DNA from: Stappia sp. 28M-7
Lineage (GTDB): Bacteria > Pseudomonadota > Alphaproteobacteria > Rhizobiales > Stappiaceae
DNA: 64,000 bases
Assembly (NCBI RefSeq): GCF_014252955.1
Contig: NZ_JACMIA010000001.1
Location: 2,626,258 to 2,690,257, forward strand
Direction: 5' to 3'
Below, in pieces: positions 1-64,000 of the stretch. Under the pieces are notes generated by a model that was not told where the DNA came from, ran no database searches, and saw nothing but the letters and a program-made list of their open reading frames with translations. Position numbers and translations under genes: made by a program. Positions within the stretch are counted from its first letter, which is position 1. Every line of letters starts with the position of its first letter.

Positions 1-759
1 ACGGCCGGCATAGATGAACTTGCCGTCCTTGGCCCACTGGCCCATCGCCTCGATATGCGCGACCTGAACCGGTCCGTTGAAGGACAGCTCAGTGTCGACG
101 CCGCCGAAGCCGTTCTCCTTCGTCGCGAAGGGAACGTCGTGATAGGCGGACAGGGTCTCCAGATGCACCCAGCTCTGCCAGGCGGTGGTCAGCGGGCAGG
201 CCGCGCCGGACGCCTTCAGCTTGTCCAGCACCTCGCCCACCTTCTCCCAGGTGCTCAGGTCTGTGTTCGGATCGATGCCGGCCGCCTCGAGCGCATCGCG
301 GTTCACATAGAGAACCGGGGTCGAGGAGTTGTACGGCAGCGACAGCATCTGACCGTCGGTGGTGGTGTAGTAGCCGGCAACCGCGGCCAGGTAGGCGCTC
401 TGGTCGAACTCCTTGCCCGTCTCGGCCATCAGCTCGTAGACCGGCTTGATGGCGCCCTTGGCGCCCATCATCGTGGCGGTGCCGACCTCGAAGACCTGGA
501 GGATGTGCGGCTGCTCGCCGGCACGGAAGGCGGCGATGCCGGCATTCAGCGCCTCGGAGTAGTTGCCCTTGTGCGAAGCGACCACGACGTAGTCGCTCTG
601 CGAGGCATTGAACTTCTCGACCTGCTCGTTCAGCAGATCGCCGAGGCGACCGGTGAAGGCGTGCCACCACTGGATCTCGGTGGCGGCGAAGGACACGGTG
701 GTGCTGCCGGCAAGCATCGTTGCGGCGACCAGACCGGCCAGCGTCTTGCGATAAGCCAT
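1..759 (-). CDS. ugpB: sn-glycerol-3-phosphate-type ABC transporter substrate-binding protein, partial
   Basis: Periplasmic binding protein of an ABC sugar/glycerol-3-phosphate importer; it would deliver ligand to UgpAE-type permeases that lie outside the window. The ATG at 759-757 is preceded by a GGGAG ribosome site. The first 253 codons are open to the window edge, so the C-terminus is missing. Residues 1-25 form a Sec signal peptide ending SFA, and mature residues 28-35 read EIQWWHAF, typical of the UgpB family. Later segments (LPYNSSTPVLYVN, QSWVHLETL) fit the same family. The gene diverges from dnaB, and the gap holds candidate operators. A related cluster-1 solute-binding protein with another substrate cannot be excluded. 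Confidence 0.88.
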   Translation of the reverse strand, partial: MAYRKTLAGLVAATMLAGSTTVSFAATEIQWWHAFTGRLGDLLNEQVEKFNASQSDYVVVASHKGNYSEALNAGIAAFRAGEQPHILQVFEVGTATMMGAKGAIKPVYELMAETGKEFDQSAYLAAVAGYYTTTDGQMLSLPYNSSTPVLYVNRDALEAAGIDPNTDLSTWEKVGEVLDKLKASGAACPLTTAWQSWVHLETLSAYHDVPFATKENGFGGVDTELSFNGPVQVAHIEAMGQWAKDGKFIYAGR

Positions 760-840
760 AGTTTGCTCTCCCAAAGCTCGGGCACCCGGCCCGACATGCG
801 GTTCTGGGCAACGCGGCCTCCGGTATAGAAGACGCGTTGA

Positions 841-861
841 ACGAAAATGTCCGCATTTCGT
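841..861. promoter_or_regulatory. Candidate DeoR/GlpR-like operator upstream of ugpB
   Basis: Inverted repeat ACGAAA (841-846) and TTTCGT (856-861) separated by nine bases; the inner ATG/CAT also mirror each other. It lies about 80-100 bp upstream of the ugpB start. DeoR-family sugar repressors often bind TTTCG-containing dyads, so a role in ugp control is an inference only. Confidence 0.35.
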
Positions 862-867
862 ATTTGT

Positions 868-900
868 TTCATATGAACGCCAGATGTCGCTCACATGAAC
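868..900. promoter_or_regulatory. Phased repeats around a TTCATATGAA palindrome
   Basis: A perfect ten-base palindrome TTCATATGAA lies at 868-877. The half-element CATATGAAC (870-878) recurs as CACATGAAC (892-900) 22 bp later, about two helical turns. This spacing fits a regulator binding one DNA face. The regulator is unknown; ugpB is the closer gene. Confidence 0.3.
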
Positions 901-1185
901 ATTAAGCGACACTTCCATGACAGACGCAAGAGCCCGAAGACAAGCGGGAAATCGCTGATCCACACCGTTCCCCTAGGGCATGTGGGCAAGTTGGTCACTT
1001 TCGTGTCATGCGTGCCCCTTAGCCCCCTGGCAGACCTTTTGCCGGCGGAACGAAGATCGCCCTCCGCGTCAACCGGGCGCCCACGTTTTCCCCGCTCCTT
1101 TCACACGAAATGCACACCGCCCGGATTCCCCTTCCTCCCTCCCCCTGCCTCCGGTAGGAACAAGGGCACACGAGGGGAAGTGAGA

Positions 1186-2667
1186 ATGAAGGGTCCGGTT
1201 CCGGCGAACGACACAACCGCCGCGGCGATGCGCGTTGCCCCGCATAATGCGGAGGCCGAGCGTCAGCTGCTGGGCGCGATCATCGTCAACAACGAGACCT
1301 ATTACCGCGTCTCCGACTTTCTCGAGCCCGAGCACTTCTTCATCGCTCCCCACCGGGAGATCTACGAGAAGGCCGGCCAGCTGATCCGCGCCGGCAAGGT
1401 CGCCTCGCCGATCACGCTCAAGACCTTCTTCCCGCAGGATGCCCGCATCGCCGACATGTCGGCCGCGCAGTATATCCTCCGGCTCGCAGCGGACGCCGCC
1501 TCGGTCATCAACGCCGAGGACTATGGCCGCGCGATCTACGACCTCGCGATCCGCCGGACCCTGATCCGCATCGGCGAGGACATGGTCAACATCGCCTTCG
1601 ACGCGCCGATCGACATGCCGCCGACGGCGCAGATCGACGATGCCGAGCGCCGCCTGTTCGAACTGGCGGAAAAGGGCCGTACCGACACCGGATTCGTCTC
1701 CTTCGGCGACGCGCTGACCGCAACCATCGAAATGGCCGCCGCCGCCTATCAGCGCGAAGGCGCGCTGTCGGGCATCGCCAGCGGATTGCGCGATCTCGAC
1801 GGCCTGATGGGCGGCCTGCAGCCGTCGGATCTCATCGTGCTTGCCGGCCGTCCCGCCATGGGCAAGACCTCGCTCGCCACCAACATCGCCTACAATGTCG
1901 CCGAGGCCTACATGGCCGAGGAGCAGCCCGACGGCACGATGAAGACCGTCAACGGCGGCGTCGTCGGCTTCTTCTCGCTGGAAATGTCGGCCGAGCAGCT
2001 GGCAACGCGTATCATTTCCGAGCAGACGGAAATCTCGTCCTCGAAGATCCGCCGCGGCGACATTTCCGAGCACGACTTCGAAAAGCTCGCCGCTGCCGCC
2101 CAGACCATGCAGCTGGTTCCCCTGCATGTGGACCAGACCGGTGGCATCTCCATCGCCCAGCTGGTCGCCCGTGCCCGCCGGCTCAAGCGCCAGCGCGGCC
2201 TCGATCTGCTGATCGTCGACTACATCCAGCTGCTCACCGGCTCGCAGAAGAACAGCGGCAACCGCGTGCAGGAGATCACCGAGATCACCACCGGCCTCAA
2301 GGCGCTGGCCAAGGAGCTGAACGTCCCGATCATCGCGCTGTCCCAGCTGTCGCGTCAGGTGGAATCGCGCGACGACAAGCGCCCCATCCTCTCGGACCTT
2401 CGCGAATCCGGCTCGATCGAGCAGGACGCCGACGTGGTGATGTTCGTGTTCCGCGAGGAGTATTATCTCGGCAAGACCATGCCCGAGGAAGGCACCGAGG
2501 AGTACGTCAAGTGGGAGGAGAAGCTTGACAGGGTGCGCAACCGGGCCGAAGTGATCATCGCCAAGCAGCGTCACGGCCCGACCGGTACAGTGAACCTGCA
2601 CTTCCAGGGCGAGTTCACCCGATTCTCCGACCTCGCCGACCCGGACCGATTCCCCGAGCCGCAATGA
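1186..2667 (+). CDS. dnaB: Replicative DNA helicase DnaB
   Basis: Hexameric 5'-3' helicase that unwinds DNA at the replication fork and binds primase. 493 aa, the normal DnaB length. The N-terminal domain begins around APHNAEAERQLLGAI (residues 18-32). The RecA-like domain has a Walker A GRPAMGKT at about residues 221-228, a DYIQLL Walker B, and a C-terminal EQDADVVMFVFR segment. No intein is present. I chose ATG 1186 because GAGGGGA sits seven bases upstream and homology starts just after it; the upstream open frame is low-complexity. It heads a colinear alr-radA-cvpA-purF block. In many relatives rplI lies upstream; here ugpB does. Confidence 0.97.
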   Translation: MKGPVPANDTTAAAMRVAPHNAEAERQLLGAIIVNNETYYRVSDFLEPEHFFIAPHREIYEKAGQLIRAGKVASPITLKTFFPQDARIADMSAAQYILRLAADAASVINAEDYGRAIYDLAIRRTLIRIGEDMVNIAFDAPIDMPPTAQIDDAERRLFELAEKGRTDTGFVSFGDALTATIEMAAAAYQREGALSGIASGLRDLDGLMGGLQPSDLIVLAGRPAMGKTSLATNIAYNVAEAYMAEEQPDGTMKTVNGGVVGFFSLEMSAEQLATRIISEQTEISSSKIRRGDISEHDFEKLAAAAQTMQLVPLHVDQTGGISIAQLVARARRLKRQRGLDLLIVDYIQLLTGSQKNSGNRVQEITEITTGLKALAKELNVPIIALSQLSRQVESRDDKRPILSDLRESGSIEQDADVVMFVFREEYYLGKTMPEEGTEEYVKWEEKLDRVRNRAEVIIAKQRHGPTGTVNLHFQGEFTRFSDLADPDRFPEPQ

Positions 2668-2692
2668 CGCGGCCAGAGCCTGGACCAGGGAT

Positions 2693-3847
2693 GTGATCGA
2701 TAACCACTCCGGCGCCAGCGCCACGCCTCTCATCGACAACGGCCGCATCACCGTAGACCTTGCCGCTCTTGCAGCGAACTGGCAGCGGCTCGCCGGCCTG
2801 ATGGCGGAGGGCGCCGCATGCGGTGCGGCGGTGAAGGCCGACTGCTACGGGCTGGGCGATGCGCCGTGCCTGCAGGCGCTCTGGGCCGCCGGCTGTCGGA
2901 CCTATTTCGTTGCAACGCCGCAGGAAGGCGCGGCCGTGCGTCGCCACCTGCCGGATGCTACGGTCTACATTCTCAACGGGCTCTATCCGGGTGCAGCCGG
3001 CTTTTACGCCGCCAACGGACTGCGCCCCTGCCTCGGCTCGCCGGACGAGATTGCCGACTGGCGCAATGCCGGCGCGCCGCTGCCCGCAGCGCTTCATGTC
3101 GACACCGGCATCAGCCGCCTCGGTCTGACGGCGGAGGAAGCCTCGGCGCTGGCCGCGAGCCTGGCCGATGGATCGCCGCTCGAGCTATCGCTGATCATGT
3201 CGCATCTGGCCTGCGCCGACGCGCCGGGCGACCGGATGAATCAGGCCCAGCTGGCGCGCTTCCGGGCGCTTGCGGACCTGTTCCCCGGCGTGCCGCGCTC
3301 GCTCGCCAACTCCGCCGGCATCTTCCTCGGTCCGGACTTCCATTTCGAGCTCGCGCGGCCGGGCATTGCCCTTTATGGCGGCCAGGCCTCGGCGATGGAG
3401 GAGAGCCGGCTCGATCCCGTCGTCACACTCGAGGTGCGGATCCTCCAGGTCCACACGCTGCCCAAGGGCGCGCCCATCGGCTACGGCGCGACCTTCACCG
3501 CACCGCGCGACATGCGCGTTGCCATGGTCGCGGCCGGCTATGCCGACGGGTTCCTGCGCGCGGCCGGCTCCACAGACAGCAAAGCAGGTGCGGAAGCCTG
3601 GCTCGCCGGCCATCGCCTGCCGGCCCTCGGTCGCGTTTCTATGGACATGAGCGCCTTCGATATCAGCGACGTGCCGGAAGACATTGCCGTGCGGGGCGCC
3701 TTCGTGGAGCTGTTCGGCCGCAACGTCTCCGTCGACGAGACTGCCAGCCGTGCCGGTACCATCGGCTACGAACTGCTGACGTCTCTCGGCCACCGCTTCG
3801 CCCACCGTTATGTCGGCGCGCCCTCGGATGGCGGGGAGCGGCCCTGA
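2693..3847 (+). CDS. alr: Alanine racemase
   Basis: PLP-dependent interconversion of L- and D-alanine, supplying D-Ala for peptidoglycan. 384 aa. The PLP lysine is K48 in AAVKADCYG. The barrel continues through HVDTGISRLGL, and the C-terminal domain carries IGYGATF with the second catalytic tyrosine, then SMDMSAFD. The start is GTG 2693, since the overlapping ATG at 2691 runs straight into a stop. It begins 25 bp after dnaB and its TGA overlaps the radA ATG by one base, so it is probably translated in one operon with radA. Confidence 0.95.
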   Translation: MIDNHSGASATPLIDNGRITVDLAALAANWQRLAGLMAEGAACGAAVKADCYGLGDAPCLQALWAAGCRTYFVATPQEGAAVRRHLPDATVYILNGLYPGAAGFYAANGLRPCLGSPDEIADWRNAGAPLPAALHVDTGISRLGLTAEEASALAASLADGSPLELSLIMSHLACADAPGDRMNQAQLARFRALADLFPGVPRSLANSAGIFLGPDFHFELARPGIALYGGQASAMEESRLDPVVTLEVRILQVHTLPKGAPIGYGATFTAPRDMRVAMVAAGYADGFLRAAGSTDSKAGAEAWLAGHRLPALGRVSMDMSAFDISDVPEDIAVRGAFVELFGRNVSVDETASRAGTIGYELLTSLGHRFAHRYVGAPSDGGERP

Positions 3848-5244
3848 TGGCCAAGCGCGGCACAAACTACGTCTGCCAGTCCTGCGGCGCGGTCGCGTCC
3901 AAATGGGCCGGCCGCTGCGACAGCTGCGGCGAGTGGAACACCCTGGTCGAGGAACGCAGCGGCGGCGGGGTCGGCGGCTCGCCCACGGCCGCCGGACGCA
4001 AGCGAGGACGCGTGGTGCCCCTGGTCGGCCTTGCAGGCGAAAGCGACACGCCTCCACGCATCGAGACACGGGTTGGCGAGCTCGACCGCGTCACCGGCGG
4101 CGGATTCGTGCGCGGCTCGGCCCTGCTCGTCGGCGGCGATCCGGGCATCGGCAAGTCGACGCTGCTGATTCAGGCCGCCGCCCGCATCGCCAGGCTCGGC
4201 CACCGCGCGATCTATATTTCCGGCGAGGAAGCGATCGATCAGGTGCGCCTGCGCGCCATGCGCCTAGGCCTGTCCGACGCCCCCGTCGGCCTTGCGGCGG
4301 AGACCAGCGTCGAGGACATCCTCGCCACCCTGACGGACGGCCCGCCGCCGGCCCTCGTCATCATCGATTCGATCCAGACCCTGTGGTCGGAGATGGTCGA
4401 GTCCACGCCCGGCACCGTCACCCAGGTCCGCGCTTCCGCGCAGGCCCTGGTGCGCTACGCCAAGTCGAGCGGCGCCACGGTGATTCTCGTCGGCCATGTC
4501 ACCAAGGACGGCCAGATCGCCGGCCCGCGCGTGGTGGAGCACATGGTCGATGCCGTCCTCTATTTCGAGGGCGACGGCGCACACCAGTATCGCATCCTGC
4601 GGTCGGTCAAGAACCGCTTCGGCGCGACGGACGAGATCGGCGTCTTCGAGATGACCGACAAGGGGCTGGCCGAAGTGGCCAATCCGTCTGCGCTTTTCCT
4701 CGGCGAGCGCTCGGGCCGCACGCCGGGATCGGCCGTCTTCGCAGGGCTGGAGGGCACGCGCCCGCTGCTGATCGAGATCCAGGCGCTGGTCGCCCCCTCG
4801 CCTCTCGGCACCCCGCGCAGGGCGGTCATCGGCTGGGACAGCGCCCGCCTTTCGATGATCCTTGCGGTGCTGGAGGCGCGCTGCGGCGTGCGCTTTGCGC
4901 AGAACGATGTCTACCTCAATGTTGCCGGCGGATTGAGGGTCAACGAAACGGCCGCTGACCTTGCCGTTGCCGCTGCGCTCGTCTCGTCTCTCAGCGGGGT
5001 TGCCCTTCCCGCCGATTGCGTCTATTTCGGCGAGGTCAGCCTCTCGGGGGCGGTCCGAGCGGTCTCTCAGGCCCAAAGCCGTCTCAAGGAAGCCCGCAAG
5101 CTCGGTTTCACCTCGGCCTTCGTGCCGGAATCGAACGCCGGAGACGGCGCGAACGACGGTGGGCAGGTGACGGGGCTGAGCGAGCTGACGGATCTGGTCG
5201 CCCAGGTGGCGGCAAGCTCCGCAGGCGCATCCGAGCGGGACTAG
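3847..5244 (+). CDS. radA: DNA repair protein RadA
   Basis: RecA-like branch-migration ATPase used in recombinational repair. 465 aa. Domains in order: a C4 zinc finger (C10, C13, C24, C27), a Walker A GDPGIGKST at about 97-105, the RadA-specific KNRFG motif at about 255-259, and a Lon-like C-terminal domain with GEVSLSGAVR. The ATG overlaps the alr stop (TGATG), indicating coupling. The open frame extends far upstream within alr but the zinc finger fixes this start. Confidence 0.96.
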   Translation: MAKRGTNYVCQSCGAVASKWAGRCDSCGEWNTLVEERSGGGVGGSPTAAGRKRGRVVPLVGLAGESDTPPRIETRVGELDRVTGGGFVRGSALLVGGDPGIGKSTLLIQAAARIARLGHRAIYISGEEAIDQVRLRAMRLGLSDAPVGLAAETSVEDILATLTDGPPPALVIIDSIQTLWSEMVESTPGTVTQVRASAQALVRYAKSSGATVILVGHVTKDGQIAGPRVVEHMVDAVLYFEGDGAHQYRILRSVKNRFGATDEIGVFEMTDKGLAEVANPSALFLGERSGRTPGSAVFAGLEGTRPLLIEIQALVAPSPLGTPRRAVIGWDSARLSMILAVLEARCGVRFAQNDVYLNVAGGLRVNETAADLAVAAALVSSLSGVALPADCVYFGEVSLSGAVRAVSQAQSRLKEARKLGFTSAFVPESNAGDGANDGGQVTGLSELTDLVAQVAASSAGASERD

Positions 5245-5381
5245 GGGCCCGGACGGATCTGGCGGCCGGCAGCGTCCGATCGCTGCACGCGCCGGGCAAG
5301 GCAATGAACACCGCGCCCGACCCACGCGGAGAACTGGGTCGACAGGGCGTCTTGCGACGCGATCAGGGACCAGGCCGAGCG

Positions 5382-6023
5382 ATGCCGATCACGCTTCTCG
5401 ACGGAATCCTTCTCGTCATCATGCTCCTGTCGGCCGTTCTGGCCATGATCCGCGGCTTCGTCCGCGAAGTCCTGTCCATCGCCTCCTGGATCGCGGCTGC
5501 CGTTGCCGCCTTCTACCTGCATGGCCATGTCGTTCCCTTCGTGCGCCAGTACATCAACAACGACAACGTTGCCCTAGGCGTTGCCGCGGCCGCCGTCTTC
5601 CTGGTTACGCTGATCATCGTCAGCTACATCACGATGCGCATTTCCGACTTCGTGCTCGACAGCCGCATCGGCGCGCTCGACCGCACGCTCGGCTTCGTTT
5701 TCGGCGCCCTGCGCGGCCTTCTTCTGGTCGTCGTCGCGATGATGTTCTTCAACTGGTTCGTGCCGCAGGACCAGCCCGCCTGGATCGCCACGGCCAAGTC
5801 CAAGCCCGTGATCGACTCGATCGGCAACCGGCTGGTCAACGCCCTTCCGGAGAGCCCGGAAAACACAATTCTCAACCGCATCCGCAATCGCTCCGACAGC
5901 GCCCCTGCCGGCACGACGGAAACGCCCGCCACACCGGCACCGGCCGGCGAGGAGCAGGGCTATACCGACAGCGAGCGTCGCGGGATCGAGCAGTTGACGA
6001 CCTCGGGGTCGTCCACCAACTAA
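5382..6023 (+). CDS. cvpA: CvpA family inner-membrane protein
   Basis: 213 aa, with about four hydrophobic membrane segments in residues 1-120 (LLVIMLLSAVLAMIRGFVREVL opening part) and a hydrophilic Pro/Ala-rich C-terminal tail that is probably cytoplasmic or periplasmic and disordered. CvpA proteins are conserved beside purF, and in enterobacteria are linked to colicin V export, biofilm formation and envelope stress; the exact biochemical role is unknown. I chose the ATG at 5382 because the membrane domain begins there. It lies 137 bp after radA and 144 bp before purF. Confidence 0.9.
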   Translation: MPITLLDGILLVIMLLSAVLAMIRGFVREVLSIASWIAAAVAAFYLHGHVVPFVRQYINNDNVALGVAAAAVFLVTLIIVSYITMRISDFVLDSRIGALDRTLGFVFGALRGLLLVVVAMMFFNWFVPQDQPAWIATAKSKPVIDSIGNRLVNALPESPENTILNRIRNRSDSAPAGTTETPATPAPAGEEQGYTDSERRGIEQLTTSGSSTN

Positions 6024-6167
6024 GGCACGTCCGCTAAACGGACCGCATCATGTGACTGAATTCCCCTGTGCCACGGACGGACCGCCCTGCGGTGCCGTCC
6101 CTGGTGCGTTTTGAAGGCCCGTCCGGCGGACGCCTCCGCCGCCTGCGGGCAACCAGGAGCCAAGGCC

Positions 6168-7697
6168 ATGGCCTACGCCGATAATCACACCGCCCCCCAT
6201 CACGCAGACAGCCACGGTTCCGACCGCGACGCAGCCGCCAGGGACTTCTGGCGCGAGGAAATCGAAGGCGACCGCCTCCATGAGGAATGCGGCGTGTTCG
6301 GCGTTCTCGGCCATGACGACGCCGCTGCAATCACCGCGCTCGGCCTTCACGCCCTGCAGCACCGCGGCCAGGAAGCCGCCGGCATCGTCACATTCGACGG
6401 CAACCAGTTCCGCTCCGAGCGGCATCTCGGCCTCGTCGGCGACCACTTTTCCGACGCCGAGACGATCCGCCGGCTGAGCGGTCCCTACGCCATCGGCCAC
6501 GTGCGCTACTCGACCTCCGGCGAGACGATCCTGCGCAACGTCCAGCCGCTCTTTGCCGAGCTCGACGGCGGCGGCATCGCCGTGTGTCACAACGGCCACT
6601 TCACCAACGCGATGACCCTGCGCCGCAAGCTCATCAAGGAAGGCGCCATCTGCCAGTCCACTTCGGATTCGGAGGTGGTGCTCCAGCTGGTGGCGCGCTC
6701 GCGCAAAGACAAGATTGTCGACCGCTTCATCGACGCCATTACCCAGATGGAGGGCGCCTATTCGCTGGTCGCCCTGACCCGCAAGAAGCTGATCGGCGCG
6801 CGCGACCCCTATGGCATCCGCCCGCTCGTCCTCGGCGACCTCAACGGCGCCCCGATCTTCGCCTCCGAGACCTGCGCGCTCGACATCATCGGCGCCAAGT
6901 TCATCCGCGAAGTGGAGAACGGCGAAGTGGTGGTCTGCACCCCCGGCGGTATCGAAAGCTTCTTCCCCTTCGGTCGTCGCCCTGCCCGCCCCTGCATCTT
7001 CGAGTACATCTACTTCTCCCGCCCGGATTCGATCCTCGGCGGGCGCAGCGTCTACGACGTGCGCAAGGAGTTCGGCCGCCAGCTCGCGCTGGAAACGCCG
7101 GTCGAGGCGGATGTCATCGTTCCGGTACCCGATTCCGGCGTTCCGGCGGCACTCGGCTTTGCCCATGCGTCCGGCATCCCCTTCGAGCTCGGCATCATCC
7201 GGAACCACTATGTGGGCCGCACTTTCATCGAGCCGACCCAGCAGATCCGCACCCTCGGCGTGAAGCTGAAGCACTCCGCCAACCGTGCCCAGATCGAGGG
7301 CAAGCGCGTGGTGCTGGTCGACGACAGCCTGGTGCGCGGAACCACGTCGCTGAAGATCGTACAGATGATCCGCGATGCCGGCGCCCGCGAGGTGCACTTC
7401 CGCCTCGCCTCCCCGCCGATCCGCTTCTCCGACTATTACGGCATCGACACGCCGGTTCGCGAGAAGCTGCTGGCGGCCAAGTACAGCCTCGATGAGATGC
7501 GCAACTATATCGGCGCGGACAGCCTCGCCTTCCTTTCGGTCGACGGCATCTACAAGGCCATCGGCTACGAGGGGCGCAACAACGAGGCGCCGCAGTTCAC
7601 CGACCATTGCTTCACCGGCGATTATCCGACGCCGCTCACCGACATGGCTGAGGACGGAGATGTCACGCACCTGCCGCGCCTCGTCGAAGTAGGATAA
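6168..7697 (+). CDS. purF: Amidophosphoribosyltransferase
   Basis: First committed step of purine synthesis: PRPP plus glutamine gives 5-phosphoribosylamine. 509 aa. The ATG at 6168 has AGGAG eight bases upstream. The N-terminal nucleophile cysteine is C41 in EECGVFG, so a roughly 40-residue propeptide must be cleaved. The PRPP-binding loop VVLVDDSLVRGTTS lies at about 381-394. Only 10 bp separate it from the downstream SDR. An upstream in-frame start at 6111 exists but lacks a ribosome site. Confidence 0.97.
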   Translation: MAYADNHTAPHHADSHGSDRDAAARDFWREEIEGDRLHEECGVFGVLGHDDAAAITALGLHALQHRGQEAAGIVTFDGNQFRSERHLGLVGDHFSDAETIRRLSGPYAIGHVRYSTSGETILRNVQPLFAELDGGGIAVCHNGHFTNAMTLRRKLIKEGAICQSTSDSEVVLQLVARSRKDKIVDRFIDAITQMEGAYSLVALTRKKLIGARDPYGIRPLVLGDLNGAPIFASETCALDIIGAKFIREVENGEVVVCTPGGIESFFPFGRRPARPCIFEYIYFSRPDSILGGRSVYDVRKEFGRQLALETPVEADVIVPVPDSGVPAALGFAHASGIPFELGIIRNHYVGRTFIEPTQQIRTLGVKLKHSANRAQIEGKRVVLVDDSLVRGTTSLKIVQMIRDAGAREVHFRLASPPIRFSDYYGIDTPVREKLLAAKYSLDEMRNYIGADSLAFLSVDGIYKAIGYEGRNNEAPQFTDHCFTGDYPTPLTDMAEDGDVTHLPRLVEVG

Positions 7698-7707
7698 CGG
7701 ACAGAAC

Positions 7708-8451
7708 ATGACCAAACGCTTCGAGGGACGGATTGCCGTCGTTACCGGCGCCTCCCGTGGCATCGGCTATTTCACCGCCAAGGCACTGGCCGCCGAGGGA
7801 GCGCACGTGATTGCGCTCGCCCGCACGGTCGGCGGCCTGGAGGAGCTCGACGACGAAATCCGTTCGGAAGGTGGCCAGGCAACGCTCGTTCCCGCCGACC
7901 TGACGGACTACGACGCCCTCGACCGTCTCGGCGCGGCCATCTTCGAACGGTGGGGCAAGCTCGACGTCCTGATCGGCAATGCCGGCATTCTGGGCGGCCT
8001 GTCGCCGCTGGGGCATGTCTCCCCGCGCATCTGGGACAAGGTGATGGCGATCAACGTCACCGCCAACTGGCGCCTGATCCGCTCGCTCGATCCGCTGCTA
8101 CGCCAGTCGGATGCCGGCCGCGTTCTGTTCCTGTCCTCCGGTGCCGCCCACAAGTGCAAGGCCTTCTGGGGCCCGTACTCCGTGTCGAAGGCCGCCCTGG
8201 AGGCCCTGGTGCGCACCTATGTCGCCGAGACGGCGCAAACGCCGATCACCGGCATGCTGGTCAATCCCGGCGCAACGCGCACCGCGATGCGGGCCGAGGC
8301 GATGCCGGGCGAGGACCCGCAGACCCTGCCGCATCCGTCCGAGGTGGCAGCGTCCCTGCTCGACTTCGTGGCGCCGGCCAACACGGCCAACGGCAAGCTT
8401 TTCGACTTCCCGTCGAAGGAGCTGCGCGACTTCGTACAGGTGTCGTCGTAA
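7708..8451 (+). CDS. SDR family NAD(P)-dependent oxidoreductase
   Basis: Classical short-chain dehydrogenase, 247 aa. The cofactor glycine motif TGASRGIG is at 13-20, the NAG motif follows, and the catalytic Ser and Y157xxxK161 (YSVSK) are intact. The substrate is not evident. The motif ARTVGG after beta-2 (Arg) suggests NADP preference, which is an inference. It starts 10 bp after purF and ends before a strong terminator, so it closes the dnaB-purF block. This SDR beside purF recurs in alphaproteobacteria, but I know of no proven link to purine synthesis. Confidence 0.92.
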   Translation: MTKRFEGRIAVVTGASRGIGYFTAKALAAEGAHVIALARTVGGLEELDDEIRSEGGQATLVPADLTDYDALDRLGAAIFERWGKLDVLIGNAGILGGLSPLGHVSPRIWDKVMAINVTANWRLIRSLDPLLRQSDAGRVLFLSSGAAHKCKAFWGPYSVSKAALEALVRTYVAETAQTPITGMLVNPGATRTAMRAEAMPGEDPQTLPHPSEVAASLLDFVAPANTANGKLFDFPSKELRDFVQVSS

Positions 8452-8484
8452 CGCCGTCACAGGTCTCCCGGACGGCTAGAAACG

Positions 8485-8519
8485 AAAAAAGCCCTGCGTC
8501 CACGACGCAGGGCTTTTTT
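8485..8519. terminator. Bidirectional rho-independent terminator
   Basis: Nine-base perfect stem GCCCTGCGT (8491-8499) with ACGCAGGGC (8505-8513), flanked by six A on the left and six T on the right. It can stop both the purF-SDR transcript and the converging psd-pssA transcript. Confidence 0.92.
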
Positions 8520-8560
8520 CTTGAACCTATACGTTCTGCCAGGAAGCCGGAGGCCGCGGA

Positions 8561-9460
8561 CTACGGCGCGTCGTCCTTGTCGTCCTCGCTCAGGTGGTCG
8601 AGATCGGTTTCCTCATCCTCGGCCGCCAGACCGTCTTCATCCGTGTCGTCCGATACCGGATCCGCCTTGCGATAGCGCTGGTACCAGTGCCAAGCGAAGG
8701 GAATCGAGACCAGGTAGCCGGCAGCCCCGACCGCCAGAACTTCGAACGGGTAGCTCGCCAGCAGCGCCACCAGGAACACCGCCGCCACGAAGAGCGGCAG
8801 CACGAGATCGCGGCGCACGCGCGTGCCCAGCTTCTTGCCCGAGAAGGTCGGCAACCGGCTGACCATCAGCAAGGCGATCGCGACCACATAGACCGCGACA
8901 GCGGGCGCCAGTTCCGGCCAGTGCGGCAGAATGCCGACGAACTCGAGATAGACCGGGAACAGCACGCTCAAGGCGCCGGCCGGAGCCGGCACGCCGGTGA
9001 AGAAGTTCACGGCCCAAGCCGGCTTGTTCGGATCGTCAATCGACACGTTGAAGCGGGCAAGCCTGAGCGCTGCCGAAATCGCGAAGATCAGCGCCGCGAT
9101 CCAGCCGATGGACCGCACTTCCTGCAGCAGCCAGGAATAAAGGATCAGTGCCGGCGCAACGCCGAAGTTCACAAAGTCGGCGAGGGAATCGAGTTCCGCA
9201 CCGAATTTCGACGTGCCCTTGAGCAGCCGCGCGACCCGTCCGTCCAACGCGTCCAGCACCGCCGCGATGACGATGGCGCCGATCGCATAGTCCCAACGCG
9301 CCTCCAGCGCCATCCGGATGGCCGTGAGGCCGGAGCACAGCGCCAGCAGCGTCACCAGGTTCGGCAGGATCAAGCGCAGCGGCACCCGGCGAAAACGCGG
9401 GGCACGACCGCGCCGGCGGCGCGTGGGGCCTGGATCGTAGGGGGCAAAGGGTCCGGTCAT
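8561..9460 (-). CDS. pssA: CDP-diacylglycerol-serine O-phosphatidyltransferase
   Basis: Integral membrane enzyme that makes phosphatidylserine from CDP-diacylglycerol and serine. 299 aa, eight or so membrane segments. The CDP-alcohol phosphotransferase signature is complete: DG-x2-AR-x8-G-x3-D-x3-D, starting LDALDGRVAR and ending LDSLAD. The C-terminal tail is very acidic (DDTDEDGL, EDEETDLD). I used the ATG at 9460 because AGGAA lies upstream and the longer frame overlaps psd. It follows psd by 13 bp, giving a psd-pssA phosphatidylethanolamine operon. Confidence 0.95.
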   Translation of the reverse strand: MTGPFAPYDPGPTRRRRGRAPRFRRVPLRLILPNLVTLLALCSGLTAIRMALEARWDYAIGAIVIAAVLDALDGRVARLLKGTSKFGAELDSLADFVNFGVAPALILYSWLLQEVRSIGWIAALIFAISAALRLARFNVSIDDPNKPAWAVNFFTGVPAPAGALSVLFPVYLEFVGILPHWPELAPAVAVYVVAIALLMVSRLPTFSGKKLGTRVRRDLVLPLFVAAVFLVALLASYPFEVLAVGAAGYLVSIPFAWHWYQRYRKADPVSDDTDEDGLAAEDEETDLDHLSEDDKDDAP

Positions 9461-9473
9461 CCGTTCCTGCCGA

Positions 9474-10175
9474 TCAGCTGATGCGCGTGAGCACGCTGCC
9501 GCGCGTCTCGCCGCCGAGTTCCGCGACCACGGTCTCGCCCGCAATCATCGTCTGACCGACGGCGACCTTCACGCTGGCCTCGTCCGGCAGATAGACGTCG
9601 AGCCGCGAGCCGAAGCGGATCAGGCCGAAGCGCTCGCCCGCACCGATATTTTCGCCCTCGCGCACGAAGCAGACGATACGCCGCGCCACAAGGCCGGCGA
9701 TCTGCACCACGCCGATGCGGGTTTCCCCGCTCTCGATAACGAGGCCGTTGCGCTCGTTCTCCTCGCTCGCCTTGTCGGATTCGGCGTTGAGGAAGCTGCC
9801 GGCGCGATAGGCAACGCGGGTGATGCGGCCACCGAACGGCGCGCGGTTCACGTGGCAGTTGAAGACATTCATGAAGATGCAGACGCGCATCATCGGTTCG
9901 CTGCCGAGCTCCAGCTCCCGCGGCGGCACCGCCTGCCCGACCTGACAGACCGTTCCGTCGGCGGGCGAAACGATCAGATCGTCGTCGATGGGCGTCACGC
10001 GCTGCGGGTCGCGGAAGAAATATGCGACCCATGCGGTCAGGATCAGACCGATCCAGAACAGCGGGTCGACGAACCACCCGACGATCAGCGTCGCCGCACC
10101 GGCTCCGGCAACGAAGGGCCAGCCCTCACGGTGGATGGGGACGAAGGTCTTGGTGATCGTATCGGTCAGCGACAT
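9474..10175 (-). CDS. psd: Phosphatidylserine decarboxylase proenzyme (short form)
   Basis: Converts phosphatidylserine to phosphatidylethanolamine. 233 aa, matching the short Psd-A type of alphaproteobacteria. Two hydrophobic segments lie near residues 20-55. The C-terminal self-cleavage site is the Gly-Ser in [10 protein letters not shown]; the serine becomes the pyruvoyl group of the short alpha chain. First gene of a pair with pssA. Confidence 0.94.
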
Positions 10176-10312
10176 GGATGGTTCCGTTTATGACGGCCGG
10201 TCGCGGAACGAAAGGTTCCGCAGACAAGGCGAACCCGCCCCTTTTGCACCGGAGCGGGTCGCAAAATCAATCCATGGCGGCACCATGCCTCAGGCAAGGC
10301 AGCTTTCGCCTC

Positions 10313-12262
10313 CTATTCCGCAGGCACGTCCTCGCCGGCACGCGGCCCGCGCACCACGAAGCCTTCACCATCGGCAGTGGCGGCTCGCAGCCGTTCCTCC
10401 GCCTCGCTCGCCTCCTGCTGGCGCGCCCACATGGACGCGTAGAGCCCGCCCTTCGCCAACAGCTCCGGATGCCGGCCGCGCTCGACGATGCGGCCCTTTT
10501 CCAGCACCAGGATCTCGTCCGCATTGACGACGGTCGACAGACGGTGGGCGATCACCAGGGTCGTGCGGTTGCGCGAGACCTGGTCGAGCGCCGCCTGGAT
10601 TTCCCGTTCCGTATGGGTGTCCAGCGCCGAGGTCGCCTCGTCGAGGATCAGGATCGGCGGCGCCTTCAGGATCGTGCGGGCAATCGCCACGCGCTGCTTC
10701 TCGCCGCCCGACAGCTTCAGTCCGCGCTCGCCCACCTCGGTGCGGTAGCCTTCCGGCAGCGCCGCGATGAAGTCGGCGATCTGGGCCATGCGGGCAGCCT
10801 CGTGCACCTCCGCCTCGGTTGCCTCGGGGCGGCCGTAGCGGATGTTGTAGGCGACCGTGTCGTTGAACAGGACCGTGTCCTGCGGAACCATGCCGGTCGC
10901 CCGCCGCAGGCTCTCCTGCGTGACGTCCCGCACGTCCTGCCCATCGATGGTGATGCGTCCGCCCGTCACGTCGTAGAAGCGGAACAGCAGCCGCGAAATG
11001 GTCGACTTGCCAGCCCCCGACGGCCCGACGATGGCGACCGTGCGCCCGGCCGGAACCTCGAAGGCAATGCCCCGAAGGATCGGCCGGTCGGCATCGTAGT
11101 GGAAGGTGACGTCCTCGAAGCGCACGGTGCCGCCTTGAACGGCGAGCGGCGCGGCGCCCGGCCGGTCGGTGATCTCGGCCGGCTGGCCGAGCAGCTGGAA
11201 CATCGCCTCCAGATCGGTGAGCCCCTGCCGGATCTCGCGGTAGAGGAAGCCGATGAAGTTCAGCGGGATCGAAAGCTGCAGCAGCAGCGCGTTGATCATC
11301 ACGAAATCGCCGAGGGTCTGGGTGCCGGCCATCACAGCCCGGGCCGACATCACCATGCAGATCGCCGTGGCGATGCCCAGGATGACCGCCTGGCCGAAGT
11401 TGAGCCATGCCAGCGAGGTCCAGGTGCGGGTGGCAGCGCGCTCGTAACCGGCCATCGAGCGGTCGAAGCGCTCCGCCTCCATCTGCTCGTTGCCGAAATA
11501 CTTCACCGTCTCGAAGTTCAGCAGGCTGTCGATGGCCTTGGAATTCGCCTCGGTGTCATTGTCGTTCATCTCGCGGCGGATGGTGATGCGCCAGTTCGAG
11601 GTCTGCACTGTGAACCAGGTGTAGGCGACGATCATGACCGCAACGACGGCAACGTAGATCCAGCCGAACTGGTACCAGATCACCGCAGCCATCACGCCGA
11701 ATTCCATCACCGTCGGAATGCCGTTGAGGATCGTGAAGCGGACGATGTTCTCAATGCCCTTCACGCCGCGCTCGATCACCCGCGACAGGCCGCCGGTACG
11801 CCGGGCCAGATGAAACCGCAGCGACAACGCATGCAGGTGGCGGAAGGTCAGGAACGCGAGTTGGCGCACCGCATGTTGGCCGACACGGGCGAACAGCGCG
11901 TCGCGCAGCTGGTTGAAGCCGACGAACAGCACCCGCGCGACATTGTAGGCGATGACCAGCATCACCGGCGCCACCAGCCAGGCGGGCAGCACGTCGAGAC
12001 CGAGCGTGCCGCCGGCAGCCGACGCATCGCCCTGCTGAACGGTCAGCGCATCCGTCGCCCATTTGAAGAAATAGGGAGAGAGCACCGTGACGATCTTCGC
12101 CACGACGAGTGCCAGAACGGCAAGGCCGACCCGGGCCTTGAGGTCCGGACGGTCGGACGGCCAGATATACGGCCACAACTGGCCGAGGGTGCGGAAAGTC
12201 GAGACCTCGTCCGCCGATATGCGGGGCGCGGGGCCGGGTACGCCTGAGCGGCGGCTGGTCAT
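10313..12262 (-). CDS. Atm1/HMT1-type ABC exporter (fused permease-ATPase)
   Basis: 649 aa half-transporter: an exporter-type membrane domain (about residues 30-340) followed by an ATPase domain with Walker A GPSGAGKST near residue 412, signature LSGGEKQR, and Walker B ILILDEATSALD. The membrane segment NDNDTEANSKAIDSLLNFETVKYF is characteristic of the ATM1 family (shown here only as a position, about residues 230-253). Bacterial Atm1 proteins export glutathione conjugates and metal-glutathione complexes; mitochondrial ones serve Fe-S assembly. The start overlaps the stop of an ArsR-type gene by ATGA, which favours the metal-detoxification role. Confidence 0.92.
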   Translation of the reverse strand: MTSRRSGVPGPAPRISADEVSTFRTLGQLWPYIWPSDRPDLKARVGLAVLALVVAKIVTVLSPYFFKWATDALTVQQGDASAAGGTLGLDVLPAWLVAPVMLVIAYNVARVLFVGFNQLRDALFARVGQHAVRQLAFLTFRHLHALSLRFHLARRTGGLSRVIERGVKGIENIVRFTILNGIPTVMEFGVMAAVIWYQFGWIYVAVVAVMIVAYTWFTVQTSNWRITIRREMNDNDTEANSKAIDSLLNFETVKYFGNEQMEAERFDRSMAGYERAATRTWTSLAWLNFGQAVILGIATAICMVMSARAVMAGTQTLGDFVMINALLLQLSIPLNFIGFLYREIRQGLTDLEAMFQLLGQPAEITDRPGAAPLAVQGGTVRFEDVTFHYDADRPILRGIAFEVPAGRTVAIVGPSGAGKSTISRLLFRFYDVTGGRITIDGQDVRDVTQESLRRATGMVPQDTVLFNDTVAYNIRYGRPEATEAEVHEAARMAQIADFIAALPEGYRTEVGERGLKLSGGEKQRVAIARTILKAPPILILDEATSALDTHTEREIQAALDQVSRNRTTLVIAHRLSTVVNADEILVLEKGRIVERGRHPELLAKGGLYASMWARQQEASEAEERLRAATADGEGFVVRGPRAGEDVPAE

Positions 12263-12678
12263 TCCGTGTCCTTTCGACAGACATCCATGCGTGGCGCGCT
12301 CGCCTGCCCCGATACCTCGCCGCAGCATGTCGCGGCAAAAAGCTCTGCGGCGGCACCCTCGACCAGCGCCCGCGCGCCTGCCGTAAGGCGATAGTGGCAG
12401 CAGCGGCCGTTCTCCTCCGCCTCGATCAGACCCGCCTCGCGCAGGATGGCGAGATGCTGCGAGACGGTGGACTGCGCCAGCGGCAGACCGCGAACGATGT
12501 CGCCGCAAAAGGCACCAGCGCAGGCAGCGAGCGAGGAAACGATCTCCACCCGCACCGGATGCGACAGAGCCTTGAAGATGCGGGCGAGCCGCTCGCTGTC
12601 GATGGCGGCAGCAAGCGGGCGGGCCGGCTCGTCGCGGAGCCGCACAGCGGTTCGGTCACGCATGGAATATCCATTCAT
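12259..12678 (-). CDS. ArsR/SmtB family transcriptional regulator
   Basis: 139 aa winged-helix repressor with recognition helix around STVSQHLAILREAGLI. It is cysteine-rich: C53 and C58 just before the DNA-binding helix, C93-C94 in the wing, and C118-C119 near the end, all possible thiol metal ligands. Its stop overlaps the Atm1-type exporter start (ATGA), so the two are co-translated. The longest frame is given; a second ATG at 12663 has a slightly better upstream context, and the longer start codon falls inside a palindrome. Known ArsR proteins release DNA on binding As(III), Cd, Zn or similar metals. Confidence 0.9.
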   Translation of the reverse strand: MNGYSMRDRTAVRLRDEPARPLAAAIDSERLARIFKALSHPVRVEIVSSLAACAGAFCGDIVRGLPLAQSTVSQHLAILREAGLIEAEENGRCCHYRLTAGARALVEGAAAELFAATCCGEVSGQASAPRMDVCRKDTE

Positions 12679-12698
12679 CGTAATTTACCGATGGATGG
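12671..12698. promoter_or_regulatory. Palindromic operator candidate for the arsR-type gene
   Basis: Inverted repeat CCATTCATCG (12671-12680) and CGATGGATGG (12689-12698), matching at nine of ten positions across an eight-base AT-rich centre TAATTTAC. It overlaps the outer start codon of the ArsR gene, a typical place for autoregulation. Binding by this ArsR is inferred. Confidence 0.55.
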
Positions 12699-12762
12699 GT
12701 TCTAATCCGCAGGCCGCCAGCCGGCAAGCGAGGACACAGCTTTTCTTTTTCTCTTCGCAACG

Positions 12763-12792
12763 AAAAAGGGCGCCCCCTTGCGGGAGCGCCCT
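12763..12792 (-). terminator. Rho-independent terminator after the TonB receptor gene
   Basis: Stem AGGGCGC (12767-12773) with GCGCCCT (12786-12792), extended inward by GC pairs, and a run of five T on the minus strand (A at 12763-12767). It lies 30 bp beyond the receptor stop codon. Confidence 0.85.
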
Positions 12793-12823
12793 GCTCTTGG
12801 CTCTGGTTCGCAGGCCGGGAAGA

Positions 12824-14974
12824 TCAGAACTTCAGGCTCGCTCCCACGGTGAAGGTGCGTCCACGTCCCGTCGCCACCCCCGAATAGGCTTCGGCAAATC
12901 CGGCATTCGCCGCCATGTAGGACAGGTCTCCCACATTCTCCACCGACGCAAAGAGCTTTCCGTGTTCGCTGAACTGCCACGAGCTGTAGAGGTCAAACAG
13001 GACATAGCTGTCGATCGGAAGCGAATTCTGCTCGTCCACAAATGCCTGCACGCTGTCGCCGACATAGTGCATGCGTCCGCCGAACGTGAGTTTCCGGCCC
13101 AGGAACCGCGCGCCGATGTCGACAGTGGCGTAGTCGTCCGGCAGGCGTCCGACATCGTTGCCGATCCCGGCGAAATACGGCAGGGGCTGCTTTGTGTCGG
13201 CAATCGTGACCGCGACATTGGCATAGGCGAAGCCCGCGTCGTAGCTGCCCTCGATCTCGAACCCATTCATCCGCGTGGTGCCTGCCAGGTTGACCCAGCG
13301 CTGCACCGCCCGGCTCTCGCCCGGCTTGCGGTCGAGCCCATAGGTGATGAAATCCTCAATGCGATTATCGAAATAGCCGAGCTTCAGCCGCAGCTTGTCC
13401 CCCTGGACGGCAAGGTTGTCCGCAGTGATGTTGGCGCCGATGTCGAGCCCCCACATCTTTTCCGGCACCAGGTCGAGATTGCCGGCAATCGGATCCCCGA
13501 CGCCGTTGAAGTTGTGCCCGCCGGGATAGAACATCTCGGATGCCGTCGGCGCACGGTAGCTGCGCCCATAGCTCGCATAGAGCTGCAGCCAGTCGGTCGC
13601 CCGCGCGGCCAACCCGATGCGCGGGTTCCACTCCTCTCCGCCCCGCGAGGCAAGCTCGGCCGGGCATGCCGGCCCGCCGGCCGGGCAACCTCCTCGTCCC
13701 GGCGCGGTGTAGCCGCGTACGCCGTCGAGGTCCCAGGTGTCGTAGCGCAGGCCCAGCGTCAGGTCGAAGATGCCGTAGGAGGCCGTCGCCTCGGCGAAGG
13801 TGCCGGTTTTCACCAGCGTTCCGTCGGGATTGGCGCCGCGCTGGTCGTTGCCCTCATAGTCGTCATGCGAGAAGGCAAAGCCGTAATGGAGCTTCAGCCC
13901 CACCGCTCCGAAATCGGCCCGGCTGGTATTGGCAAGGTCGAAACCGGTTCCAGTCTGCTTGCCGCGCCGGCCGGCGAAGACGCCCCCTGCCCCTTCGAAG
14001 GCAAGATCGGTGATGTTGTGATAGGCGTTGGCCCTCAGGTCGAACCAGTCGCTGTCGGGCGTGAACTCGTAGTTCGCCGTGTAGGTCTGGTTATCGATTG
14101 CCCAGTCGTAGCCCCCGCTCTGGACGTAGAATGAGTTGGAGTACCAACGCCCGCCAAGCTTTACGCGGTGGCTGGAGTTGGGTGCCACGGCGACCTTGAA
14201 CAGGCCCGACTTCGGCATCTGCGAGGGGTCGAACGGCACCTTCCGGCCATCGCCATTGTCGTAGTGGCCGGCCTCGGAAAGACTGTAGGCCCCAACCACA
14301 CTGATATCGCCTTCGCCGAACGCGGCCCGGGCCGCGCCCGCCGCCATGCCCGACCAGCCGTAATCGTTGGTGCCGGCGCGCCAGGTGGTCATCGCGCCAA
14401 ACGTCGAACCGGGCTTGAGAACGTCTTCGGGCTCCAGCGTGCGGAAATTGACCCCTCCGGCCAGTGCGCCCATGCCCTCGGCTCCGGTCACCGGGCCGCG
14501 GGTCACGCCGACACCCGCCACCAGGTTCGGGTCGACATAGACAAAGTTGTCGAACGTGCCGCCATGGCCCGACAGGTTCGTGAAGGTTTGCGGCACCCCG
14601 TCGATGGTTGAGTTCACCCGCCCGAAGCCTTGCAGGCCGCGCACATTCGGCGTGATACCGGGCTGGTCGGACGACTGGCGCGTGAACGTGCCGGCATTCG
14701 AGCGCAGCGCCTCGTTGACGTCGCCGCCGAACCTGTCCTGCAGCACTTCGCCGCTCGTATAGCTCGCCGCCGCGTTGCGCTGATAAGGGGTGGTTTCGAA
14801 ATTCGCCCAAGGCACCGTGATGCGCCGGAGGATCGTGGCCAGACCGGAGGTCGCCTCCCCCTCCTCGCTGGTACTTGTGTCCTGCGCCGATGCGGTGAAG
14901 GGGGCGGCCGTCAGCGCCGCCAGCCATAGGGTCACGAATGCGGCCTGCCTGCCGCGGTCGCCAAATCTGCTCAC
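12824..14974 (-). CDS. TonB-dependent outer-membrane receptor
   Basis: 716 aa. The GTG at 14974 is preceded by a consensus AGGAGG at ideal spacing; the longer open frame upstream has no signal. Residues 1-31 form a signal peptide ending TASAQ. A plug domain follows (SNAGTFTRQSS, GLQGFGRVNSTIDGVPQT, GVGVTRGPVTG), then a 22-strand-type barrel ending in the aromatic-terminal TVGASLKF expected of outer-membrane proteins. The barrel resembles heme/transferrin-type receptors with the YRAPTASEMF motif. No FRAP/NPNL heme box is clear, so the ligand is not assigned. A RirA-like site upstream suggests iron-responsive expression. Confidence 0.93.
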   Translation of the reverse strand: MSRFGDRGRQAAFVTLWLAALTAAPFTASAQDTSTSEEGEATSGLATILRRITVPWANFETTPYQRNAAASYTSGEVLQDRFGGDVNEALRSNAGTFTRQSSDQPGITPNVRGLQGFGRVNSTIDGVPQTFTNLSGHGGTFDNFVYVDPNLVAGVGVTRGPVTGAEGMGALAGGVNFRTLEPEDVLKPGSTFGAMTTWRAGTNDYGWSGMAAGAARAAFGEGDISVVGAYSLSEAGHYDNGDGRKVPFDPSQMPKSGLFKVAVAPNSSHRVKLGGRWYSNSFYVQSGGYDWAIDNQTYTANYEFTPDSDWFDLRANAYHNITDLAFEGAGGVFAGRRGKQTGTGFDLANTSRADFGAVGLKLHYGFAFSHDDYEGNDQRGANPDGTLVKTGTFAEATASYGIFDLTLGLRYDTWDLDGVRGYTAPGRGGCPAGGPACPAELASRGGEEWNPRIGLAARATDWLQLYASYGRSYRAPTASEMFYPGGHNFNGVGDPIAGNLDLVPEKMWGLDIGANITADNLAVQGDKLRLKLGYFDNRIEDFITYGLDRKPGESRAVQRWVNLAGTTRMNGFEIEGSYDAGFAYANVAVTIADTKQPLPYFAGIGNDVGRLPDDYATVDIGARFLGRKLTFGGRMHYVGDSVQAFVDEQNSLPIDSYVLFDLYSSWQFSEHGKLFASVENVGDLSYMAANAGFAEAYSGVATGRGRTFTVGASLKF

Positions 14975-15095
14975 TTGAAGCCTCCTGTCGTGCGATTGTG
15001 TCGCTGGCGGCTCGAGCAGAAGGTCTGCAAAGGCATGCTGGCTGTGGCGGCGCGCCGTACCCCCGGCGCGCCCTTGCAGCCGCAACCTAAAAATA

Positions 15096-15110
15096 TGACT
15101 CATAGAGTCA
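15096..15110. promoter_or_regulatory. RirA-type IRO box upstream of the TonB receptor
   Basis: Perfect dyad TGACTC-ATA-GAGTCA, matching the rhizobial IRO consensus TGA-N9-TCA bound by the iron regulator RirA. It is 122 bp upstream of the receptor GTG and includes a TTGACT on the minus strand that could serve as a -35 element. A second dyad AATTC-TTAG-GAATT lies at 15117-15130. The call is by consensus only. Confidence 0.55.
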
Positions 15111-15193
15111 AGTTTTAATTCTTAGGAATTTCAAAGCCTTGCGTGACGCAACGGCAAAACGTTTCGGATCTTGTGAACAACAAGTCAGGGAGC

Positions 15194-16123
15194 CTAGCTG
15201 CGCGAGCGCTCGTGTCTGACCAGCGTGTCGGTGGTGAAGATGGCCAGCGAGATCCAGATGAGACCGAAGGTCGCCAGCCGCACCGGCTCCACATCCTCGC
15301 CATAGACATAGAGCGCCAGCAGAAACTGGATGCTCGGCGCGATGTACTGCATCAGGCCCACTGCCGTCAGCGACAGCCGCCTTGCACCGGCGGCGAACAG
15401 CGCCAGCGGCACCGCCGTCACGACACCGGTGCCCAGCAGCAGCAGGAACAGGCCTGGCCGGTCGACCGGCCACACGTCCGCCATTGCAGCGCTCCCGCCG
15501 GTAACACCGGCATAAACCAGATAGGCCAGGGCAAACGGCGCCAGCACGATCGCCTCGACCATCAGTCCGGGCGAAGCGCCAACCGCCACCGTCTTGCGCA
15601 CGTAGCCGTAGACGCCAAAGGAGAAGGCCAGCGCGACGGAGACCCAGGGAAACCCGCCAAGCGCCATTGCCTGCACGGCAACGGCAATGCTCGCCAGCAC
15701 GATTGCCACCGTCTGCCAGCGGCTCAGCGTTTCCTTGAGCACCACGAGCCCGATGGCGACCGAAACCAGCGGATTGGCGAAATAGCCAAAACTCACTTCC
15801 AGAATACGCCCGCGCTCCACCGCCCAGATGAACACCAGCCAGTTGATGGAGATCACCGTCGCCGACAGCGCCAGCTTGGACAGCGTCGCGGGATCGCACA
15901 GGATGGCTCCCACCTCCCCGAGCTTGCCGCGCAGCCCCAGGAAAATCGCCAGGAACAGCACCGACCACAGGATCCGGTGGGCAACCACCAGATCCGCCGG
16001 GATCGCCGACGTCCACTTGTAGTAGGCCGGCAGGAAGCCCCACAGCAGGAAAGCCGAGAGGGCGAAGGCAAGGCCGAGGCGCCGCTCGGCGTCGGCCGCC
16101 GCGGCTGTCGGTTGGGAGGTCAT
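15194..16123 (-). CDS. rarD: EamA/RarD family permease
   Basis: 309 aa inner-membrane protein with about ten hydrophobic segments, of the RarD branch of the drug/metabolite transporter superfamily. The N-terminus LLWGFLPAYYKW and the motif SINWLVFIWAVERG are typical of RarD. It is historically linked to chloramphenicol resistance, but its substrate is not known. It follows cimA by 34 bp and probably shares its transcript. Confidence 0.92.
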   Translation of the reverse strand: MTSQPTAAAADAERRLGLAFALSAFLLWGFLPAYYKWTSAIPADLVVAHRILWSVLFLAIFLGLRGKLGEVGAILCDPATLSKLALSATVISINWLVFIWAVERGRILEVSFGYFANPLVSVAIGLVVLKETLSRWQTVAIVLASIAVAVQAMALGGFPWVSVALAFSFGVYGYVRKTVAVGASPGLMVEAIVLAPFALAYLVYAGVTGGSAAMADVWPVDRPGLFLLLLGTGVVTAVPLALFAAGARRLSLTAVGLMQYIAPSIQFLLALYVYGEDVEPVRLATFGLIWISLAIFTTDTLVRHERSRS

Positions 16124-16157
16124 GGTCGCGTGGTCCGCTGGGCTGCGAGGCTGCCCG

Positions 16158-17750
16158 TCAGAGCCCGGCCTTCAGCAGCGTGTAGGTGTGGGAATCGATG
16201 AGCGCCTGAAATGACGCATCGACGATATTGCCCGAAACGCCGATCGTGAACCAGCGTTTGTGCGTCCTCTTGTTGTAGCTCTCGATCAATACGCGCGTTA
16301 CGGCATCCGTGCCGCCGTTGAGGATACGCACCTTGAAGTCGGTCAGCTCCATCTCGTCGACGACCGACTGGTAGCGCCCCAGGTCCTTGCGCAGGGCCGT
16401 GTCGAGCGCATTGACAGGACCGTTGCCCTCGCCCACCGACATATGCGTCTCGCCGTCGATGTCGATCTTCACCACCGCCTCGGAAACCGTGACCAGCTCG
16501 CCGATGGCGTTGAAGCGGCGCTCGACCATCACGCGGAACGAATGCACATCGAAATAGCGCGGCACCTCGCCGAGCCTGCGGCGCGCCAGCAACTCGAACG
16601 AGGCATCCGCCGCCTCATAGGCATAGCCCTGTGCCTCGCGCTCCTTGACGTCCGCCAGCAGCGTGTCGAGCCGCGGGTCGGCCTTGTCGACGGCGATACC
16701 GAGCCGGGCGAGCTCGCCGATCAGGTTCGACTTGCCGGCCTGGTCGGAAACCAGGACCCGGCGCCGGTTGCCGACGGTCTCCGGCGGCACATGCTCGTAG
16801 GTCTCCGGCTCCTTCAGGATCGCCGAGGCATGGATGCCGGCCTTGGTGGCGAAGGCGTTCTCACCAACATAGGGCGCGTGCCGGTCCGGTGACCGGTTGA
16901 TGATCTCGTCGAAGGCGCGCGAGATCGAGGTGATGTCGGCCAGCGCCTCTGTGCTCACGCCCAGCTCGAACCGGTCCTTGTAGGGAGACTTGAGCATCAG
17001 GGTCGGCACGAGCGTCACAAGGTTGGCATTGCCGCAGCGCTCGCCGATGCCGTTGAGCGTGCCCTGGACCTGGCGCACGCCGGCTGCGACGGCCGCCAGC
17101 GAATTGGCGACCGCGTGCCCGGTATCGTCATGCGCGTGAATGCCCAGACGCGCGCCGGGCACATGCGCGGTGACTGCTCCGACGATCTCCATGATCTCCG
17201 AGGGCAGCGTGCCGCCATTGGTGTCGCACAACACCACCCAGCGCGCGCCGGCCTCATAGGCGGTCTTCGCGCAGGCCAGTGCGTAGGCGGGGTTGGCCTT
17301 GTAGCCGTCGAAGAAGTGCTCGCAGTCGATCATCGCCTCGCGGCCGCTCGCCACCACCGCCTCGACGCTGTCGCGGATCGAGTCGAGGTTCTCCTCGTTG
17401 GTGCAGCCCAGCGCCACGCGCACGTGGTAGTCCCAGCTTTTGGCGACGAGGCACACCGCCTCCGCCGCCGAGCCCAGGATCATCTGCAGCCCCGGATCAT
17501 TGGCGGCCGAGCGCCCTGCCCTCTTGGTCATGCCGAAGGCGGTGAAGGTCGCCGCCGCCGTGCGCTTCGCCTCGAAAAAGGCCGTGTCGGTCGGATTGGC
17601 GCCCGGATAGCCGCCCTCCACGTAGTCAACACCCAGCCGGTCCAGCAGCTCCGCAATCACGATCTTCTCCTCCACCGAGAAGTCGATGCCGGCCGTCTGC
17701 GCTCCATCGCGCAGCGTCGTGTCGAACAGGTAGAGGCGTTCGCGTGTCAT
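16158..17750 (-). CDS. cimA: (R)-citramalate synthase
   Basis: Condenses pyruvate and acetyl-CoA to citramalate, feeding isoleucine synthesis without threonine. 530 aa. The N-terminal HMGL-like barrel opens with YLFDTTLRDGAQT; metal and active-site residues appear in GIHAHDDTGHAVANS and LNGIGERCGNA. A LeuA-type allosteric domain fills the last ~120 residues (VKIDIDGETHMSVGEGNGPVNAL), so feedback control by isoleucine is likely. 2-Isopropylmalate synthase is the main alternative, but the GIDFSVEEK opening and length match the CimA long form. Confidence 0.93.
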   Translation of the reverse strand: MTRERLYLFDTTLRDGAQTAGIDFSVEEKIVIAELLDRLGVDYVEGGYPGANPTDTAFFEAKRTAAATFTAFGMTKRAGRSAANDPGLQMILGSAAEAVCLVAKSWDYHVRVALGCTNEENLDSIRDSVEAVVASGREAMIDCEHFFDGYKANPAYALACAKTAYEAGARWVVLCDTNGGTLPSEIMEIVGAVTAHVPGARLGIHAHDDTGHAVANSLAAVAAGVRQVQGTLNGIGERCGNANLVTLVPTLMLKSPYKDRFELGVSTEALADITSISRAFDEIINRSPDRHAPYVGENAFATKAGIHASAILKEPETYEHVPPETVGNRRRVLVSDQAGKSNLIGELARLGIAVDKADPRLDTLLADVKEREAQGYAYEAADASFELLARRRLGEVPRYFDVHSFRVMVERRFNAIGELVTVSEAVVKIDIDGETHMSVGEGNGPVNALDTALRKDLGRYQSVVDEMELTDFKVRILNGGTDAVTRVLIESYNKRTHKRWFTIGVSGNIVDASFQALIDSHTYTLLKAGL

Positions 17751-17816
17751 GGTCTGGTCCTTGGGGTCGCCGGCCTTTGCGGCCGGTCGTTCGTGGATGG
17801 GATCCGGCTGTGCCGG

Positions 17817-18356
17817 TCAGGTCTTCTTGCGCGGCAGGTGAGAGGGAGCATTCGACCAGGCGTCCTGCGGCCACTCGTCGGGCGGCCAGCTCTGCGTCTC
17901 CTGGTCGGGGTGCTGGTTGGAGCGGATGGAAGCGAGGAACGAAGCCGCCTCGAGGTCGTCCATCGTGTCGCGCTTGGGCAGCGACGACACGGCGTCGACA
18001 TAGGGGAGCTTCGCCTCCACGCCGTACTGGATGGTCGGGGAGATCTCTTCCGGATGGTCGAATGCACCGATGGCCAGCGCCAGCTTGTCGCCCGGCTCCT
18101 CATAGGTGAGCGGCGTCCCGCAGGACGGGCAGAAGCCGCGGGTCACATGGTTGGAGGAGCGAAAATGCGCCGGCTCGCCGCGCGTCCATGTCAGCTGCGG
18201 GCGCTCGATCGCGACCAAGGGCGCATAGAACCCGCCGAAGGCCTTCTGGCACATGCGGCAATGGCAGATCGAGGCATTGCCCAGCGCGCCCTCGACACGG
18301 AAGCGGATCGCCCCGCACTGACACCCACCGGTCTTCACTGCGTTGCTCTCAGTCAT
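17817..18356 (-). CDS. GFA (glutathione-dependent formaldehyde-activating) fold protein
   Basis: 179 aa zinc protein of the GFA/Mss4-like fold. Cysteines form the expected sets: GGCQCGAI near the N-terminus, [11 protein letters not shown], and [10 protein letters not shown]. The original member promotes addition of formaldehyde to glutathione, but most family members have no proven activity. The ATG overlaps the cysS stop (ATGA), so it is translationally coupled to cysS; cimA follows 66 bp downstream. The functional link to cysteinyl-tRNA synthetase is not obvious. Confidence 0.9.
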
Positions 18357-19798
18357 TGCACCAACTCCCAGGTGGTCACGCGCTTGCCAGTGGCGGCGTC
18401 CTTGCCGTCCTTCAGCACAACGCCGGCATCCGCCAGTTCAGCGCGGATGCGGTCGGCCTCTCCCCAGTCCTTCGCCTCGATGAAGGCAAGACGCTCGGCG
18501 ATGCGGGCATCCACCTTCGCCACCAGTTCGGGATCGGCGGCCGCTTCCTGAACCGCCTCGACGGCAGCACGGATTTCGGCAAGGTCGAAGCCGAGGAAGC
18601 CCAGCGCATCGGCAAGGGCCTGGGCAGCTGCGGTATCGCCGCTGCGGGCCTCGCGCGCGAGCCCGTGCAGAGCGGCAATGGCCCGCGGCGTGTTGAGGTC
18701 GTCGCACAGCGCCTCGACCAAGGCTTCCGGTGGCTGGGCGTCCGTCGACGGTTGCACGCCCGCACGATTGATCAGATCGTCCCAACGCTGCAGCAGCCCT
18801 TCCGCCTCTTCCAGGGCCTTTTCGGTGAAGTCGAGCGGCTGGCGATACTGCGTCATCAGGAGGACGAGCCGGATGGCCATGCCCGGCCAGCGACGACCGC
18901 CCACCTTCTCGGTCTCCAGCAGGTCATGCAGGGTGATGAAGTTGCCGAGCGATTTCGACATCTTCTCGCCTTCTACCTGCAGGAAGCCGTTATGCAGCCA
19001 GTAGCGCGCCATCAGCTTGGTGCCGTGCGCGCAGCAGGACTGGGCGATCTCGTTCTCGTGATGCGGGAAGATGAGATCAAGCCCGCCGCCATGGATGTCG
19101 AAGACGGGGCCCAGGTGATGGGCGCTCATCACCGAGCACTCGATATGCCAGCCCGGACGCCCGCGTCCCCACGGGCTGTCCCAGCCCGGCTCGTCCTCGG
19201 ATGAGAGCTTCCACAGCACGAAGTCGCCGGGGTTCTTCTTGTGGGCATCGACCGCGATCCGGGCGCCGGCCTTCTGGTCTTCCAGATTGCGCTTGGACAA
19301 TTCGCCGTAAGCCGGCATCGAGCCGGTATCGAACAGCACCTCGCCTTCCGCCTCGTAGGCATGGCCCTTGGCGATCAGCGTGCCGATCATCTCGATCATT
19401 CCGCCGATATGGGCAGTGGCGCGCGGCTCGTGCGTAGGCGACAGGCAGCCCAGCGCCTTCACGTCCGCATGGAACTGATCGGCGGTCTTGCCCGTTACCC
19501 TGGCGATCGCATCGTTGAGCGGGAGGTCGGGATAGTCGCGCAGGGCCCGCGCGTTGATCTTGTCGTCCACGTCGGTGATGTTGCGCACATAGGTGACGTG
19601 GGCCTGCCCGTAGAGATGGCGCAGCAGGCGGAACAGCACGTCGAACACGACGACGGGCCGGGCATTGCCGATATGGGCATAGTCATAGACCGTCGGTCCG
19701 CACACATACATGCGCACGTTCCCGGCGTCCTCCGGCTCGAAGTCTTCCTTCGCCCGAGTCAGCGTGTTGGTCAGTTTCAATCGATGAGCGGGAAGCAT
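18353..19798 (-). CDS. cysS: Cysteinyl-tRNA synthetase
   Basis: Class I synthetase charging tRNA-Cys. 481 aa. HIGH-type motif HIGN at 42-45, KMSKS at about 279-283, and zinc ligands including C33 (MYVCGPT) and the [11 protein letters not shown] segment. The C-terminal DALR-like helical domain is present ([13 protein letters not shown]). First gene of a minus-strand group cysS-GFA-cimA-rarD. Confidence 0.97.
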
Positions 19799-20128
19799 GA
19801 TCGGTCGTCTCCTGGCCGGCTGGCCGGGGCGTCCGTCTCATCTCCCTTGCCGGAGAGCTTCACGCATGAGGGGAACGGCCACAGCCAGCTTTGTCGCTAG
19901 CTGCAAATAATGAGAATCGAAATGGTCTTCCGATGGGCCGTGCACATGGCAAGTGTTCTGACCCGTTTGCCTGGCCCGGTCAAGCGCCAAAAGGCGGTTT
20001 GCCGCGCTTCGCAGCGGCTTTTCGCTGGCGTCCGCGGCGTGTCCTGCATCACACTGGCCTTGAGGAGACTCCGTCATATTAGGGCTGCGGCTCCACCGTA
20101 TGATGGAGGACATTTGTGGGAGGAAATC
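19799..20128. promoter_or_regulatory. Divergent cysS / L,D-transpeptidase intergenic region
   Basis: 330 bases between two outward-facing genes; must hold both promoters. An open frame in the transpeptidase phase runs through the second half, but with no signal peptide or ribosome site until 20129. An AT-rich stretch AAATAATGAGAATC (about 19905-19918) looks loosely like a Fur box and was not accepted as one. Confidence 0.5.
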
Positions 20129-21871
20129 ATGAGCTCTTTCGCCTGTAAGACCCGGTTCCGGCCGGTTGCGCTCGGGCGTCTCGCCAGCGCGGCCCCGGCG
20201 CTCGCCCTTGCTGTGCTGCTGTCCGGCACTGCGGTGCCGGCGTTTGCCCAGTCCGCCCTGCCGGTGGAAAGCGCTCCTACGGGCAGCATCCAGGTGGGCG
20301 AAGCGCACCTGCCGACCGATCCGCTCGCCATGGCGATTGCCCGCGAGCTGTCGGTCAACACGACCGTGATGCTCGACGCGTCGGCCAATGCCGGCAGCGA
20401 GGAAGAGCTCGAGCTCGGCATCCAGGGCTATTACGAGAACCGCGTGTTCCAGCCCCTGTGGGTCAGCGACCAGGGTCTCAACCCCCATGGCGAACTCCTG
20501 CTCGGCGCCTTCGAGAAGGCCGGCGACCACGCGCTCGACCCGGCCGATTATGCTCCCGACCGACTGCGCCAGCTGGCCAGCACAGCCACCGATATCGACA
20601 GCCTCGCGGAGCTGGAGGTCGCGATCTCCAACACGTTCGTCACCTATGCCAACCATCTCACGGCCGGCCGGGTGAAGCCCAACGAGGTCAACCGTTCGCT
20701 CAACCTCTTCCCCAAGGCGCCGGATCCGGCAATGCTGCTGGAATTCGTCGACACGTCCGAGGATTTCGCCTCCGCCATCGAGGGGCTCTCTCCCAACACG
20801 CCCAACTATGCAAGGCTGAAGACGGCGCTTGCTGACTACCGCGCCAAGGAGGCCGCCGGCGGCTTTACCGTCGTTCCCGAAGGCGAGACCCTGAAGCCGG
20901 GCATGACCGACACACGCGCAGAAGCGCTGCGCACCCGTCTGGCCGAGCAGGATCTCTTCACCCCCGGCAGCCATTCGGGCGATGTCTATGACGGCGCGCT
21001 GGTCGAGGCGGTGAAGCTGTTCCAGGAGCGCCACGGCCTGGAGGTGGACGGCGTCATCGGCAAGAACACGCTCGCCGAGATCAACGTGCCGATCTCCAGG
21101 CGCATCGACCAGATGGAGCTCAACATGGAGCGCCGGCGCTGGATGCCGGACGATCTCGGCTCCCGCTATGTCTTCGTCAACCTGGCCGACCAGAACCTCA
21201 AGGTCGTTGAGAACGACAAGACCGTGCACACGACCCGCGTGGTCGTCGGCAAGCCGTACCACGCCACCCCGGTCTTTTCCGACGAGATGACCTATGCGGA
21301 GGTGAACCCCTACTGGACGGTGCCCTACTCCATCGCCACGACGGAGTACCTGCCGATGCTCCAGCGCGATCCCGGCTCCCTGCTGGCGAAGAACATCCGC
21401 GTCTTCTCCGGCAACCGCGAGATCGATCCCTGGTCGGTCGCCTGGGGCTCCTACAGCCGCGCCAGCTTCCCCTTCACGCTGCGACAGGACCCCGGCGAGG
21501 GCAATGCGCTCGGCCGCATCAAGTTCATGTTCCCGAACAAGTTCAACATCTACATCCACGATACGCCATCGAAGTCGCTGTTCGACCGGGCCCAGCGCTC
21601 CTTCAGCCATGGCTGCATCCGCGCCGAGGACCCGTTCGACCTCGGCCAGGCGCTGCTCGGCCCGGACGGCTGGACCAAGGACAAGCTGGAGGCGGTGCGC
21701 AACAGCCGCGAACGCCGGGTGATCAAGCTGTCCAAGCCGCTGCCCGTCCACCTCACCTACCTGACCGCATGGGTGAACAAGGACGGTTCGGTCCACTTCC
21801 GCCGCGACATCTACGACCGCGACAAGGTGCTGGCCAAGGCGATCGCCCAGTTGCGGCCCGCCAATCTCTGA
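20129..21871 (+). CDS. L,D-transpeptidase (YcbB/LdtD-type)
   Basis: Periplasmic enzyme that forms 3-3 crosslinks in peptidoglycan. 580 aa. ATG 20129 has GGAGGAA immediately upstream; residues 1-40 are a signal peptide ending AFAQ. An N-terminal scaffold domain precedes a peptidoglycan-binding helix set (AVKLFQERHGLEVDGVIG) and the YkuD catalytic domain from about residue 345. The catalytic motif is IYIHDTP...SHGCIR with nucleophile C496. The PYWTVPYSIA segment marks the large YcbB subfamily. A terminator follows directly. Confidence 0.94.
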   Translation: MSSFACKTRFRPVALGRLASAAPALALAVLLSGTAVPAFAQSALPVESAPTGSIQVGEAHLPTDPLAMAIARELSVNTTVMLDASANAGSEEELELGIQGYYENRVFQPLWVSDQGLNPHGELLLGAFEKAGDHALDPADYAPDRLRQLASTATDIDSLAELEVAISNTFVTYANHLTAGRVKPNEVNRSLNLFPKAPDPAMLLEFVDTSEDFASAIEGLSPNTPNYARLKTALADYRAKEAAGGFTVVPEGETLKPGMTDTRAEALRTRLAEQDLFTPGSHSGDVYDGALVEAVKLFQERHGLEVDGVIGKNTLAEINVPISRRIDQMELNMERRRWMPDDLGSRYVFVNLADQNLKVVENDKTVHTTRVVVGKPYHATPVFSDEMTYAEVNPYWTVPYSIATTEYLPMLQRDPGSLLAKNIRVFSGNREIDPWSVAWGSYSRASFPFTLRQDPGEGNALGRIKFMFPNKFNIYIHDTPSKSLFDRAQRSFSHGCIRAEDPFDLGQALLGPDGWTKDKLEAVRNSRERRVIKLSKPLPVHLTYLTAWVNKDGSVHFRRDIYDRDKVLAKAIAQLRPANL

Positions 21872-21904
21872 CGGACGGATCGCCCGTCCCGCTCGCTCAC
21901 ACAG

Positions 21905-21936
21905 AAAGGCGCCGCCACGCAAGGGGCGGCGCCTTT
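21905..21936 (+). terminator. Rho-independent terminator
   Basis: Perfect twelve-base stem AAAGGCGCCGCC (21905-21916) with GGCGGCGCCTTT (21925-21936) and an eight-base loop, 34 bp after the transpeptidase stop. Confidence 0.82.
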
Positions 21937-22036
21937 ACCATTGTGAACGGCACATAAAAGGGCGCCTCAGCACGGGTTCAGCCGCGCCATTGCATGATCG
22001 GCGCAGTTCAAGGCCCAGCGTATCGGAGCCAGTGCC

Positions 22037-22276
22037 ATGCAGACGATCTTCCCGACCTCCATCACCCGCCGCGGCGCCCTCATCCGCCAGCTTGTCGCCG
22101 CCTCCCTGTTCGGCGCCTTGATGCTGGCTCCCGTTGCGGGATTCGTTTTCGCCACGGATTTCGGAGCCCGCAGCCACAGCGCGCTGGCGTTCAATGCACA
22201 GTCGGTGTGCAGAAGCGGCGAAATCAGCTGTAATCTTAACTCTCAGGCTCATAGTTCGCCTTTTAGCAATCGCTGA
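22037..22276 (+). CDS. Small putative exported protein
   Basis: 79 aa, not recognised. GGAG lies eight bases before ATG 22037. Residues 10-40 are a basic-then-hydrophobic segment (TRRGALIRQLVAAS onward) that looks like a signal peptide or membrane anchor; the rest is short and polar with two cysteines (CRSGEISC). Overlapping frames on both strands are open, so this could be chance. It lies upstream of the ArsR-family gene at 22438. Confidence 0.4.
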   Translation: MQTIFPTSITRRGALIRQLVAASLFGALMLAPVAGFVFATDFGARSHSALAFNAQSVCRSGEISCNLNSQAHSSPFSNR

Positions 22277-22437
22277 TATCTTGCGCGGATTGAATTGTTC
22301 CACTTTAATGCCGCGACTTCGAATTGCAGGCGGTCAAAGCCCTTCCGGCAGGAGGGCGTCGCTGCTGTAGCTCGAGGCCGGTAGGTCGGCAGTTGCGGGA
22401 TCTGGACCGCCTGCGGTACCCAGGGCCTTCGGTAAGG

Positions 22438-22785
22438 ATGGAAATGATCGACGCGCTTCAGGAAAAGGCCGAGGACGCGGCGAGCTTTCTCAAGATGCTC
22501 GCCTCCGCCCCGCGCCTCATGCTGCTGTGCCATATGGCCAACGGCGAAACCAATGTCGGACAGCTCGCCGAACTTACCGGCATGCGCATGCCGACCGTCT
22601 CACAGCAACTCGCCCTGCTCCGGGCCCAGGGGCTGGTGCGCACGCGCCGCGAGGGCACGACGATCTATTACAGCCTCGACAGCGAAGTCGCGCAGGACGT
22701 CCTGTCTCTGCTGCAGAAGCACTTCTGCCCGCCCGAGACGATGGCCCGGGCCACCAACCGGCTGGAGACCAGCAGCGCCGGCTGA
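22438..22785 (+). CDS. ArsR-family regulator with SqrR/BigR-like cysteine pair
   Basis: 115 aa winged-helix regulator; the recognition helix is around MPTVSQQLALLR. It has exactly two cysteines, C31 (LMLLCHMANGE) and C97 (QKHFCPPE), 66 residues apart. This matches the spacing of the reactive cysteines in the persulfide sensors SqrR (C41/C107) and BigR (C42/C108), whose oxidation releases DNA. No sulfide:quinone reductase, persulfide dioxygenase or rhodanese lies next to it, so its targets are elsewhere or unrecognised. ATG 22438 is used; a second ATG is two codons later. Confidence 0.88.
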   Translation: MEMIDALQEKAEDAASFLKMLASAPRLMLLCHMANGETNVGQLAELTGMRMPTVSQQLALLRAQGLVRTRREGTTIYYSLDSEVAQDVLSLLQKHFCPPETMARATNRLETSSAG

Positions 22786-22843
22786 CGGGCAGCGCGGCAC
22801 CTGGTAGCGCCGCGCGTTTTCCCCTTTCGCATGACAGCGACGG

Positions 22844-23362
22844 TCAGTCGTCCAGCCAGTCCGCGCAGCGCGGGGCATCCGCCTCGCCCCAGGGCATGAT
22901 CGGCACCGTCGAGGTCGAGTTCTTCGGGCTGCCCTCGATGATCTTGTCGGAATAGACGAGATAGACCAGTACGTTCCGCTTGGTGTCGCAGCCCCGCACG
23001 ATCCGCATCTTCTTGAACAGGAAGGATCGGCGCTGGCGGAACATTTCCTCGCCCTGCTCGAACTTCGCCTTGAAGGTCACCGGCCCCACCTGCCGGCAGG
23101 CGAGCGAGATGTCGGAGACTTCCTCCGCAACGCCCAGCCAGCCCGAAACGCCCCCCTTTTCCGGCACCGTGAAATGGCAGGCCACCCCGTCGATCAGCGG
23201 GTCGTCCACCGCATACGTGGCCAGCTTGTGATCCGGCGTCAGGAACTTCCAGACCGTCGACTTCTTGAAAATCAGGTCCGGCTCGTCGGCCGACAGGGCC
23301 GGCTGCGCCAGGGCCGCGACGCTTGCAAGGGCGAGAACGGCGGCCCGCAGGAAGGATTTCAT
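22844..23362 (-). CDS. creA: CreA family periplasmic protein
   Basis: 172 aa. Signal peptide in residues 1-24 ending ALSA, preceded by a GGGAG ribosome site. The body has the CreA pattern: VDDPLIDGVACHFT, DISLACRQVGP, FLFKKMRIVRGCDTKRNVLVYLVYSDK and a final W-rich segment. CreA (DUF1007-independent, COG3045) is widespread in proteobacteria and of unknown function. Confidence 0.92.
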   Translation of the reverse strand: MKSFLRAAVLALASVAALAQPALSADEPDLIFKKSTVWKFLTPDHKLATYAVDDPLIDGVACHFTVPEKGGVSGWLGVAEEVSDISLACRQVGPVTFKAKFEQGEEMFRQRRSFLFKKMRIVRGCDTKRNVLVYLVYSDKIIEGSPKNSTSTVPIMPWGEADAPRCADWLDD

Positions 23363-23438
23363 CGTCTCAATCTCCCGGTATGGTCGACCCGCATATGGGG
23401 GGCGGCCGGAAAGGGCGCAAGCGATGCGCCGGCGGACC

Positions 23439-23819
23439 TCAGATGAAGAGCTTTCCGATGTGAACGACCGCAACGAGCGGCGAAGGCGTCGACAGCAACG
23501 CCAGGGCCGCAAGGCTGAGAAGCCCCAACACCAGGTTGGCGCCGGCCAGCCCGCGCTCTCCGGCTCTTGCGGCCATGCGCCAGCAGGTGCCATGGGTCAG
23601 CATGACAAGCACGGCCAGAACACCCGCGGTCAGCATCCCCCGCTCATCCTGCACGCCGGCATGAAACAAGACCATCGGCAGGAAGGCGCCGGCCAGCGGC
23701 AGCAGCAAGACGTGGTTGAGCACCGTCCACACCAGAGCGGGGCTTTGCGGTTTCGGCGGTGCGGCGGCGGCCTTTTCGGGTGCCGGTGCCTTGTCCGTCC
23801 GTTCTGCCGTTTTCGCCAT
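23439..23819 (-). CDS. Small membrane protein of unknown function
   Basis: 126 aa starting at MAKTAERT. An N-terminal Ala/Pro/Lys-rich soluble stretch (1-33) is followed by three hydrophobic segments: VLLLPLAGAFLPMVLF, MLTAGVLAVLVMLTHG and LVLGLLSLAALALL. No family is recognised. It diverges from the MarR gene across 208 bp and lies 76 bp upstream of creA in the same direction, so these two may be co-transcribed. The start is chosen because the longer frame reads through an apparent promoter region. Confidence 0.65.
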   Translation of the reverse strand: MAKTAERTDKAPAPEKAAAAPPKPQSPALVWTVLNHVLLLPLAGAFLPMVLFHAGVQDERGMLTAGVLAVLVMLTHGTCWRMAARAGERGLAGANLVLGLLSLAALALLSTPSPLVAVVHIGKLFI

Positions 23820-24027
23820 CCTGTCGCTGTTCCTGTATGAAACTTCGTCGCCCCGCCCATACCTGACTGCCACGCTCGGCCCCTGGCTGCAAGACGATCC
23901 GGTGGCACCCGGTGTCGCACCCTTGCCGGACTCGCGGCAATGGTTAGAATTGAAACGATACATGCGATTATTGCCGCTGCCGGCCGGGCACGCCTGTCTC
24001 CCGGCAGCAGCCGAAAGCGAGCAGTCC

Positions 24028-24510
24028 ATGAGCAACGATCAAAGGCCTCTCGAGCTGGAGGGGTTTCTTCCCTATCGGCTCAACGTGCTTGCCGAGACCG
24101 TCAGCCAGTCGCTAGCCGGCATCTATCGCCGTGACTATGCCATCAGCGTGCCGGAGTGGCGGATCATGGCGACCCTGGGCCAGTTCGGCACGATGACCGC
24201 CAAGGAGATCGGCGAGCACAGCCGCATGCACAAGACCAAGGTTTCGCGCGCCGTCGCCAGTCTCGAGCATCGCAGCTTTCTTCAGCGGACCGCCAACACC
24301 CGCGACATGCGCGAGAGCTTCCTGCAGCTGACGGAAAAAGGCATCGCCGCCTATCGCAAGCTGGTGCCGGAGGCGCACCGCTTCATAGAGGCGTTGGTGG
24401 CGCCGCTCGACCCTGCCGACAGGCAGGTGTTCGACCGGGTGCTGGAGCAACTGGCGCGGCGCGCAGAGGAACTGAGCGCGGATCTCGAAGGCTCCAACGC
24501 GCCCGCCTAG
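24028..24510 (+). CDS. MarR family transcriptional regulator
   Basis: 160 aa winged-helix repressor. Recognition helix and wing are clear: IGEHSRMHKTKVSRAVASLE followed by an RDMRESFLQLTEKG wing. Effector is unknown. The upstream region contains a long-spaced repeat GCGGCAAT (23934-23941) / ATTGCCGC (23970-23977) that may be part of its own operator. The open frame extends upstream to 23716 through the divergent gene, but homology begins at SNDQRPLELEGF. Confidence 0.9.
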   Translation: MSNDQRPLELEGFLPYRLNVLAETVSQSLAGIYRRDYAISVPEWRIMATLGQFGTMTAKEIGEHSRMHKTKVSRAVASLEHRSFLQRTANTRDMRESFLQLTEKGIAAYRKLVPEAHRFIEALVAPLDPADRQVFDRVLEQLARRAEELSADLEGSNAPA

Positions 24511-24631
24511 GCGCGAATTTACTAAAAGTTGAGCATTTCCTTGTGCCGCCCCGCGACCTGACGCCATAGTCGGCCGCGTTGGACCCTGGCTACGGTCAGG
24601 CAACGCTCTTTTGCTCAAGCGGATCGCATCG

Positions 24632-25897
24632 ATGGCTCTGGAAACCGGCATTGGAAAAGGACTGCTGCGCGGCCTCGTGGCTGCGGGCCTGATCCTTGCC
24701 GTCAGCGGCCCGGCCATTGCTGCCAGCTGCTCGGCCCTGCGTGCCGAACTCCAGCAGATCTCCGCCGGCGGCTCGCGCTCTCCCGAATATGCCAAGTGGG
24801 ACGATGCCCACCGCGCCCAGTCGCAGGCCTTGGGGCTGGCCGAGCGCGACTTCCGCCATCTCGGCTGTGGCGGCGCCGCCAGCGCCCCGTCCTGCAAGGG
24901 GCTGAAGCCTAAGATCGAGCGCATGCGCGCCAACCTTGCCAAGATCGACCGTCAGCGCGCCCGCCACGCCGGCAGCCGCAGCACCGGCCGCGAGGCAGCC
25001 TTGCGAAAGGCCCTCGCCCGCCAGAACTGCGATGCCCCGCAGCAGGCCCGCGCGCCTGCAAATACCGGCATCCGCTCTGCTCCGCCCTCCGGCGGCGGCT
25101 TCCTCTCGCTGTTCGGCATCGGCCGGGGCAACGGCGCGGTGACGCATCAGGCCGCCGTGGAGCCGCAGCGGACGGAGACGCGGCCGCGCTCGACCGTGCG
25201 CTTCAGCTCCGGCGACAACGCCACCATGGTTCGCCGGCCCTCCGGACCGACCTACCGGACCATGTGCGTGCGCATGTGCGACGGGTTCTTCTTCCCCGTC
25301 AGCTTCTCCACCGGCGAGGAGGGCTTCGGCCGCGATGCCGCCGTGTGCCGCTCCATGTGCCCAGGCGCGCAGGCCGAACTCTTCGTCCATCGCAATCCGG
25401 GCGAGACGGTCGAGAACCTCGTCTCCATCACGGGCATGCCCTATGGCGACCTGCCCAACGCCAACCGGTTCCGCGTCGCCTATGTGGAAGGGTGCGGCTG
25501 CCAGCCGAGCGCCGACCGCCAGACCATGGCAAGTCTGATCCGCAGCGGTGACGACGAGGCCGCCAGCTACCTGCGCGATGTCGACGTCGAGGCCGGCGTG
25601 AAACAGGAACTGCGCAGCGGCGTCACGCCCGACGGGATCGGAGCCGACGACGCACAGCAGGCCATCGAAACCCTGCAGCTGCAGGACCCGGACACGCGCA
25701 CCAACATGGAGCTCGGCTATTCGCCGGTGCGCCAGGGTCCGTCGCTGCCGGTTCTGGGCTCCCCCTCGCGCCACAAGGCGGAAGTCGCCACCTCGGCCGA
25801 GCTGCCGGCCGAGAACGCCGACACGGAAGGCTCGTCGGAGCCTCCGGCCGAGCGCAATGTCAGGATAGTCGGGCCGCGCTATTTCGTTGCCCAATAA
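24632..25897 (+). CDS. DUF2865 domain exported protein
   Basis: 421 aa. Signal peptide in residues 1-30 (hydrophobic [12 protein letters not shown], ending AIAAS). The N-terminal half is helical and basic with scattered cysteines. The central Cys-rich block, [17 protein letters not shown] followed by [13 protein letters not shown] and VEGCGC, is the DUF2865 signature found in Hyphomicrobiales. Function unknown. Its 3' end overlaps the convergent gltX end by 38 bp. Confidence 0.85.
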
Positions 25898-27233
25898 GCG
25901 GCAGCAGGGCTTTCATGTCCGGCCCGTGCTCTTCGCCCGTCAGCGCCTTGCGCAGCGGCAGGAACAATGCCCGCCCCTTCCGGCCCGTTCGCTCCTTGAG
26001 CGCACCCGTCCAGGCTCCCCAGGTGGTCTCGTCGTAGGGCTCCTGCGGCAGAAGCTCTGCCGCCTCGCGAAGGAACGCACCGTCTTCCTCGGCAACCGAC
26101 AGCGGCTGTGGTGACGTCACCGCCCGCCACCAGCGCGCAGCATCCGCCACCGTCTCGCAATTCTCCCGCACCGCCAGCCAGAAGGCCTCGCCCCCCGGAT
26201 GCGTCTCGGCGATACCAAGGCCCGACAGCCTGTCCGCGACGGCGGCATATGGCAGGGCATGCACCAGCTTCGCATTGAGCGGCCGCAGCTCCTGCGGATC
26301 GAACTTCGCCGACGAGCGCGACACGTCGGCCAAATCGAAGATCTCCGCCAGCCGGGACAGGTCGTCCGCCGGCTCCACCGCATGGCTGGTACCGGTCAGA
26401 ACCGCCAGCGAGGCAACCGACATCGGCTCGAACCCATCCTCGCGCAGCGAGCGCAGCGACAGCGCGCCCTTGCGTTTCGACAGGCCTTCGCCGGAAATCG
26501 TCGTCAGCAGGTTGTGATGGCCGAAGATCGGCGGGGCCGCGTCCAGCGCCTCGAAAATGGCGATCTGCACGCCGGTATTGGCCACATGGTCCTCGCCGCG
26601 GATGACATGGGTCACCCCGGCGGCGATGTCGTCGACGATAGAGGGCAGCGTATAGAGATAGCTGCCGTCCTCGCGCACCAGCACCGGATCGGACAGCGAC
26701 GCAAGATCGATGCTCTGCGCCCCGCGGCACAGGTCGTCCCAGCTGCGCTCCACCCGCCGCGTGACGAAAGGATCGCCGTCGTGGTTCGGCAGCAGGAAGC
26801 GCCAGTGCGGCCGTCGCCCCTCCGCTTCCAGCCGCGCCCGCTCCGCGTCATCGAGGCGTAGCGCCGCCCGGTCGTAGACCGGCGGGCGCCCGAGCGCGCG
26901 CGCCCTTGCGCGTCGCCGCTCCAGCTCGTCCGACGTCTCGTAGCAGGGATAGAGCAGTCCGGCCGCCTTGAGCTTTTCGGCCGCCGCATCGTAGAGCGGC
27001 AGCCGGTCCGACTGGCGGAAGCTCTCATGCGGCGCGATGCCGAGCCAGCCGAGATCCTCCGCGATCGCTGCGGCGAACTCTTCGGTCGAGCGCTCCTTGT
27101 CGGTGTCGTCGTAGCGCAGGATGAAGCGCCCCTCGCGGCGCAGCGCGAAGAGCCAGTTGATCAGCGCCGGACGGGCATTGCCGATGTGCAGGAAGCCCGT
27201 GGGTGACGGGGCGAAGCGAACGGTGACTGTCAT
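25860..27233 (-). CDS. gltX: Glutamyl-tRNA synthetase
   Basis: Class I synthetase that attaches glutamate to tRNA-Glu, and in many alphaproteobacteria mischarges tRNA-Gln. 457 aa. HIGH motif HIGN at 16-19; KMSKS counterpart LSKRKG at 251-256. I use ATG 27233 because AAGAGGTGG precedes it; an in-frame GTG lies two codons upstream. Alphaproteobacteria usually carry two GluRS genes, so a second copy is expected elsewhere. It follows the MFS gene by about 9 bp, so they are likely one operon. Confidence 0.94.
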
Positions 27234-27242
27234 GGCCACCTC

Positions 27243-28490
27243 TTAGCCGGAAGCAGGTTCCCCCGCAACGCCGCCCTCCGCCGGGCGCTGCCGCACATGG
27301 CGCGACACCAGCGTGAGGGCCAGCGCCGCCAGCAGGCAGTAGAGCGCCATGGCATAGACCTGCAACGAATACGGCACGCCGGCATCGATCAGATAGCCGG
27401 TGAGGCCCGGCCCCAGCGCCGAGGCAAAGACCATCATCGCCACCGTCACGGAGCGGATCGAGCCGAGGTGCCGCGCGCCATAGATCTCCGGCCACAGGGC
27501 GCCGAACAGGGTAGAGCTGAACCCGTAGCTGATGCCGAGCAGCGCCATGAAACCGAACGCGGCGAAGGGGTGAGTCACCGTCCCCAGCAGCACGCAGGCG
27601 AGCCCCAGCGGCAACAGGAAGGTCGGCAGCAGCCGCAAGGCTGTCACCTTGTCCACCAGATAGCCGGCCAGCAGCGCGCAGCTGATGGTCATCGCCGACA
27701 TGGCCATGAAGGCCGAGGCGAACAGTTCCATCGACCAGCCGCGCAGCTCCACCAGATAGACCTGATGGAAGAAGATCGTCGTCCCGATGAAGGGCGGCGC
27801 CAGCGTGCCGGCGGAAATGATCCAGTAGGCCGGATCGCGCAGCACCTCCGCGCGGGTCCATTGCCGCTGCGCCACCGGGCGCTCGTCCGTGTGGATGGTG
27901 CCGCGCGGCACCCGCTCGACCTTCAGCAGCAGGAGCAGCGCCGGCAGCGCCACCAGCACCAGCACGGCAACGCCCAGCCACCATGTGCCGCGCCAGCCCA
28001 GCAGGCCGGCCAGCGTGACGAAGACCAGCGGCAGGCTCGCCTCGCCGCACTGGATCCCGAGCGAGGCGATGGAGACCGCGCGGCCGCGCTGCGCATCGTA
28101 CCAGCGGCCCATCGCGGTCATCGCCACATGGGTCATCATGCCCTGGCCGAACAGCCGCAAGCCGTAGAGCACCACGAACAGCATGGCGACCGAGGAGACG
28201 CTGGCCATCCCGGCGGTGAACAGCGCGAGCCCCGCCACCACGCCGCCGGCAACCAGCGCCAGCGGGAAATTGTCGACCACCTTGCCGACGAAGGTCAGCG
28301 ACAGCGCCGAGCACAGGGTCGCGGCCATGTAGAGCCCGCCGAACGCGCCGTGGCTCAGCCCGAACTCGGCCCTCAGGTCTCCCGCCACCAGCGAGATGAA
28401 ATAGGTCTGCCCGAAACTGGAGAAGAAGGTCAGCAGCAGTCCGGCCGCAAGCCAGCGGAGATTGTCGCGCAGGAAGGTGAAGAAGGGCAT
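27243..28490 (-). CDS. MFS transporter
   Basis: 415 aa, 12 predicted membrane segments. It opens MPFFTFLRDNLRWL and contains the conserved loop RWYDAQRGRAVSIASLG of the major facilitator superfamily. Substrate unknown; the look is that of the oxalate/formate or monocarboxylate-type branch, which is only an impression. Lies directly upstream of gltX. Confidence 0.9.
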   Translation of the reverse strand: MPFFTFLRDNLRWLAAGLLLTFFSSFGQTYFISLVAGDLRAEFGLSHGAFGGLYMAATLCSALSLTFVGKVVDNFPLALVAGGVVAGLALFTAGMASVSSVAMLFVVLYGLRLFGQGMMTHVAMTAMGRWYDAQRGRAVSIASLGIQCGEASLPLVFVTLAGLLGWRGTWWLGVAVLVLVALPALLLLLKVERVPRGTIHTDERPVAQRQWTRAEVLRDPAYWIISAGTLAPPFIGTTIFFHQVYLVELRGWSMELFASAFMAMSAMTISCALLAGYLVDKVTALRLLPTFLLPLGLACVLLGTVTHPFAAFGFMALLGISYGFSSTLFGALWPEIYGARHLGSIRSVTVAMMVFASALGPGLTGYLIDAGVPYSLQVYAMALYCLLAALALTLVSRHVRQRPAEGGVAGEPASG

Positions 28491-28712
28491 GGCAGCAATC
28501 CGCGGCAAAAGTGGCAAGTCCGCAAGCCGGCAAGCCCGCCTCCCGCACCAAGCCGGAGCATGGCGCGGAGCGAAGGGCGGTGCGACCGCAGGTCGATCAT
28601 CATGTGGAGCGCAGGCCGGCGGCACCGGTCGCAGGACCAGGAAAGAGCGGTCAGGATAGAGAAACTTCTCGCCCGGCGAAAGAGATCGTCCTTTTCGACA
28701 AGGCCGGCGGGT

Positions 28713-29921
28713 TCAGGCGGACACAGCCCCTCCCCGCTGTCTCCACGCCAGAACGGCAAGGCACACGAGCGCCGCCAGCGCCAGCATCGCCAGCCCCGAG
28801 GCATAGACCGCCACGCCCGCGACACCGGCACTGTCGAGCACAAGGGTCACCAGCAGCGGCCCTGCTGCCATCGCGACATTGCTCGGCAGCGACAGGTTGG
28901 CCGCCGCGCGCGCATAGCGGCTTGCCGAAAAGAAGCTGAGCGGTAGCAGCGCACGTGTCAGTGCCGAAATGCCCGAGCCGAAGCCGTAGAACGCAATGAA
29001 GAGATAGAGCAGCGAAGCCTGCCCGTCGGCGAGGAGCAGCAGCAGGGGCGAGCCCACCAGCAGCGCGGCGGCAATGAGGCCCGAGGTCAGCGGCGTTGCG
29101 AACCGCCCCGCCAGAATATCGGCAAGCCGCGCCGTGATCCCGAGCACCGAGCGCAGGGCGCCGAGTTCCAGGGCCAGAGCCGGCGACGCACCCGACATCT
29201 GCAGCAAGGCGATCAGCGACGGCGCGAGACCCGTGGTGACCAGGCTGAAGACGATGGACACCAGCGCGATCAGCCAGAAAGCAAGGCGCGCCTGTGCCTG
29301 CGTCAGCCGCAACGGCTCGACAGCGGCGGCCGCGGCCCGCGCTGCACCTCCGTCCTCGTCGCGCGGCGACGGCAGGGCGAAGAGATAGAGCGGGCACAGC
29401 GCTGCTTGTGTTCCGGCTGCTGCCAGCATCGCCATGCGCCAGCCGATCGCCCCTTCCAGAAGGCTCCACAGCGGCCAGGCGACGGCGGCCGACAGCCCGG
29501 TGAAGATCATCAGGATGCCGATGGAGCGCCGGGCACCCGCCCCTTCCCGCTCGACCACCGCCGCGTTGCACGGCACGGTCAGGCCGAGTGCGCCGCCGAT
29601 CCCCATCACCAGCCAGGCGGCGTAGTAGAGCACGACACCCTGCGCCAGGCTCATGGCGAGAAGCCCCGCCGCCATGGTCGCAGCTCCCGCTGCGAGCACC
29701 CTTGCAGCGCCATGCCGCTCGATCAGCCGTCCGGTCAGCGGGCCGGCGAACCCGCCCAGAAGCATCATCGCCGTCAGGCCGCCGAAGGCGAGCGCGTTCG
29801 ACATCCCGAGCTCGGCGGTGATCTGCCGACCCAGCACGCCGGGCATGTCGAAGGTCGTTCCCCAACCGACGATCTGGCCGGCGGCAAGGATGGCGACCAG
29901 GCGAAGCCTGTCGAGACGCAT
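28713..29921 (-). CDS. MFS transporter
   Basis: 402 aa with 12 hydrophobic segments. Opens MRLDRLRLVAILAAGQIVGWGTTFD with GAGGGA upstream. It belongs to the same broad superfamily as the neighbouring MFS gene but is clearly different in sequence, so this is not a recent tandem duplication. Substrate unknown. Lies 76 bp after nadE. Confidence 0.9.
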   Translation of the reverse strand: MRLDRLRLVAILAAGQIVGWGTTFDMPGVLGRQITAELGMSNALAFGGLTAMMLLGGFAGPLTGRLIERHGAARVLAAGAATMAAGLLAMSLAQGVVLYYAAWLVMGIGGALGLTVPCNAAVVEREGAGARRSIGILMIFTGLSAAVAWPLWSLLEGAIGWRMAMLAAAGTQAALCPLYLFALPSPRDEDGGAARAAAAAVEPLRLTQAQARLAFWLIALVSIVFSLVTTGLAPSLIALLQMSGASPALALELGALRSVLGITARLADILAGRFATPLTSGLIAAALLVGSPLLLLLADGQASLLYLFIAFYGFGSGISALTRALLPLSFFSASRYARAAANLSLPSNVAMAAGPLLVTLVLDSAGVAGVAVYASGLAMLALAALVCLAVLAWRQRGGAVSA

Positions 29922-29997
29922 GGTCCCTCGCGCGAGGGCTCGTGTGGCAGGAGCGGCAGCAGCCCGGCCGGGCTTGGCTGCCACTGAAAGACGCGGC

Positions 29998-31710
29998 CTA
30001 GCTGCGGTCGCGGAAGCGGTTGGTGATCGGATAGCGGCGGTCGCGGCCGAAATTCTTGCGGGTGATCTTCACGCCCGGCGCCGACTGCCGGCGCTTGTAC
30101 TCGGCGATGTAGAGCAGGTGCTCGATGCGGTGGATCAGCTCGCGGTCATGGCCGCGCGCCTCGATATCGCCCACCGACATCTCGTTCTCCACCAGACATT
30201 CGAGAATGTCGTCGAGCACGTCATAGGGCGGCAGCGAATCCTGGTCCGTCTGGTTCTCGCGCAGCTCCGCGGTCGGCACCTTGTCGATGATGTTGACCGG
30301 GATCACCTCGCCGGCAGGACCGAGCAGGCCGTCCGGCCGGTTGGCGTTGCGCCAAGCGGCGAGCCGATAGACCTGCGTCTTGTAGAGGTCCTTGATCGGG
30401 TTGAAGCCGCCGTTCATGTCGCCGTAGAGCGTCGCATAGCCGACGGACATTTCCGACTTGTTGCCCGTGGTCGCGACCATGGAGCCGAACTTGTTGGAGA
30501 TCGCCATCAGGATCGTGCCGCGCGCGCGCGACTGCAGGTTCTCTTCCGTCACGCCGCTGTCGGTGCCGGCGAACAGGCCCGAAAGTCCTTCCGAAAAGCC
30601 CTCCACCGCCGGGGCGATCGCCACCGTGTCGTAGCGCACGCCGAGCGCCTTGGCGCAGGCTTCGGCATCCACGAGGCTCTCCGTCGAGGTATAGCGATAG
30701 GGTAGCATCACGCAGTGGACCTTGTCGCCCCCCAGCGCATCCACCGCCATCGCCGCCACCACCGCACTGTCGATGCCGCCGGACATACCCAGCACCACGC
30801 CCGGAAAGCGGTTCTTGTTCACATAGTCGCGAAAGCCTAGGACGCAGGCCTGCCAGCGCGCGGCATCGATATCCGGCAGATCAGCCTTCGGCCCGTTCTC
30901 GCAGACCCAGCCTCCATCCGCATCGCGGCGCCAGTCGGTGATCGCGATCTCCTCGACGAACTCGCCCATCTGGAAGGCAAGGCGCCGGTCCGCCTGCAGC
31001 GCGAAGGACGCGCCGTCGAACACCAGTTCGTCCTGGCCGCCAAGCTGGTTGCAATAGACCAGCGGCAGGCCCGTCTCGACCACGCGCTGCACCATCACCT
31101 GCAGACGCACCTCGGGCTTGCCGGCATAGAAGGGCGACCCGTTCGGCACCAGCAGCAGCTCCGCGCCGGTCTCCTCCAGGCACTCGCACACTTCCTCGGT
31201 CCACGCATCCTCGCAGACCGGCAGGCCGATACGGATGCCGCGAAAGCCGACCGGTCCCGGCAAGGGGCCAGCCTGGAACACGCGCTTTTCGTCGAACTCG
31301 CCGTAGTTCGGCAGATCGTATTTGAACCGGACACCCTCGATGCGTCCGCCGTCGATCAGCGCCACCGCATTGTGCAGCTTGTCGACCTCGCGCCACGGCA
31401 GGCCGATCACGACACCGGGCCCGCCATCGGCGGTGTCGGCGACCAGCTCGTCCAGCGCTGCCCGGCAGGCGGCGACGAAAGCGGGCTTGAGCACCAGATC
31501 CTCCGGCGGATAGCCGGACAGGAACAGCTCCGACAGCAAAACGAGATCGGCCCCGGCGGCGGCGGCTTGCGCACGGGCGCGGCGCGCCAGCGCCAGGTTG
31601 CCCTCCACGTCGCCGACGGTCGGGTTCATCTGGGCCACCGCCAGCCGCAGCCTGTCGGCAGGGCCGGAAGAGACGGTTTTCAGGGAGGATTCGGTCGGTG
31701 TCGCGCTCAT
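29998..31710 (-). CDS. nadE: Glutamine-dependent NAD+ synthetase
   Basis: Final step of NAD synthesis, amidating nicotinate adenine dinucleotide with glutamine nitrogen. 570 aa. The N-terminal nitrilase-type glutaminase has the catalytic triad E61 (LSELFLSGYPP), K130 (KYDLPNYGEFDE) and C166 (GLPVCEDAW). The C-terminal synthetase domain has the ATP pyrophosphatase loop GMSGGIDSAV. Start MSATPTESS is chosen as the first ATG close to the conserved LRLAVAQMNP. Confidence 0.96.
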   Translation of the reverse strand: MSATPTESSLKTVSSGPADRLRLAVAQMNPTVGDVEGNLALARRARAQAAAAGADLVLLSELFLSGYPPEDLVLKPAFVAACRAALDELVADTADGGPGVVIGLPWREVDKLHNAVALIDGGRIEGVRFKYDLPNYGEFDEKRVFQAGPLPGPVGFRGIRIGLPVCEDAWTEEVCECLEETGAELLLVPNGSPFYAGKPEVRLQVMVQRVVETGLPLVYCNQLGGQDELVFDGASFALQADRRLAFQMGEFVEEIAITDWRRDADGGWVCENGPKADLPDIDAARWQACVLGFRDYVNKNRFPGVVLGMSGGIDSAVVAAMAVDALGGDKVHCVMLPYRYTSTESLVDAEACAKALGVRYDTVAIAPAVEGFSEGLSGLFAGTDSGVTEENLQSRARGTILMAISNKFGSMVATTGNKSEMSVGYATLYGDMNGGFNPIKDLYKTQVYRLAAWRNANRPDGLLGPAGEVIPVNIIDKVPTAELRENQTDQDSLPPYDVLDDILECLVENEMSVGDIEARGHDRELIHRIEHLLYIAEYKRRQSAPGVKITRKNFGRDRRYPITNRFRDRS

Positions 31711-31815
31711 GAAAACGGGTGTAGCCCGGCCCTTGCGCTTGCGCAATCGGCGAGAGCGCATGAGCGGGCCGCGCAGCGCGCGTCGCTGCCCCTGGGGCCG
31801 CGGAAGGTCTCTCGA

Positions 31816-32352
31816 CTACAGGTAGACAGTGCCCTGCCCGCCGGCGGAGCGCTGCGCCTTCAAGGCTGCCGCCGCCACTTCCGGCGCCGGCATTGCCGAC
31901 GGCTCATAGCTGCCTCTTGGGGCCGGCCGCAACCGGTCCACCGCCCGCACGAACGGCCTGTGCTCGGTCAAGACCCGCTGCAGGCGCTGGTAGAGCATGG
32001 CCGGCGAAACCGGTTTTGCCAGGAATTCGTGGATGCCGAGCTCCACTGCCTTGAGAACAACGGGCTTGCGCGCATCCGCGCTCACCATGATCACCGGCGT
32101 GGTGGCCACGCCCGTATCGGTGTCGCTGCGCAGGATCGAAAGAAACTCCGCACCGTTGAGCGGCGACATCACCCAGTCGCAGATGACGACATCGGGCTTT
32201 CGCTCCAGCGTTACCGCCAGACCGTCCGCTCCGTCCGACGCATCCGAGATACGCCGAATGCCGAACCCGTTCAGGATCGCCCTGAACAGGCTGCGCATAT
32301 GCGAGTTGTCGTCGATAACCAAAACCGACACTGCTGAAAGGTCGAGTAACAT
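31816..32352 (-). CDS. Single-domain response regulator
   Basis: 178 aa. One receiver domain with acidic pocket D14-D15, phosphoacceptor D59 (VVICDWVMSPLNG) and conserved Lys in FLAKPVSP. The last ~50 residues are a Pro/Arg-rich tail without an output domain. Likely a CheY-like or phosphorelay protein; no kinase is adjacent. A GGGAGGGGA stretch precedes the ATG. Confidence 0.88.
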   Translation of the reverse strand: MLLDLSAVSVLVIDDNSHMRSLFRAILNGFGIRRISDASDGADGLAVTLERKPDVVICDWVMSPLNGAEFLSILRSDTDTGVATTPVIMVSADARKPVVLKAVELGIHEFLAKPVSPAMLYQRLQRVLTEHRPFVRAVDRLRPAPRGSYEPSAMPAPEVAAAALKAQRSAGGQGTVYL

Positions 32353-32618
32353 GCCGTTCGGTCCCCTCCCGATTGGCTCATACTTATAAATATACGAAAT
32401 ACGGAAATATTTCGTTACGTAAGTTTCAGACGATAACATCGACTGCTGGGGCGCTCATCTGCTCGTCCGACCTGCGGCCTCGGCGCGCGATCCATACCCG
32501 CAATACCTTTCGGGAAGCCTACCGCCCGGCGCGGCAGGGCACGAAAACGACAACGCCGCCGGGAGGATCCCGGCGGCGTCGATGACGATTGCGTGCTCCG
32601 GCAGTGAACCGAAGCGGC
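32353..32618. other. Intergenic region between DAHP synthase and response regulator
   Basis: Contains the terminator of the DAHP synthase gene (32543-32579) and an AT-rich stretch (about 32380-32430) that is the likely promoter zone of the response regulator. No gene is supported. Confidence 0.5.
32543..32579 (-). terminator. Rho-independent terminator of DAHP synthase gene
   Basis: Twelve-base perfect stem ACGCCGCCGGGA (32553-32564) with TCCCGGCGGCGT (32568-32579) and a three-base loop; on the minus strand it is followed by a U-rich stretch TTGTCGTTTT. Confidence 0.82.
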
Positions 32619-34004
32619 TCAGGCGATGGCCGCCTCGCGCTCCGGATTGCCGCGCAGGTCGCGCTCCTTGCGGACGTTCTCGGCCACCATGAAGGCGAGC
32701 TCGATGGCCTGCTCGGCATTGAGCCGCGGGTCGCAATAGGTGTGGTAGCGGTCGGCGAGATCCTCGGCCGTCAGCGCCCGGGCACCGCCCGTGCACTCGG
32801 TGACGTTCTTGCCGGTCATCTCCACATGGATACCGCCGGCATAGCTGCCTTCCGCCCGGTGCACCGCGAAGAAGGCCTCGACCTCCCGCATGATGCGGTC
32901 GAACGGACGCGTCTTGTAGCCACCGGCGGTGATCGTGTTGCCGTGCATGGGATCGCACGACCACACCACCTTCCGGCCCTCGCGCTCCACCGCGCGCACC
33001 AGCTGCGGCAGGTGCTCGAACACCTTGTCCGCGCCGAAGCGGCAGATCAGCGTCAATCGGCCGGCCTCGTTGGCCGGGTTCAGCGTGTCGATCAGCTGCA
33101 GCAACTCGTCGGCCTTCAGGCTCGGGCCGCATTTCAGGCCGATCGGGTTCTTGATGCCGCGGAAGAACTCGACATGCGCATGGTCCGGCTGGCGGGTGCG
33201 GTCGCCGATCCACAGCATGTGGCCGGAGGTCGCGTACCAGTCGCCGGAGGTGCTGTCGACGCGGGTCATCGCCTGCTCGTAGCCCAGCAGAAGGGCCTCG
33301 TGGCTGGTGAAGAAATCGGTCGAGCGCAGCTGCGGCGCGCTGTCCGGGTCGATGCCGCAGGCGCGCATGAACTCCAGGCTCTCCGAGATCCGGTCGGCGA
33401 GCACCTGGTAGCGATGGCTCTGCGGGCTATCCTTGACGAAGGACAGCATCCAGCGATGCACGTGGTCGAGATTGGCGAAACCGCCCTGCGCGAAGGCGCG
33501 CAGCAGGTTCAGCGTCGCGGCCGACTGGCGGTAGGCCATGACCTGGCGCTGCGGATCCGGCTCACGGGATTCCGGCGTGAAGGCGATGTCGTTGACGATA
33601 TCGCCGCGGTAGCTCGGCAGCTCCACGTCGCCCTGCTTCTCCATCGGCGAGGAGCGCGGCTTGGCGAACTGGCCGGCGATGCGGCCGACCTTCACCACCG
33701 GCTGCGCCGAGGCATAGGTGAGCACGACGGCCATCTGCAGGAAGACGCGGAAGAAGTCGCGGATGTGGTCCGCGTGGTGCTCCGCAAAGCTCTCCGCACA
33801 ATCGCCGCCCTGCAGCAGGAATCCGCGACCTTCGGCCACTTCGGCGAGCTGGGCCTTCAGCTTCCTCGCCTCACCTGCAAAAACGAGCGGCGGAAAGTCG
33901 GACAGGCGGCGCTCCACTTCCGCGAGCGCGTCCGCGTCGCGATACTCGGGCACCTGCACGATCGGCATCGACCGCCAGCTATCCGGTGTCCAGTTCTGCG
34001 CCAT
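32619..34004 (-). CDS. 3-deoxy-7-phosphoheptulonate synthase, class II
   Basis: First step of the shikimate pathway: PEP plus erythrose-4-phosphate gives DAHP. 461 aa, the plant-like class II (AroAII) type usual in Hyphomicrobiales. Motifs: [42 protein letters not shown], and [12 protein letters not shown] with metal-binding Cys/His. ATG at 34004 ([10 protein letters not shown]). The longer frame upstream shows no conserved sequence. Confidence 0.96.
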
Positions 34005-34304
34005 TGTTCCAACTCCGTATAAACGACCTTCGGCAAGATCTTGTGCCTGCAGGCATCCGCTCCGGTTGCGTGTTTCGTCTGTCCCCGCTCGCCCGATCAT
34101 ATGTTGCGTGGGCGACGGGTGCCGGGCGTTATACACGCGGCAGCGTGGCGAGGCCACAGATAACGTCGCAACGGATGAGCCAGCAGAGTGGCACTGCAAG
34201 CGCTCCGAAGGTCCGCAATGCTGCCGATCACATTCCCGAGAGCAGCGGCCGACAGTGCTCGTGCCTCTTGCACGTGGCTGCCGTCTGACTCATTATCCGG
34301 CGTC

Positions 34305-34745
34305 ATGGAGAGTCGTGCCCGCCTCTTTGCTGCAACTCTGTGCCGCCTCGTTCTCGTGGCGATGATTGCGCTTGCAGGTGCCACCGCCGGCAATCTGAGC
34401 GACGCCTTTGCCGCAGCGGTCCCGGCCGCTCGCCAGCAAGCCCACATTCACGCCCCGTCGCCGATGGTTGCCGCACACGCAGCCGACGACGCGCATGCAG
34501 CCGGTCACGGCAGCGCAAGATCTCACGACATGGCGCCGCACGCCTCGCACGGACAGACGCCCGAAGGCTCCCACCACCAGACGGGCTCCACGGTCGACTG
34601 TTGTCTCTCCTTCTGTTTTCCCGGACTGGCCGAAGATTGCGCCCCCGGTTTCGCGCATCTTCCCGCTGCAAAGCCGGAGAGCGACCATGCGGTTCGCCTC
34701 GAGCCGCAACCGCCCCACCCGACCGACCGCCCTCCTCGAGCCTGA
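34305..34745 (+). CDS. His/Cys-rich exported protein opening the copper cluster
   Basis: 146 aa, not assigned to a named family. A hydrophobic N-terminal signal segment (residues 12-29) is followed by a histidine-rich region with about ten His (HIHAPSP, AHAAGHG, SHDMAPHASHG, SHHQTG) and then a cysteine cluster DCCLSFCF and EDCAPG. The composition suggests periplasmic metal binding, comparable to CopL-like or DUF2946-type proteins at copper loci, but this is inference from composition and context. It lies 74 bp upstream of the lipoprotein-TolC-oxidase genes. ATG 34305 is chosen because the signal segment begins there. Confidence 0.7.
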   Translation: MESRARLFAATLCRLVLVAMIALAGATAGNLSDAFAAAVPAARQQAHIHAPSPMVAAHAADDAHAAGHGSARSHDMAPHASHGQTPEGSHHQTGSTVDCCLSFCFPGLAEDCAPGFAHLPAAKPESDHAVRLEPQPPHPTDRPPRA

Positions 34746-34819
34746 CAGGCCGGCCTGAAAAGGCCGTTGCCGCGCGGTGAACCCGCGCGGCCGCATCCTG
34801 TCATTCTCGAGGACTTGTC

Positions 34820-35047
34820 ATGATATCCAGACTGCTTGCGGCCCTCGCGCCGCTGGCGGTGGCCGCCTGTGCCACCGTCCCGGCAACCGTGTCCGGTTAC
34901 GGACCGCTGCCGGAAGACCCGCACGCCGCCACCGTGCCTTTGCGACCGGCCAGCGTCGTCGCTCCCTACGAGCACCGCATTCCCGTGGAGCCGGGCAACT
35001 GGCGGGACCTGAACGACCGCCAGGCACCGGGCGGAGGTGCGTCATGA
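34820..35047 (+). CDS. Small lipoprotein
   Basis: 75 aa. Signal peptide with lipobox VAAC, so the mature protein would start with lipid-modified C17. Remainder is short and Pro-rich, ending in a segment EHRIPVEPGNWRDLNDRQAPGG. Stop codon overlaps the start of the TolC-family gene (ATGA), so the two are translationally coupled. Similar tiny lipoproteins precede TolC genes in copper loci of related bacteria; function unknown. Confidence 0.78.
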   Translation: MISRLLAALAPLAVAACATVPATVSGYGPLPEDPHAATVPLRPASVVAPYEHRIPVEPGNWRDLNDRQAPGGGAS

Positions 35048-36516
35048 GGCCCTCCCTTCGTTCCCTCGCCGTGTTGACGGCGCCCCTGCTGCTCGGCGGC
35101 TGCATCGCCACGGCTGCTACGGATGCCTACGGGCCCGGCGATGCCGGCTTCGTCACCGTCGCCGGCCAGGTGGCACCAGCGCTCGGCGGCAACACCCCCA
35201 CATGGGTCCAGACCCCCGAGCAGGCCCGCGCGGCCTCCGAGCGCGTGCGTTCCATGGTCCACAAGAAGACCATCAGCGCCGAAACCGCCGTTCAGGTGGC
35301 CTTGATCAACAATCGCGGCCTGCAGGCGGCCTATTCGGATCTCGGCATCAGCGCCGCCGATGCCTGGCAGCAGACCCTGCTGCCGAACCCGAACATTTCG
35401 GTCGGCCTGCTCGGCATCGGCCAACCCGGCCTGGTCGCCTTCAAGACCATCGAGGGGATGGTCGCCAACAACATCCTGGCCCTCCTGACGCACAAGCGGC
35501 GCAGCGAGATCGCCGAGACCCGCTTCCGCCAGGCGCAGATGCGGGCGGCGGAGGAAACCCTGCGCGTTGCCAACGAGACGCGCAGCGCATGGATCGAGAC
35601 GGTCGCCGCCTTCGAGACGGTCGCCCTCCTCAACCAAGCCCGTCAAGCCGCCGATGCGGCCTCCGAGCTTGCCGAAAAGCTCGGCGAGACCGGCGCCATG
35701 CCCAAGGCTGCGCAGGCGCGCGAACACGCGTTCAACGCGGAACTGGTCGGCCAGATCGCGGAGGCCCGGCTTGCCGCGCGGCTCGCCAAGGAAAAGCTCG
35801 CCCGCGCGATGGGGCTATGGGGCGCGGACACCGCGTTCTTCGTGCCCGACGCGCTTCCCCCGCTTCCCGGCCGCCTGATGAACAAGGAGCATGTCGAGCG
35901 GGAGGCGCTGCAGCGCCGGGTCGACCTGCAGATCGCGAAGATAGAGCTGGAGGCTACGGCCCGCGAGCTCGGACTGACCGAGGCGACCCGCTACGTCACC
36001 GATCTCGGCCTCGTCGCCGGCTTCGAAAGCGAGCGCGAGAAGGAGGACGGCAAGACCCGGCTCACCGGCACGGCCCAGGTGGAGCTGGATTTCGCGATCC
36101 CGATCTTCGACAGCGGCGCGGCCCGCATGAAGAAGGCGGAGTTCACCTACATGCGTGCCGCCAATCGCCTGGCGGAACGTGCGGTCAACATTCGCTCGCA
36201 GGCGCGCTCCGCCTATCTGGCCTACCGCGCCTCGCACGAGATCGCCCGCCACTACCGCAACTCGGTCCTGCCCCTGCGCAACCAGATCGAGGAGGAATCC
36301 CTCCTCACCTACAACGGCATGATCACCAACACGTTCGAGCTGCTGGCCGATACCAGGGCGCGGATCGGCACCGTCCTGATGGCCTCACGCGCCAAGCGGG
36401 ACTTCTGGCTCGCGGAAGCGGGCCTGGCCGCCGCGATCCATGGCGGCGGTGAAGCCCCGGCCGCAGGCGGTGGCAGCGAAGCCGCGGTCGCCGATGCCGG
36501 CGGCGGCGGACATTGA
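35044..36516 (+). CDS. TolC-family outer-membrane efflux lipoprotein
   Basis: 490 aa. Signal peptide with lipobox LLGGC (C19), then two TolC-type repeats of long alpha-helices (AVQVALINNRGLQAAYSDLGIS; VDLQIAKIELEATARELGL) and strands LGLVAGFE, VELDFAIPIFDSG. Ends in a Gly/Ala-rich tail. Normally such channels pair with an RND or ABC pump through a membrane-fusion protein, but none is adjacent here. Overlaps the small lipoprotein gene upstream; the copper oxidase starts 17 bp downstream. Confidence 0.92.
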   Translation: MRPSLRSLAVLTAPLLLGGCIATAATDAYGPGDAGFVTVAGQVAPALGGNTPTWVQTPEQARAASERVRSMVHKKTISAETAVQVALINNRGLQAAYSDLGISAADAWQQTLLPNPNISVGLLGIGQPGLVAFKTIEGMVANNILALLTHKRRSEIAETRFRQAQMRAAEETLRVANETRSAWIETVAAFETVALLNQARQAADAASELAEKLGETGAMPKAAQAREHAFNAELVGQIAEARLAARLAKEKLARAMGLWGADTAFFVPDALPPLPGRLMNKEHVEREALQRRVDLQIAKIELEATARELGLTEATRYVTDLGLVAGFESEREKEDGKTRLTGTAQVELDFAIPIFDSGAARMKKAEFTYMRAANRLAERAVNIRSQARSAYLAYRASHEIARHYRNSVLPLRNQIEEESLLTYNGMITNTFELLADTRARIGTVLMASRAKRDFWLAEAGLAAAIHGGGEAPAAGGGSEAAVADAGGGGH

Positions 36517-36533
36517 TGGCGAAGGAGACTGCA

Positions 36534-37925
36534 ATGCTGAACAGACGTCAGATCCTGGGCGCCGGCGCTGCGGGCGCGGCCCTCGTGTCCTCCACCGCCT
36601 GGTCCCAGACCAGCAATCGCGGACTGCCTGAGGCGGCGACGATGGACACGCCCGCAACCCAGGCCCCGCTCACCCCCACCTCGGGCCCGGACTACAACCC
36701 CGTCGTTACCCTGAACGGCTGGACCCTGCCCCACCGCATGAACAACGGCGTCAAGGAGTTCCACCTCGTCGCCGAGCCGGTGGAGCGGGAGCTTGCCGAC
36801 GGCATGACCGCCTTCCTGTGGGGCTATAACGGCCAGTCCATCGGCCCGACCATCGAAGCGGTCGAGGGCGACAGGGTGCGCATCTTCGTCACCAACCGCC
36901 TGCCCGAGCACACCTCCGTGCACTGGCACGGCATGATCCTGCCTTCCGGCATGGACGGCGTCGGCGGCCTGTCGCATCCGGGCATCCCGCCGGGCAAGAC
37001 CTTCGTCTACGAGTTCGACCTCGTGAAGAGCGGGACGTTCATGTACCACCCGCACGCCGACGAGATGGTGCAGATGGCCATGGGCATGATGGGGTTCTTC
37101 ATCGTGCATCCGAAGGACCCGGCCTTCATGCGTGTCGACCGTGATTTCCTGATCATGCTCAACGCCTTCGACATCGATCCCGGCTCCTACGTGCCGAAGA
37201 TCATGACGATGACCGACTTCAACCTGTGGACCTGGAACAGCCGGATCTTTCCCGACATCGATCCGCTCGTCGTCGGACTGGGAGACCGGGTGCGGGTGCG
37301 CGTCGGTAACCTGACCATGACCAACCACCCCATCCACATGCACGGCTACGACTTCGAGGTCACCTGTACGGATGGTGGCTGGGTGCGCCCTGAGGCGCGC
37401 TGGCCGGAAGTGTCCATCGATATTCCCGTCGGCGCCATGCGTGCCTACGAGTTCGACGCGGTCCACCCGGGCGACTGGGCGATCCACTGCCACAAGTCGC
37501 ATCACACGATGAACGCCATGGGCCACGACGTGCCGACCTTCATCGGCGCCGACAAGCGCTCGGTCACCGCGAAGATCCGCAAGCTACAGCCCGAATACAT
37601 GCCGATGGGCTCCAACGGCATGGCCGAAATGGGCGAGATGGAAATGCCCCTGCCCGACAACACGGTTCCGATGATGGCCGGCTGGGGGCCCCATGGCCCG
37701 CTGGAAATGGGCGGGATGTTCTCCGTGGTGAAGGTCCGCGACGGCATTCAGCCGGGCGATTACGCCGATCCCGGCTGGTACGAGAACCCGCCCGGAACAC
37801 AGGCTTGGGAGTGGGCCGGCGAACTGCCGGACGTCACCCGTGCCGACAGCCCTTCCACCACGCTCACCGATGCTCCGGCCAGCGCACCCGCACAGCGTGC
37901 CTCACACCGGCAGCATGGCGGCTGA
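36534..37925 (+). CDS. Tat-exported multicopper oxidase
   Basis: 463 aa periplasmic oxidase, probably oxidising Cu(I) to Cu(II). ATG 36534 has AAGGAG six bases upstream. A twin-arginine signal NRRQILGAG starts the protein. Copper-binding motifs are complete: HWHG (HTSVHWHGM), HPH (MYHPHAD), HPIHMHG and the type-1/trinuclear HCHKSHHTMNAM. Met-rich segments (MVQMAMGMMG; MAEMGEMEMP) suit copper handling. It lies between a TolC lipoprotein and a cupredoxin. Confidence 0.94.
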   Translation: MLNRRQILGAGAAGAALVSSTAWSQTSNRGLPEAATMDTPATQAPLTPTSGPDYNPVVTLNGWTLPHRMNNGVKEFHLVAEPVERELADGMTAFLWGYNGQSIGPTIEAVEGDRVRIFVTNRLPEHTSVHWHGMILPSGMDGVGGLSHPGIPPGKTFVYEFDLVKSGTFMYHPHADEMVQMAMGMMGFFIVHPKDPAFMRVDRDFLIMLNAFDIDPGSYVPKIMTMTDFNLWTWNSRIFPDIDPLVVGLGDRVRVRVGNLTMTNHPIHMHGYDFEVTCTDGGWVRPEARWPEVSIDIPVGAMRAYEFDAVHPGDWAIHCHKSHHTMNAMGHDVPTFIGADKRSVTAKIRKLQPEYMPMGSNGMAEMGEMEMPLPDNTVPMMAGWGPHGPLEMGGMFSVVKVRDGIQPGDYADPGWYENPPGTQAWEWAGELPDVTRADSPSTTLTDAPASAPAQRASHRQHGG

Positions 37926-37960
37926 GGCCGCTCCATACCCCGAAACGGAAAGGACAGAAC

Positions 37961-38455
37961 ATGCAGACAAAGACCATGAAGATGCTCGCCGTGGCCCTCT
38001 GCGCCCTCGCGCTCGGTCAGGGCGACGCGATCGCCGCCGGCACTCATGCCGGAGGCCACGGGGACAAGATGGCCGCCGGCACCCCCGGCGAGGCATCACA
38101 GGCGACGCGCACCGTACGTGTCGAACTGAAGGAGACCGAAGACGGCATGGCGATTGATCCGGCGGCCCTTCAGGTGCGCCAGGGCGAGACCATCCGCTTT
38201 CTCGTTCGCAACGTCGGAGAGATCGAGCACGAGTTCGTCATCGACACGCCGGTCCGCAACCAGGAGCACAAGAAGGTGATGGCCCAGTTCCCGGACATGG
38301 AGCACGACGATCCCAACTCCGTCCGGCTCGAGCCGGGCGCCGAGGGCGAGGTCGTGTGGACCTTCAGCAATACCGGCAGCTTCGAGTTCGCCTGCCTGAT
38401 CCCCGGTCACTACGAGTCCGGCATGCATGGCGACATCGACGTCGCACACAAGTGA
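37961..38455 (+). CDS. Periplasmic cupredoxin
   Basis: 164 aa blue-copper-fold protein. Signal peptide 1-25 (ending AIAAG), a short His/Met-containing linker GTHAGGHGDKM, then the cupredoxin domain with ligands His in EIEHEFVI, and Cys-His-Met in FACLIPGHYESGMHG. Likely an electron carrier or copper shuttle serving the oxidase upstream. GGAAAGGA precedes the ATG. Confidence 0.92.
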   Translation: MQTKTMKMLAVALCALALGQGDAIAAGTHAGGHGDKMAAGTPGEASQATRTVRVELKETEDGMAIDPAALQVRQGETIRFLVRNVGEIEHEFVIDTPVRNQEHKKVMAQFPDMEHDDPNSVRLEPGAEGEVVWTFSNTGSFEFACLIPGHYESGMHGDIDVAHK

Positions 38456-38486
38456 GCAGCCCCTCCCCAACGAAAAGGACGACAAG

Positions 38487-38768
38487 ATGAAACTCGCAAC
38501 AGCCTTCGTCGTAGCCCTGCTCCTCGTCTCCGGAGCGTCTACCGCGCTCGCGGCAGAGTTCACCAAGGGCGTGGTCAAGAAGGTCGACCTTCGCGCCAAG
38601 AAGGTCACCATCGTCCATGAGGAACTGACATCCCTCGACATGCCGGCCATGACCATGGTCTTCCGCGTCGCCGAAGAGGCGATGTGGGAGCATTTGCAGG
38701 AAGGCAAGGAGATCGAGTTCGTCGCCGGACGAGTCAACGGCAAGATCACCGTGACCGAACTGAAGTGA
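38487..38768 (+). CDS. CusF-like periplasmic copper-binding protein
   Basis: 93 aa. Signal peptide 1-22 ending ALAA. The OB-fold has the CusF metal motif: DMPAMTMVFRV, in which the Met residues bind Cu(I), with a His in TIVHEE. In E. coli CusF passes Cu(I) to the CusCBA pump; here only a TolC-like partner is nearby. Last gene of the copper cluster; a hairpin follows. Confidence 0.92.
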   Translation: MKLATAFVVALLLVSGASTALAAEFTKGVVKKVDLRAKKVTIVHEELTSLDMPAMTMVFRVAEEAMWEHLQEGKEIEFVAGRVNGKITVTELK

Positions 38769-38773
38769 CGCGG

Positions 38774-38805
38774 CGCGCCGGAGCGGCATCCTCCGCTCCG
38801 GCGCG
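38774..38805. terminator. GC-rich hairpin between convergent genes
   Basis: Thirteen-base perfect stem (38774-38786 with 38793-38805) and six-base loop, just after the CusF-like stop and just before the end of the convergent GGCT-like gene. There is no T run, so it may be a weak or rho-assisted terminator. Confidence 0.5.
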
Positions 38806-38809
38806 TGCC

Positions 38810-39409
38810 TCACGCCTCGATGTGGCGAAGCCCCGTGCCGGCCAGCTGATCGTCGAACAACGCCAGCAGGTCGGCATCCAGCACCTGCGCCCGCGGATAG
38901 CGCGGCGCACTCCGGTCGGCCAGCATCGGGGCGTCCCAGCCATCCGTCGTCTCGATGAAGTGGCGCACGCCCTCCTCGCCCCAGAAGGCGTAAAAGCCCG
39001 CCAGCACGCAATCGACATAGCTCTGCAGGATCGGGTGCTCGTCGGTGCCCGGCCGGCGGATCTCGCTGTCCGCCTCGTAGAGAAAGGCGCTCGCAGCTCC
39101 CGCCGTTCCGTCCTTGTCCCGGCGGAAGGACGGGCCGATGCCGTCGATCCGGCGATAGCGCCGCTCGCGGGCGTCGAGCTCGGCAAGCCGTTCGGCCGGC
39201 TCGCTCACCATCACCCCGCGGATCGCCGTATCCGCCGCCCGGCGCACCGTCAGCGTGCAGACCTTCGGCAGGTTCTCCGCCCCCTCCGGACGCCACCACG
39301 CGCGCCATTCGCGTCGCCAGCCAGACAGGGTGCCGGCCTCGGCCAACGCCTGCGCTCCCAGCGTGCGTGTGTTGACGAGCGATCCGTAACCGAAATACGT
39401 GATGGTCAT
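38810..39409 (-). CDS. Gamma-glutamylcyclotransferase-like protein
   Basis: 199 aa of the GGCT/AIG2 fold. The N-terminal substrate-binding loop TYFGYGSLVN is characteristic, and LDARERRYRRI carries the expected catalytic-site acid. Possible roles include glutathione or gamma-glutamyl peptide breakdown. The start is the ATG at 39409; the open frame continues far upstream antisense to the aminotransferase gene and is not coding there. Confidence 0.85.
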   Translation of the reverse strand: MTITYFGYGSLVNTRTLGAQALAEAGTLSGWRREWRAWWRPEGAENLPKVCTLTVRRAADTAIRGVMVSEPAERLAELDARERRYRRIDGIGPSFRRDKDGTAGAASAFLYEADSEIRRPGTDEHPILQSYVDCVLAGFYAFWGEEGVRHFIETTDGWDAPMLADRSAPRYPRAQVLDADLLALFDDQLAGTGLRHIEA

Positions 39410-39502
39410 GCCCTGCGTTTCCGTAAGCTGCAATCCAGCGACGAAAGCCCTCCTGCCCCCGTCTTCCCGTCCGTCTCTCCTGCCTAGAGGATCGCTCCGC
39501 CC

Positions 39503-40711
39503 ATGACCACCATCCCCCGCGCGCAATCTTCCGGCTGGACCGACGCCGACACCGCCCGCCTGCGCACCGATACGCCGGCCGCCGCCCGCCTCGTCCATTT
39601 CAACAATGCCGGCGCCAGCCTGCCGCCCGCGCCGGTCCTGGCCGCCGTGAAGGCGCATCTCGACCTCGAGGCGGACATCGGCGGCTACGAGGCCGCCGAC
39701 CGGGCTGCCCATGCGGTCGCCGACTTCTATCCTGCCGTCGCTGCTCTGCTGGGCGCCGCCCCGCACGAGATCGCCTATGTGGAGAATGCCACCCGCGCCT
39801 GGGACATGGCCTTCTACTCGATCCCGTTTCGCCCCGGCGACCGGGTGATCACCGGCCGCGCCGAATACGTCTCCAACTATGTCGCGCTGCTGCAGATGAA
39901 GGCCCGCGCCGGCATCGAGATCGACCTGATCGACGACGACGAGACCGGCCAGATCGACCTGAAGGCGCTCGAGGCGGCGATCACGCCGAAGACCCGGCTG
40001 ATCGCCCTCACCCACGTCCCGACCTTCGGCGGCCTCGTCAATCCGGCCGAGGAAGTCGGCGCCGTCGCCCGCCGCCACGGGGTGCTCTACCTGCTGGATG
40101 CCTGCCAGTCCGCCGGCCAGATCGCCCTCGACGTCGCCCGCCTCGGTTGCCACATGCTCTCCGGCACCGGGCGCAAGTATCTGCGCGGGCCGCGCGGCAC
40201 CGGCTTCCTCTATGTCTCCGACGCGGTGCTCGACCAGCTGGAGCCGGCCTTCATCGATCTGGAAGCGACCGAGTGGATCGACGCCGACAGCTATCGCCTT
40301 GTCGAGGGCGCGCGCCGTTTCGAGAATTGGGAGCGCTATTTCGCCGGCCAGATCGGCCTCGGCGTTGCCGTGCGCTATGCGCTGGAGACCGGACCGCATC
40401 GGCTGGAGGACCGCATCTCGGCGCTCGCCGCCCTGCTGCGCAGCGAACTCGCCAAGCTCCCGGGCGTCGCGGTGCACGACCGCGGCACGCGCAAATGCGG
40501 CATCGTCACGCTGACGGTGGAAGGCGAAAGCCCGGCGGAAACGCGCGCACGCCTCACGGCGACCGGCATCAACACCTCGGTCTCCTCCGCCTCCTCCGCA
40601 CGCATCGACCTGCCCCGTCGCGGCCTCGACTCGGTCCTGCGCGCCTCGCTCCACGCCTACAACACGGAAGTGGAGATCGAGACCCTGCTGAAGGCCTTGC
40701 GGGACGGGTGA
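39503..40711 (+). CDS. Class V aminotransferase
   Basis: 402 aa PLP enzyme of the cysteine desulfurase/kynureninase-like class V. Features: [12 protein letters not shown] near the N-terminus, [13 protein letters not shown], and the PLP lysine in [13 protein letters not shown]. The cysteine-desulfurase active-site cysteine loop is not present ([11 protein letters not shown] region instead), so it is not a sulfur donor. Substrate unknown. Faces away from the GGCT-like gene and ends at a two-way terminator shared with suf. Confidence 0.88.
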
Positions 40712-40725
40712 GGCCAGCCGAAACG

Positions 40726-40764
40726 AAAAACCCCGCCGGACGGTCGCGTCCGGCGGGGTTTTTT
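40726..40764. terminator. Bidirectional rho-independent terminator
   Basis: Eleven-base perfect stem CCCCGCCGGAC (40731-40741) with GTCCGGCGGGG (40748-40758), five A before and six T after. Terminates both the aminotransferase and the suf operon, whose last gene ends at 40789. Confidence 0.93.
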
Positions 40765-40788
40765 GTGTCCAAAGCTCTGATCGGCCGT

Positions 40789-41166
40789 TCAGCCCTGCGC
40801 CCCGAACGCCTCGGCGTCCGCTTCCTTCAGCGAGACGGACTCGCCGCAGCCGCAGGCCGAGACCTCGTTGGGATTGCGGAACACGAAACCGGAGCGGAAC
40901 TTCGTCACTTCGTGATCCATCTCCGTGCCCAGCAGGAAGAGCGCCGCCGAGGGCTCGATGAAGATCTTGACGCCCTTGTCGTCGATCACGTCGTCGCCCG
41001 GCTTCGCCTCCTCGACGAGGCTCATGTCGTATTCCATGCCGGCGCAGCCGCCCTTCTTGATCCCGACGCGCAGGCCGAGAACGGGCTTGGCCGAATTGCC
41101 GACGATCTCGCGCACGCGCTCGGCGGCGGCGTCCGTCAGCTTCAGGACCTGGAATCTGGAACCCAT
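40789..41166 (-). CDS. sufA: A-type Fe-S carrier SufA
   Basis: 125 aa HesB/IscA-family carrier that receives Fe-S clusters from SufBCD and passes them to target proteins. The three conserved cysteines are C41 (GGCAGMEY), C105 and C107 (ACGCGES). Last gene of the suf operon, but separated from the previous gene by 280 bp holding two large inverted repeats. Confidence 0.95.
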   Translation of the reverse strand: MGSRFQVLKLTDAAAERVREIVGNSAKPVLGLRVGIKKGGCAGMEYDMSLVEEAKPGDDVIDDKGVKIFIEPSAALFLLGTEMDHEVTKFRSGFVFRNPNEVSACGCGESVSLKEADAEAFGAQG

Positions 41167-41190
41167 ATCCGTTTCCCCGATTCTAGCGGT

Positions 41191-41264
41191 TAGTCACCCG
41201 AATCTGAAGTTCGTCACATTTGGCGGCGTGCTCTGAACGAACTTCAGATTTAAAAGGGTGACTA
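41191..41264. repeat. Imperfect inverted repeat 1 inside the suf operon
   Basis: Outer arms TAGTCACCC (41191-41199) / GGGTGACTA (41256-41264), nine perfect bases; inner arms AATCTGAAGTTCG (41201-41213) / CGAACTTCAGATT (41238-41250), thirteen perfect bases; loop of 24 bases. The arms are offset by one base on the left and five on the right. It would fold into a long hairpin in DNA or mRNA. Lower G+C than the surroundings. Confidence 0.85.
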
Positions 41265-41278
41265 GCAAGTTTATGTTT

Positions 41279-41356
41279 CTAGTGTGGTTTTCGAATTTGA
41301 AATACGCTCTGACGGTCGCTGCCAAAACGAGGCGTATTTCAAATTCACCACACTAG
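41279..41356. repeat. Imperfect inverted repeat 2 inside the suf operon
   Basis: Outer arms CTAGTGTGGT (41279-41288) / ACCACACTAG (41347-41356), ten perfect bases; inner arms GAATTTGAAATACGC (41293-41307) / GCGTATTTCAAATTC (41332-41346), fifteen perfect bases; loop of 24 bases; a four-base bulge TTTC on the left only. Same architecture and loop length as inverted repeat 1 fifteen bases away, with CTAG at both ends. Looks like a small palindromic element or MITE. Confidence 0.85.
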
Positions 41357-41446
41357 CAGGTGCAAGATGCACCCGCGTTACCCCACAATATAGGGCCTGG
41401 CGCGGGCTCTTGCCAGTTCGCTCGGACCATCCGGCAGATCTGGCAC

Positions 41447-41833
41447 TCAATACCAGTTGAGCGCCACCTTGGCCTCTTCCGACATTCGGTCGGGCGTCCA
41501 CGGCGGATCGAACACCATCTGCACGTTGACGTCGCCGACCCCGGCGACCGCACTGACAGCGTTTTCCACCCAGCCCGGCATCTCGCCGGCGACCGGGCAG
41601 CCCGGCGCGGTCAGCGTCATGTCGATGGCGACCGAGCGGTCGTCCTCGATATCGACCTTGTAGATCAGGCCCAGCTCATAGATATCGCAAGGAATTTCCG
41701 GGTCGTAGACGGTCTTCAGCGCGCCGACGATATCGTCCGTCAGGCGCTTCAGCTCATCTTCGGAAAATGCGGAGCCGGTCGCCGAAATCTCGGCCTGGGC
41801 TTCCTCGTCCTGCGTCAGTTGGTCTTCGCTCAT
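41447..41833 (-). CDS. sufT: SUF system DUF59 protein SufT-like
   Basis: 128 aa MIP18/DUF59-domain protein that helps mature Fe-S proteins. Motifs DPEIPCDIYELGLIY, LTAPGCPVAGEMPGWVE and a final VFDPPWTPDRMSEEAK are family signatures. Sits 7 bp downstream of sufS, matching the gene called sufX in rhizobia. Confidence 0.93.
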   Translation of the reverse strand: MSEDQLTQDEEAQAEISATGSAFSEDELKRLTDDIVGALKTVYDPEIPCDIYELGLIYKVDIEDDRSVAIDMTLTAPGCPVAGEMPGWVENAVSAVAGVGDVNVQMVFDPPWTPDRMSEEAKVALNWY

Positions 41834-41840
41834 CTCGCCC

Positions 41841-43097
41841 TCATGCGAAAAAGTCGTGGGCCTTCTGCAGCGCCTCGACCAGCCTGTCGACCTCGTCGAA
41901 CGTGTTGTAGAGGCCGAAGCTCGCCCGGCATGTCGAGGTCACACCATATCGTGCCAGCAGCGGCTGCGCGCAATGGGTCCCGGCCCGTACGGCAACGCCC
42001 TCGCGGTCGATGATCATCGACACGTCGTGCGCATGCACCCCCTTCATCTCGAAGGCGACGATGGCGCCCTTGTCCGGTGCCTCGCCGAAGATGCGGATCG
42101 AGTTGATCTGCTTCAGCCGCTGATGCGCGTAGTCGCGAAGGGCCGCCTCGTGCGCGGCGATCCGATCGCGGCCGATCGCGTCCATATAGTCGAGCGCGGC
42201 CGCAAGGCCGATGGCCTGGACGATCGGCGGCGTACCGGCCTCGAAGCGGTGCGGCGGGCTGTTGTAGCTCACCATGTCCTCGGTGACGTCGAGGATCATC
42301 TCGCCGCCGCCATTGAACGGACGCATCCGCTCCAGGTGCTCCATCTTGCCCCACAACACGCCGATGCCGGTCGGCCCATACACCTTGTGACCGGTGAAGA
42401 CGAAGAAGTCGCAGCCCAGATCCTGCACGTCGACCGGCATGTGCACCGCCGACTGGCTGCCGTCGACCAGCACCGGAATGCCGCGCGCATGGGCGATCCG
42501 GCAGATCTCGCGGATCGGCACCACGGTGCCCAGCACGTTCGACATCTGGGTGATCGCCACCAGCTTCGTCTTGGCCGACAGGGTCGCCTCGAACGCGTCG
42601 ATGTCGAAGGACCCGTCCTCGCGCACATAGACCCATTTCAGCACCGCACCCTGCCGTTCCCGCAGGAAGTGCCAGGGCACGATGTTGGAGTGGTGCTCCA
42701 TGATCGACAGGACGATCTCGTCGCCCTCACCGATCCGTTCCGTGCCGAAGGTCTGGGCGACCAGGTTGATCGCCTCGGTGGTGGAGCGGGTGAAGATCAC
42801 CTCGTCCTGCGACGGGGCGTTGAGGAAGCGGCGCACGGTCTCGCGCGCGGCCTCGAAATTCTCGGTCGCTGTGTTCGACAGGTAGTGCAGCCCGCGATGG
42901 ACGTTGGCGTATTCGTGCGAATAGGCCTTGGTCACCGCGTCGATCACCGCCTGCGGCTTCTGGGCCGAGGCGCCGTTGTCGAGATAGACGAGCGGCTTGC
43001 CGTAGACCTCGCGCGACAGGATCGGGAAGTCGCGGCGCACTGCCGCCACGTCATAGGGGGCGCTTGCAACGGCACCGGGATCGGTCATCGACGTCAT
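41841..43097 (-). CDS. sufS: Cysteine desulfurase SufS (group II)
   Basis: PLP enzyme that removes sulfur from cysteine for Fe-S assembly. 418 aa. PLP lysine K238 in FTGHKVYGPTG; persulfide cysteine C376 in RAGTHCAQPL, the group II arrangement. A GC-hairpin-rich 119-bp gap separates it from sufD. An alternative start lies three codons in (MTDPG). Confidence 0.95.
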   Translation of the reverse strand: MTSMTDPGAVASAPYDVAAVRRDFPILSREVYGKPLVYLDNGASAQKPQAVIDAVTKAYSHEYANVHRGLHYLSNTATENFEAARETVRRFLNAPSQDEVIFTRSTTEAINLVAQTFGTERIGEGDEIVLSIMEHHSNIVPWHFLRERQGAVLKWVYVREDGSFDIDAFEATLSAKTKLVAITQMSNVLGTVVPIREICRIAHARGIPVLVDGSQSAVHMPVDVQDLGCDFFVFTGHKVYGPTGIGVLWGKMEHLERMRPFNGGGEMILDVTEDMVSYNSPPHRFEAGTPPIVQAIGLAAALDYMDAIGRDRIAAHEAALRDYAHQRLKQINSIRIFGEAPDKGAIVAFEMKGVHAHDVSMIIDREGVAVRAGTHCAQPLLARYGVTSTCRASFGLYNTFDEVDRLVEALQKAHDFFA

Positions 43098-43114
43098 CTG
43101 CGTACTCCCGCTTC

Positions 43115-43193
43115 GCCGGGGCGACTGCCCCGGCCTGTACGGTGCTGCCGGGGCCTTGAGCCCCGGAAGCGTGGCGGCGGGGCGTTACGCCCC
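43115..43193. repeat. Three consecutive GC hairpins between sufD and sufS
   Basis: Hairpin 1: GCCGGGGC (43115-43122) / GCCCCGGC (43127-43134). Hairpin 2: CCGGGGC (43148-43154) / GCCCCGG (43160-43166). Hairpin 3: GGGGCGT (43179-43185) / ACGCCCC (43187-43193). Three variants of a GGGGC stem within 80 bp, in the only sizeable gap of the sufB-C-D-S stretch. May stabilise mRNA ends or attenuate expression. Confidence 0.6.
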
Positions 43194-43216
43194 CACAGCC
43201 TTTGATGCCGGGGCTT

Positions 43217-44542
43217 TTACGCTCCGGCGTCCAGCCAGGCGCGGATGCGCTCCTCGAAGGCCTCGACGATGATTTCCTCGCCGATCTCCTCGACCGCTTC
43301 CGACAGGAAGGCAAGAACCAGCAGCGTGCGGGCATCGGCCTCCGGAATACCGCGCGAGCGCAGGTAGAACAGGAGGTCCTCGTCGATCTGGCCGCTCGTG
43401 GCGCCATGGGCGCACTGCACGTCGTCGGCGAAGATCTCCAGCTCCGGCTTCAGCGACATTTCCGCGTCGTCCGACAAGAGCAGCGACTGGGTCATCATCT
43501 GGCCGTCGGTCTTCTGCGCATGCGGGCGGACGATGATCTTGCCCTGGAAGATGCCCTTGGCGCCTTCGCCGACCACCGTCTTGAACAGCTCGCGGCTGTC
43601 GCAATGCGGCACCGCGTGGTCCACCACCAGCGTCTGATCGACATGCTGGCCGGCCCGCACCATGGTGATGCCAAGTAGGTCCGCGCGCGATCCCTCGCCC
43701 GTGAAGGCGACAAAGGACTGGTGCCGGGCAAAGCCCGACCCGATGCCCGCGCCGATCAGCTTGACCTGGGTCTCGGCCCCGAGCGTCACGACGGCCGTGC
43801 CGATATGGGTGGTGCCGGCGGCCTCCGCCTGCAGGCGGGCGACGGTCACTTCCGCAGCATCGGCGGCGCGGATATCGGTCAGCGTGTTGGAGAAGCTTCC
43901 CTCGGCTCCGCCGACAAACGTCTCCAGAACGGTTGCCTTGGCGCCCTTGGCGGCCGCCACGATCACCCGCTCGCTGGTGCTGGCGGCATTGGCCGACAGC
44001 GCGTGGACGATCTCGACCGGCTTGTCCAGCGAAGCGCCTTCGGGCAGCGACAGCACGAGGCCGTCGGCGCAGAAGATGGCGTTAAGGCCCGTCGCCGCAT
44101 CGCCCGTGGCGATCTCCGGCAGCTGCATCAGGCTTTCGCCCTCTTCAGCCAGTGCCTTGGCGAGCGGACGCACGCTCACGCCGGCCTCGGCCAGCGCGGC
44201 AACGTCGGAAAGACCCGCGTGGAAGTGGCCGTCGACGATGACGAGGCGGTAGCGCTCCGCCGAGCCGTAGACGTTGTCGAGCGCGGCAACAGCCGCCTTG
44301 GCGTCGTCGTCGCTGCGGCGTGCGGCAAAGGCCGGAACGCTCTTCAGCCTTGCGCGCAGGTCGGAGTATTTCCACTCCTCGACGCGGCGATGCGGCAGCC
44401 CGCTCTTGCGGAAGGCATCGAAGGCCGACTTGCGGAGCTCGGCCACCGCCGCATCGCCCGGCAGGGCGTCGCGGTCGCGGTAATAGGCCTCGGCGAGGTC
44501 GGTTTCGGCCCTGGTGTCCAGGGTGCGTGGTTCGATGGTCAT
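43217..44542 (-). CDS. sufD: Fe-S scaffold subunit SufD
   Basis: 441 aa beta-helix subunit of the SufBC2D scaffold. The C-terminal core has the typical HQSFVAFTGEGSRADLLGI, CDSRELFKTVV, HGATSGQIDEDLLFYLRSRGI stretch (positions roughly 280-400) with the conserved His. ATG 44542 is chosen for the CAGGAA upstream; a GTG seven codons earlier overlaps sufC. Confidence 0.94.
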   Translation of the reverse strand: MTIEPRTLDTRAETDLAEAYYRDRDALPGDAAVAELRKSAFDAFRKSGLPHRRVEEWKYSDLRARLKSVPAFAARRSDDDAKAAVAALDNVYGSAERYRLVIVDGHFHAGLSDVAALAEAGVSVRPLAKALAEEGESLMQLPEIATGDAATGLNAIFCADGLVLSLPEGASLDKPVEIVHALSANAASTSERVIVAAAKGAKATVLETFVGGAEGSFSNTLTDIRAADAAEVTVARLQAEAAGTTHIGTAVVTLGAETQVKLIGAGIGSGFARHQSFVAFTGEGSRADLLGITMVRAGQHVDQTLVVDHAVPHCDSRELFKTVVGEGAKGIFQGKIIVRPHAQKTDGQMMTQSLLLSDDAEMSLKPELEIFADDVQCAHGATSGQIDEDLLFYLRSRGIPEADARTLLVLAFLSEAVEEIGEEIIVEAFEERIRAWLDAGA

Positions 44543-44559
44543 GTCGTGTTCCTGACCTG

Positions 44560-45315
44560 TCACGCGGCCGCGTCGATGAAGTCGGCGTAACCGTTCTTCT
44601 CCAGCTCCAGCGCCAGATCCGGGCCGCCGGTCTTGACGATGCGTCCCTTCGACAGGACATGCACCACGTCCGGCACGATGTGGTCGAGCAGGCGCTGGTA
44701 GTGGGTGATCACCACGAAGGAGCGGTCCGGGCCGCGCAGGCGGTTGACGCCGTCCGACACCACCTTCAGCGCGTCGATGTCGAGGCCGCTATCGGTCTCG
44801 TCGAGCACGCAGAGCGTCGGCTGCAGCAGCGCCATCTGCAGGATCTCGGCGCGCTTCTTCTCGCCGCCGGAGAAGCCGACGTTCAGCGGCCGCTTCAGCA
44901 TGTCCATCGTGATCTGAAGTTCGCCGGCCTTGTCCTTGACCCGCTTCATGAATTCCGGCGTGGACAGCTCCTCCTCGCCGCGCGCCTTGCGCTGCGCGTT
45001 GAGCGCCGTCTTCAGGAAGGTCATGGTCGCCACGCCCGGGATCTCGATCGGGTACTGGAAGGCGAGGAAGACGCCAGCGGCGGCGCGCTCGTCCGGCGCC
45101 AGCTCCAGCAGGCTCTGGCCGTTGTAGACGATGTCGCCCTCGGTGACTTCGTAGTCGTCCTTGCCGGCGAGGATGTAGGAAAGCGTCGACTTGCCGGAGC
45201 CGTTCGGGCCCATGATGGCGTGCACTTCGCCCGGCTTCACGACGAGGTCGATGCCGCGCAGAATCTCGGTGCCGTCTTCGGCGATGCGGGCGTGCAGGTT
45301 CTTGATCTCAAGCAT
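44560..45315 (-). CDS. sufC: Fe-S assembly ATPase SufC
   Basis: 251 aa ABC-type ATPase powering the SufBCD scaffold. Walker A GPNGSGKST, signature FSGGEKKR, Walker B LCVLDETDSGLDID, the standard SufC set. It starts at MLEIKNLHARI; the open frame upstream is antisense-like. 53 bp after sufB. Confidence 0.97.
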   Translation of the reverse strand: MLEIKNLHARIAEDGTEILRGIDLVVKPGEVHAIMGPNGSGKSTLSYILAGKDDYEVTEGDIVYNGQSLLELAPDERAAAGVFLAFQYPIEIPGVATMTFLKTALNAQRKARGEEELSTPEFMKRVKDKAGELQITMDMLKRPLNVGFSGGEKKRAEILQMALLQPTLCVLDETDSGLDIDALKVVSDGVNRLRGPDRSFVVITHYQRLLDHIVPDVVHVLSKGRIVKTGGPDLALELEKNGYADFIDAAA

Positions 45316-45368
45316 GATGATATCCGTCGGTATTCTGGATGTGCGGTATGCGAGGCGGTCGGCCGGCG

Positions 45369-46841
45369 TCAGCCGACCGAGCCTTCGAGCGAAATGGAGA
45401 TCAGCTTCTGCGCCTCGACGGCGAACTCCATCGGCAGCTGCTGGATCACGTCCTTGACGAAACCGTTGACGATCAGCGCCACCGCTTCCTCGTCCGACAG
45501 GCCCCGCTGCTGGCAGTAGAACATCTGGTCGTCGGAGATCTTCGAGGTGGTCGCCTCGTGCTCGAACACGGCCGTCGCGTTCTTCGACTCGATGTAGGGC
45601 ACCGTGTGGGCACCGCAATCCTGGCCGATCAGCAGGCTGTCGCACTGGGTGAAGTTGCGCGCGTTCGACGCCTTGCGATGCGCCGAGACGAGGCCGCGAT
45701 AGGTGTTCTGCGACTTGCCGGCCGAAATGCCCTTGGAGATGATGCGGCTCGACGTGTTCTTGCCGAGATGGATCATCTTGGTGCCGCTGTCGATCTGCTG
45801 GTAACCGTTCGACACCGCGATCGAGTAGAACTCGCCGCGCGAATTGTCGCCGCGCAGGATGCAGGACGGGTACTTCCAGGTGATCGCCGAACCGGTCTCG
45901 ACCTGGGTCCAGGAGATCTTGGAGTTCTTGCCCCGGCAGTCGCCACGCTTGGTGACGAAGTTGTAGATGCCGCCCTTGCCTTCCTTGTCGCCCGGAAACC
46001 AGTTCTGGACGGTGGAGTACTTGATCTCGGCATCATCCAGCGCAACGAGCTCGACCACGGCCGCATGCAGCTGGTTCTCGTCGCGCTGCGGCGCCGTGCA
46101 GCCCTCCAGATAGGAGACGTAGGCGCCCTTCTCGGCGATGATCAGCGTGCGCTCGAACTGGCCGGTGTTCTTCTCGTTGATACGGAAATAGGTCGACAGC
46201 TCCATCGGGCAGCGAACGCCCTCCGGCACATAGACGAACGATCCGTCGGTGAAGACCGCCGAGTTCAGCGTCGCATAGTAGTTGTCGGTGACCGGCACCA
46301 CGGAGCCGAGATACTTGCGCACCAGCTCCGGGTGTTCCCGCAGCGCTTCCGAGATCGAGCAGAAGATGACGCCGGCCTTCTTCAGCTCTTCCTTGAAGGT
46401 GGTGACCACCGACACGCTGTCGAACACCGCGTCCACCGCAACGCGGTTCTTCGGCTCGACGCCGGCCAGGATCTCCTGCTCGCGCAAGGGGATGCCCAGC
46501 TTCTCGTAGGTCGCCAGCAGCTCCGGATCGACCTCGTCGAGGCTCTTGGGCCCCGGCGCGGACTTCGGCGCGGAGTAGTAGTAGATGTCGTTGAAGTCGA
46601 TCTTCGGGTACTCGACGCGAGCCCAGGTCGGCTCGGTCATCGTCAGCCAGCGGCGATACGCCTCGAGCCGCCATTCCAGCATCCATTCCGGCTCGTCCTT
46701 CTTGGCCGAGATGAAGCGGATGATGTCTTCGTTGAGACCCTTAGGAGCCTTGTCGGACTCGATGTCGGTGATGAAACCGTACTTGTACTGATCCACATCG
46801 ATCGACCGGACGCGGTCGATCGTTTCCTGAACTGCAGGCAT
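45369..46841 (-). CDS. sufB: Fe-S scaffold subunit SufB
   Basis: 490 aa core scaffold on which the cluster is built. Conserved blocks include [56 protein letters not shown] and [11 protein letters not shown] with the cluster-related Cys. ATG 46841 (MPAVQETI) has GGAG six bases upstream; a TTG/ATG slightly upstream is possible. Confidence 0.96.
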
Positions 46842-46940
46842 GCGTGTCTCCATCCACTGCGGTGTCAAGGACCGCGGGTTGTCGCACTATGTAATGGATG
46901 CGGCCTGGGCCGCATCCGGGTCATGATGGTCCGGAACCCG

Positions 46941-48128
46941 TCAGGCGGCGCGACCCGCGCCTGCCTGCCTGATCCGTCCCGATATCCGCCGCCATGCGGC
47001 AAGAAACCGTTCGATCTCCTCGGGCGCGGTCTCCCGGCCGAGGCTGATCCTGATGGCGCCGCGCGCCAGATCCTTGTTCGCACCCATCGCCGACAGCACC
47101 GGCGAGACGCCGACCTTGCCGCTCGAGCAGGCCGAGCCCGAAGACACTGCGATGCTCTCCAGATCGAGAGCGATCAGCGCGGTCTCCGCCGATACGCCCG
47201 GCACCGCGAAGCAGCTGGTGTTGGCGAGCCGCGGCGCGCCTGCGCCAAAGACCACCGTATCGGCCCATATATGGCAAAGCTCGCGCTCCATGCCATCCCG
47301 AAGGGCCCGAATTTCGTCCCAACCGTCCAGTTCCGCGGCAGCCAGCTCCGCCGCAAGGCCGAAACCGGCGATTGCCGCGACATTTTCCGTACCTGCCCGG
47401 CGCCAGTTTTCCTGTCCGCCGCCGGTGAGCAAGGGGGCGGGGTGCAACCCTGCCCTGCGCACCACGAGCGCGCCCGCGCCCTGCGGACCGCCGATCTTGT
47501 GGGCCGAAAGCGCCAGGCTGTCAGCGCCCCAGGCCTCCATGTCGATGGCGATGCGGCCTGCCGCCTGCACCGCATCCACATGCAGCACCGCGCCGCTCTC
47601 CTTGAGCGCCGCCGAAATCTCCGCCAGCGGCTGCAGCACGCCGGTCTCGTTGTTGGCGGCCATCACCGCCACCAGAACGCTCTCGCCCGCCGCCGTCAGC
47701 TCCGCGACCCGCGCCGCCAACGATGCGGCATCGACAAGGCCCTCGCCATCGACCGGGACGCTCTCTCGCGCCTCGGCCGGGAAGCGTCCGCCTGCCGCGA
47801 CCGAGGGATGCTCGCTCGCTGCAACCAGCAGCCGGGTGAACCGCCGCTCGCCGCGCCCGTCCTTCCAGACCGGCGACAGCGCCGTCACGTTCGCCTCGGT
47901 GGCGCCCGAGGTGAAGCTCACCTGCGCGCCCGGAACCCCGCACAGCCGGGCGACCTGCGCCCGCGCCGTCTCGATCGTGCCGCGTGCCCGGCGCCCGGGT
48001 CCGTGAACGGACGAGGCATTTCCCGTGCGCCTCAGCACGGAACAGACGAGTTCGGCCACCTGCGGACGCAAGGGCGCCCCGGCATTGTGGTCGAAATAGA
48101 TGTCCGTCCGTGACGTCATGACCGTCAT
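46941..48128 (-). CDS. Cysteine desulfurase, IscS/NifS-like group I
   Basis: 395 aa second desulfurase and first gene of the suf operon, in the place of sufS2 in rhizobial suf clusters. PLP lysine K211 in LSAHKIGGPQG; active cysteine C334 in SSGSACSSGKV, the longer group I loop. Two desulfurases of different types in one operon are known from Rhizobium. 99 bp to sufB. Confidence 0.93.
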   Translation of the reverse strand: MTVMTSRTDIYFDHNAGAPLRPQVAELVCSVLRRTGNASSVHGPGRRARGTIETARAQVARLCGVPGAQVSFTSGATEANVTALSPVWKDGRGERRFTRLLVAASEHPSVAAGGRFPAEARESVPVDGEGLVDAASLAARVAELTAAGESVLVAVMAANNETGVLQPLAEISAALKESGAVLHVDAVQAAGRIAIDMEAWGADSLALSAHKIGGPQGAGALVVRRAGLHPAPLLTGGGQENWRRAGTENVAAIAGFGLAAELAAAELDGWDEIRALRDGMERELCHIWADTVVFGAGAPRLANTSCFAVPGVSAETALIALDLESIAVSSGSACSSGKVGVSPVLSAMGANKDLARGAIRISLGRETAPEEIERFLAAWRRISGRIRQAGAGRAA

Positions 48129-48335
48129 ATGTCTCCGCCGGAACCGCCCTGCCCGGCCTACTCGACCGACAAAACCGCTCCTGACCGCTTCTACCGCGAT
48201 GCAATTCTTGCAATTCCGCGTGGAGATCGGTTTAAGACATCCCTATATACCACGCTGGCCGGACGGACAGATCGACACGACTGGTCGACCGGGCCGCCGA
48301 CGTGAACCGGTCGAGATGCGGCGTCCGCCGTCAAC

Positions 48336-48352
48336 TTTCGAACGATTCTAAA
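48336..48352. promoter_or_regulatory. Irr ICE-motif-like palindrome
   Basis: TTTCGAA-CGA-TTCTAAA on the plus strand; on the minus strand TTTAGAA-TCG-TTCGAAA. This matches the alphaproteobacterial iron-control element TTTAGAA-N3-TTCTAAA at 13 of 14 arm positions. It overlaps the predicted suf transcription start, a position suited to repression by Irr. Not tested. Confidence 0.55.
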
Positions 48353-48355
48353 GAA

Positions 48356-48384
48356 GTTGTAGGAAGCAGGGCCATCCGAGTCAA
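48356..48384 (-). promoter_or_regulatory. Sigma-70-type promoter of the suf operon
   Basis: Minus strand: -35 TTGACT (48384-48379), 17-bp spacer, -10 TACAAC (48361-48356). Transcription would start near 48349, inside the Irr-like site, about 220 bp before the first suf gene. Confidence 0.55.
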
Positions 48385-48482
48385 GCCGGACTAAGCAATA
48401 CCCCTGAGTTTCGCAACCTTTCGCGACCCCGGTGCGCGGCAACCGCAGTTAAGGAACGAATACCCCATGAACGAGGTGGTCC

Positions 48483-49139
48483 ATGCCTGAAGTGATTTTC
48501 AACGGTCCGGCCGGCCGGATCGAAGGCCGCTTTCAGCCGGCGAAATCGCGGACGGCGCCCATCGCCCTGATCCTGCATCTGCATCCGCAGTTCGGCGGGA
48601 CGATGAACAACCAGATCGTCTATCAGCTCTACTACATGTTCGCGAAGCGCGGCTTCGCCGTCCTGCGGTTCAACTTCCGCGGCGTCGGGCGCAGCCAGGG
48701 CTCCTTCGACCATGGCCAGGGCGAGCTGTCCGATGCCGCTGCCGCGCTCGACTGGGTCCAGACGGTCCATCCCGACGCGCGCTCCTGCTGGATCGCCGGC
48801 TTCTCCTTCGGTGCCTGGATCGGCATGCAGCTCCTGATGCGCCGCCCGGAGGTGGAAGGCTTCATCTCCGCCGCTCCGCCGGCCAACCTGCATGACTTCT
48901 CGTTCCTGGCGCCCTGCCCCTCCTCCGGCCTCATCGTCCATGGCGATGCCGACAAGGTGGTGCCGTCCAAGGACGTCCAGACGCTGGTCGACAAGCTGAA
49001 GACGCAGAAGGGCATCGTGATCGACCACAAGGTCATCCCGGGCGCCAACCACTTCTTCGAGAACCACATGGACGAGTTGATGGCCGAGTGCGGCTCCTAT
49101 CTCGACAAGCGCCTCGGCGTCACCAGCGAGATCGCCTGA
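48483..49139 (+). CDS. Alpha/beta hydrolase (COG2945-like)
   Basis: 218 aa. Nucleophile elbow GFSFGA, acid in IVHGDADKVVP, catalytic His in PGANHFFENH: a complete serine hydrolase triad. The HLHPQFGGTMNNQIV opening is typical of the small COG2945 family. Substrate unknown. A GAGGTGG ribosome site precedes the ATG. Confidence 0.9.
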   Translation: MPEVIFNGPAGRIEGRFQPAKSRTAPIALILHLHPQFGGTMNNQIVYQLYYMFAKRGFAVLRFNFRGVGRSQGSFDHGQGELSDAAAALDWVQTVHPDARSCWIAGFSFGAWIGMQLLMRRPEVEGFISAAPPANLHDFSFLAPCPSSGLIVHGDADKVVPSKDVQTLVDKLKTQKGIVIDHKVIPGANHFFENHMDELMAECGSYLDKRLGVTSEIA

Positions 49140-49165
49140 TCGCATCGACGGTCTCCAGACCCTTG

Positions 49166-49194
49166 AAACGCCGGCCCTTTGTGGCCGGCGTTTT
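49166..49194 (+). terminator. Rho-independent terminator
   Basis: Eleven-base perfect stem AAACGCCGGCC (49166-49176) / GGCCGGCGTTT (49183-49193) followed by T, 26 bp after the hydrolase stop. Confidence 0.85.
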
Positions 49195-49266
49195 GGTATT
49201 TCCTTCCCCGCGGGCGAACCGCCCGGCTATAAGCCGGATCACCCGCCGCCACACAGGAAAGCACCC

Positions 49267-49944
49267 ATGTCCACGCCCGCTCTGGTCTTCGATCTCGACG
49301 GCACCCTGGTCGACACTCGCCACGACCTTGCCGCCGCGCTCAACGCGGTCATGCGCGAGGAAGGCCTGTCCGGCGTCGACATCGAGACGCTCGGCCACCT
49401 GTTCGGCGTCGGCGCCCGGCCGATGATCGCCAAGGCGCTTTGGGCCAACGGCATTCCCGATCCCGACCCGGCCGAGATCGAGCGGCTCTACCTGCGCTTC
49501 ATCGCCTTCTACACAGCCGACATTGCCGGCCTCAGCCGCCCCTTTCCGGGCATCCACGAGGCGCTGGAGACGGCCCGCAAGGACGGCTGGCGGCTGGCCG
49601 TGTGCACCAACAAGTCGGAGCCGATCGCCCGCCAGTTGCTGGATCACCTGAAGATGCTGGATCTGTTCGACTCGCTGGTCGGCGGCGACACGTTCGCCAG
49701 ACCGAAGCCGGACGCCGCCCCCGTTCTGGGCGCGGTCGAGCGCGCCGGCGCGCGCCTTTCCGGTTCGGTGATGATCGGCGACAGCAAGACCGATATCGAT
49801 GCGGCCCGCGCGGCCGGCATTCCGGTCGTGGCCGTCACCTTCGGCTACACCGCGGTTCCGGTGCGCGAGCTTTCGCCCGACGCCGTGATCGACCATTTCG
49901 ACGAGTTGCACCCGGCCCTTGCCGGACTTCCCGGCCCGCGCTGA
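49267..49944 (+). CDS. gph: Phosphoglycolate phosphatase (HAD family)
   Basis: 225 aa HAD hydrolase that removes phosphate from 2-phosphoglycolate. Motif I FDLDGTLVDT, motif II CTNKS, motif III RPKPD, motif [22 protein letters not shown] lies before the ATG. Other small phosphoesters are possible substrates. Confidence 0.92.
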   Translation: MSTPALVFDLDGTLVDTRHDLAAALNAVMREEGLSGVDIETLGHLFGVGARPMIAKALWANGIPDPDPAEIERLYLRFIAFYTADIAGLSRPFPGIHEALETARKDGWRLAVCTNKSEPIARQLLDHLKMLDLFDSLVGGDTFARPKPDAAPVLGAVERAGARLSGSVMIGDSKTDIDAARAAGIPVVAVTFGYTAVPVRELSPDAVIDHFDELHPALAGLPGPR

Positions 49945-49980
49945 TCGCTGCAAGGCAGGACGGAAGAAAGCCGCTGCGGC

Positions 49981-51111
49981 TCAAAAGTCGGTCAGGAGCC
50001 GCGACCAGCTCTCCGACGACAGGCCTTCCGCATAGACGAGGTCCTGGTCCAGCGCGCGGTGCAACGCCGGCATCCGCCCGGCGATGCAGAAGAAGCCGCG
50101 ATGGCGGAAGCACATGTGCTTTTGCGCCTGCAGCGCCTGCATCAGGAACGGCTGGGTTGCCCCGCGCGCCTCGCAATAGCCCTGCCGGTCGAGGTCGGCC
50201 AGCAGCGCGGCGACGCTCTCGCGCTCATGCCCTTCCAGGCACAGCAGATTGAGCACGCTCGCCCGCCCCCGGCCCGTGCCGCAATAGGCAGCCGCGCCGA
50301 TGGTCGCGCCGCTGGCATCGTGCATCAAGGCAAAGTGCAGCGGACCGAGCGCCGGATTCGCCTCCGCCATGCGCGACAGCCAGGCGAATTCGGACGGATC
50401 CCAGTCCGGATGGACGCTGAAGCGCCCGAACATCGGTCGCGTCTCGGCCAGAAACTGCGTCGGCCCCACCTCCTGCACCGTCACGCCCTCGGGCATATGC
50501 GCGACCAGCAGCGGACGATGCCGCCGCGCGCCCTTGTCGAGCATGCTGAGCGGCGCCAACAGCAGGCCGCCGGCCTCTCCCCTCAAGCTGCGATGCATGC
50601 GCCTTGCGCAGGCGGTCAGCGGACGGAAGACCCGGCACCATTCCAGGCTCTGGATCGGCAGGATCCGCCCCCCGCCGGTCTTCCAATGGGTGGAGCTCGC
50701 CTCTGAGGCCGTATCGGAAAACAGGAAGTCGTGGCGCTTTGCCCGAAAATGCCGCGACAGGCAGGCCGCGCCACGCGCACCCGCTTCGCCGACGGCCATG
50801 AAATTGCACAAAAGCCGCGCCGTCACCGGCTGCCCGTCGACGCGAAACCGCAGCGGCACGCAGAGAACCGCCGCGCTGAGCTCGCCCGTCTCGCTCTCAT
50901 AGACCCGGCTGCCGGTCTCGGACGTCAGCTGCGGATGGCCGAAGCAGAAGGTTTCCAGATAGGCCTCGAGGCCGGGCGCGACCCGCCCGCCGCGAAACGC
51001 GGCGCCGAACATCGCGGCCACGGCACCAAGATCCCGTCGCTCCATAGGGCGGCTGGCGTGGTGCATCGCGTCGCGCAACATAGGGCTGGTCTTGGCGATC
51101 TGTCCGTGCAT
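49981..51111 (-). CDS. GNAT-fold acyltransferase-like protein
   Basis: 376 aa. The N-terminal part (MERRDLGAVAAMFGAAFRGG; LCVPLRFRV; GEAGARGAACLSRHF) resembles a GNAT acyltransferase domain, and a second region around ALMHDASGATIGAAAYCGTGRG may be another. No catalytic assignment is possible. GGAA/AGAGGAA precedes the ATG. Confidence 0.7.
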   Translation of the reverse strand: MHGQIAKTSPMLRDAMHHASRPMERRDLGAVAAMFGAAFRGGRVAPGLEAYLETFCFGHPQLTSETGSRVYESETGELSAAVLCVPLRFRVDGQPVTARLLCNFMAVGEAGARGAACLSRHFRAKRHDFLFSDTASEASSTHWKTGGGRILPIQSLEWCRVFRPLTACARRMHRSLRGEAGGLLLAPLSMLDKGARRHRPLLVAHMPEGVTVQEVGPTQFLAETRPMFGRFSVHPDWDPSEFAWLSRMAEANPALGPLHFALMHDASGATIGAAAYCGTGRGRASVLNLLCLEGHERESVAALLADLDRQGYCEARGATQPFLMQALQAQKHMCFRHRGFFCIAGRMPALHRALDQDLVYAEGLSSESWSRLLTDF

Positions 51112-51356
51112 CCGGGAACGTTCCTCTTTCCCGCCACTATCGCGCGGCGGGCTTGAGGGAGACTTTACGGATCGCAGGAAAACGCCGTTGCCCCGGCGAA
51201 AAAAGCGCAACTGGTAAACCGGATACGAACGCTGCAGGTTTACGCAGGGGCAAATTCGCTGCCCTGCGCCGTCTTCCTGTCAGGAATACGAGGGAGGTCC
51301 GGCACCGGGCTCGGTGCGTCTCATCTCGGCAGTGTTCGGGACGGTGCGGGAAGGAA

Positions 51357-51431
51357 TGGTGGGCGATACTGGGATTGAACCAGTGACCTTTCCGGTGTGA
51401 ACGGAACGCTCTCCCGCTGAGCTAATCGCCC
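51357..51431 (-). tRNA. tRNA-Val (anticodon CAC)
   Basis: 75 nt including encoded CCA. Acceptor stem GGGCGAT/ATCGCCC, D-arm TAGCTCAGCGGGAGAGC, anticodon loop TTCACAC (anticodon CAC, reading GUG), and T-arm GGTTCAATCC are all intact. Confidence 0.97.
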
Positions 51432-51723
51432 ATGGCCTGTCGGCTGGTGAGGGGTATCTAAAGGAGCCGGCCGGGTTGCGCAAGGCGGAATTTGAGCCCC
51501 TGTGGATTTTGCGGTGGAAGCGATGTCGCGCCCGCGCATCGCCATGACGTTTTGTTGACGCCGCCCGGCTTTATTTCATGCGTGTCGGCACATTTTCGCC
51601 ATACATGTATTCGCCGCCGTTTTTATTTGACAAGCATGATGCCCGATCCCAGACTAACCGAAATTAAAAGCAAAAACCTTCCAATGAACTAGGGGACCGC
51701 GCGTCACAGCTCGGGCACAGCGC
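51432..51723. other. Intergenic region between tRNA-Val and GlxA-type regulator
   Basis: 292 bases. The half nearest the tRNA holds its promoter; the AT-rich part from about 51560 to 51690 is the likely promoter of the plus-strand regulator. No gene or repeat is supported. Confidence 0.5.
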
Positions 51724-52761
51724 ATGGCAGACCAGGCCGCATCCACGGAAAAACAAACCGTGGCCCTTATCCTTCTCGATCAGTTCTCGCTGATCGCCTT
51801 TACCTCGACCATCGAGCCGATCCGCATTGCCAACCGGGTGCTGGGCCAGGAGTTCTATTCCTGGAAAACCTACTCGGTGGACGGCAATCCGGTCCAGGCC
51901 AGCAACGGCTGCCATGTCTCCGTGCAGGGCTCGATCAACGAGCTCGACGATGCCGACATCACCCTCATCTGCTCCGGCGTCGACGTGGAGCGCGTGCCCC
52001 TGCCCAAGGAGCTCGGCACCAAGCTGCGCAAGCTGAATGCGCGCGGGCGCACCTATGGCGCCGTCTGCACCGGCTCCTATGTGCTGGCCCGCTACCACCT
52101 GCTCGACGGCCGCCGCTGCACCATCCACTGGGAGAACCTGAGGTCCTTCCGCGAGGAGTTTCCGGAGATCGAGGTCTCCGGCGACCTGTTCGCCATCGAC
52201 CGCAACTGCATCACCTGCGCCGGCGGCATGGCCGCGCTCGACATGATGCTGCGCGTCATCGCCATCCAGCACGGCGCCTATCTGGCCCATGAAGTCGCCG
52301 AGGTCGCGCTCTACCAGAACATGCGCTCGGGCGAGAGCGCGCAGCGCCACGACCTGGAGAGCCGCACCGGCATCTCCAACGTCAAGATCCTCGACGCGAT
52401 CCGCATCATGGACCTGCATATCGAGGATCCGCTGTCCTGCCAGCAGCTGGCGATGACCGTGAACCTCAGCCCGCGCCAGCTGGAGCGGTTGTTCCGCCGC
52501 CATTTCGATTGCACGCCGGGCCAATACTATCTCAAGATCCGCCTGGAGACGGCGCGCGACCTTCTGCGCCGGACCAACCGGCCGGTGCTCGACGTCGCCA
52601 TCGCCTGCGGCTTCGCCTCCACCTCGCATTTCACCAAGTGCTACCGCGAGCGCTACAGCTGCACTCCGACGGAGGAGCGGCAGTCCTATTTCTGGGCGCA
52701 GGGCGGACGCAAGCAGACCGCGCGCATCGTCGCTCCTGCGCGGATCGCGACCTCCGGCTAG
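51724..52761 (+). CDS. GlxA-type AraC transcriptional regulator
   Basis: 345 aa. An N-terminal DJ-1/PfpI-like (class I amidotransferase) domain, ~1-190 (VCTGSYVLARYHLLDGRR), is followed by a C-terminal AraC pair of helix-turn-helix motifs (LSPRQLERLFRRHF; ACGFASTSHFTKCYRERY). The GlxA subfamily often controls quaternary-amine catabolism (choline, carnitine, glycine betaine), but the target here is unknown. It precedes the EIIC-EAL gene by 170 bp, in the same direction. Confidence 0.93.
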   Translation: MADQAASTEKQTVALILLDQFSLIAFTSTIEPIRIANRVLGQEFYSWKTYSVDGNPVQASNGCHVSVQGSINELDDADITLICSGVDVERVPLPKELGTKLRKLNARGRTYGAVCTGSYVLARYHLLDGRRCTIHWENLRSFREEFPEIEVSGDLFAIDRNCITCAGGMAALDMMLRVIAIQHGAYLAHEVAEVALYQNMRSGESAQRHDLESRTGISNVKILDAIRIMDLHIEDPLSCQQLAMTVNLSPRQLERLFRRHFDCTPGQYYLKIRLETARDLLRRTNRPVLDVAIACGFASTSHFTKCYRERYSCTPTEERQSYFWAQGGRKQTARIVAPARIATSG

Positions 52762-52931
52762 GCGGAGGTCGCTCCCCTCTCATTGGGCCGCTCGCCCGAC
52801 CAGCTTCCCGCCGGTGGAGAACTCCGTATTTCTCGCAGTTGTGCAGGACACATTAACATTTGAGTGATTAGGGTCTTTTCCGAGTTTACGAACCGTATGT
52901 CGGATTCGTCGCAAGGGACGAGCGCCTGAAC

Positions 52932-54965
52932 ATGAAATCGTTTGTCGGTTTCGCCGAGAACATCCGTTTTTCCTTGCAGGAAGCGTTCATCGCGCTGGTT
53001 CCGTTCGTCATTCTGGTCTCTGCCATACGGCTGATCGACTTCGCACTGATCTACAGCGCCGCCTCTCTTCCCTTCCTGTCGTATCAAACGCTCACCGATA
53101 TTGGCCGGCTTCTGGAAATCGCGATGCCGGTGATGCTGGCGATTTCGGTTTCCTACCAGCTCTCGATCCTCTTCCGCATCGACCGGGTGACAGGCGCTGC
53201 GCTCGCGCTTGCCGTCTTCTTCTTCGACACTTACGGCACCATGGCGATCGACGATGCCGAGGCGATCTCCCTTGCCTCCATCAACGCGGTGATTGCCCCG
53301 CTGCTGGCGCTGATGATGCTGCGCGCCTGCGCCCGCCTGCCGCTCCCGCGCCTCCATCACGGCGCGCTCAGCTACAATCTGGAAAACGCGCTCAACATGG
53401 CGCTGCCGGCCCTGTTGAGCTTCGTTCTCACCGCCGTCGTGCTCGGCGTGCTGCATGATGCGGCCAATGTGATCTACGCAGCGCTCGCCCCGGCCTTCTT
53501 CGGGCTCGGTTCGGACATGGCGCTGGCGCTCTATCTGGCCGGCTCCCAGTTCATCTGGTTCCTCGGCCTGCACGGCACCAACCTTGCCTATCTCGCGGTG
53601 CCGCCCGACTTCGGTTCGTTCCTCGTCGCCGGCGACATGACGCGCGACATGTTCATGACCTCGTTCGTCAATCTCGGCGGATCGGGCACGACGCTCGGCC
53701 TGGCTCTGGCGATCCTGCTGTTCTCGCGCAACCAGCACATGCGGTCCATCGCGCTGGTCGCCCTGCCTTTCACCGCCTTCAACATCTCCGAGATCCTGGT
53801 CTTCGGCCTGCCGATCGTGCTGAACCTGCGGCTGCTTGCGCCGTTCGTCGCGGTTCCCGTCGTCTGCCAGATGCTCGGCCTTGTGGCCATCTCCCATATC
53901 GGCCTGACGGTCTATCCGACCGAAGTGCCCTGGGTGACGCCGATGTTCCTCAACGTCTACCTGCAGACCGGCGAAGTCTGGGCCGTGCTGCTGCAGGCGG
54001 CGCTGCTGGGGGTGAGCATCCTGCTCTATGCGCCCTTCGTGATCAGGTACGGGCGCATGCGGGAAAACAAGCTCGGCCCCTCGCTGCTCAACGATGGCGC
54101 CGACTTCGACGACCACATGCGCCGCCAGCACGGGCGCACCGTGTTCGACCAGCACAAGACGCTGCTGCGCAACAGCGAGGCCGCGCGCAATGCGGTCGAC
54201 TTCCTGCGCGAAAACCGGCTCGCCATGCATTACCAGCCGGAGATCGACGCGCGCACCGGCTCCTGCATCGGCTTTGAAGCCTTGCTGCGGGTCTGGGTGG
54301 AAGGACGCGGTTTCGTCGGCCCCTATTTCCTTGAAACGCTGGAAAATGCCGGCTTCGCCCATCTGATCGACCGCTGGGTCTGCCGCCAGGTGCTGCAGGA
54401 TCTGGCCCATGTTCAGGACGCCGGGCGCGACCTCATCGTCTCCATCAACCTGCATCCCGACACGATCGCCGACCGCTCCACCGTCGACTGGCTGGTCCAG
54501 GCCTTTGCCGACATGCCGGTCAGCTTCGAGATCATCGAGCGCGGGCTGCGGTCGGACCCCGCCATCGCCGACAATCTTCGCCGCCTGGCGGAAGCGGACC
54601 TGAGCGTTGCCATCGACGATTTCGGTGCGGGCCACTCCAACTTCAACCTGCTGGCCGATCTGCCGGTCAGCATCGTCAAGTTCGACCGCTCGCTGCTGCT
54701 GAGTGCGGCCGAGCAGCGCGGACGCATCGTCTACCGCAAGCTGACCGGCCTGTGCCACGAGCTCGGCTATCAGGTGGTCGCCGAAGGCGTCGAGACGCGC
54801 GCGCAGGCCGACCTTGTCACCTCCTGCGGCGTCGACCTGATCCAGGGCTGGCTGCACGCTCCGGCGATGCCGCTGGACGAGGCGCTCGACTTTGCCGCGC
54901 GCCTGAACAGCGCAACTCCCCTGAAAAGCGCCCCGGCCTGCTGGCCGCTGCAGCCGCGCGCCTGA
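52932..54965 (+). CDS. PTS EIIC membrane domain fused to a c-di-GMP EAL phosphodiesterase
   Basis: 677 aa. Residues ~10-375 are a cellobiose/lactose-type PTS permease domain (EIIC) with about ten membrane segments. Its sugar-site residues appear kept: H215 in GLHGTN, the GGSGTTLGL loop (249-257) and E287 in SEILVFGLPIVLN. Residues ~425-655 are an EAL domain with every catalytic residue visible: E449 (FEALLR), N506, E536, D562-D563 (DDFGAG), K583, E618/E621 (EGVET), Q638. No EIIA or EIIB partner is nearby. So the protein probably senses an external sugar and degrades c-di-GMP rather than transporting by phosphorylation; this is inference. Confidence 0.93.
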   Translation: MKSFVGFAENIRFSLQEAFIALVPFVILVSAIRLIDFALIYSAASLPFLSYQTLTDIGRLLEIAMPVMLAISVSYQLSILFRIDRVTGAALALAVFFFDTYGTMAIDDAEAISLASINAVIAPLLALMMLRACARLPLPRLHHGALSYNLENALNMALPALLSFVLTAVVLGVLHDAANVIYAALAPAFFGLGSDMALALYLAGSQFIWFLGLHGTNLAYLAVPPDFGSFLVAGDMTRDMFMTSFVNLGGSGTTLGLALAILLFSRNQHMRSIALVALPFTAFNISEILVFGLPIVLNLRLLAPFVAVPVVCQMLGLVAISHIGLTVYPTEVPWVTPMFLNVYLQTGEVWAVLLQAALLGVSILLYAPFVIRYGRMRENKLGPSLLNDGADFDDHMRRQHGRTVFDQHKTLLRNSEAARNAVDFLRENRLAMHYQPEIDARTGSCIGFEALLRVWVEGRGFVGPYFLETLENAGFAHLIDRWVCRQVLQDLAHVQDAGRDLIVSINLHPDTIADRSTVDWLVQAFADMPVSFEIIERGLRSDPAIADNLRRLAEADLSVAIDDFGAGHSNFNLLADLPVSIVKFDRSLLLSAAEQRGRIVYRKLTGLCHELGYQVVAEGVETRAQADLVTSCGVDLIQGWLHAPAMPLDEALDFAARLNSATPLKSAPACWPLQPRA

Positions 54966-55088
54966 GCGCCGCGCTCCCCTTCCCGACAGCCGGGAAGCTG
55001 TGCCGGCAAGGGACTATTAAACGCGTTTCCGACTTCCGCTTAGAATCGCCGCTCCGCTGGCGCACACTGGGTTTCCAGCCTGACGGTT

Positions 55089-56723
55089 GTGAAACGAGGA
55101 TGCGACTTGCAGCACTTCATCCGAAAGGGAAGCTCTGAAGCGGACGTGCTCCGGCATCTCCTGGCCACCGTGCATCAGGGGATCACCGTGATGGATCGCC
55201 ACTTGCGCATCGTCCTGGTCAACGAGACGGCCTGCCGGCTGCTCGACCTGCCGAGAAGCCTCGTCGAGCAGACGCCCGGACTGGAGGAGGTCCTGCGCTT
55301 CAACGCGCTGCGGGGCGAGTACGGCCCCGGCGACCCCGAAGCCCAGGTCCGCGAGCGCCTGGAGCTCGCCCGCAGCCGGGACATGTACGATTTCGAGCGC
55401 GAGCGCCCCGACGGCACGGTGCTCAGGATCCAGGGCACGCCGATGCCGGACGGCGGCTTCGTGACCATCTACACCGATGTCACCGAGGCGCGCCGGCAGA
55501 AGGACGCCGTCACCGAGGCGCGCGACCTTCTGGAGGAGCGTCTCGAGGAGCGCACCGTGGAACTGCGCCGCGGTCGCGACCTGCTCGCCAGCACGGTCAA
55601 TGCGGTCAACGACGGTCTGGTGGTGGTCGACGAGAGCGGCCGGATCGTGCTGACCAACAACACGTTCGACCGGCTGTTTCCCAGCGAGCGCAGTTGGACC
55701 GACAGCGGCGGAAACATCGTCGACGTGCTGCAGCGGCTCGGCCCGGCAGGGTTGGCAGAAGCGCTGGAAGGCCTGGAAACCGATCCCGAGACGCCGAGCG
55801 AGTTCCGCTTCGGGGCCCGCAGCTGGTATCGCGTCAGCTGCTGCCGGACCGGCGACGACGGCACGGTGATCTACCGCTTTGCCGATATCACCACCTTCAA
55901 GCTCCAGCACCGGGCACTGCAGCAGCACACCGACAAGCTGGTGAAGATGCTGCGCAACGAGCAGAAGATCAACGAGATGCAGCGCGAGTTCGTCTCGATG
56001 GCCTCGCACGAGTTCCGCACCCCCCTCGCCATCATCGACAGCAACGCGCAACGCCTGCGCCGCATGCTTGACCGGCACGTCGCGAACGGGGCAAACGCGA
56101 TCGACGACGACGCCGCAACCGCGCTGACCCGCCGGCTTGCAAACATCCGGGAATCCGTCGACCGGATGCAGTACCTGATCAACCGCTTCCTGAGCTTCAC
56201 GCAGCACCAGTCGGGCGCTCTCGAGCTGGAGCTGAAGGAAAGCGCGTTGCGGCCGCTGGTTCAGGCGGTGTGCCAGCGCCAGCAGGGCCTGTGCACGACG
56301 CATGTCATCGACATGGACCTCGATGCCCTGCCCGAGACCGCGATGATCGACGCCCGCCTCATCGAGCAGTGCATCGCCAACATCCTGTCGAACGCCATCA
56401 AGTACTCGGCCGGCCGCGACAGCATCCGCGTTCGCGGGCTCACCGAGAACGGTCAGGCGGTCATCCGCATAGAGGACGACGGCGTCGGCATTCCCGAAAA
56501 GGAAATCCCGAAGATCTTCAACCGCTACTTCCGCGCCTCCACCTCCAGCGGCATACCGGGCACCGGCATCGGCCTGCACATGACGGACATGGTGGTCTCG
56601 GAGCACCGCGGAAAACTGAATGTCTCGAGCGAGGTCGGGCGCGGCACGGTGGTCGAGATCCGCCTGCCCCACACGGCAGCCCGCCCCGCCAACACCCAAA
56701 GCGTCAACGAGGCAGCCCCATGA
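55089..56723 (+). CDS. PAS-domain sensor histidine kinase
   Basis: 544 aa, soluble. Two PAS domains (about 20-130 and 180-275; the first has the PAS_7-type GITVMDRHLRIVLVN), a coiled linker, a HisKA domain with phosphoacceptor H307 (SMASHEFRTPL) and an HATPase domain (NILSNAIKYS, DDGVGIP, GTGIGL). Start is uncertain: GTG 55089 is the longest; a TTG at 55107 has GAGGA upstream. Its stop overlaps the downstream response regulator start (ATGA). Confidence 0.92.
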   Translation: MKRGCDLQHFIRKGSSEADVLRHLLATVHQGITVMDRHLRIVLVNETACRLLDLPRSLVEQTPGLEEVLRFNALRGEYGPGDPEAQVRERLELARSRDMYDFERERPDGTVLRIQGTPMPDGGFVTIYTDVTEARRQKDAVTEARDLLEERLEERTVELRRGRDLLASTVNAVNDGLVVVDESGRIVLTNNTFDRLFPSERSWTDSGGNIVDVLQRLGPAGLAEALEGLETDPETPSEFRFGARSWYRVSCCRTGDDGTVIYRFADITTFKLQHRALQQHTDKLVKMLRNEQKINEMQREFVSMASHEFRTPLAIIDSNAQRLRRMLDRHVANGANAIDDDAATALTRRLANIRESVDRMQYLINRFLSFTQHQSGALELELKESALRPLVQAVCQRQQGLCTTHVIDMDLDALPETAMIDARLIEQCIANILSNAIKYSAGRDSIRVRGLTENGQAVIRIEDDGVGIPEKEIPKIFNRYFRASTSSGIPGTGIGLHMTDMVVSEHRGKLNVSSEVGRGTVVEIRLPHTAARPANTQSVNEAAP

Positions 56724-57541
56724 CCCACAAGACGACGATCCTGTGCATCGAGGACGAGAAGCTGCTGCTGGAAGACCTGACGGAAGAGCTTCAGGATGCC
56801 GGCTACGAGGTCCTGACCGCCAGCAACGGGCAGGAAGGCCTCGACTGCCTCCAGCAGCATGTCCCGGACCTCGTCATCTGCGACATGATGATGCCAGTGA
56901 TGAGCGGGCCGGAGCTGCTGGCCCGCATCCGCAGCGACTTCCCCCGGCTGACCCGCATGCCCTTCATCTTCCTCACCGCGCTCGCCACGCGCGACGACAT
57001 CATCCAGGGCAAGAAGCTGGGCGCGGACGACTATCTCACCAAGCCGCTCGACTTCGACATGCTGCTGGCGACGGTCGAGGCGCGGCTGAACGAAGTCAGG
57101 CGCATCGACGGCGCCCACCGGGCACAGCTCATGCAGATCGAAAAGGCGATCCGCCAGTCGCGGCAGGCACGCGGCCCCTTGCGCATCGCCCTTGTCGGCG
57201 GTGTGGCGAAGGTGACCGAGCCGATCCACGCCGCACTGGAGGAGCTGGGCTGCGAAGTCGCGCTCGTTCCGGAGGAGAACCTGAAGCACAAGAGCTACAG
57301 CTTCGACCGGCAGGACATCGTCCTGCTCGTCTACAGCAAGTTCGTGCACTACTACCTGCAATACATGACCGGCCAGGGAGTTCGCCCCCAGCACGGCAAG
57401 ATGGTGCTGCTGGCCCCTCCGAACATGAGCGAGGGCGCGCGCGCCGGCCTTCTGGAAACCGGTATCGACGGCTTCCTCGACTATCCCTATCGGCCCGTCG
57501 AGATCTTCAAGCTGCTGATGGACCGCCTGCAGCCGGCCTGA
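56720..57541 (+). CDS. Response regulator with a receiver and a degenerate second receiver-like domain
   Basis: 273 aa. N-terminal receiver 1-125 with D55 (VICDMMMP) and Lys in YLTKPLD. After a helical linker a second domain (~150-273) has the receiver fold pattern (LRIALVGGVA, DIVLLVY, KMVLLAPP, GIDGFLDYPYRPVE) but lacks the phosphoacceptor Asp and has Tyr for the conserved Lys. No DNA-binding output. Translationally coupled to the kinase upstream. Confidence 0.9.
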   Translation: MTHKTTILCIEDEKLLLEDLTEELQDAGYEVLTASNGQEGLDCLQQHVPDLVICDMMMPVMSGPELLARIRSDFPRLTRMPFIFLTALATRDDIIQGKKLGADDYLTKPLDFDMLLATVEARLNEVRRIDGAHRAQLMQIEKAIRQSRQARGPLRIALVGGVAKVTEPIHAALEELGCEVALVPEENLKHKSYSFDRQDIVLLVYSKFVHYYLQYMTGQGVRPQHGKMVLLAPPNMSEGARAGLLETGIDGFLDYPYRPVEIFKLLMDRLQPA

Positions 57542-57579
57542 CGCAGCACCGCGCCAGCGCGCATGGCGCCTGCCGAACG

Positions 57580-57609
57580 AAAAAGGCGCGAGCCTTGCGG
57601 CCCGCGCCT
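57580..57609 (-). terminator. Rho-independent terminator of the aap operon
   Basis: Interrupted stem AGGCGCG (57584-57590) / CGCGCCT (57603-57609), extended inward by GCC/GGC, followed on the minus strand by five T. About 80 bp beyond the aapP stop. Confidence 0.78.
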
Positions 57610-57689
57610 CTCCGTTCCTCGATGCCCCCCGATTGCACGAGACTGCGAGCGGCCTGCGCTGCCCCCCCGACAGCGCGGCCCACCCCGCC

Positions 57690-58490
57690 TCAGTGCAGGA
57701 TCTGGCTGAGGAACAGCTTTGTCCGCTCGTGCTGCGGATTCGTGAAGAAGGGTTCCGGCTCGTTCTGCTCGACGATCTGGCCGGCATCCATGAAGATGAC
57801 GCGGTTGGCGACCTGACGCGCGAAGCCCATCTCGTGGGTGACGCAGAGCATGGTCATGCCCTCTTCCGCCAGGCTCACCATCACGTCGAGCACTTCCTTG
57901 ATCATCTCCGGGTCGAGCGCCGAGGTCGGCTCGTCGAACAGCATGATCTTCGGGCTCATGCACAGCGAGCGGGCGATCGCCACGCGCTGCTGCTGGCCTC
58001 CCGACAGCTGGCCCGGATATTTCTTCGCCTGCTCGGGGATCTTGACCCGCTCCAGGTAGTGCATGGCGATTTCCTCGGCCTTGGCCTTGGGCATCTTGCG
58101 CACCCAGATCGGCGCCAGCGTGCAGTTCTCCAGGATTGTCAGATGCGGGAAGAGGTTGAAGTGCTGGAAGCACATGCCGACCTCGCGGCGGATCTCGTCG
58201 ATCTTCTTCAAATCGTCGGTCAGCTCGATCCCGTCCACCACGATGGAGCCCTTCTGGTGCTCCTCCAAGCGGTTGATGCAGCGGATCATGGTCGACTTGC
58301 CGGACCCGGACGGGCCGCAGATGACGATCCGCTCGCCGCGCATCACCTTCAGGTTGATGTCGCGCAGCACGTGGAAATCGCCGTACCACTTGTTCATGTT
58401 GGTGATTTCGATGGCGACGTCGGTCTCCGACACCGTCATCCGGCTGCGGTTAGGGATGGTGTCCGCGGCATCGGCAGCATGTTCACTCAT
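57690..58490 (-). CDS. aapP: General L-amino acid ABC transporter ATP-binding protein
   Basis: 266 aa ATPase. Walker [11 protein letters not shown]-loop FQHFNLFPH, signature LSGGQQQR, Walker [14 protein letters not shown]-switch CVTHEMGFA: the polar amino acid (GlnQ-like) type. Follows aapM by 44 bp. Energises the AapQM permease. Confidence 0.95.
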
Positions 58491-58534
58491 GGGTCAGCTC
58501 CAAACGTTGTGTCGGCTTCGCGGGGCCGCGCGCA

Positions 58535-59836
58535 TCAGCGCGCGTGCCCCCGGTGCAGGCGGCGCTCCATGTAGATGGAGTAGCGCGACATGCCGAAGCA
58601 GAAGATCCAGAAGACGAAAGCGGCAAAGACGAAGCCCGTCGCCGGCGTGTTGGGCGAGGCCCAGTTCGCGTCGGAGAAGTTCAGCGAGACGATGCCGAGC
58701 AGGTCGAACAGGCCGATGATCAGCACCAGGCTCGTGTCCTTGAACAGGCCGATGAAGGTGTTGACGATGCCCGGAATGACCAGCTTCAGCGCCTGCGGCA
58801 TGATGATGAGGCCGATGCCCTGCCAGAACGACAGGCCCATGGCATCGGCCGCCTCGTACTGGCCCTTGGGGATCGCCTGCAGGCCGCCGCGCACCACCTC
58901 TGCCATGTAGGCGGAGGCGAACAGGGCGACGCCGATCAGCGCCCGCAGCAGCTTGTCGAAGTTGACGCCGTCGGGAAGAAACAGCGGCAGCATCACCGAC
59001 GACATGAACAGCACGGTGATCAGCGGCACGCCGCGCCAGAACTCGATGAAGATCACCGAGACCAGCTTCACCGCCGGCAGCTTCGACCGCCGTCCCAGCG
59101 CCAGCAGGATGCCGAGCGGGAACGAGGCGACGATGCCGACGATGGCGACCACCAGCGTCACCAGCAGGCCGCCCCACAGCTGCGTCTCCACCGGCCTCAG
59201 GCCGAAGTCGAACGAGACGACCGCGAACACCGCCGCCAGCGCCAGGAACATCGCCGCCACGACCTTGAGCGGCGCGGCCAGCGCGATGCCCGCATTGCTG
59301 CAGATCAGCCCGGTGATGGCGAGCGCGATCGCGGCCAGGATCGCAAGGCCGATCCAGAACGTGCCCGACAGTTCGATATTGCCGCCGGTCAGCAGGATGA
59401 AGCCGGCAATCGGGAAGACGATGAGCAGATAGAGCACTGTCTCGCGCTTGAACGGCACCCGCGGGATCGCCGCCGGTACCAGACCGGCGATCAGCAACAG
59501 GCCGGTGAGATCCACCCGCCAGCGCTCCGGATCGGGATAGCGGCCGTACATGAACTGGCCGAACTTGGCATAGACGAAGGCCCAGCAGGCCCCTGCCCCT
59601 TCCACGACGCAGGCGTCGCGGCTGGTGCCGGTCCACACCGCGTCGATGAACAGCCAGTTGATCGTCGGCGGCAGGATCAGGGCCAGCATGGCGATGCCGA
59701 CCACGGTCATGATGGCATTGCCGACACTGTCGAACAGGTTCTGGCGGACCCAGCCGATCACGCCGGTCTCGGAGACGGGCGGCGCCATGCGCGGCGCCTC
59801 GTCGGTTCGCACATAGGCGATTTTCGACACGCTCAT
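58535..59836 (-). CDS. aapM: General L-amino acid ABC transporter permease AapM
   Basis: 433 aa inner-membrane permease. The C-terminal half carries the HisM-type segment with the EAA loop ([25 protein letters not shown]). The N-terminal extension with several further membrane spans ([23 protein letters not shown]) marks the large AapM subunit. Overlaps nothing; four bases after aapQ. Confidence 0.95.
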
Positions 59837-59840
59837 GGCC

Positions 59841-61043
59841 CTACCTCTCCACCAGCGCCATGCGCGAGTTGTACCAGTTCATGAAGCCCGAGGTGAGCAG
59901 TGACAGGGTCAGGTAGACCAGCATGGTGATGATGATCACCTCGACCGCCTGGCCGGTCTGGTTCAGCACCGTGCCGGCGAACACCGCGACAAGGTCCGGA
60001 TAGCCGATGGCCACCGCCAGCGAGGAGTTCTTGGTCAGGTTGAGATACTGGCTGGTCAGCGGCGGGATGATCACCCGCATCGCCTGCGGGATGATGACCA
60101 GCTGCAGCGTCCGCCGCGGTCTCAGGCCGAGCGAATAGGCCGCCTCCGTCTGGCCGTGCGAGACGGCAAGGATCCCCGCGCGCACGATCTCGGCGATGAA
60201 GGCCGCGGTGTAGAGCGCAAGTCCCAGCAGCAGGGCCATGAATTCCGGGATGACGACGACGCCGCCGCGGAAGTTGAAGCCGGCCAGCTCCGCATAGGCC
60301 AGATCGACCGGCATGCCGGTGACCAGGAAGACCAGCAGTGGCAGGCCGATGATCAGGGCGAGCCCGACGAGAACGCTGGGGAACTGGCGTCCCGTCTCCT
60401 GCTGGCGCTTGCGCGCCCAGCGGGAAATGCCGATCGACGTTGCGACCGCCGCAAGCAGCGCCCACAGGATCGCCGAGGAGCCCGGCTGGCCGATCACCTC
60501 GGGAAGGATCAGGCCGCGATTGTTGAGATAGACCCCCGACACCGGCTCCAGAGACTGGCGCGGCGAGGGCAGCACGGACAGCACCGCCTTGTACCAGAAC
60601 AGCAGCTGCAGCAGCAGCGGGATGTTGCGCAGCAGCTCTACATACCAGGTGGCGATCTGGCGGATCAGGAAGTTCTTCGACAGCCGCGCGATGCCCACGA
60701 CGAAGCCGAGCACCGTCGCGATGACGACGCCAATCGACGCCACCAGCAGGGTGTTCAACAGCCCCACGATGAAGGCGCGAAAATAGGTGCTGTCATTGGT
60801 GTAGGAAACAAGGGACTGGGAGACATCGAAGCCGGCGCGCTCGGACAGGAATCCGAGGCCGGAGGCGATTCCCGCCCGTTCCAGGTTGATCTTCGCGTTG
60901 TACGCGAAGAAGGCAAGCATCCCCAGGAGGAAGGCGACGACCAGCACCTGGAAGACAATGCCGCGCACGCGCGGATTGTAGAACCAGGATGTGCCGGATC
61001 CGCCGCCCGCTTGCTCGCGCTCGGCAGAGCTTGCAGGTGTCAT
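59841..61043 (-). CDS. aapQ: General L-amino acid ABC transporter permease AapQ
   Basis: 400 aa permease partner of AapM. EAA loop: [27 protein letters not shown]. Contains a periplasmic insertion typical of AapQ ([20 protein letters not shown]). GAGGGGAACC precedes the ATG. Separated from aapJ by 192 bp containing a terminator-like hairpin. Confidence 0.95.
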
Positions 61044-61189
61044 GTCAGACAGGTTCCCCTCGCCGGTTCGCTGTTTTCAGCGTTACCCGATATCCGCTGA
61101 TTGCAGCGTAACCCGTAAGTGACTGGCCCGTTCGGGCCCGTCCGGCCCGGTTTTCCGGACTCGGTCGATTGTCGTTTCAGCGTCATTTC

Positions 61190-61221
61190 AAAAAGACCCG
61201 GCGCGGAGGCCGCGCCGGGTC
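61190..61221 (-). terminator. Intercistronic terminator between aapJ and aapQ
   Basis: Twelve-base perfect stem (61195-61206 with 61210-61221) and three-base loop, with five T following on the minus strand, 14 bp after the aapJ stop. Partial termination here would yield more binding protein than permease. Confidence 0.85.
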
Positions 61222-61235
61222 CGGGTGAGGCTGTC

Positions 61236-62252
61236 TTAGCGGATCGGCGGCGCGTACTGCAGGCCGCCCTTCGACCACAGCGCGTTCACGCCGCGGGCGA
61301 TGCCCAGCGGGGTGTCCGGACCGACGGTCTTGTCGAAGACTTCGCCGTAGTTGCCCACGTGCTTGATGACGCGGGCCGCCCAGTCGTTGCTGAGGCCGAT
61401 GGACTCGCCGAACGTGCCTTCGACGCCGAGGAGGCGGCGGATGTTCGGGTTGTCGGAGCCCTTCATCTCCTCGACGTTGGCCGAGGTCACGCCCAGCTCT
61501 TCAGCGTTGAGCATGGCGTAGTGGACCCACTTGACCAGGTTGAACCACTGGTCGTCGCCCTGGCGCACTGCGGGGCCGAGCGGCTCCTTGGAGATGATCT
61601 CCGGCAGCACGATGTGGTCGGCCGGGTTGGTCAGCTGCAGACGGATCGAGTACAGGCCCGAGGCGTCGGTCGTGTAGACGTCGCAACGGTTGGCGTCGTA
61701 GGCGGCGTTCACCTCCTCGAGCTTCTCGAACACGACCGGGTTGTACTCCATGCCGTTGGCCTTGAAGTAGTCGGTCAGGTTCAGCTCGGTGGTGGTGCCG
61801 GTCTGCACGCAGACCGAGGCGCCGGACAGCTCGAGCGCCGAGGAGACGCCCAGCGACTTGCGGACCATGAAGCCCTGGCCGTCATAGTAGTTGACGCCGG
61901 TGAAATTCAGGCCAAGGGTCGTGTCGCGGCTCATCGTCCAGGTGGTGTTGCGCACCAGCACGTCGACTTCGCCGGTCTGCAGCGCGGTGAAACGCTCCTT
62001 GGCGGTCAGCGGGGTGAACTTCACCGCGGTGGCATCGTCGAAGATCGCGGCCGCGATGGCGCGGCACATGGAGACGTCGAGGCCGGTCCACTCGCCCTTG
62101 TCGTCCGGAGCCGCAAAACCGGCCAGGCCGGTGTTGGAGCCGCACTGCAGGAAACCCTTCGCCTTGACGTCGTCGAGCGTCGCGGCGGAAGCGGCGGTGG
62201 CCGTCAGGCCGAGCGCCGCGCCGAGCACGATCGGAAGCAATTTATGCGTCAT
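61236..62252 (-). CDS. aapJ: General L-amino acid-binding periplasmic protein
   Basis: 338 aa periplasmic binding protein for the Aap transporter. Signal peptide 1-23 (LGAALGLTATAASA). Solute-binding motifs GFAAPDDKGEWTGLDVSMCRAIAAAIF and RFTALQTGEVDVLVRNTTWT are AapJ-typical. The ATG at 62252 is used since the longer frame adds a non-signal peptide start. Confidence 0.95.
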   Translation of the reverse strand: MTHKLLPIVLGAALGLTATAASAATLDDVKAKGFLQCGSNTGLAGFAAPDDKGEWTGLDVSMCRAIAAAIFDDATAVKFTPLTAKERFTALQTGEVDVLVRNTTWTMSRDTTLGLNFTGVNYYDGQGFMVRKSLGVSSALELSGASVCVQTGTTTELNLTDYFKANGMEYNPVVFEKLEEVNAAYDANRCDVYTTDASGLYSIRLQLTNPADHIVLPEIISKEPLGPAVRQGDDQWFNLVKWVHYAMLNAEELGVTSANVEEMKGSDNPNIRRLLGVEGTFGESIGLSNDWAARVIKHVGNYGEVFDKTVGPDTPLGIARGVNALWSKGGLQYAPPIR

Positions 62253-62550
62253 GGATATGCAGCCTTCTCTTTTGCCCTGTCTATTCTGGGTTTTTTCGAG
62301 ATCACGCGTGCGGGAATCAGGATGCGGCCATGATGCGCCTGCAAAAAGCAGTATCGGCACAGAAAACCCCCTCCCGGCATTTCCGCGGCCCTTCTTGTTT
62401 TCTGGCCGTCGGAGATGCCACCGTCATCTCATGAGTGCATTCGATGGCATTTATCGCTAAGGGTCAAGTACCCGACGCACCGTAAGGTACGATTTGCGAA
62501 AAATTTTTCGCTAACTGAAAATCCAGTCAACTCACCGCGAAAGGTACTGC
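62253..62550. promoter_or_regulatory. Divergent aapJ / metC intergenic region
   Basis: 298 bases between two outward genes. AT-rich stretches near 62270-62310 and 62480-62530 are the likely promoters. No clear operator was found. Confidence 0.45.
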
Positions 62551-63729
62551 ATGTCTGCCTCCCAGTCGAACCGCGCCCGGGGTCTTGCAACGAAACTCAC
62601 CCATGCCGGACGCAAGCCCGAGGAGTTCCACGGATTCGTCAATCCGCCCGTGGTTCACGCCTCCACGGTGCTGTTTCCGGACTGTGCGACGATGCTCTCC
62701 GGCGGCCAGACCTATCACTATGCCCGGCGCGGCAATCCGACGACCGATGCGCTGGAAGAGGCGCTGGCCGAACTGGAAGGCGCGGCCGGCGTGCGCCTTG
62801 CCGCCTCGGGCCTGAACGCCGTCTCCGTGGCGCTGCTGTCGTGCCTGTCCTCCGGCGACCATGTGCTGATCACCGACAGCGCCTATGGACCCACGCGCCA
62901 TTTCGCCGAGACCACCTTGAAGCGGCTGGGTGTTGCGGTCGACTACTACGATCCCGCGCTCGGCGCCGGCATCGAGGCGCTGTTCCGGCCCAACACCCGC
63001 GCGGTCATGACCGAGGCGCCCGGCTCCCTCACCTTCGAGATGCAGGACATCCCGGCCATCGCCAGGGTCGCCCATGCGCATGACGCTCTGGTCGTCATGG
63101 ACAACACCTGGGCAACGCCCTGCTTCTTCGACGCAATCGGCCACGGCGTCGACCTGTCGGTGCAGGCCGGCACCAAGTATCTGATCGGCCATTCCGACGC
63201 CATGCTCGGCACGGTCGCGGCCAGCGAGCGGGCCTGGCCGGGCCTGAAGGAGACCCACGGCGCGCTCGGCATGCATGTGGGGCCGGACGACGTCTATCTG
63301 GCCCTGCGCGGCCTGCGCACGCTGGATGTGCGCCTGCGCCGCCACATGCAGAACGCGCTGGAGATCGCCCGCTGGCTGGAGGAGCGGCCCGAGGTCGCCC
63401 GCGTACGCCATCCGGGCCTGGAGAGCGATCCGGGCCACACCATCTGGAAGCGGGATTTCACCGGCGCCTGCGGCCTCTTCGCCTTCGACTTCGTCGACAG
63501 CATCACCGAGACGCAGAGCTACGCCTTCCTCGACGCGCTGCAGCTGTTCGGCCTCGGCTATTCCTGGGGCGGCTTCGAGAGCCTGGCGATCCCCGTGCGG
63601 CTCAAGGGCGCGCGCACCGCGACCCCGATGCCGACCGGCGGCCCCAGCGTGCGCCTGCATATCGGTCTTGAGGACACCGCCGATATCCGCGCGGACCTGG
63701 AAGCCGGCTTTGCCGCGCTGAAGGGCTGA
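62551..63729 (+). CDS. metC: Cystathionine beta-lyase
   Basis: 392 aa PLP enzyme of the Cys/Met metabolism family, cleaving cystathionine to homocysteine. PLP lysine K209 in QAGTKYLIGHSDA; substrate-site motifs YARRGNPTTDALE and MDNTWATPCFF. The length and GYSWGGFESL end match MetC rather than MetB. Diverges from aapJ. Confidence 0.92.
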   Translation: MSASQSNRARGLATKLTHAGRKPEEFHGFVNPPVVHASTVLFPDCATMLSGGQTYHYARRGNPTTDALEEALAELEGAAGVRLAASGLNAVSVALLSCLSSGDHVLITDSAYGPTRHFAETTLKRLGVAVDYYDPALGAGIEALFRPNTRAVMTEAPGSLTFEMQDIPAIARVAHAHDALVVMDNTWATPCFFDAIGHGVDLSVQAGTKYLIGHSDAMLGTVAASERAWPGLKETHGALGMHVGPDDVYLALRGLRTLDVRLRRHMQNALEIARWLEERPEVARVRHPGLESDPGHTIWKRDFTGACGLFAFDFVDSITETQSYAFLDALQLFGLGYSWGGFESLAIPVRLKGARTATPMPTGGPSVRLHIGLEDTADIRADLEAGFAALKG

Positions 63730-63753
63730 GACACACGCCGGTCCGGCGCAGCG

Positions 63754-64000
63754 TTACAGCGCTGTGCCGGACGCGGCAGGCTCCGAAGCCTCGGACTGGG
63801 AACCGGCGGGCTCGGACACTGCCGGAGCAGGCACTGAAGACGGCGCCACCGACGGCAAGGTGAAGATCCACACGGCGGCCGACAGCAGGATGCCCGCTCC
63901 CAGCGCCGGCATCAGGGCGGCGGCGGCCTCGCCGCGCGCCAGCCGCCGCAGCGCCGAAAGCCCTGGCACCAGCGCCAGCAGCCCGATCACCGCCCCCGGC
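63754..64000 (-). CDS. Membrane protein, C-terminal part (cut by window edge)
   Basis: Last ~82 codons of a minus-strand gene whose start lies beyond 64000; the frame is open to the edge. Two hydrophobic stretches (GLLALVPGLSAL; GAGILLSAAVWIFTL) followed by a Ser/Pro/Ala/Glu-rich tail (APAVSEPAGSQSEASEPA). Not recognised. An internal GTG at 63990 could also be the start, making a 78-aa protein. Confidence 0.6.
   Translation of the reverse strand, partial: PGAVIGLLALVPGLSALRRLARGEAAAALMPALGAGILLSAAVWIFTLPSVAPSSVPAPAVSEPAGSQSEASEPAASGTAL

Follow-up and report, generated by a model that had tools for sequence, protein, structure and literature searches.

The EIIC-EAL gene at this locus raises the question of what a PTS sugar permease domain does once it is fused to a c-di-GMP phosphodiesterase domain: whether it still transports, merely anchors its partner in the membrane, or serves as a receptor. 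A preliminary description of the window (the whole 64 kb stretch of DNA analyzed here) had favored the last of these.

One constrained gene encodes both domains

The fusion gene and its recognizable regulatory neighbors are as follows.

51724..52761, + strand: AraC-family regulator, upstream; the best NCBIfam model is GbdR, below its cut-off; syntenic
52932..54965, + strand: EIIC-EAL fusion gene, 677 aa, ATG start; supported by the open reading frame, Pfam, orthologues and dN/dS
55089..56723, + strand: PAS histidine kinase, downstream; shared by four of the seven syntenic loci, the window among them
56720..57541, + strand: response regulator paired with the PAS histidine kinase; from Pfam and synteny

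That one 677-aa reading frame joins a complete EIIC permease domain to an EAL domain, as first described, was borne out by Pfam, with both matches above their cut-offs. PTS_EIIC matched residues 17-308 with 66.7 bits (cut-off 30.7), spanning positions 2-318 of the 319 in the profile, while EAL matched residues 423-644 with 191.8 bits (cut-off 31.3). The best NCBIfam permease models belong to the lactose/cellobiose IIC family, for which the fusion protein scored 118.3 bits and thus fell below the curated lacE and cellobiose IIC cut-offs of 236 and 434.45 bits. The start is conserved in three relatives of 87-90% identity, whose proteins are 676-677 aa long, and NG86 dN/dS against five relatives ranged from 0.02 to 0.48 (EIIC domain, 0.16-0.38; linker, 0.02-0.48; EAL domain, 0.05-0.27). 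From these results, we conclude that the fusion gene is real and constrained.

In each of the seven loci compared, of which the window is one, the gene is flanked by the AraC regulator on one side and by an amino-acid-type ABC operon on the other. No sugar gene was recognized beside it in the window, its neighbors being the amino-acid-type ABC system and the AraC regulator. The kinase/regulator pair occurs in the window and in genomes G002, G011 and G008, and in G008 it is located on the opposite side of that gene. A search of positions 51000-56000 with Rfam at gathering thresholds returned only a tRNA, whose gene (51360-51431, - strand) lies upstream of the AraC regulator.

Fused relatives are found in six phyla

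The preliminary description had implied that the fusion is unique, and this part of it did not survive. Full-length relatives were found in 7 of 14 genomes of the genus (the window's own included), and among 87 genomes of the family this EIIC was present in 16, all of them as EIIC-EAL proteins. An even sample of the class gave such an EIIC in 3 of 385 genomes, namely the window's own, G193 (an EAL fusion) and G180 (free). The G180 genome, which measures 1.4 Mb, has four free EIIC matches (L137, L139, L140 and L141), two of which have an internal stop. A sample of the phylum, which was searched with a fused-protein profile, scored at most four candidates per genome and served as an independent check, matched in 30 of 398 genomes, the best match being EAL-fused in 17 (window and G193 included) and free in 13. 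In a species-genome scan, in which free proteins were selected for their similarity to the fused profile, the best 80 of at least 580 relatives comprised 37 EAL, 4 histidine-kinase and 1 GGDEF fusions, 37 free EIICs and 1 protein cut by a contig end; as these are the best 80 of at least 580, the ratio of fused to free proteins is not a frequency. The fused rows span Pseudomonadota, Campylobacterota, Myxococcota, Spirochaetota, Synergistota and Bacillota. Among 55 fused proteins examined with Pfam, some with trimmed N-termini, all 55 matched PTS_EIIC, all 55 matched EAL, and no third family appeared at E <= 0.001. A fusion unique to the window is thus ruled out by the relatives found in the genus, family, class, phylum and species-genome scans.

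The EIIC-EAL architecture is also already known and is by itself no great surprise. A review lists the combination of PTS_EIIC with c-di-GMP domains, which is that of the window protein, as rare, and calls the domain a phosphoreceiver (PMC8846402). In the open-access literature, this is the only text in which we found the combination named, so far as the available portions go, and an earlier description is possible; the fusion is not described in the corresponding portions of PMC10513181, PMC11878068, PMC9756655, PMC1183210, PMC10100716, PMC6016940 and PMC7526171. In a scan of viral contigs, eight stretches matched a pattern and none encoded a relative, giving no sign of phage carriage. One EIIC-EAL gene (L022, Tritonibacter mobilis) is carried by a plasmid of 147 kb, in the vicinity of genes for glycosyltransferases and aminotransferases.

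The EIIC domain keeps the transporter fold and the core of its pocket

AlphaFold2 modeled residues 1-384 with a mean pLDDT of 93.5 and a pTM of 0.89. When this model was searched with Foldseek, ranks 1-7 were all EIIC entries at a probability of 1.00, two of them integrative models, and every other match among the 50 listed had a probability of 0.21 or less. The model superimposes on the EIIC entries at about 7-10 A rmsd, and on ChbC (3qnq) at 9-10 A, a gap that may reflect another elevator state and that we do not use as evidence. Both ChbC and MalT work by an elevator mechanism (PMC7329351). In a profile search of the PDB with the EIIC domain, the diacetylchitobiose EIIC ChbC (3qnq) was the sole sequence at E <= 0.001 (E 2.9e-63).

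In this alignment, W209, H214, E287 and W334 correspond to W245, H250, E334 and W382 of ChbC, which we take to be sugar contacts. ChbC is therefore like the window EIIC in that all four pocket residues align, and it differs in being a free-standing transporter that has no output domain and keeps the P..VP loop described below. Of the two likely contact residues named in the preliminary description, E287 was right, whereas H215 was misnumbered, the histidine being H214. The counts below are for a discovery set and for an independent Pseudomonadota validation set taken from the phylum sample; they take in close relatives (clustering at 50% reduces the discovery set to about 37 fused and about 13 free proteins), they omit, as do the trees, L056 (partial EIIC) and L002 (duplicate of the window), and they keep L086 (partial EAL) and L090 (frame ends after HisKA) as fused.

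52932..54071, + strand: EIIC membrane domain, residues 1-380; Pfam 17-308, AF2 pLDDT 93.5, Foldseek ranks 1-7 EIIC
53556..53558, + strand: W209 (ChbC W245); W in 64/64 fused and 45/45 free, validation 14/15 fused and 12/13 free
53571..53573, + strand: H214 (ChbC H250); H in 62/64 fused and 44/45 free, validation 12/15 fused and 8/13 free
53790..53792, + strand: E287 (ChbC E334); E in 64/64 fused and 45/45 free, validation 15/15 fused and 13/13 free
53931..53933, + strand: W334 (ChbC W382); W in 62/64 fused and 45/45 free, validation 6/15 fused and 11/13 free

N284 was kept as well, in 64/64 and 15/15 fused proteins of the two sets and in 40/45 and 12/13 free ones. The pocket is not uniform, however, since in the validation set only 6/15 fused proteins keep W334 and 12/15 keep H214, and this speaks against a receptor reading; H214 is also weak in the matching Pseudomonadota free set (8/13). 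Because the pocket varies by lineage and nothing recognized at the locus points to a particular sugar, we do not commit to cellobiose as the ligand. In the Glc family, transport and phosphorylation both require the glutamate of the GITEP motif, and a conserved HP1b histidine is implicated in phosphotransfer (PMC12900739).

An intact EAL domain follows a linker of guarded length

The second half of the protein consists of the following features.

54087..54212, + strand: linker helix from EIIC to EAL, residues 386-427; AF2 secondary structure
54198..54863, + strand: EAL phosphodiesterase domain, residues 423-644; Pfam 191.8 bits, catalytic residues in 55/55, Foldseek

As the preliminary description had claimed, the catalytic residues of the EAL domain are all present: E449, N506, E533, E536, D562, D563, K583, E618, E621 and Q638 were identical in 55/55 fused proteins, their metal and catalytic roles being presumed by analogy with RocR. 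A degenerate EAL domain of the LapD/FimX kind is ruled out by these intact residues. Our first Foldseek search was swamped by EAL matches, the best of which was the EAL domain of BifA (8arv). BifA, MorA, RocR and DosP share the EAL catalytic domain and its residues with the window protein and differ from it in their input domains.

In the full-length AF2 model (mean pLDDT 85.2, pTM 0.59), a long helix, residues 386-427, runs from the EIIC domain into the EAL domain. A low-confidence stretch, 381-393, overlaps this helix, and together with the pTM of 0.59 it means that the position of one domain relative to the other is unreliable. The distance between F369 and Y434 was 62-66 residues in 50 of 55 fused proteins (55, 70, 75, 76 and 76 in the rest) and in 14 of the 15 validation proteins (71 in the remaining one), and the fused proteins with this guarded length fall to 20% identity to the window protein. 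A helical linker of guarded length would suit the needs of a mechanical signal.

These features bear on the possibility that the EIIC domain is a mere membrane anchor or localization module, with an EAL domain that is constitutive or answers cytoplasmic signals. A precedent is CbrA, in which an SLC5 transporter domain sits on a histidine kinase; this resembles the window protein in joining a transporter-like domain to a signaling output, and it differs in its transporter family, its narrow distribution and the disputed role of its transport domain (PMC8871633). Studies cited there report that the transporter-like domain is not needed for signaling and that substrate transport is unnecessary for signal transduction (PMC8871633), and the lack of recognized sugar genes beside our locus would also fit an anchor. 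On the other side, E287 and W209, and in most cases H214, persist in proteins that have diverged greatly, the EIIC domain is under purifying selection and the linker length is held, all of which goes beyond the needs of a mere anchor. Thus, we consider an anchoring role unlikely.

Fused EIICs are set apart by residue signature and phylogeny

Four positions at which free transporters carry proline are occupied in the window protein by H142, S147, A188 and I288, the first two belonging to the loop listed here.

53355..53372, + strand: residues 142-147, loop without the free-transporter P..VP; from alignments, within loop 135-147 of the model

In the EIIC model, residues 135-147 form a loop and residues 148-191 a single long helix. 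Prolines at 142, 147, 188 and 288 were found in 44, 44, 45 and 45 of the 45 free proteins of the discovery set, against 1, 0, 11 and 14 of its 64 fused proteins; in the validation set, the corresponding numbers were 12, 13, 13 and 13 of 13 free and 1, 2, 0 and 2 of 15 fused proteins. Overall, all 79 fused proteins have at most two of the four prolines, and 57 of 58 free EIICs have three or four. This signature is a feature found in the present analysis and has no published definition. Q355 is likewise fixed in the fused proteins (64/64 and 15/15), while free ones have it in 19/45 and 9/13. Residue 288 comes directly after the conserved glutamate, where the GITEP motif has the proline of its EP. 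In Glc-type EIIC, the amphipathic helix that moves in transport is reported to bend at a proline (PMC12900739). The lost prolines may have a part in the docking of EIIB or in the movement of this helix.

Some fused proteins have gaps in the alignment around residues 142-147. An alignment-free, unanchored search for P..VP did not separate the groups, matching 50/79 fused and 56/58 free proteins, counts to which a later 'PF..VP' stretch can also contribute. Limited to the stretch before the pocket, the search matched 56/58 free and 14/79 fused proteins, which is the same direction as in the alignment, and the 14 fused matches look like hydrophobic stretches rather than the polar loop.

The trees separated the same two groups. 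A tree of 110 rows placed 45 of its 46 free-labeled rows on one side of a branch with support 99; the exception, L082, is a gene inside which the contig ends, first counted as free and later dropped. In a 65-row tree, from which near copies at >=60% identity had been dropped, fused and free proteins formed the two sides of one branch (99/94, and 98% of 200 bootstrap trees), and the split held in an 83-row tree to which the Pseudomonadota set was added (near copies dropped at >=65%), with an SH-aLRT of 94. As the trees are unrooted, a single origin of the fusion is compatible with them but not proved.

Domains of the same EIIC group were also found with other outputs. L048, L088, L090 and L091, from Treponema, Synergistaceae and Spirochaetales metagenome genomes, have the arrangement EIIC-PAS-HisKA-HATPase-REC (L090 ending after HisKA), and a protein of Vibrio aquaticus (L070:4989-7310) has the arrangement EIIC-GAF-GGDEF and is possibly a sugar-controlled diguanylate cyclase. 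We found no mention of an EIIC-histidine kinase fusion in the available portions of the open-access literature, where an earlier description is possible. The kinase fusions adjoin Synergistota EAL fusions in the tree, and the GGDEF fusion adjoins a Photobacterium EAL fusion, suggesting that a sensory EIIC already in place exchanged one output for another.

Carriers of the fusion mostly lack an EIIB partner

The preliminary description had noted that no EIIA, EIIB or HPr lies nearby, and we reached the same result. With home-made profiles for EIIB, EIIA and 6-phospho-glucosidase, all seeded from one Priestia operon, neither an EIIA or EIIB nor a 6-phospho-glycosidase relative was recognized in the 64 kb window. 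HPr is present in 13 of 14 genus genomes, and the window genome's copy is on the same contig at a distance of ~2.4 Mb, next to a gene that reads as a mannose-type EIIA. The genome-wide check for EIIB and EIIA that had been suggested was also negative for the kinds searched: PTS_IIB (PF02302), lactose/cellobiose EIIA (PF02255), Glc-type EIIB (PF00367, searched among all 87 family genomes) and Man-type (sorbose/mannose) EIIB (PF03830) were each found in 0/14 genus genomes, and the single PTS_EIIC match in the window genome is the fusion protein itself. Among the 16 fusion carriers of the family, 15 lack PTS_IIB, and the remaining one, G032, is also the only one with Glc-type EIIB; 6 of 16 further carrier genomes lack PTS_IIB. 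Altogether, PTS_IIB is missing from 21/32 carrier genomes and present in some form in 11/32, which argues against a universal rule.

The neighborhood profiles matched EIIB at 35, EIIA at 31, glycosidase at 14 and at least one of these at 36 of 39 free loci, and recognized none of the three at 48 fused loci (43 EAL, 4 kinase and 1 GGDEF). As a control, other loci were searched with flanks of ~1.4 kb, where the profiles matched 8/13 free (EIIB 2, EIIA 7) and 0/15 fused loci of Pseudomonadota and 0/9 fused loci of the family; genus regions of 13-18 kb gave 0/6, so that PTS neighbors were recognized at 0/30 fused loci outside the first set. Since EIIB was matched at only 2/13 control free loci, these profiles may miss divergent or more distant EIIBs, a weakness of recall from which the whole-genome Pfam searches for EIIB and EIIA are free.

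It could be argued from the complete EIIC fold, and from the PTS_IIB in 11/32 carrier genomes, that the protein is a working transporter with a signaling domain attached, taking up sugar by facilitated diffusion or with a distant EIIB while the EAL domain reads the flux. We find this quite improbable given that the proline signature of transporters is lost, recognized PTS neighbors occur at 0/48 fused loci, and none of the 14 genus genomes has PTS_IIB, PTS_IIA or a Glc- or Man-type EIIB. PTS phosphate is carried by a histidine of EIIA and by a cysteine or histidine of EIIB, and to our knowledge EIIC domains have no phospho-acceptor residue of this chain, which counts against any reading in which the domain receives phosphate. 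That the EIIC domain reads the phosphorylation state of the PTS, as the review's term implies (PMC8846402), would suit a genome with HPr, but with three EIIB kinds and the lactose/cellobiose EIIA not found in the genus we regard it as highly improbable.

A candidate membrane receptor on an EIIC scaffold

A transporter fold fused to a signaling output, the mark of a transceptor, was found here by Pfam, by the model and by Foldseek. The best explanation, and in our judgment probably the correct one, is that the protein is a phosphorylation-independent membrane receptor built on an EIIC scaffold, which controls a c-di-GMP phosphodiesterase. The proposal that a transporter was turned into a receptor is therefore well supported at the family level: a partner EIIB or EIIA was not found in the genus, transporter-specific residues are lost, the linker length is nearly fixed, and the fused group stands apart from free EIICs in the trees and has taken other signaling outputs as well.

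In the mechanism that we propose, a small molecule, most likely a sugar, would bind to the EIIC domain in what was once the transport pocket, formed by W209, H214, E287 and W334, and binding would shift the domain among its elevator-like conformations. The last membrane helix and the helical linker, whose length is nearly fixed, would pass this movement on to the EAL domain, where it would alter the rate of c-di-GMP breakdown. The protein would neither import nor phosphorylate sugar as a PTS does, since EIIBs of the kinds searched for were not found in the genome. Ligand binding, the identity of the ligand, the direction of control and the activity of the EAL domain are all predictions of this scheme, and the direct link from an external sugar to biofilm and motility that was suggested earlier is a plausible consequence of it.

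Similar designs are known from other protein families. The idea of a transceptor is established for S-component folds, and the 5TMR/S-component transceptors likewise use a transporter fold as a receptor, with GGDEF, EAL and kinase outputs, although their fold is that of an ECF S-component and not of EIIC (PMC11109136). Among printed examples of sugars steering c-di-GMP through PTS phosphorylation states is PdeS of Vibrio cholerae with EIIA-Glc, where sugar status also controls a c-di-GMP phosphodiesterase; there, the control works by EIIA phosphorylation and a protein complex and involves no fused permease (PMC8846402). The same review labels the PTS_EIIC domain a phosphoreceiver (PMC8846402); in the genus studied here, the EIIB kinds searched for were not found, and conservation lies in the pocket core and the linker length.

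A broader claim is that these EIICs are an old, separate group of receptors free of PTS phosphorylation, spread over at least six phyla, with EAL, GGDEF and hybrid histidine kinase outputs, which read sugars directly through the permease pocket and signal through a helical linker of near-fixed length. For this, we judge the case evenly balanced. What seems new is the evidence for a receptor group apart from the transporters, mostly without PTS partners and with a testable signature.

If EIIC domains do serve as direct receptors, bacteria that have no sugar-PTS partner could still read sugars by means of a PTS-derived protein. The switch from transporter to receptor would be testable residue by residue, as four prolines and one glutamine differ between the groups while the chief pocket residues are shared. 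The findings also call into question the printed label 'phosphoreceiver' for PTS_EIIC, and they suggest ligand-bearing receptors for orphan signaling proteins in Clostridia, Spirochaetota, Synergistota and marine Proteobacteria.
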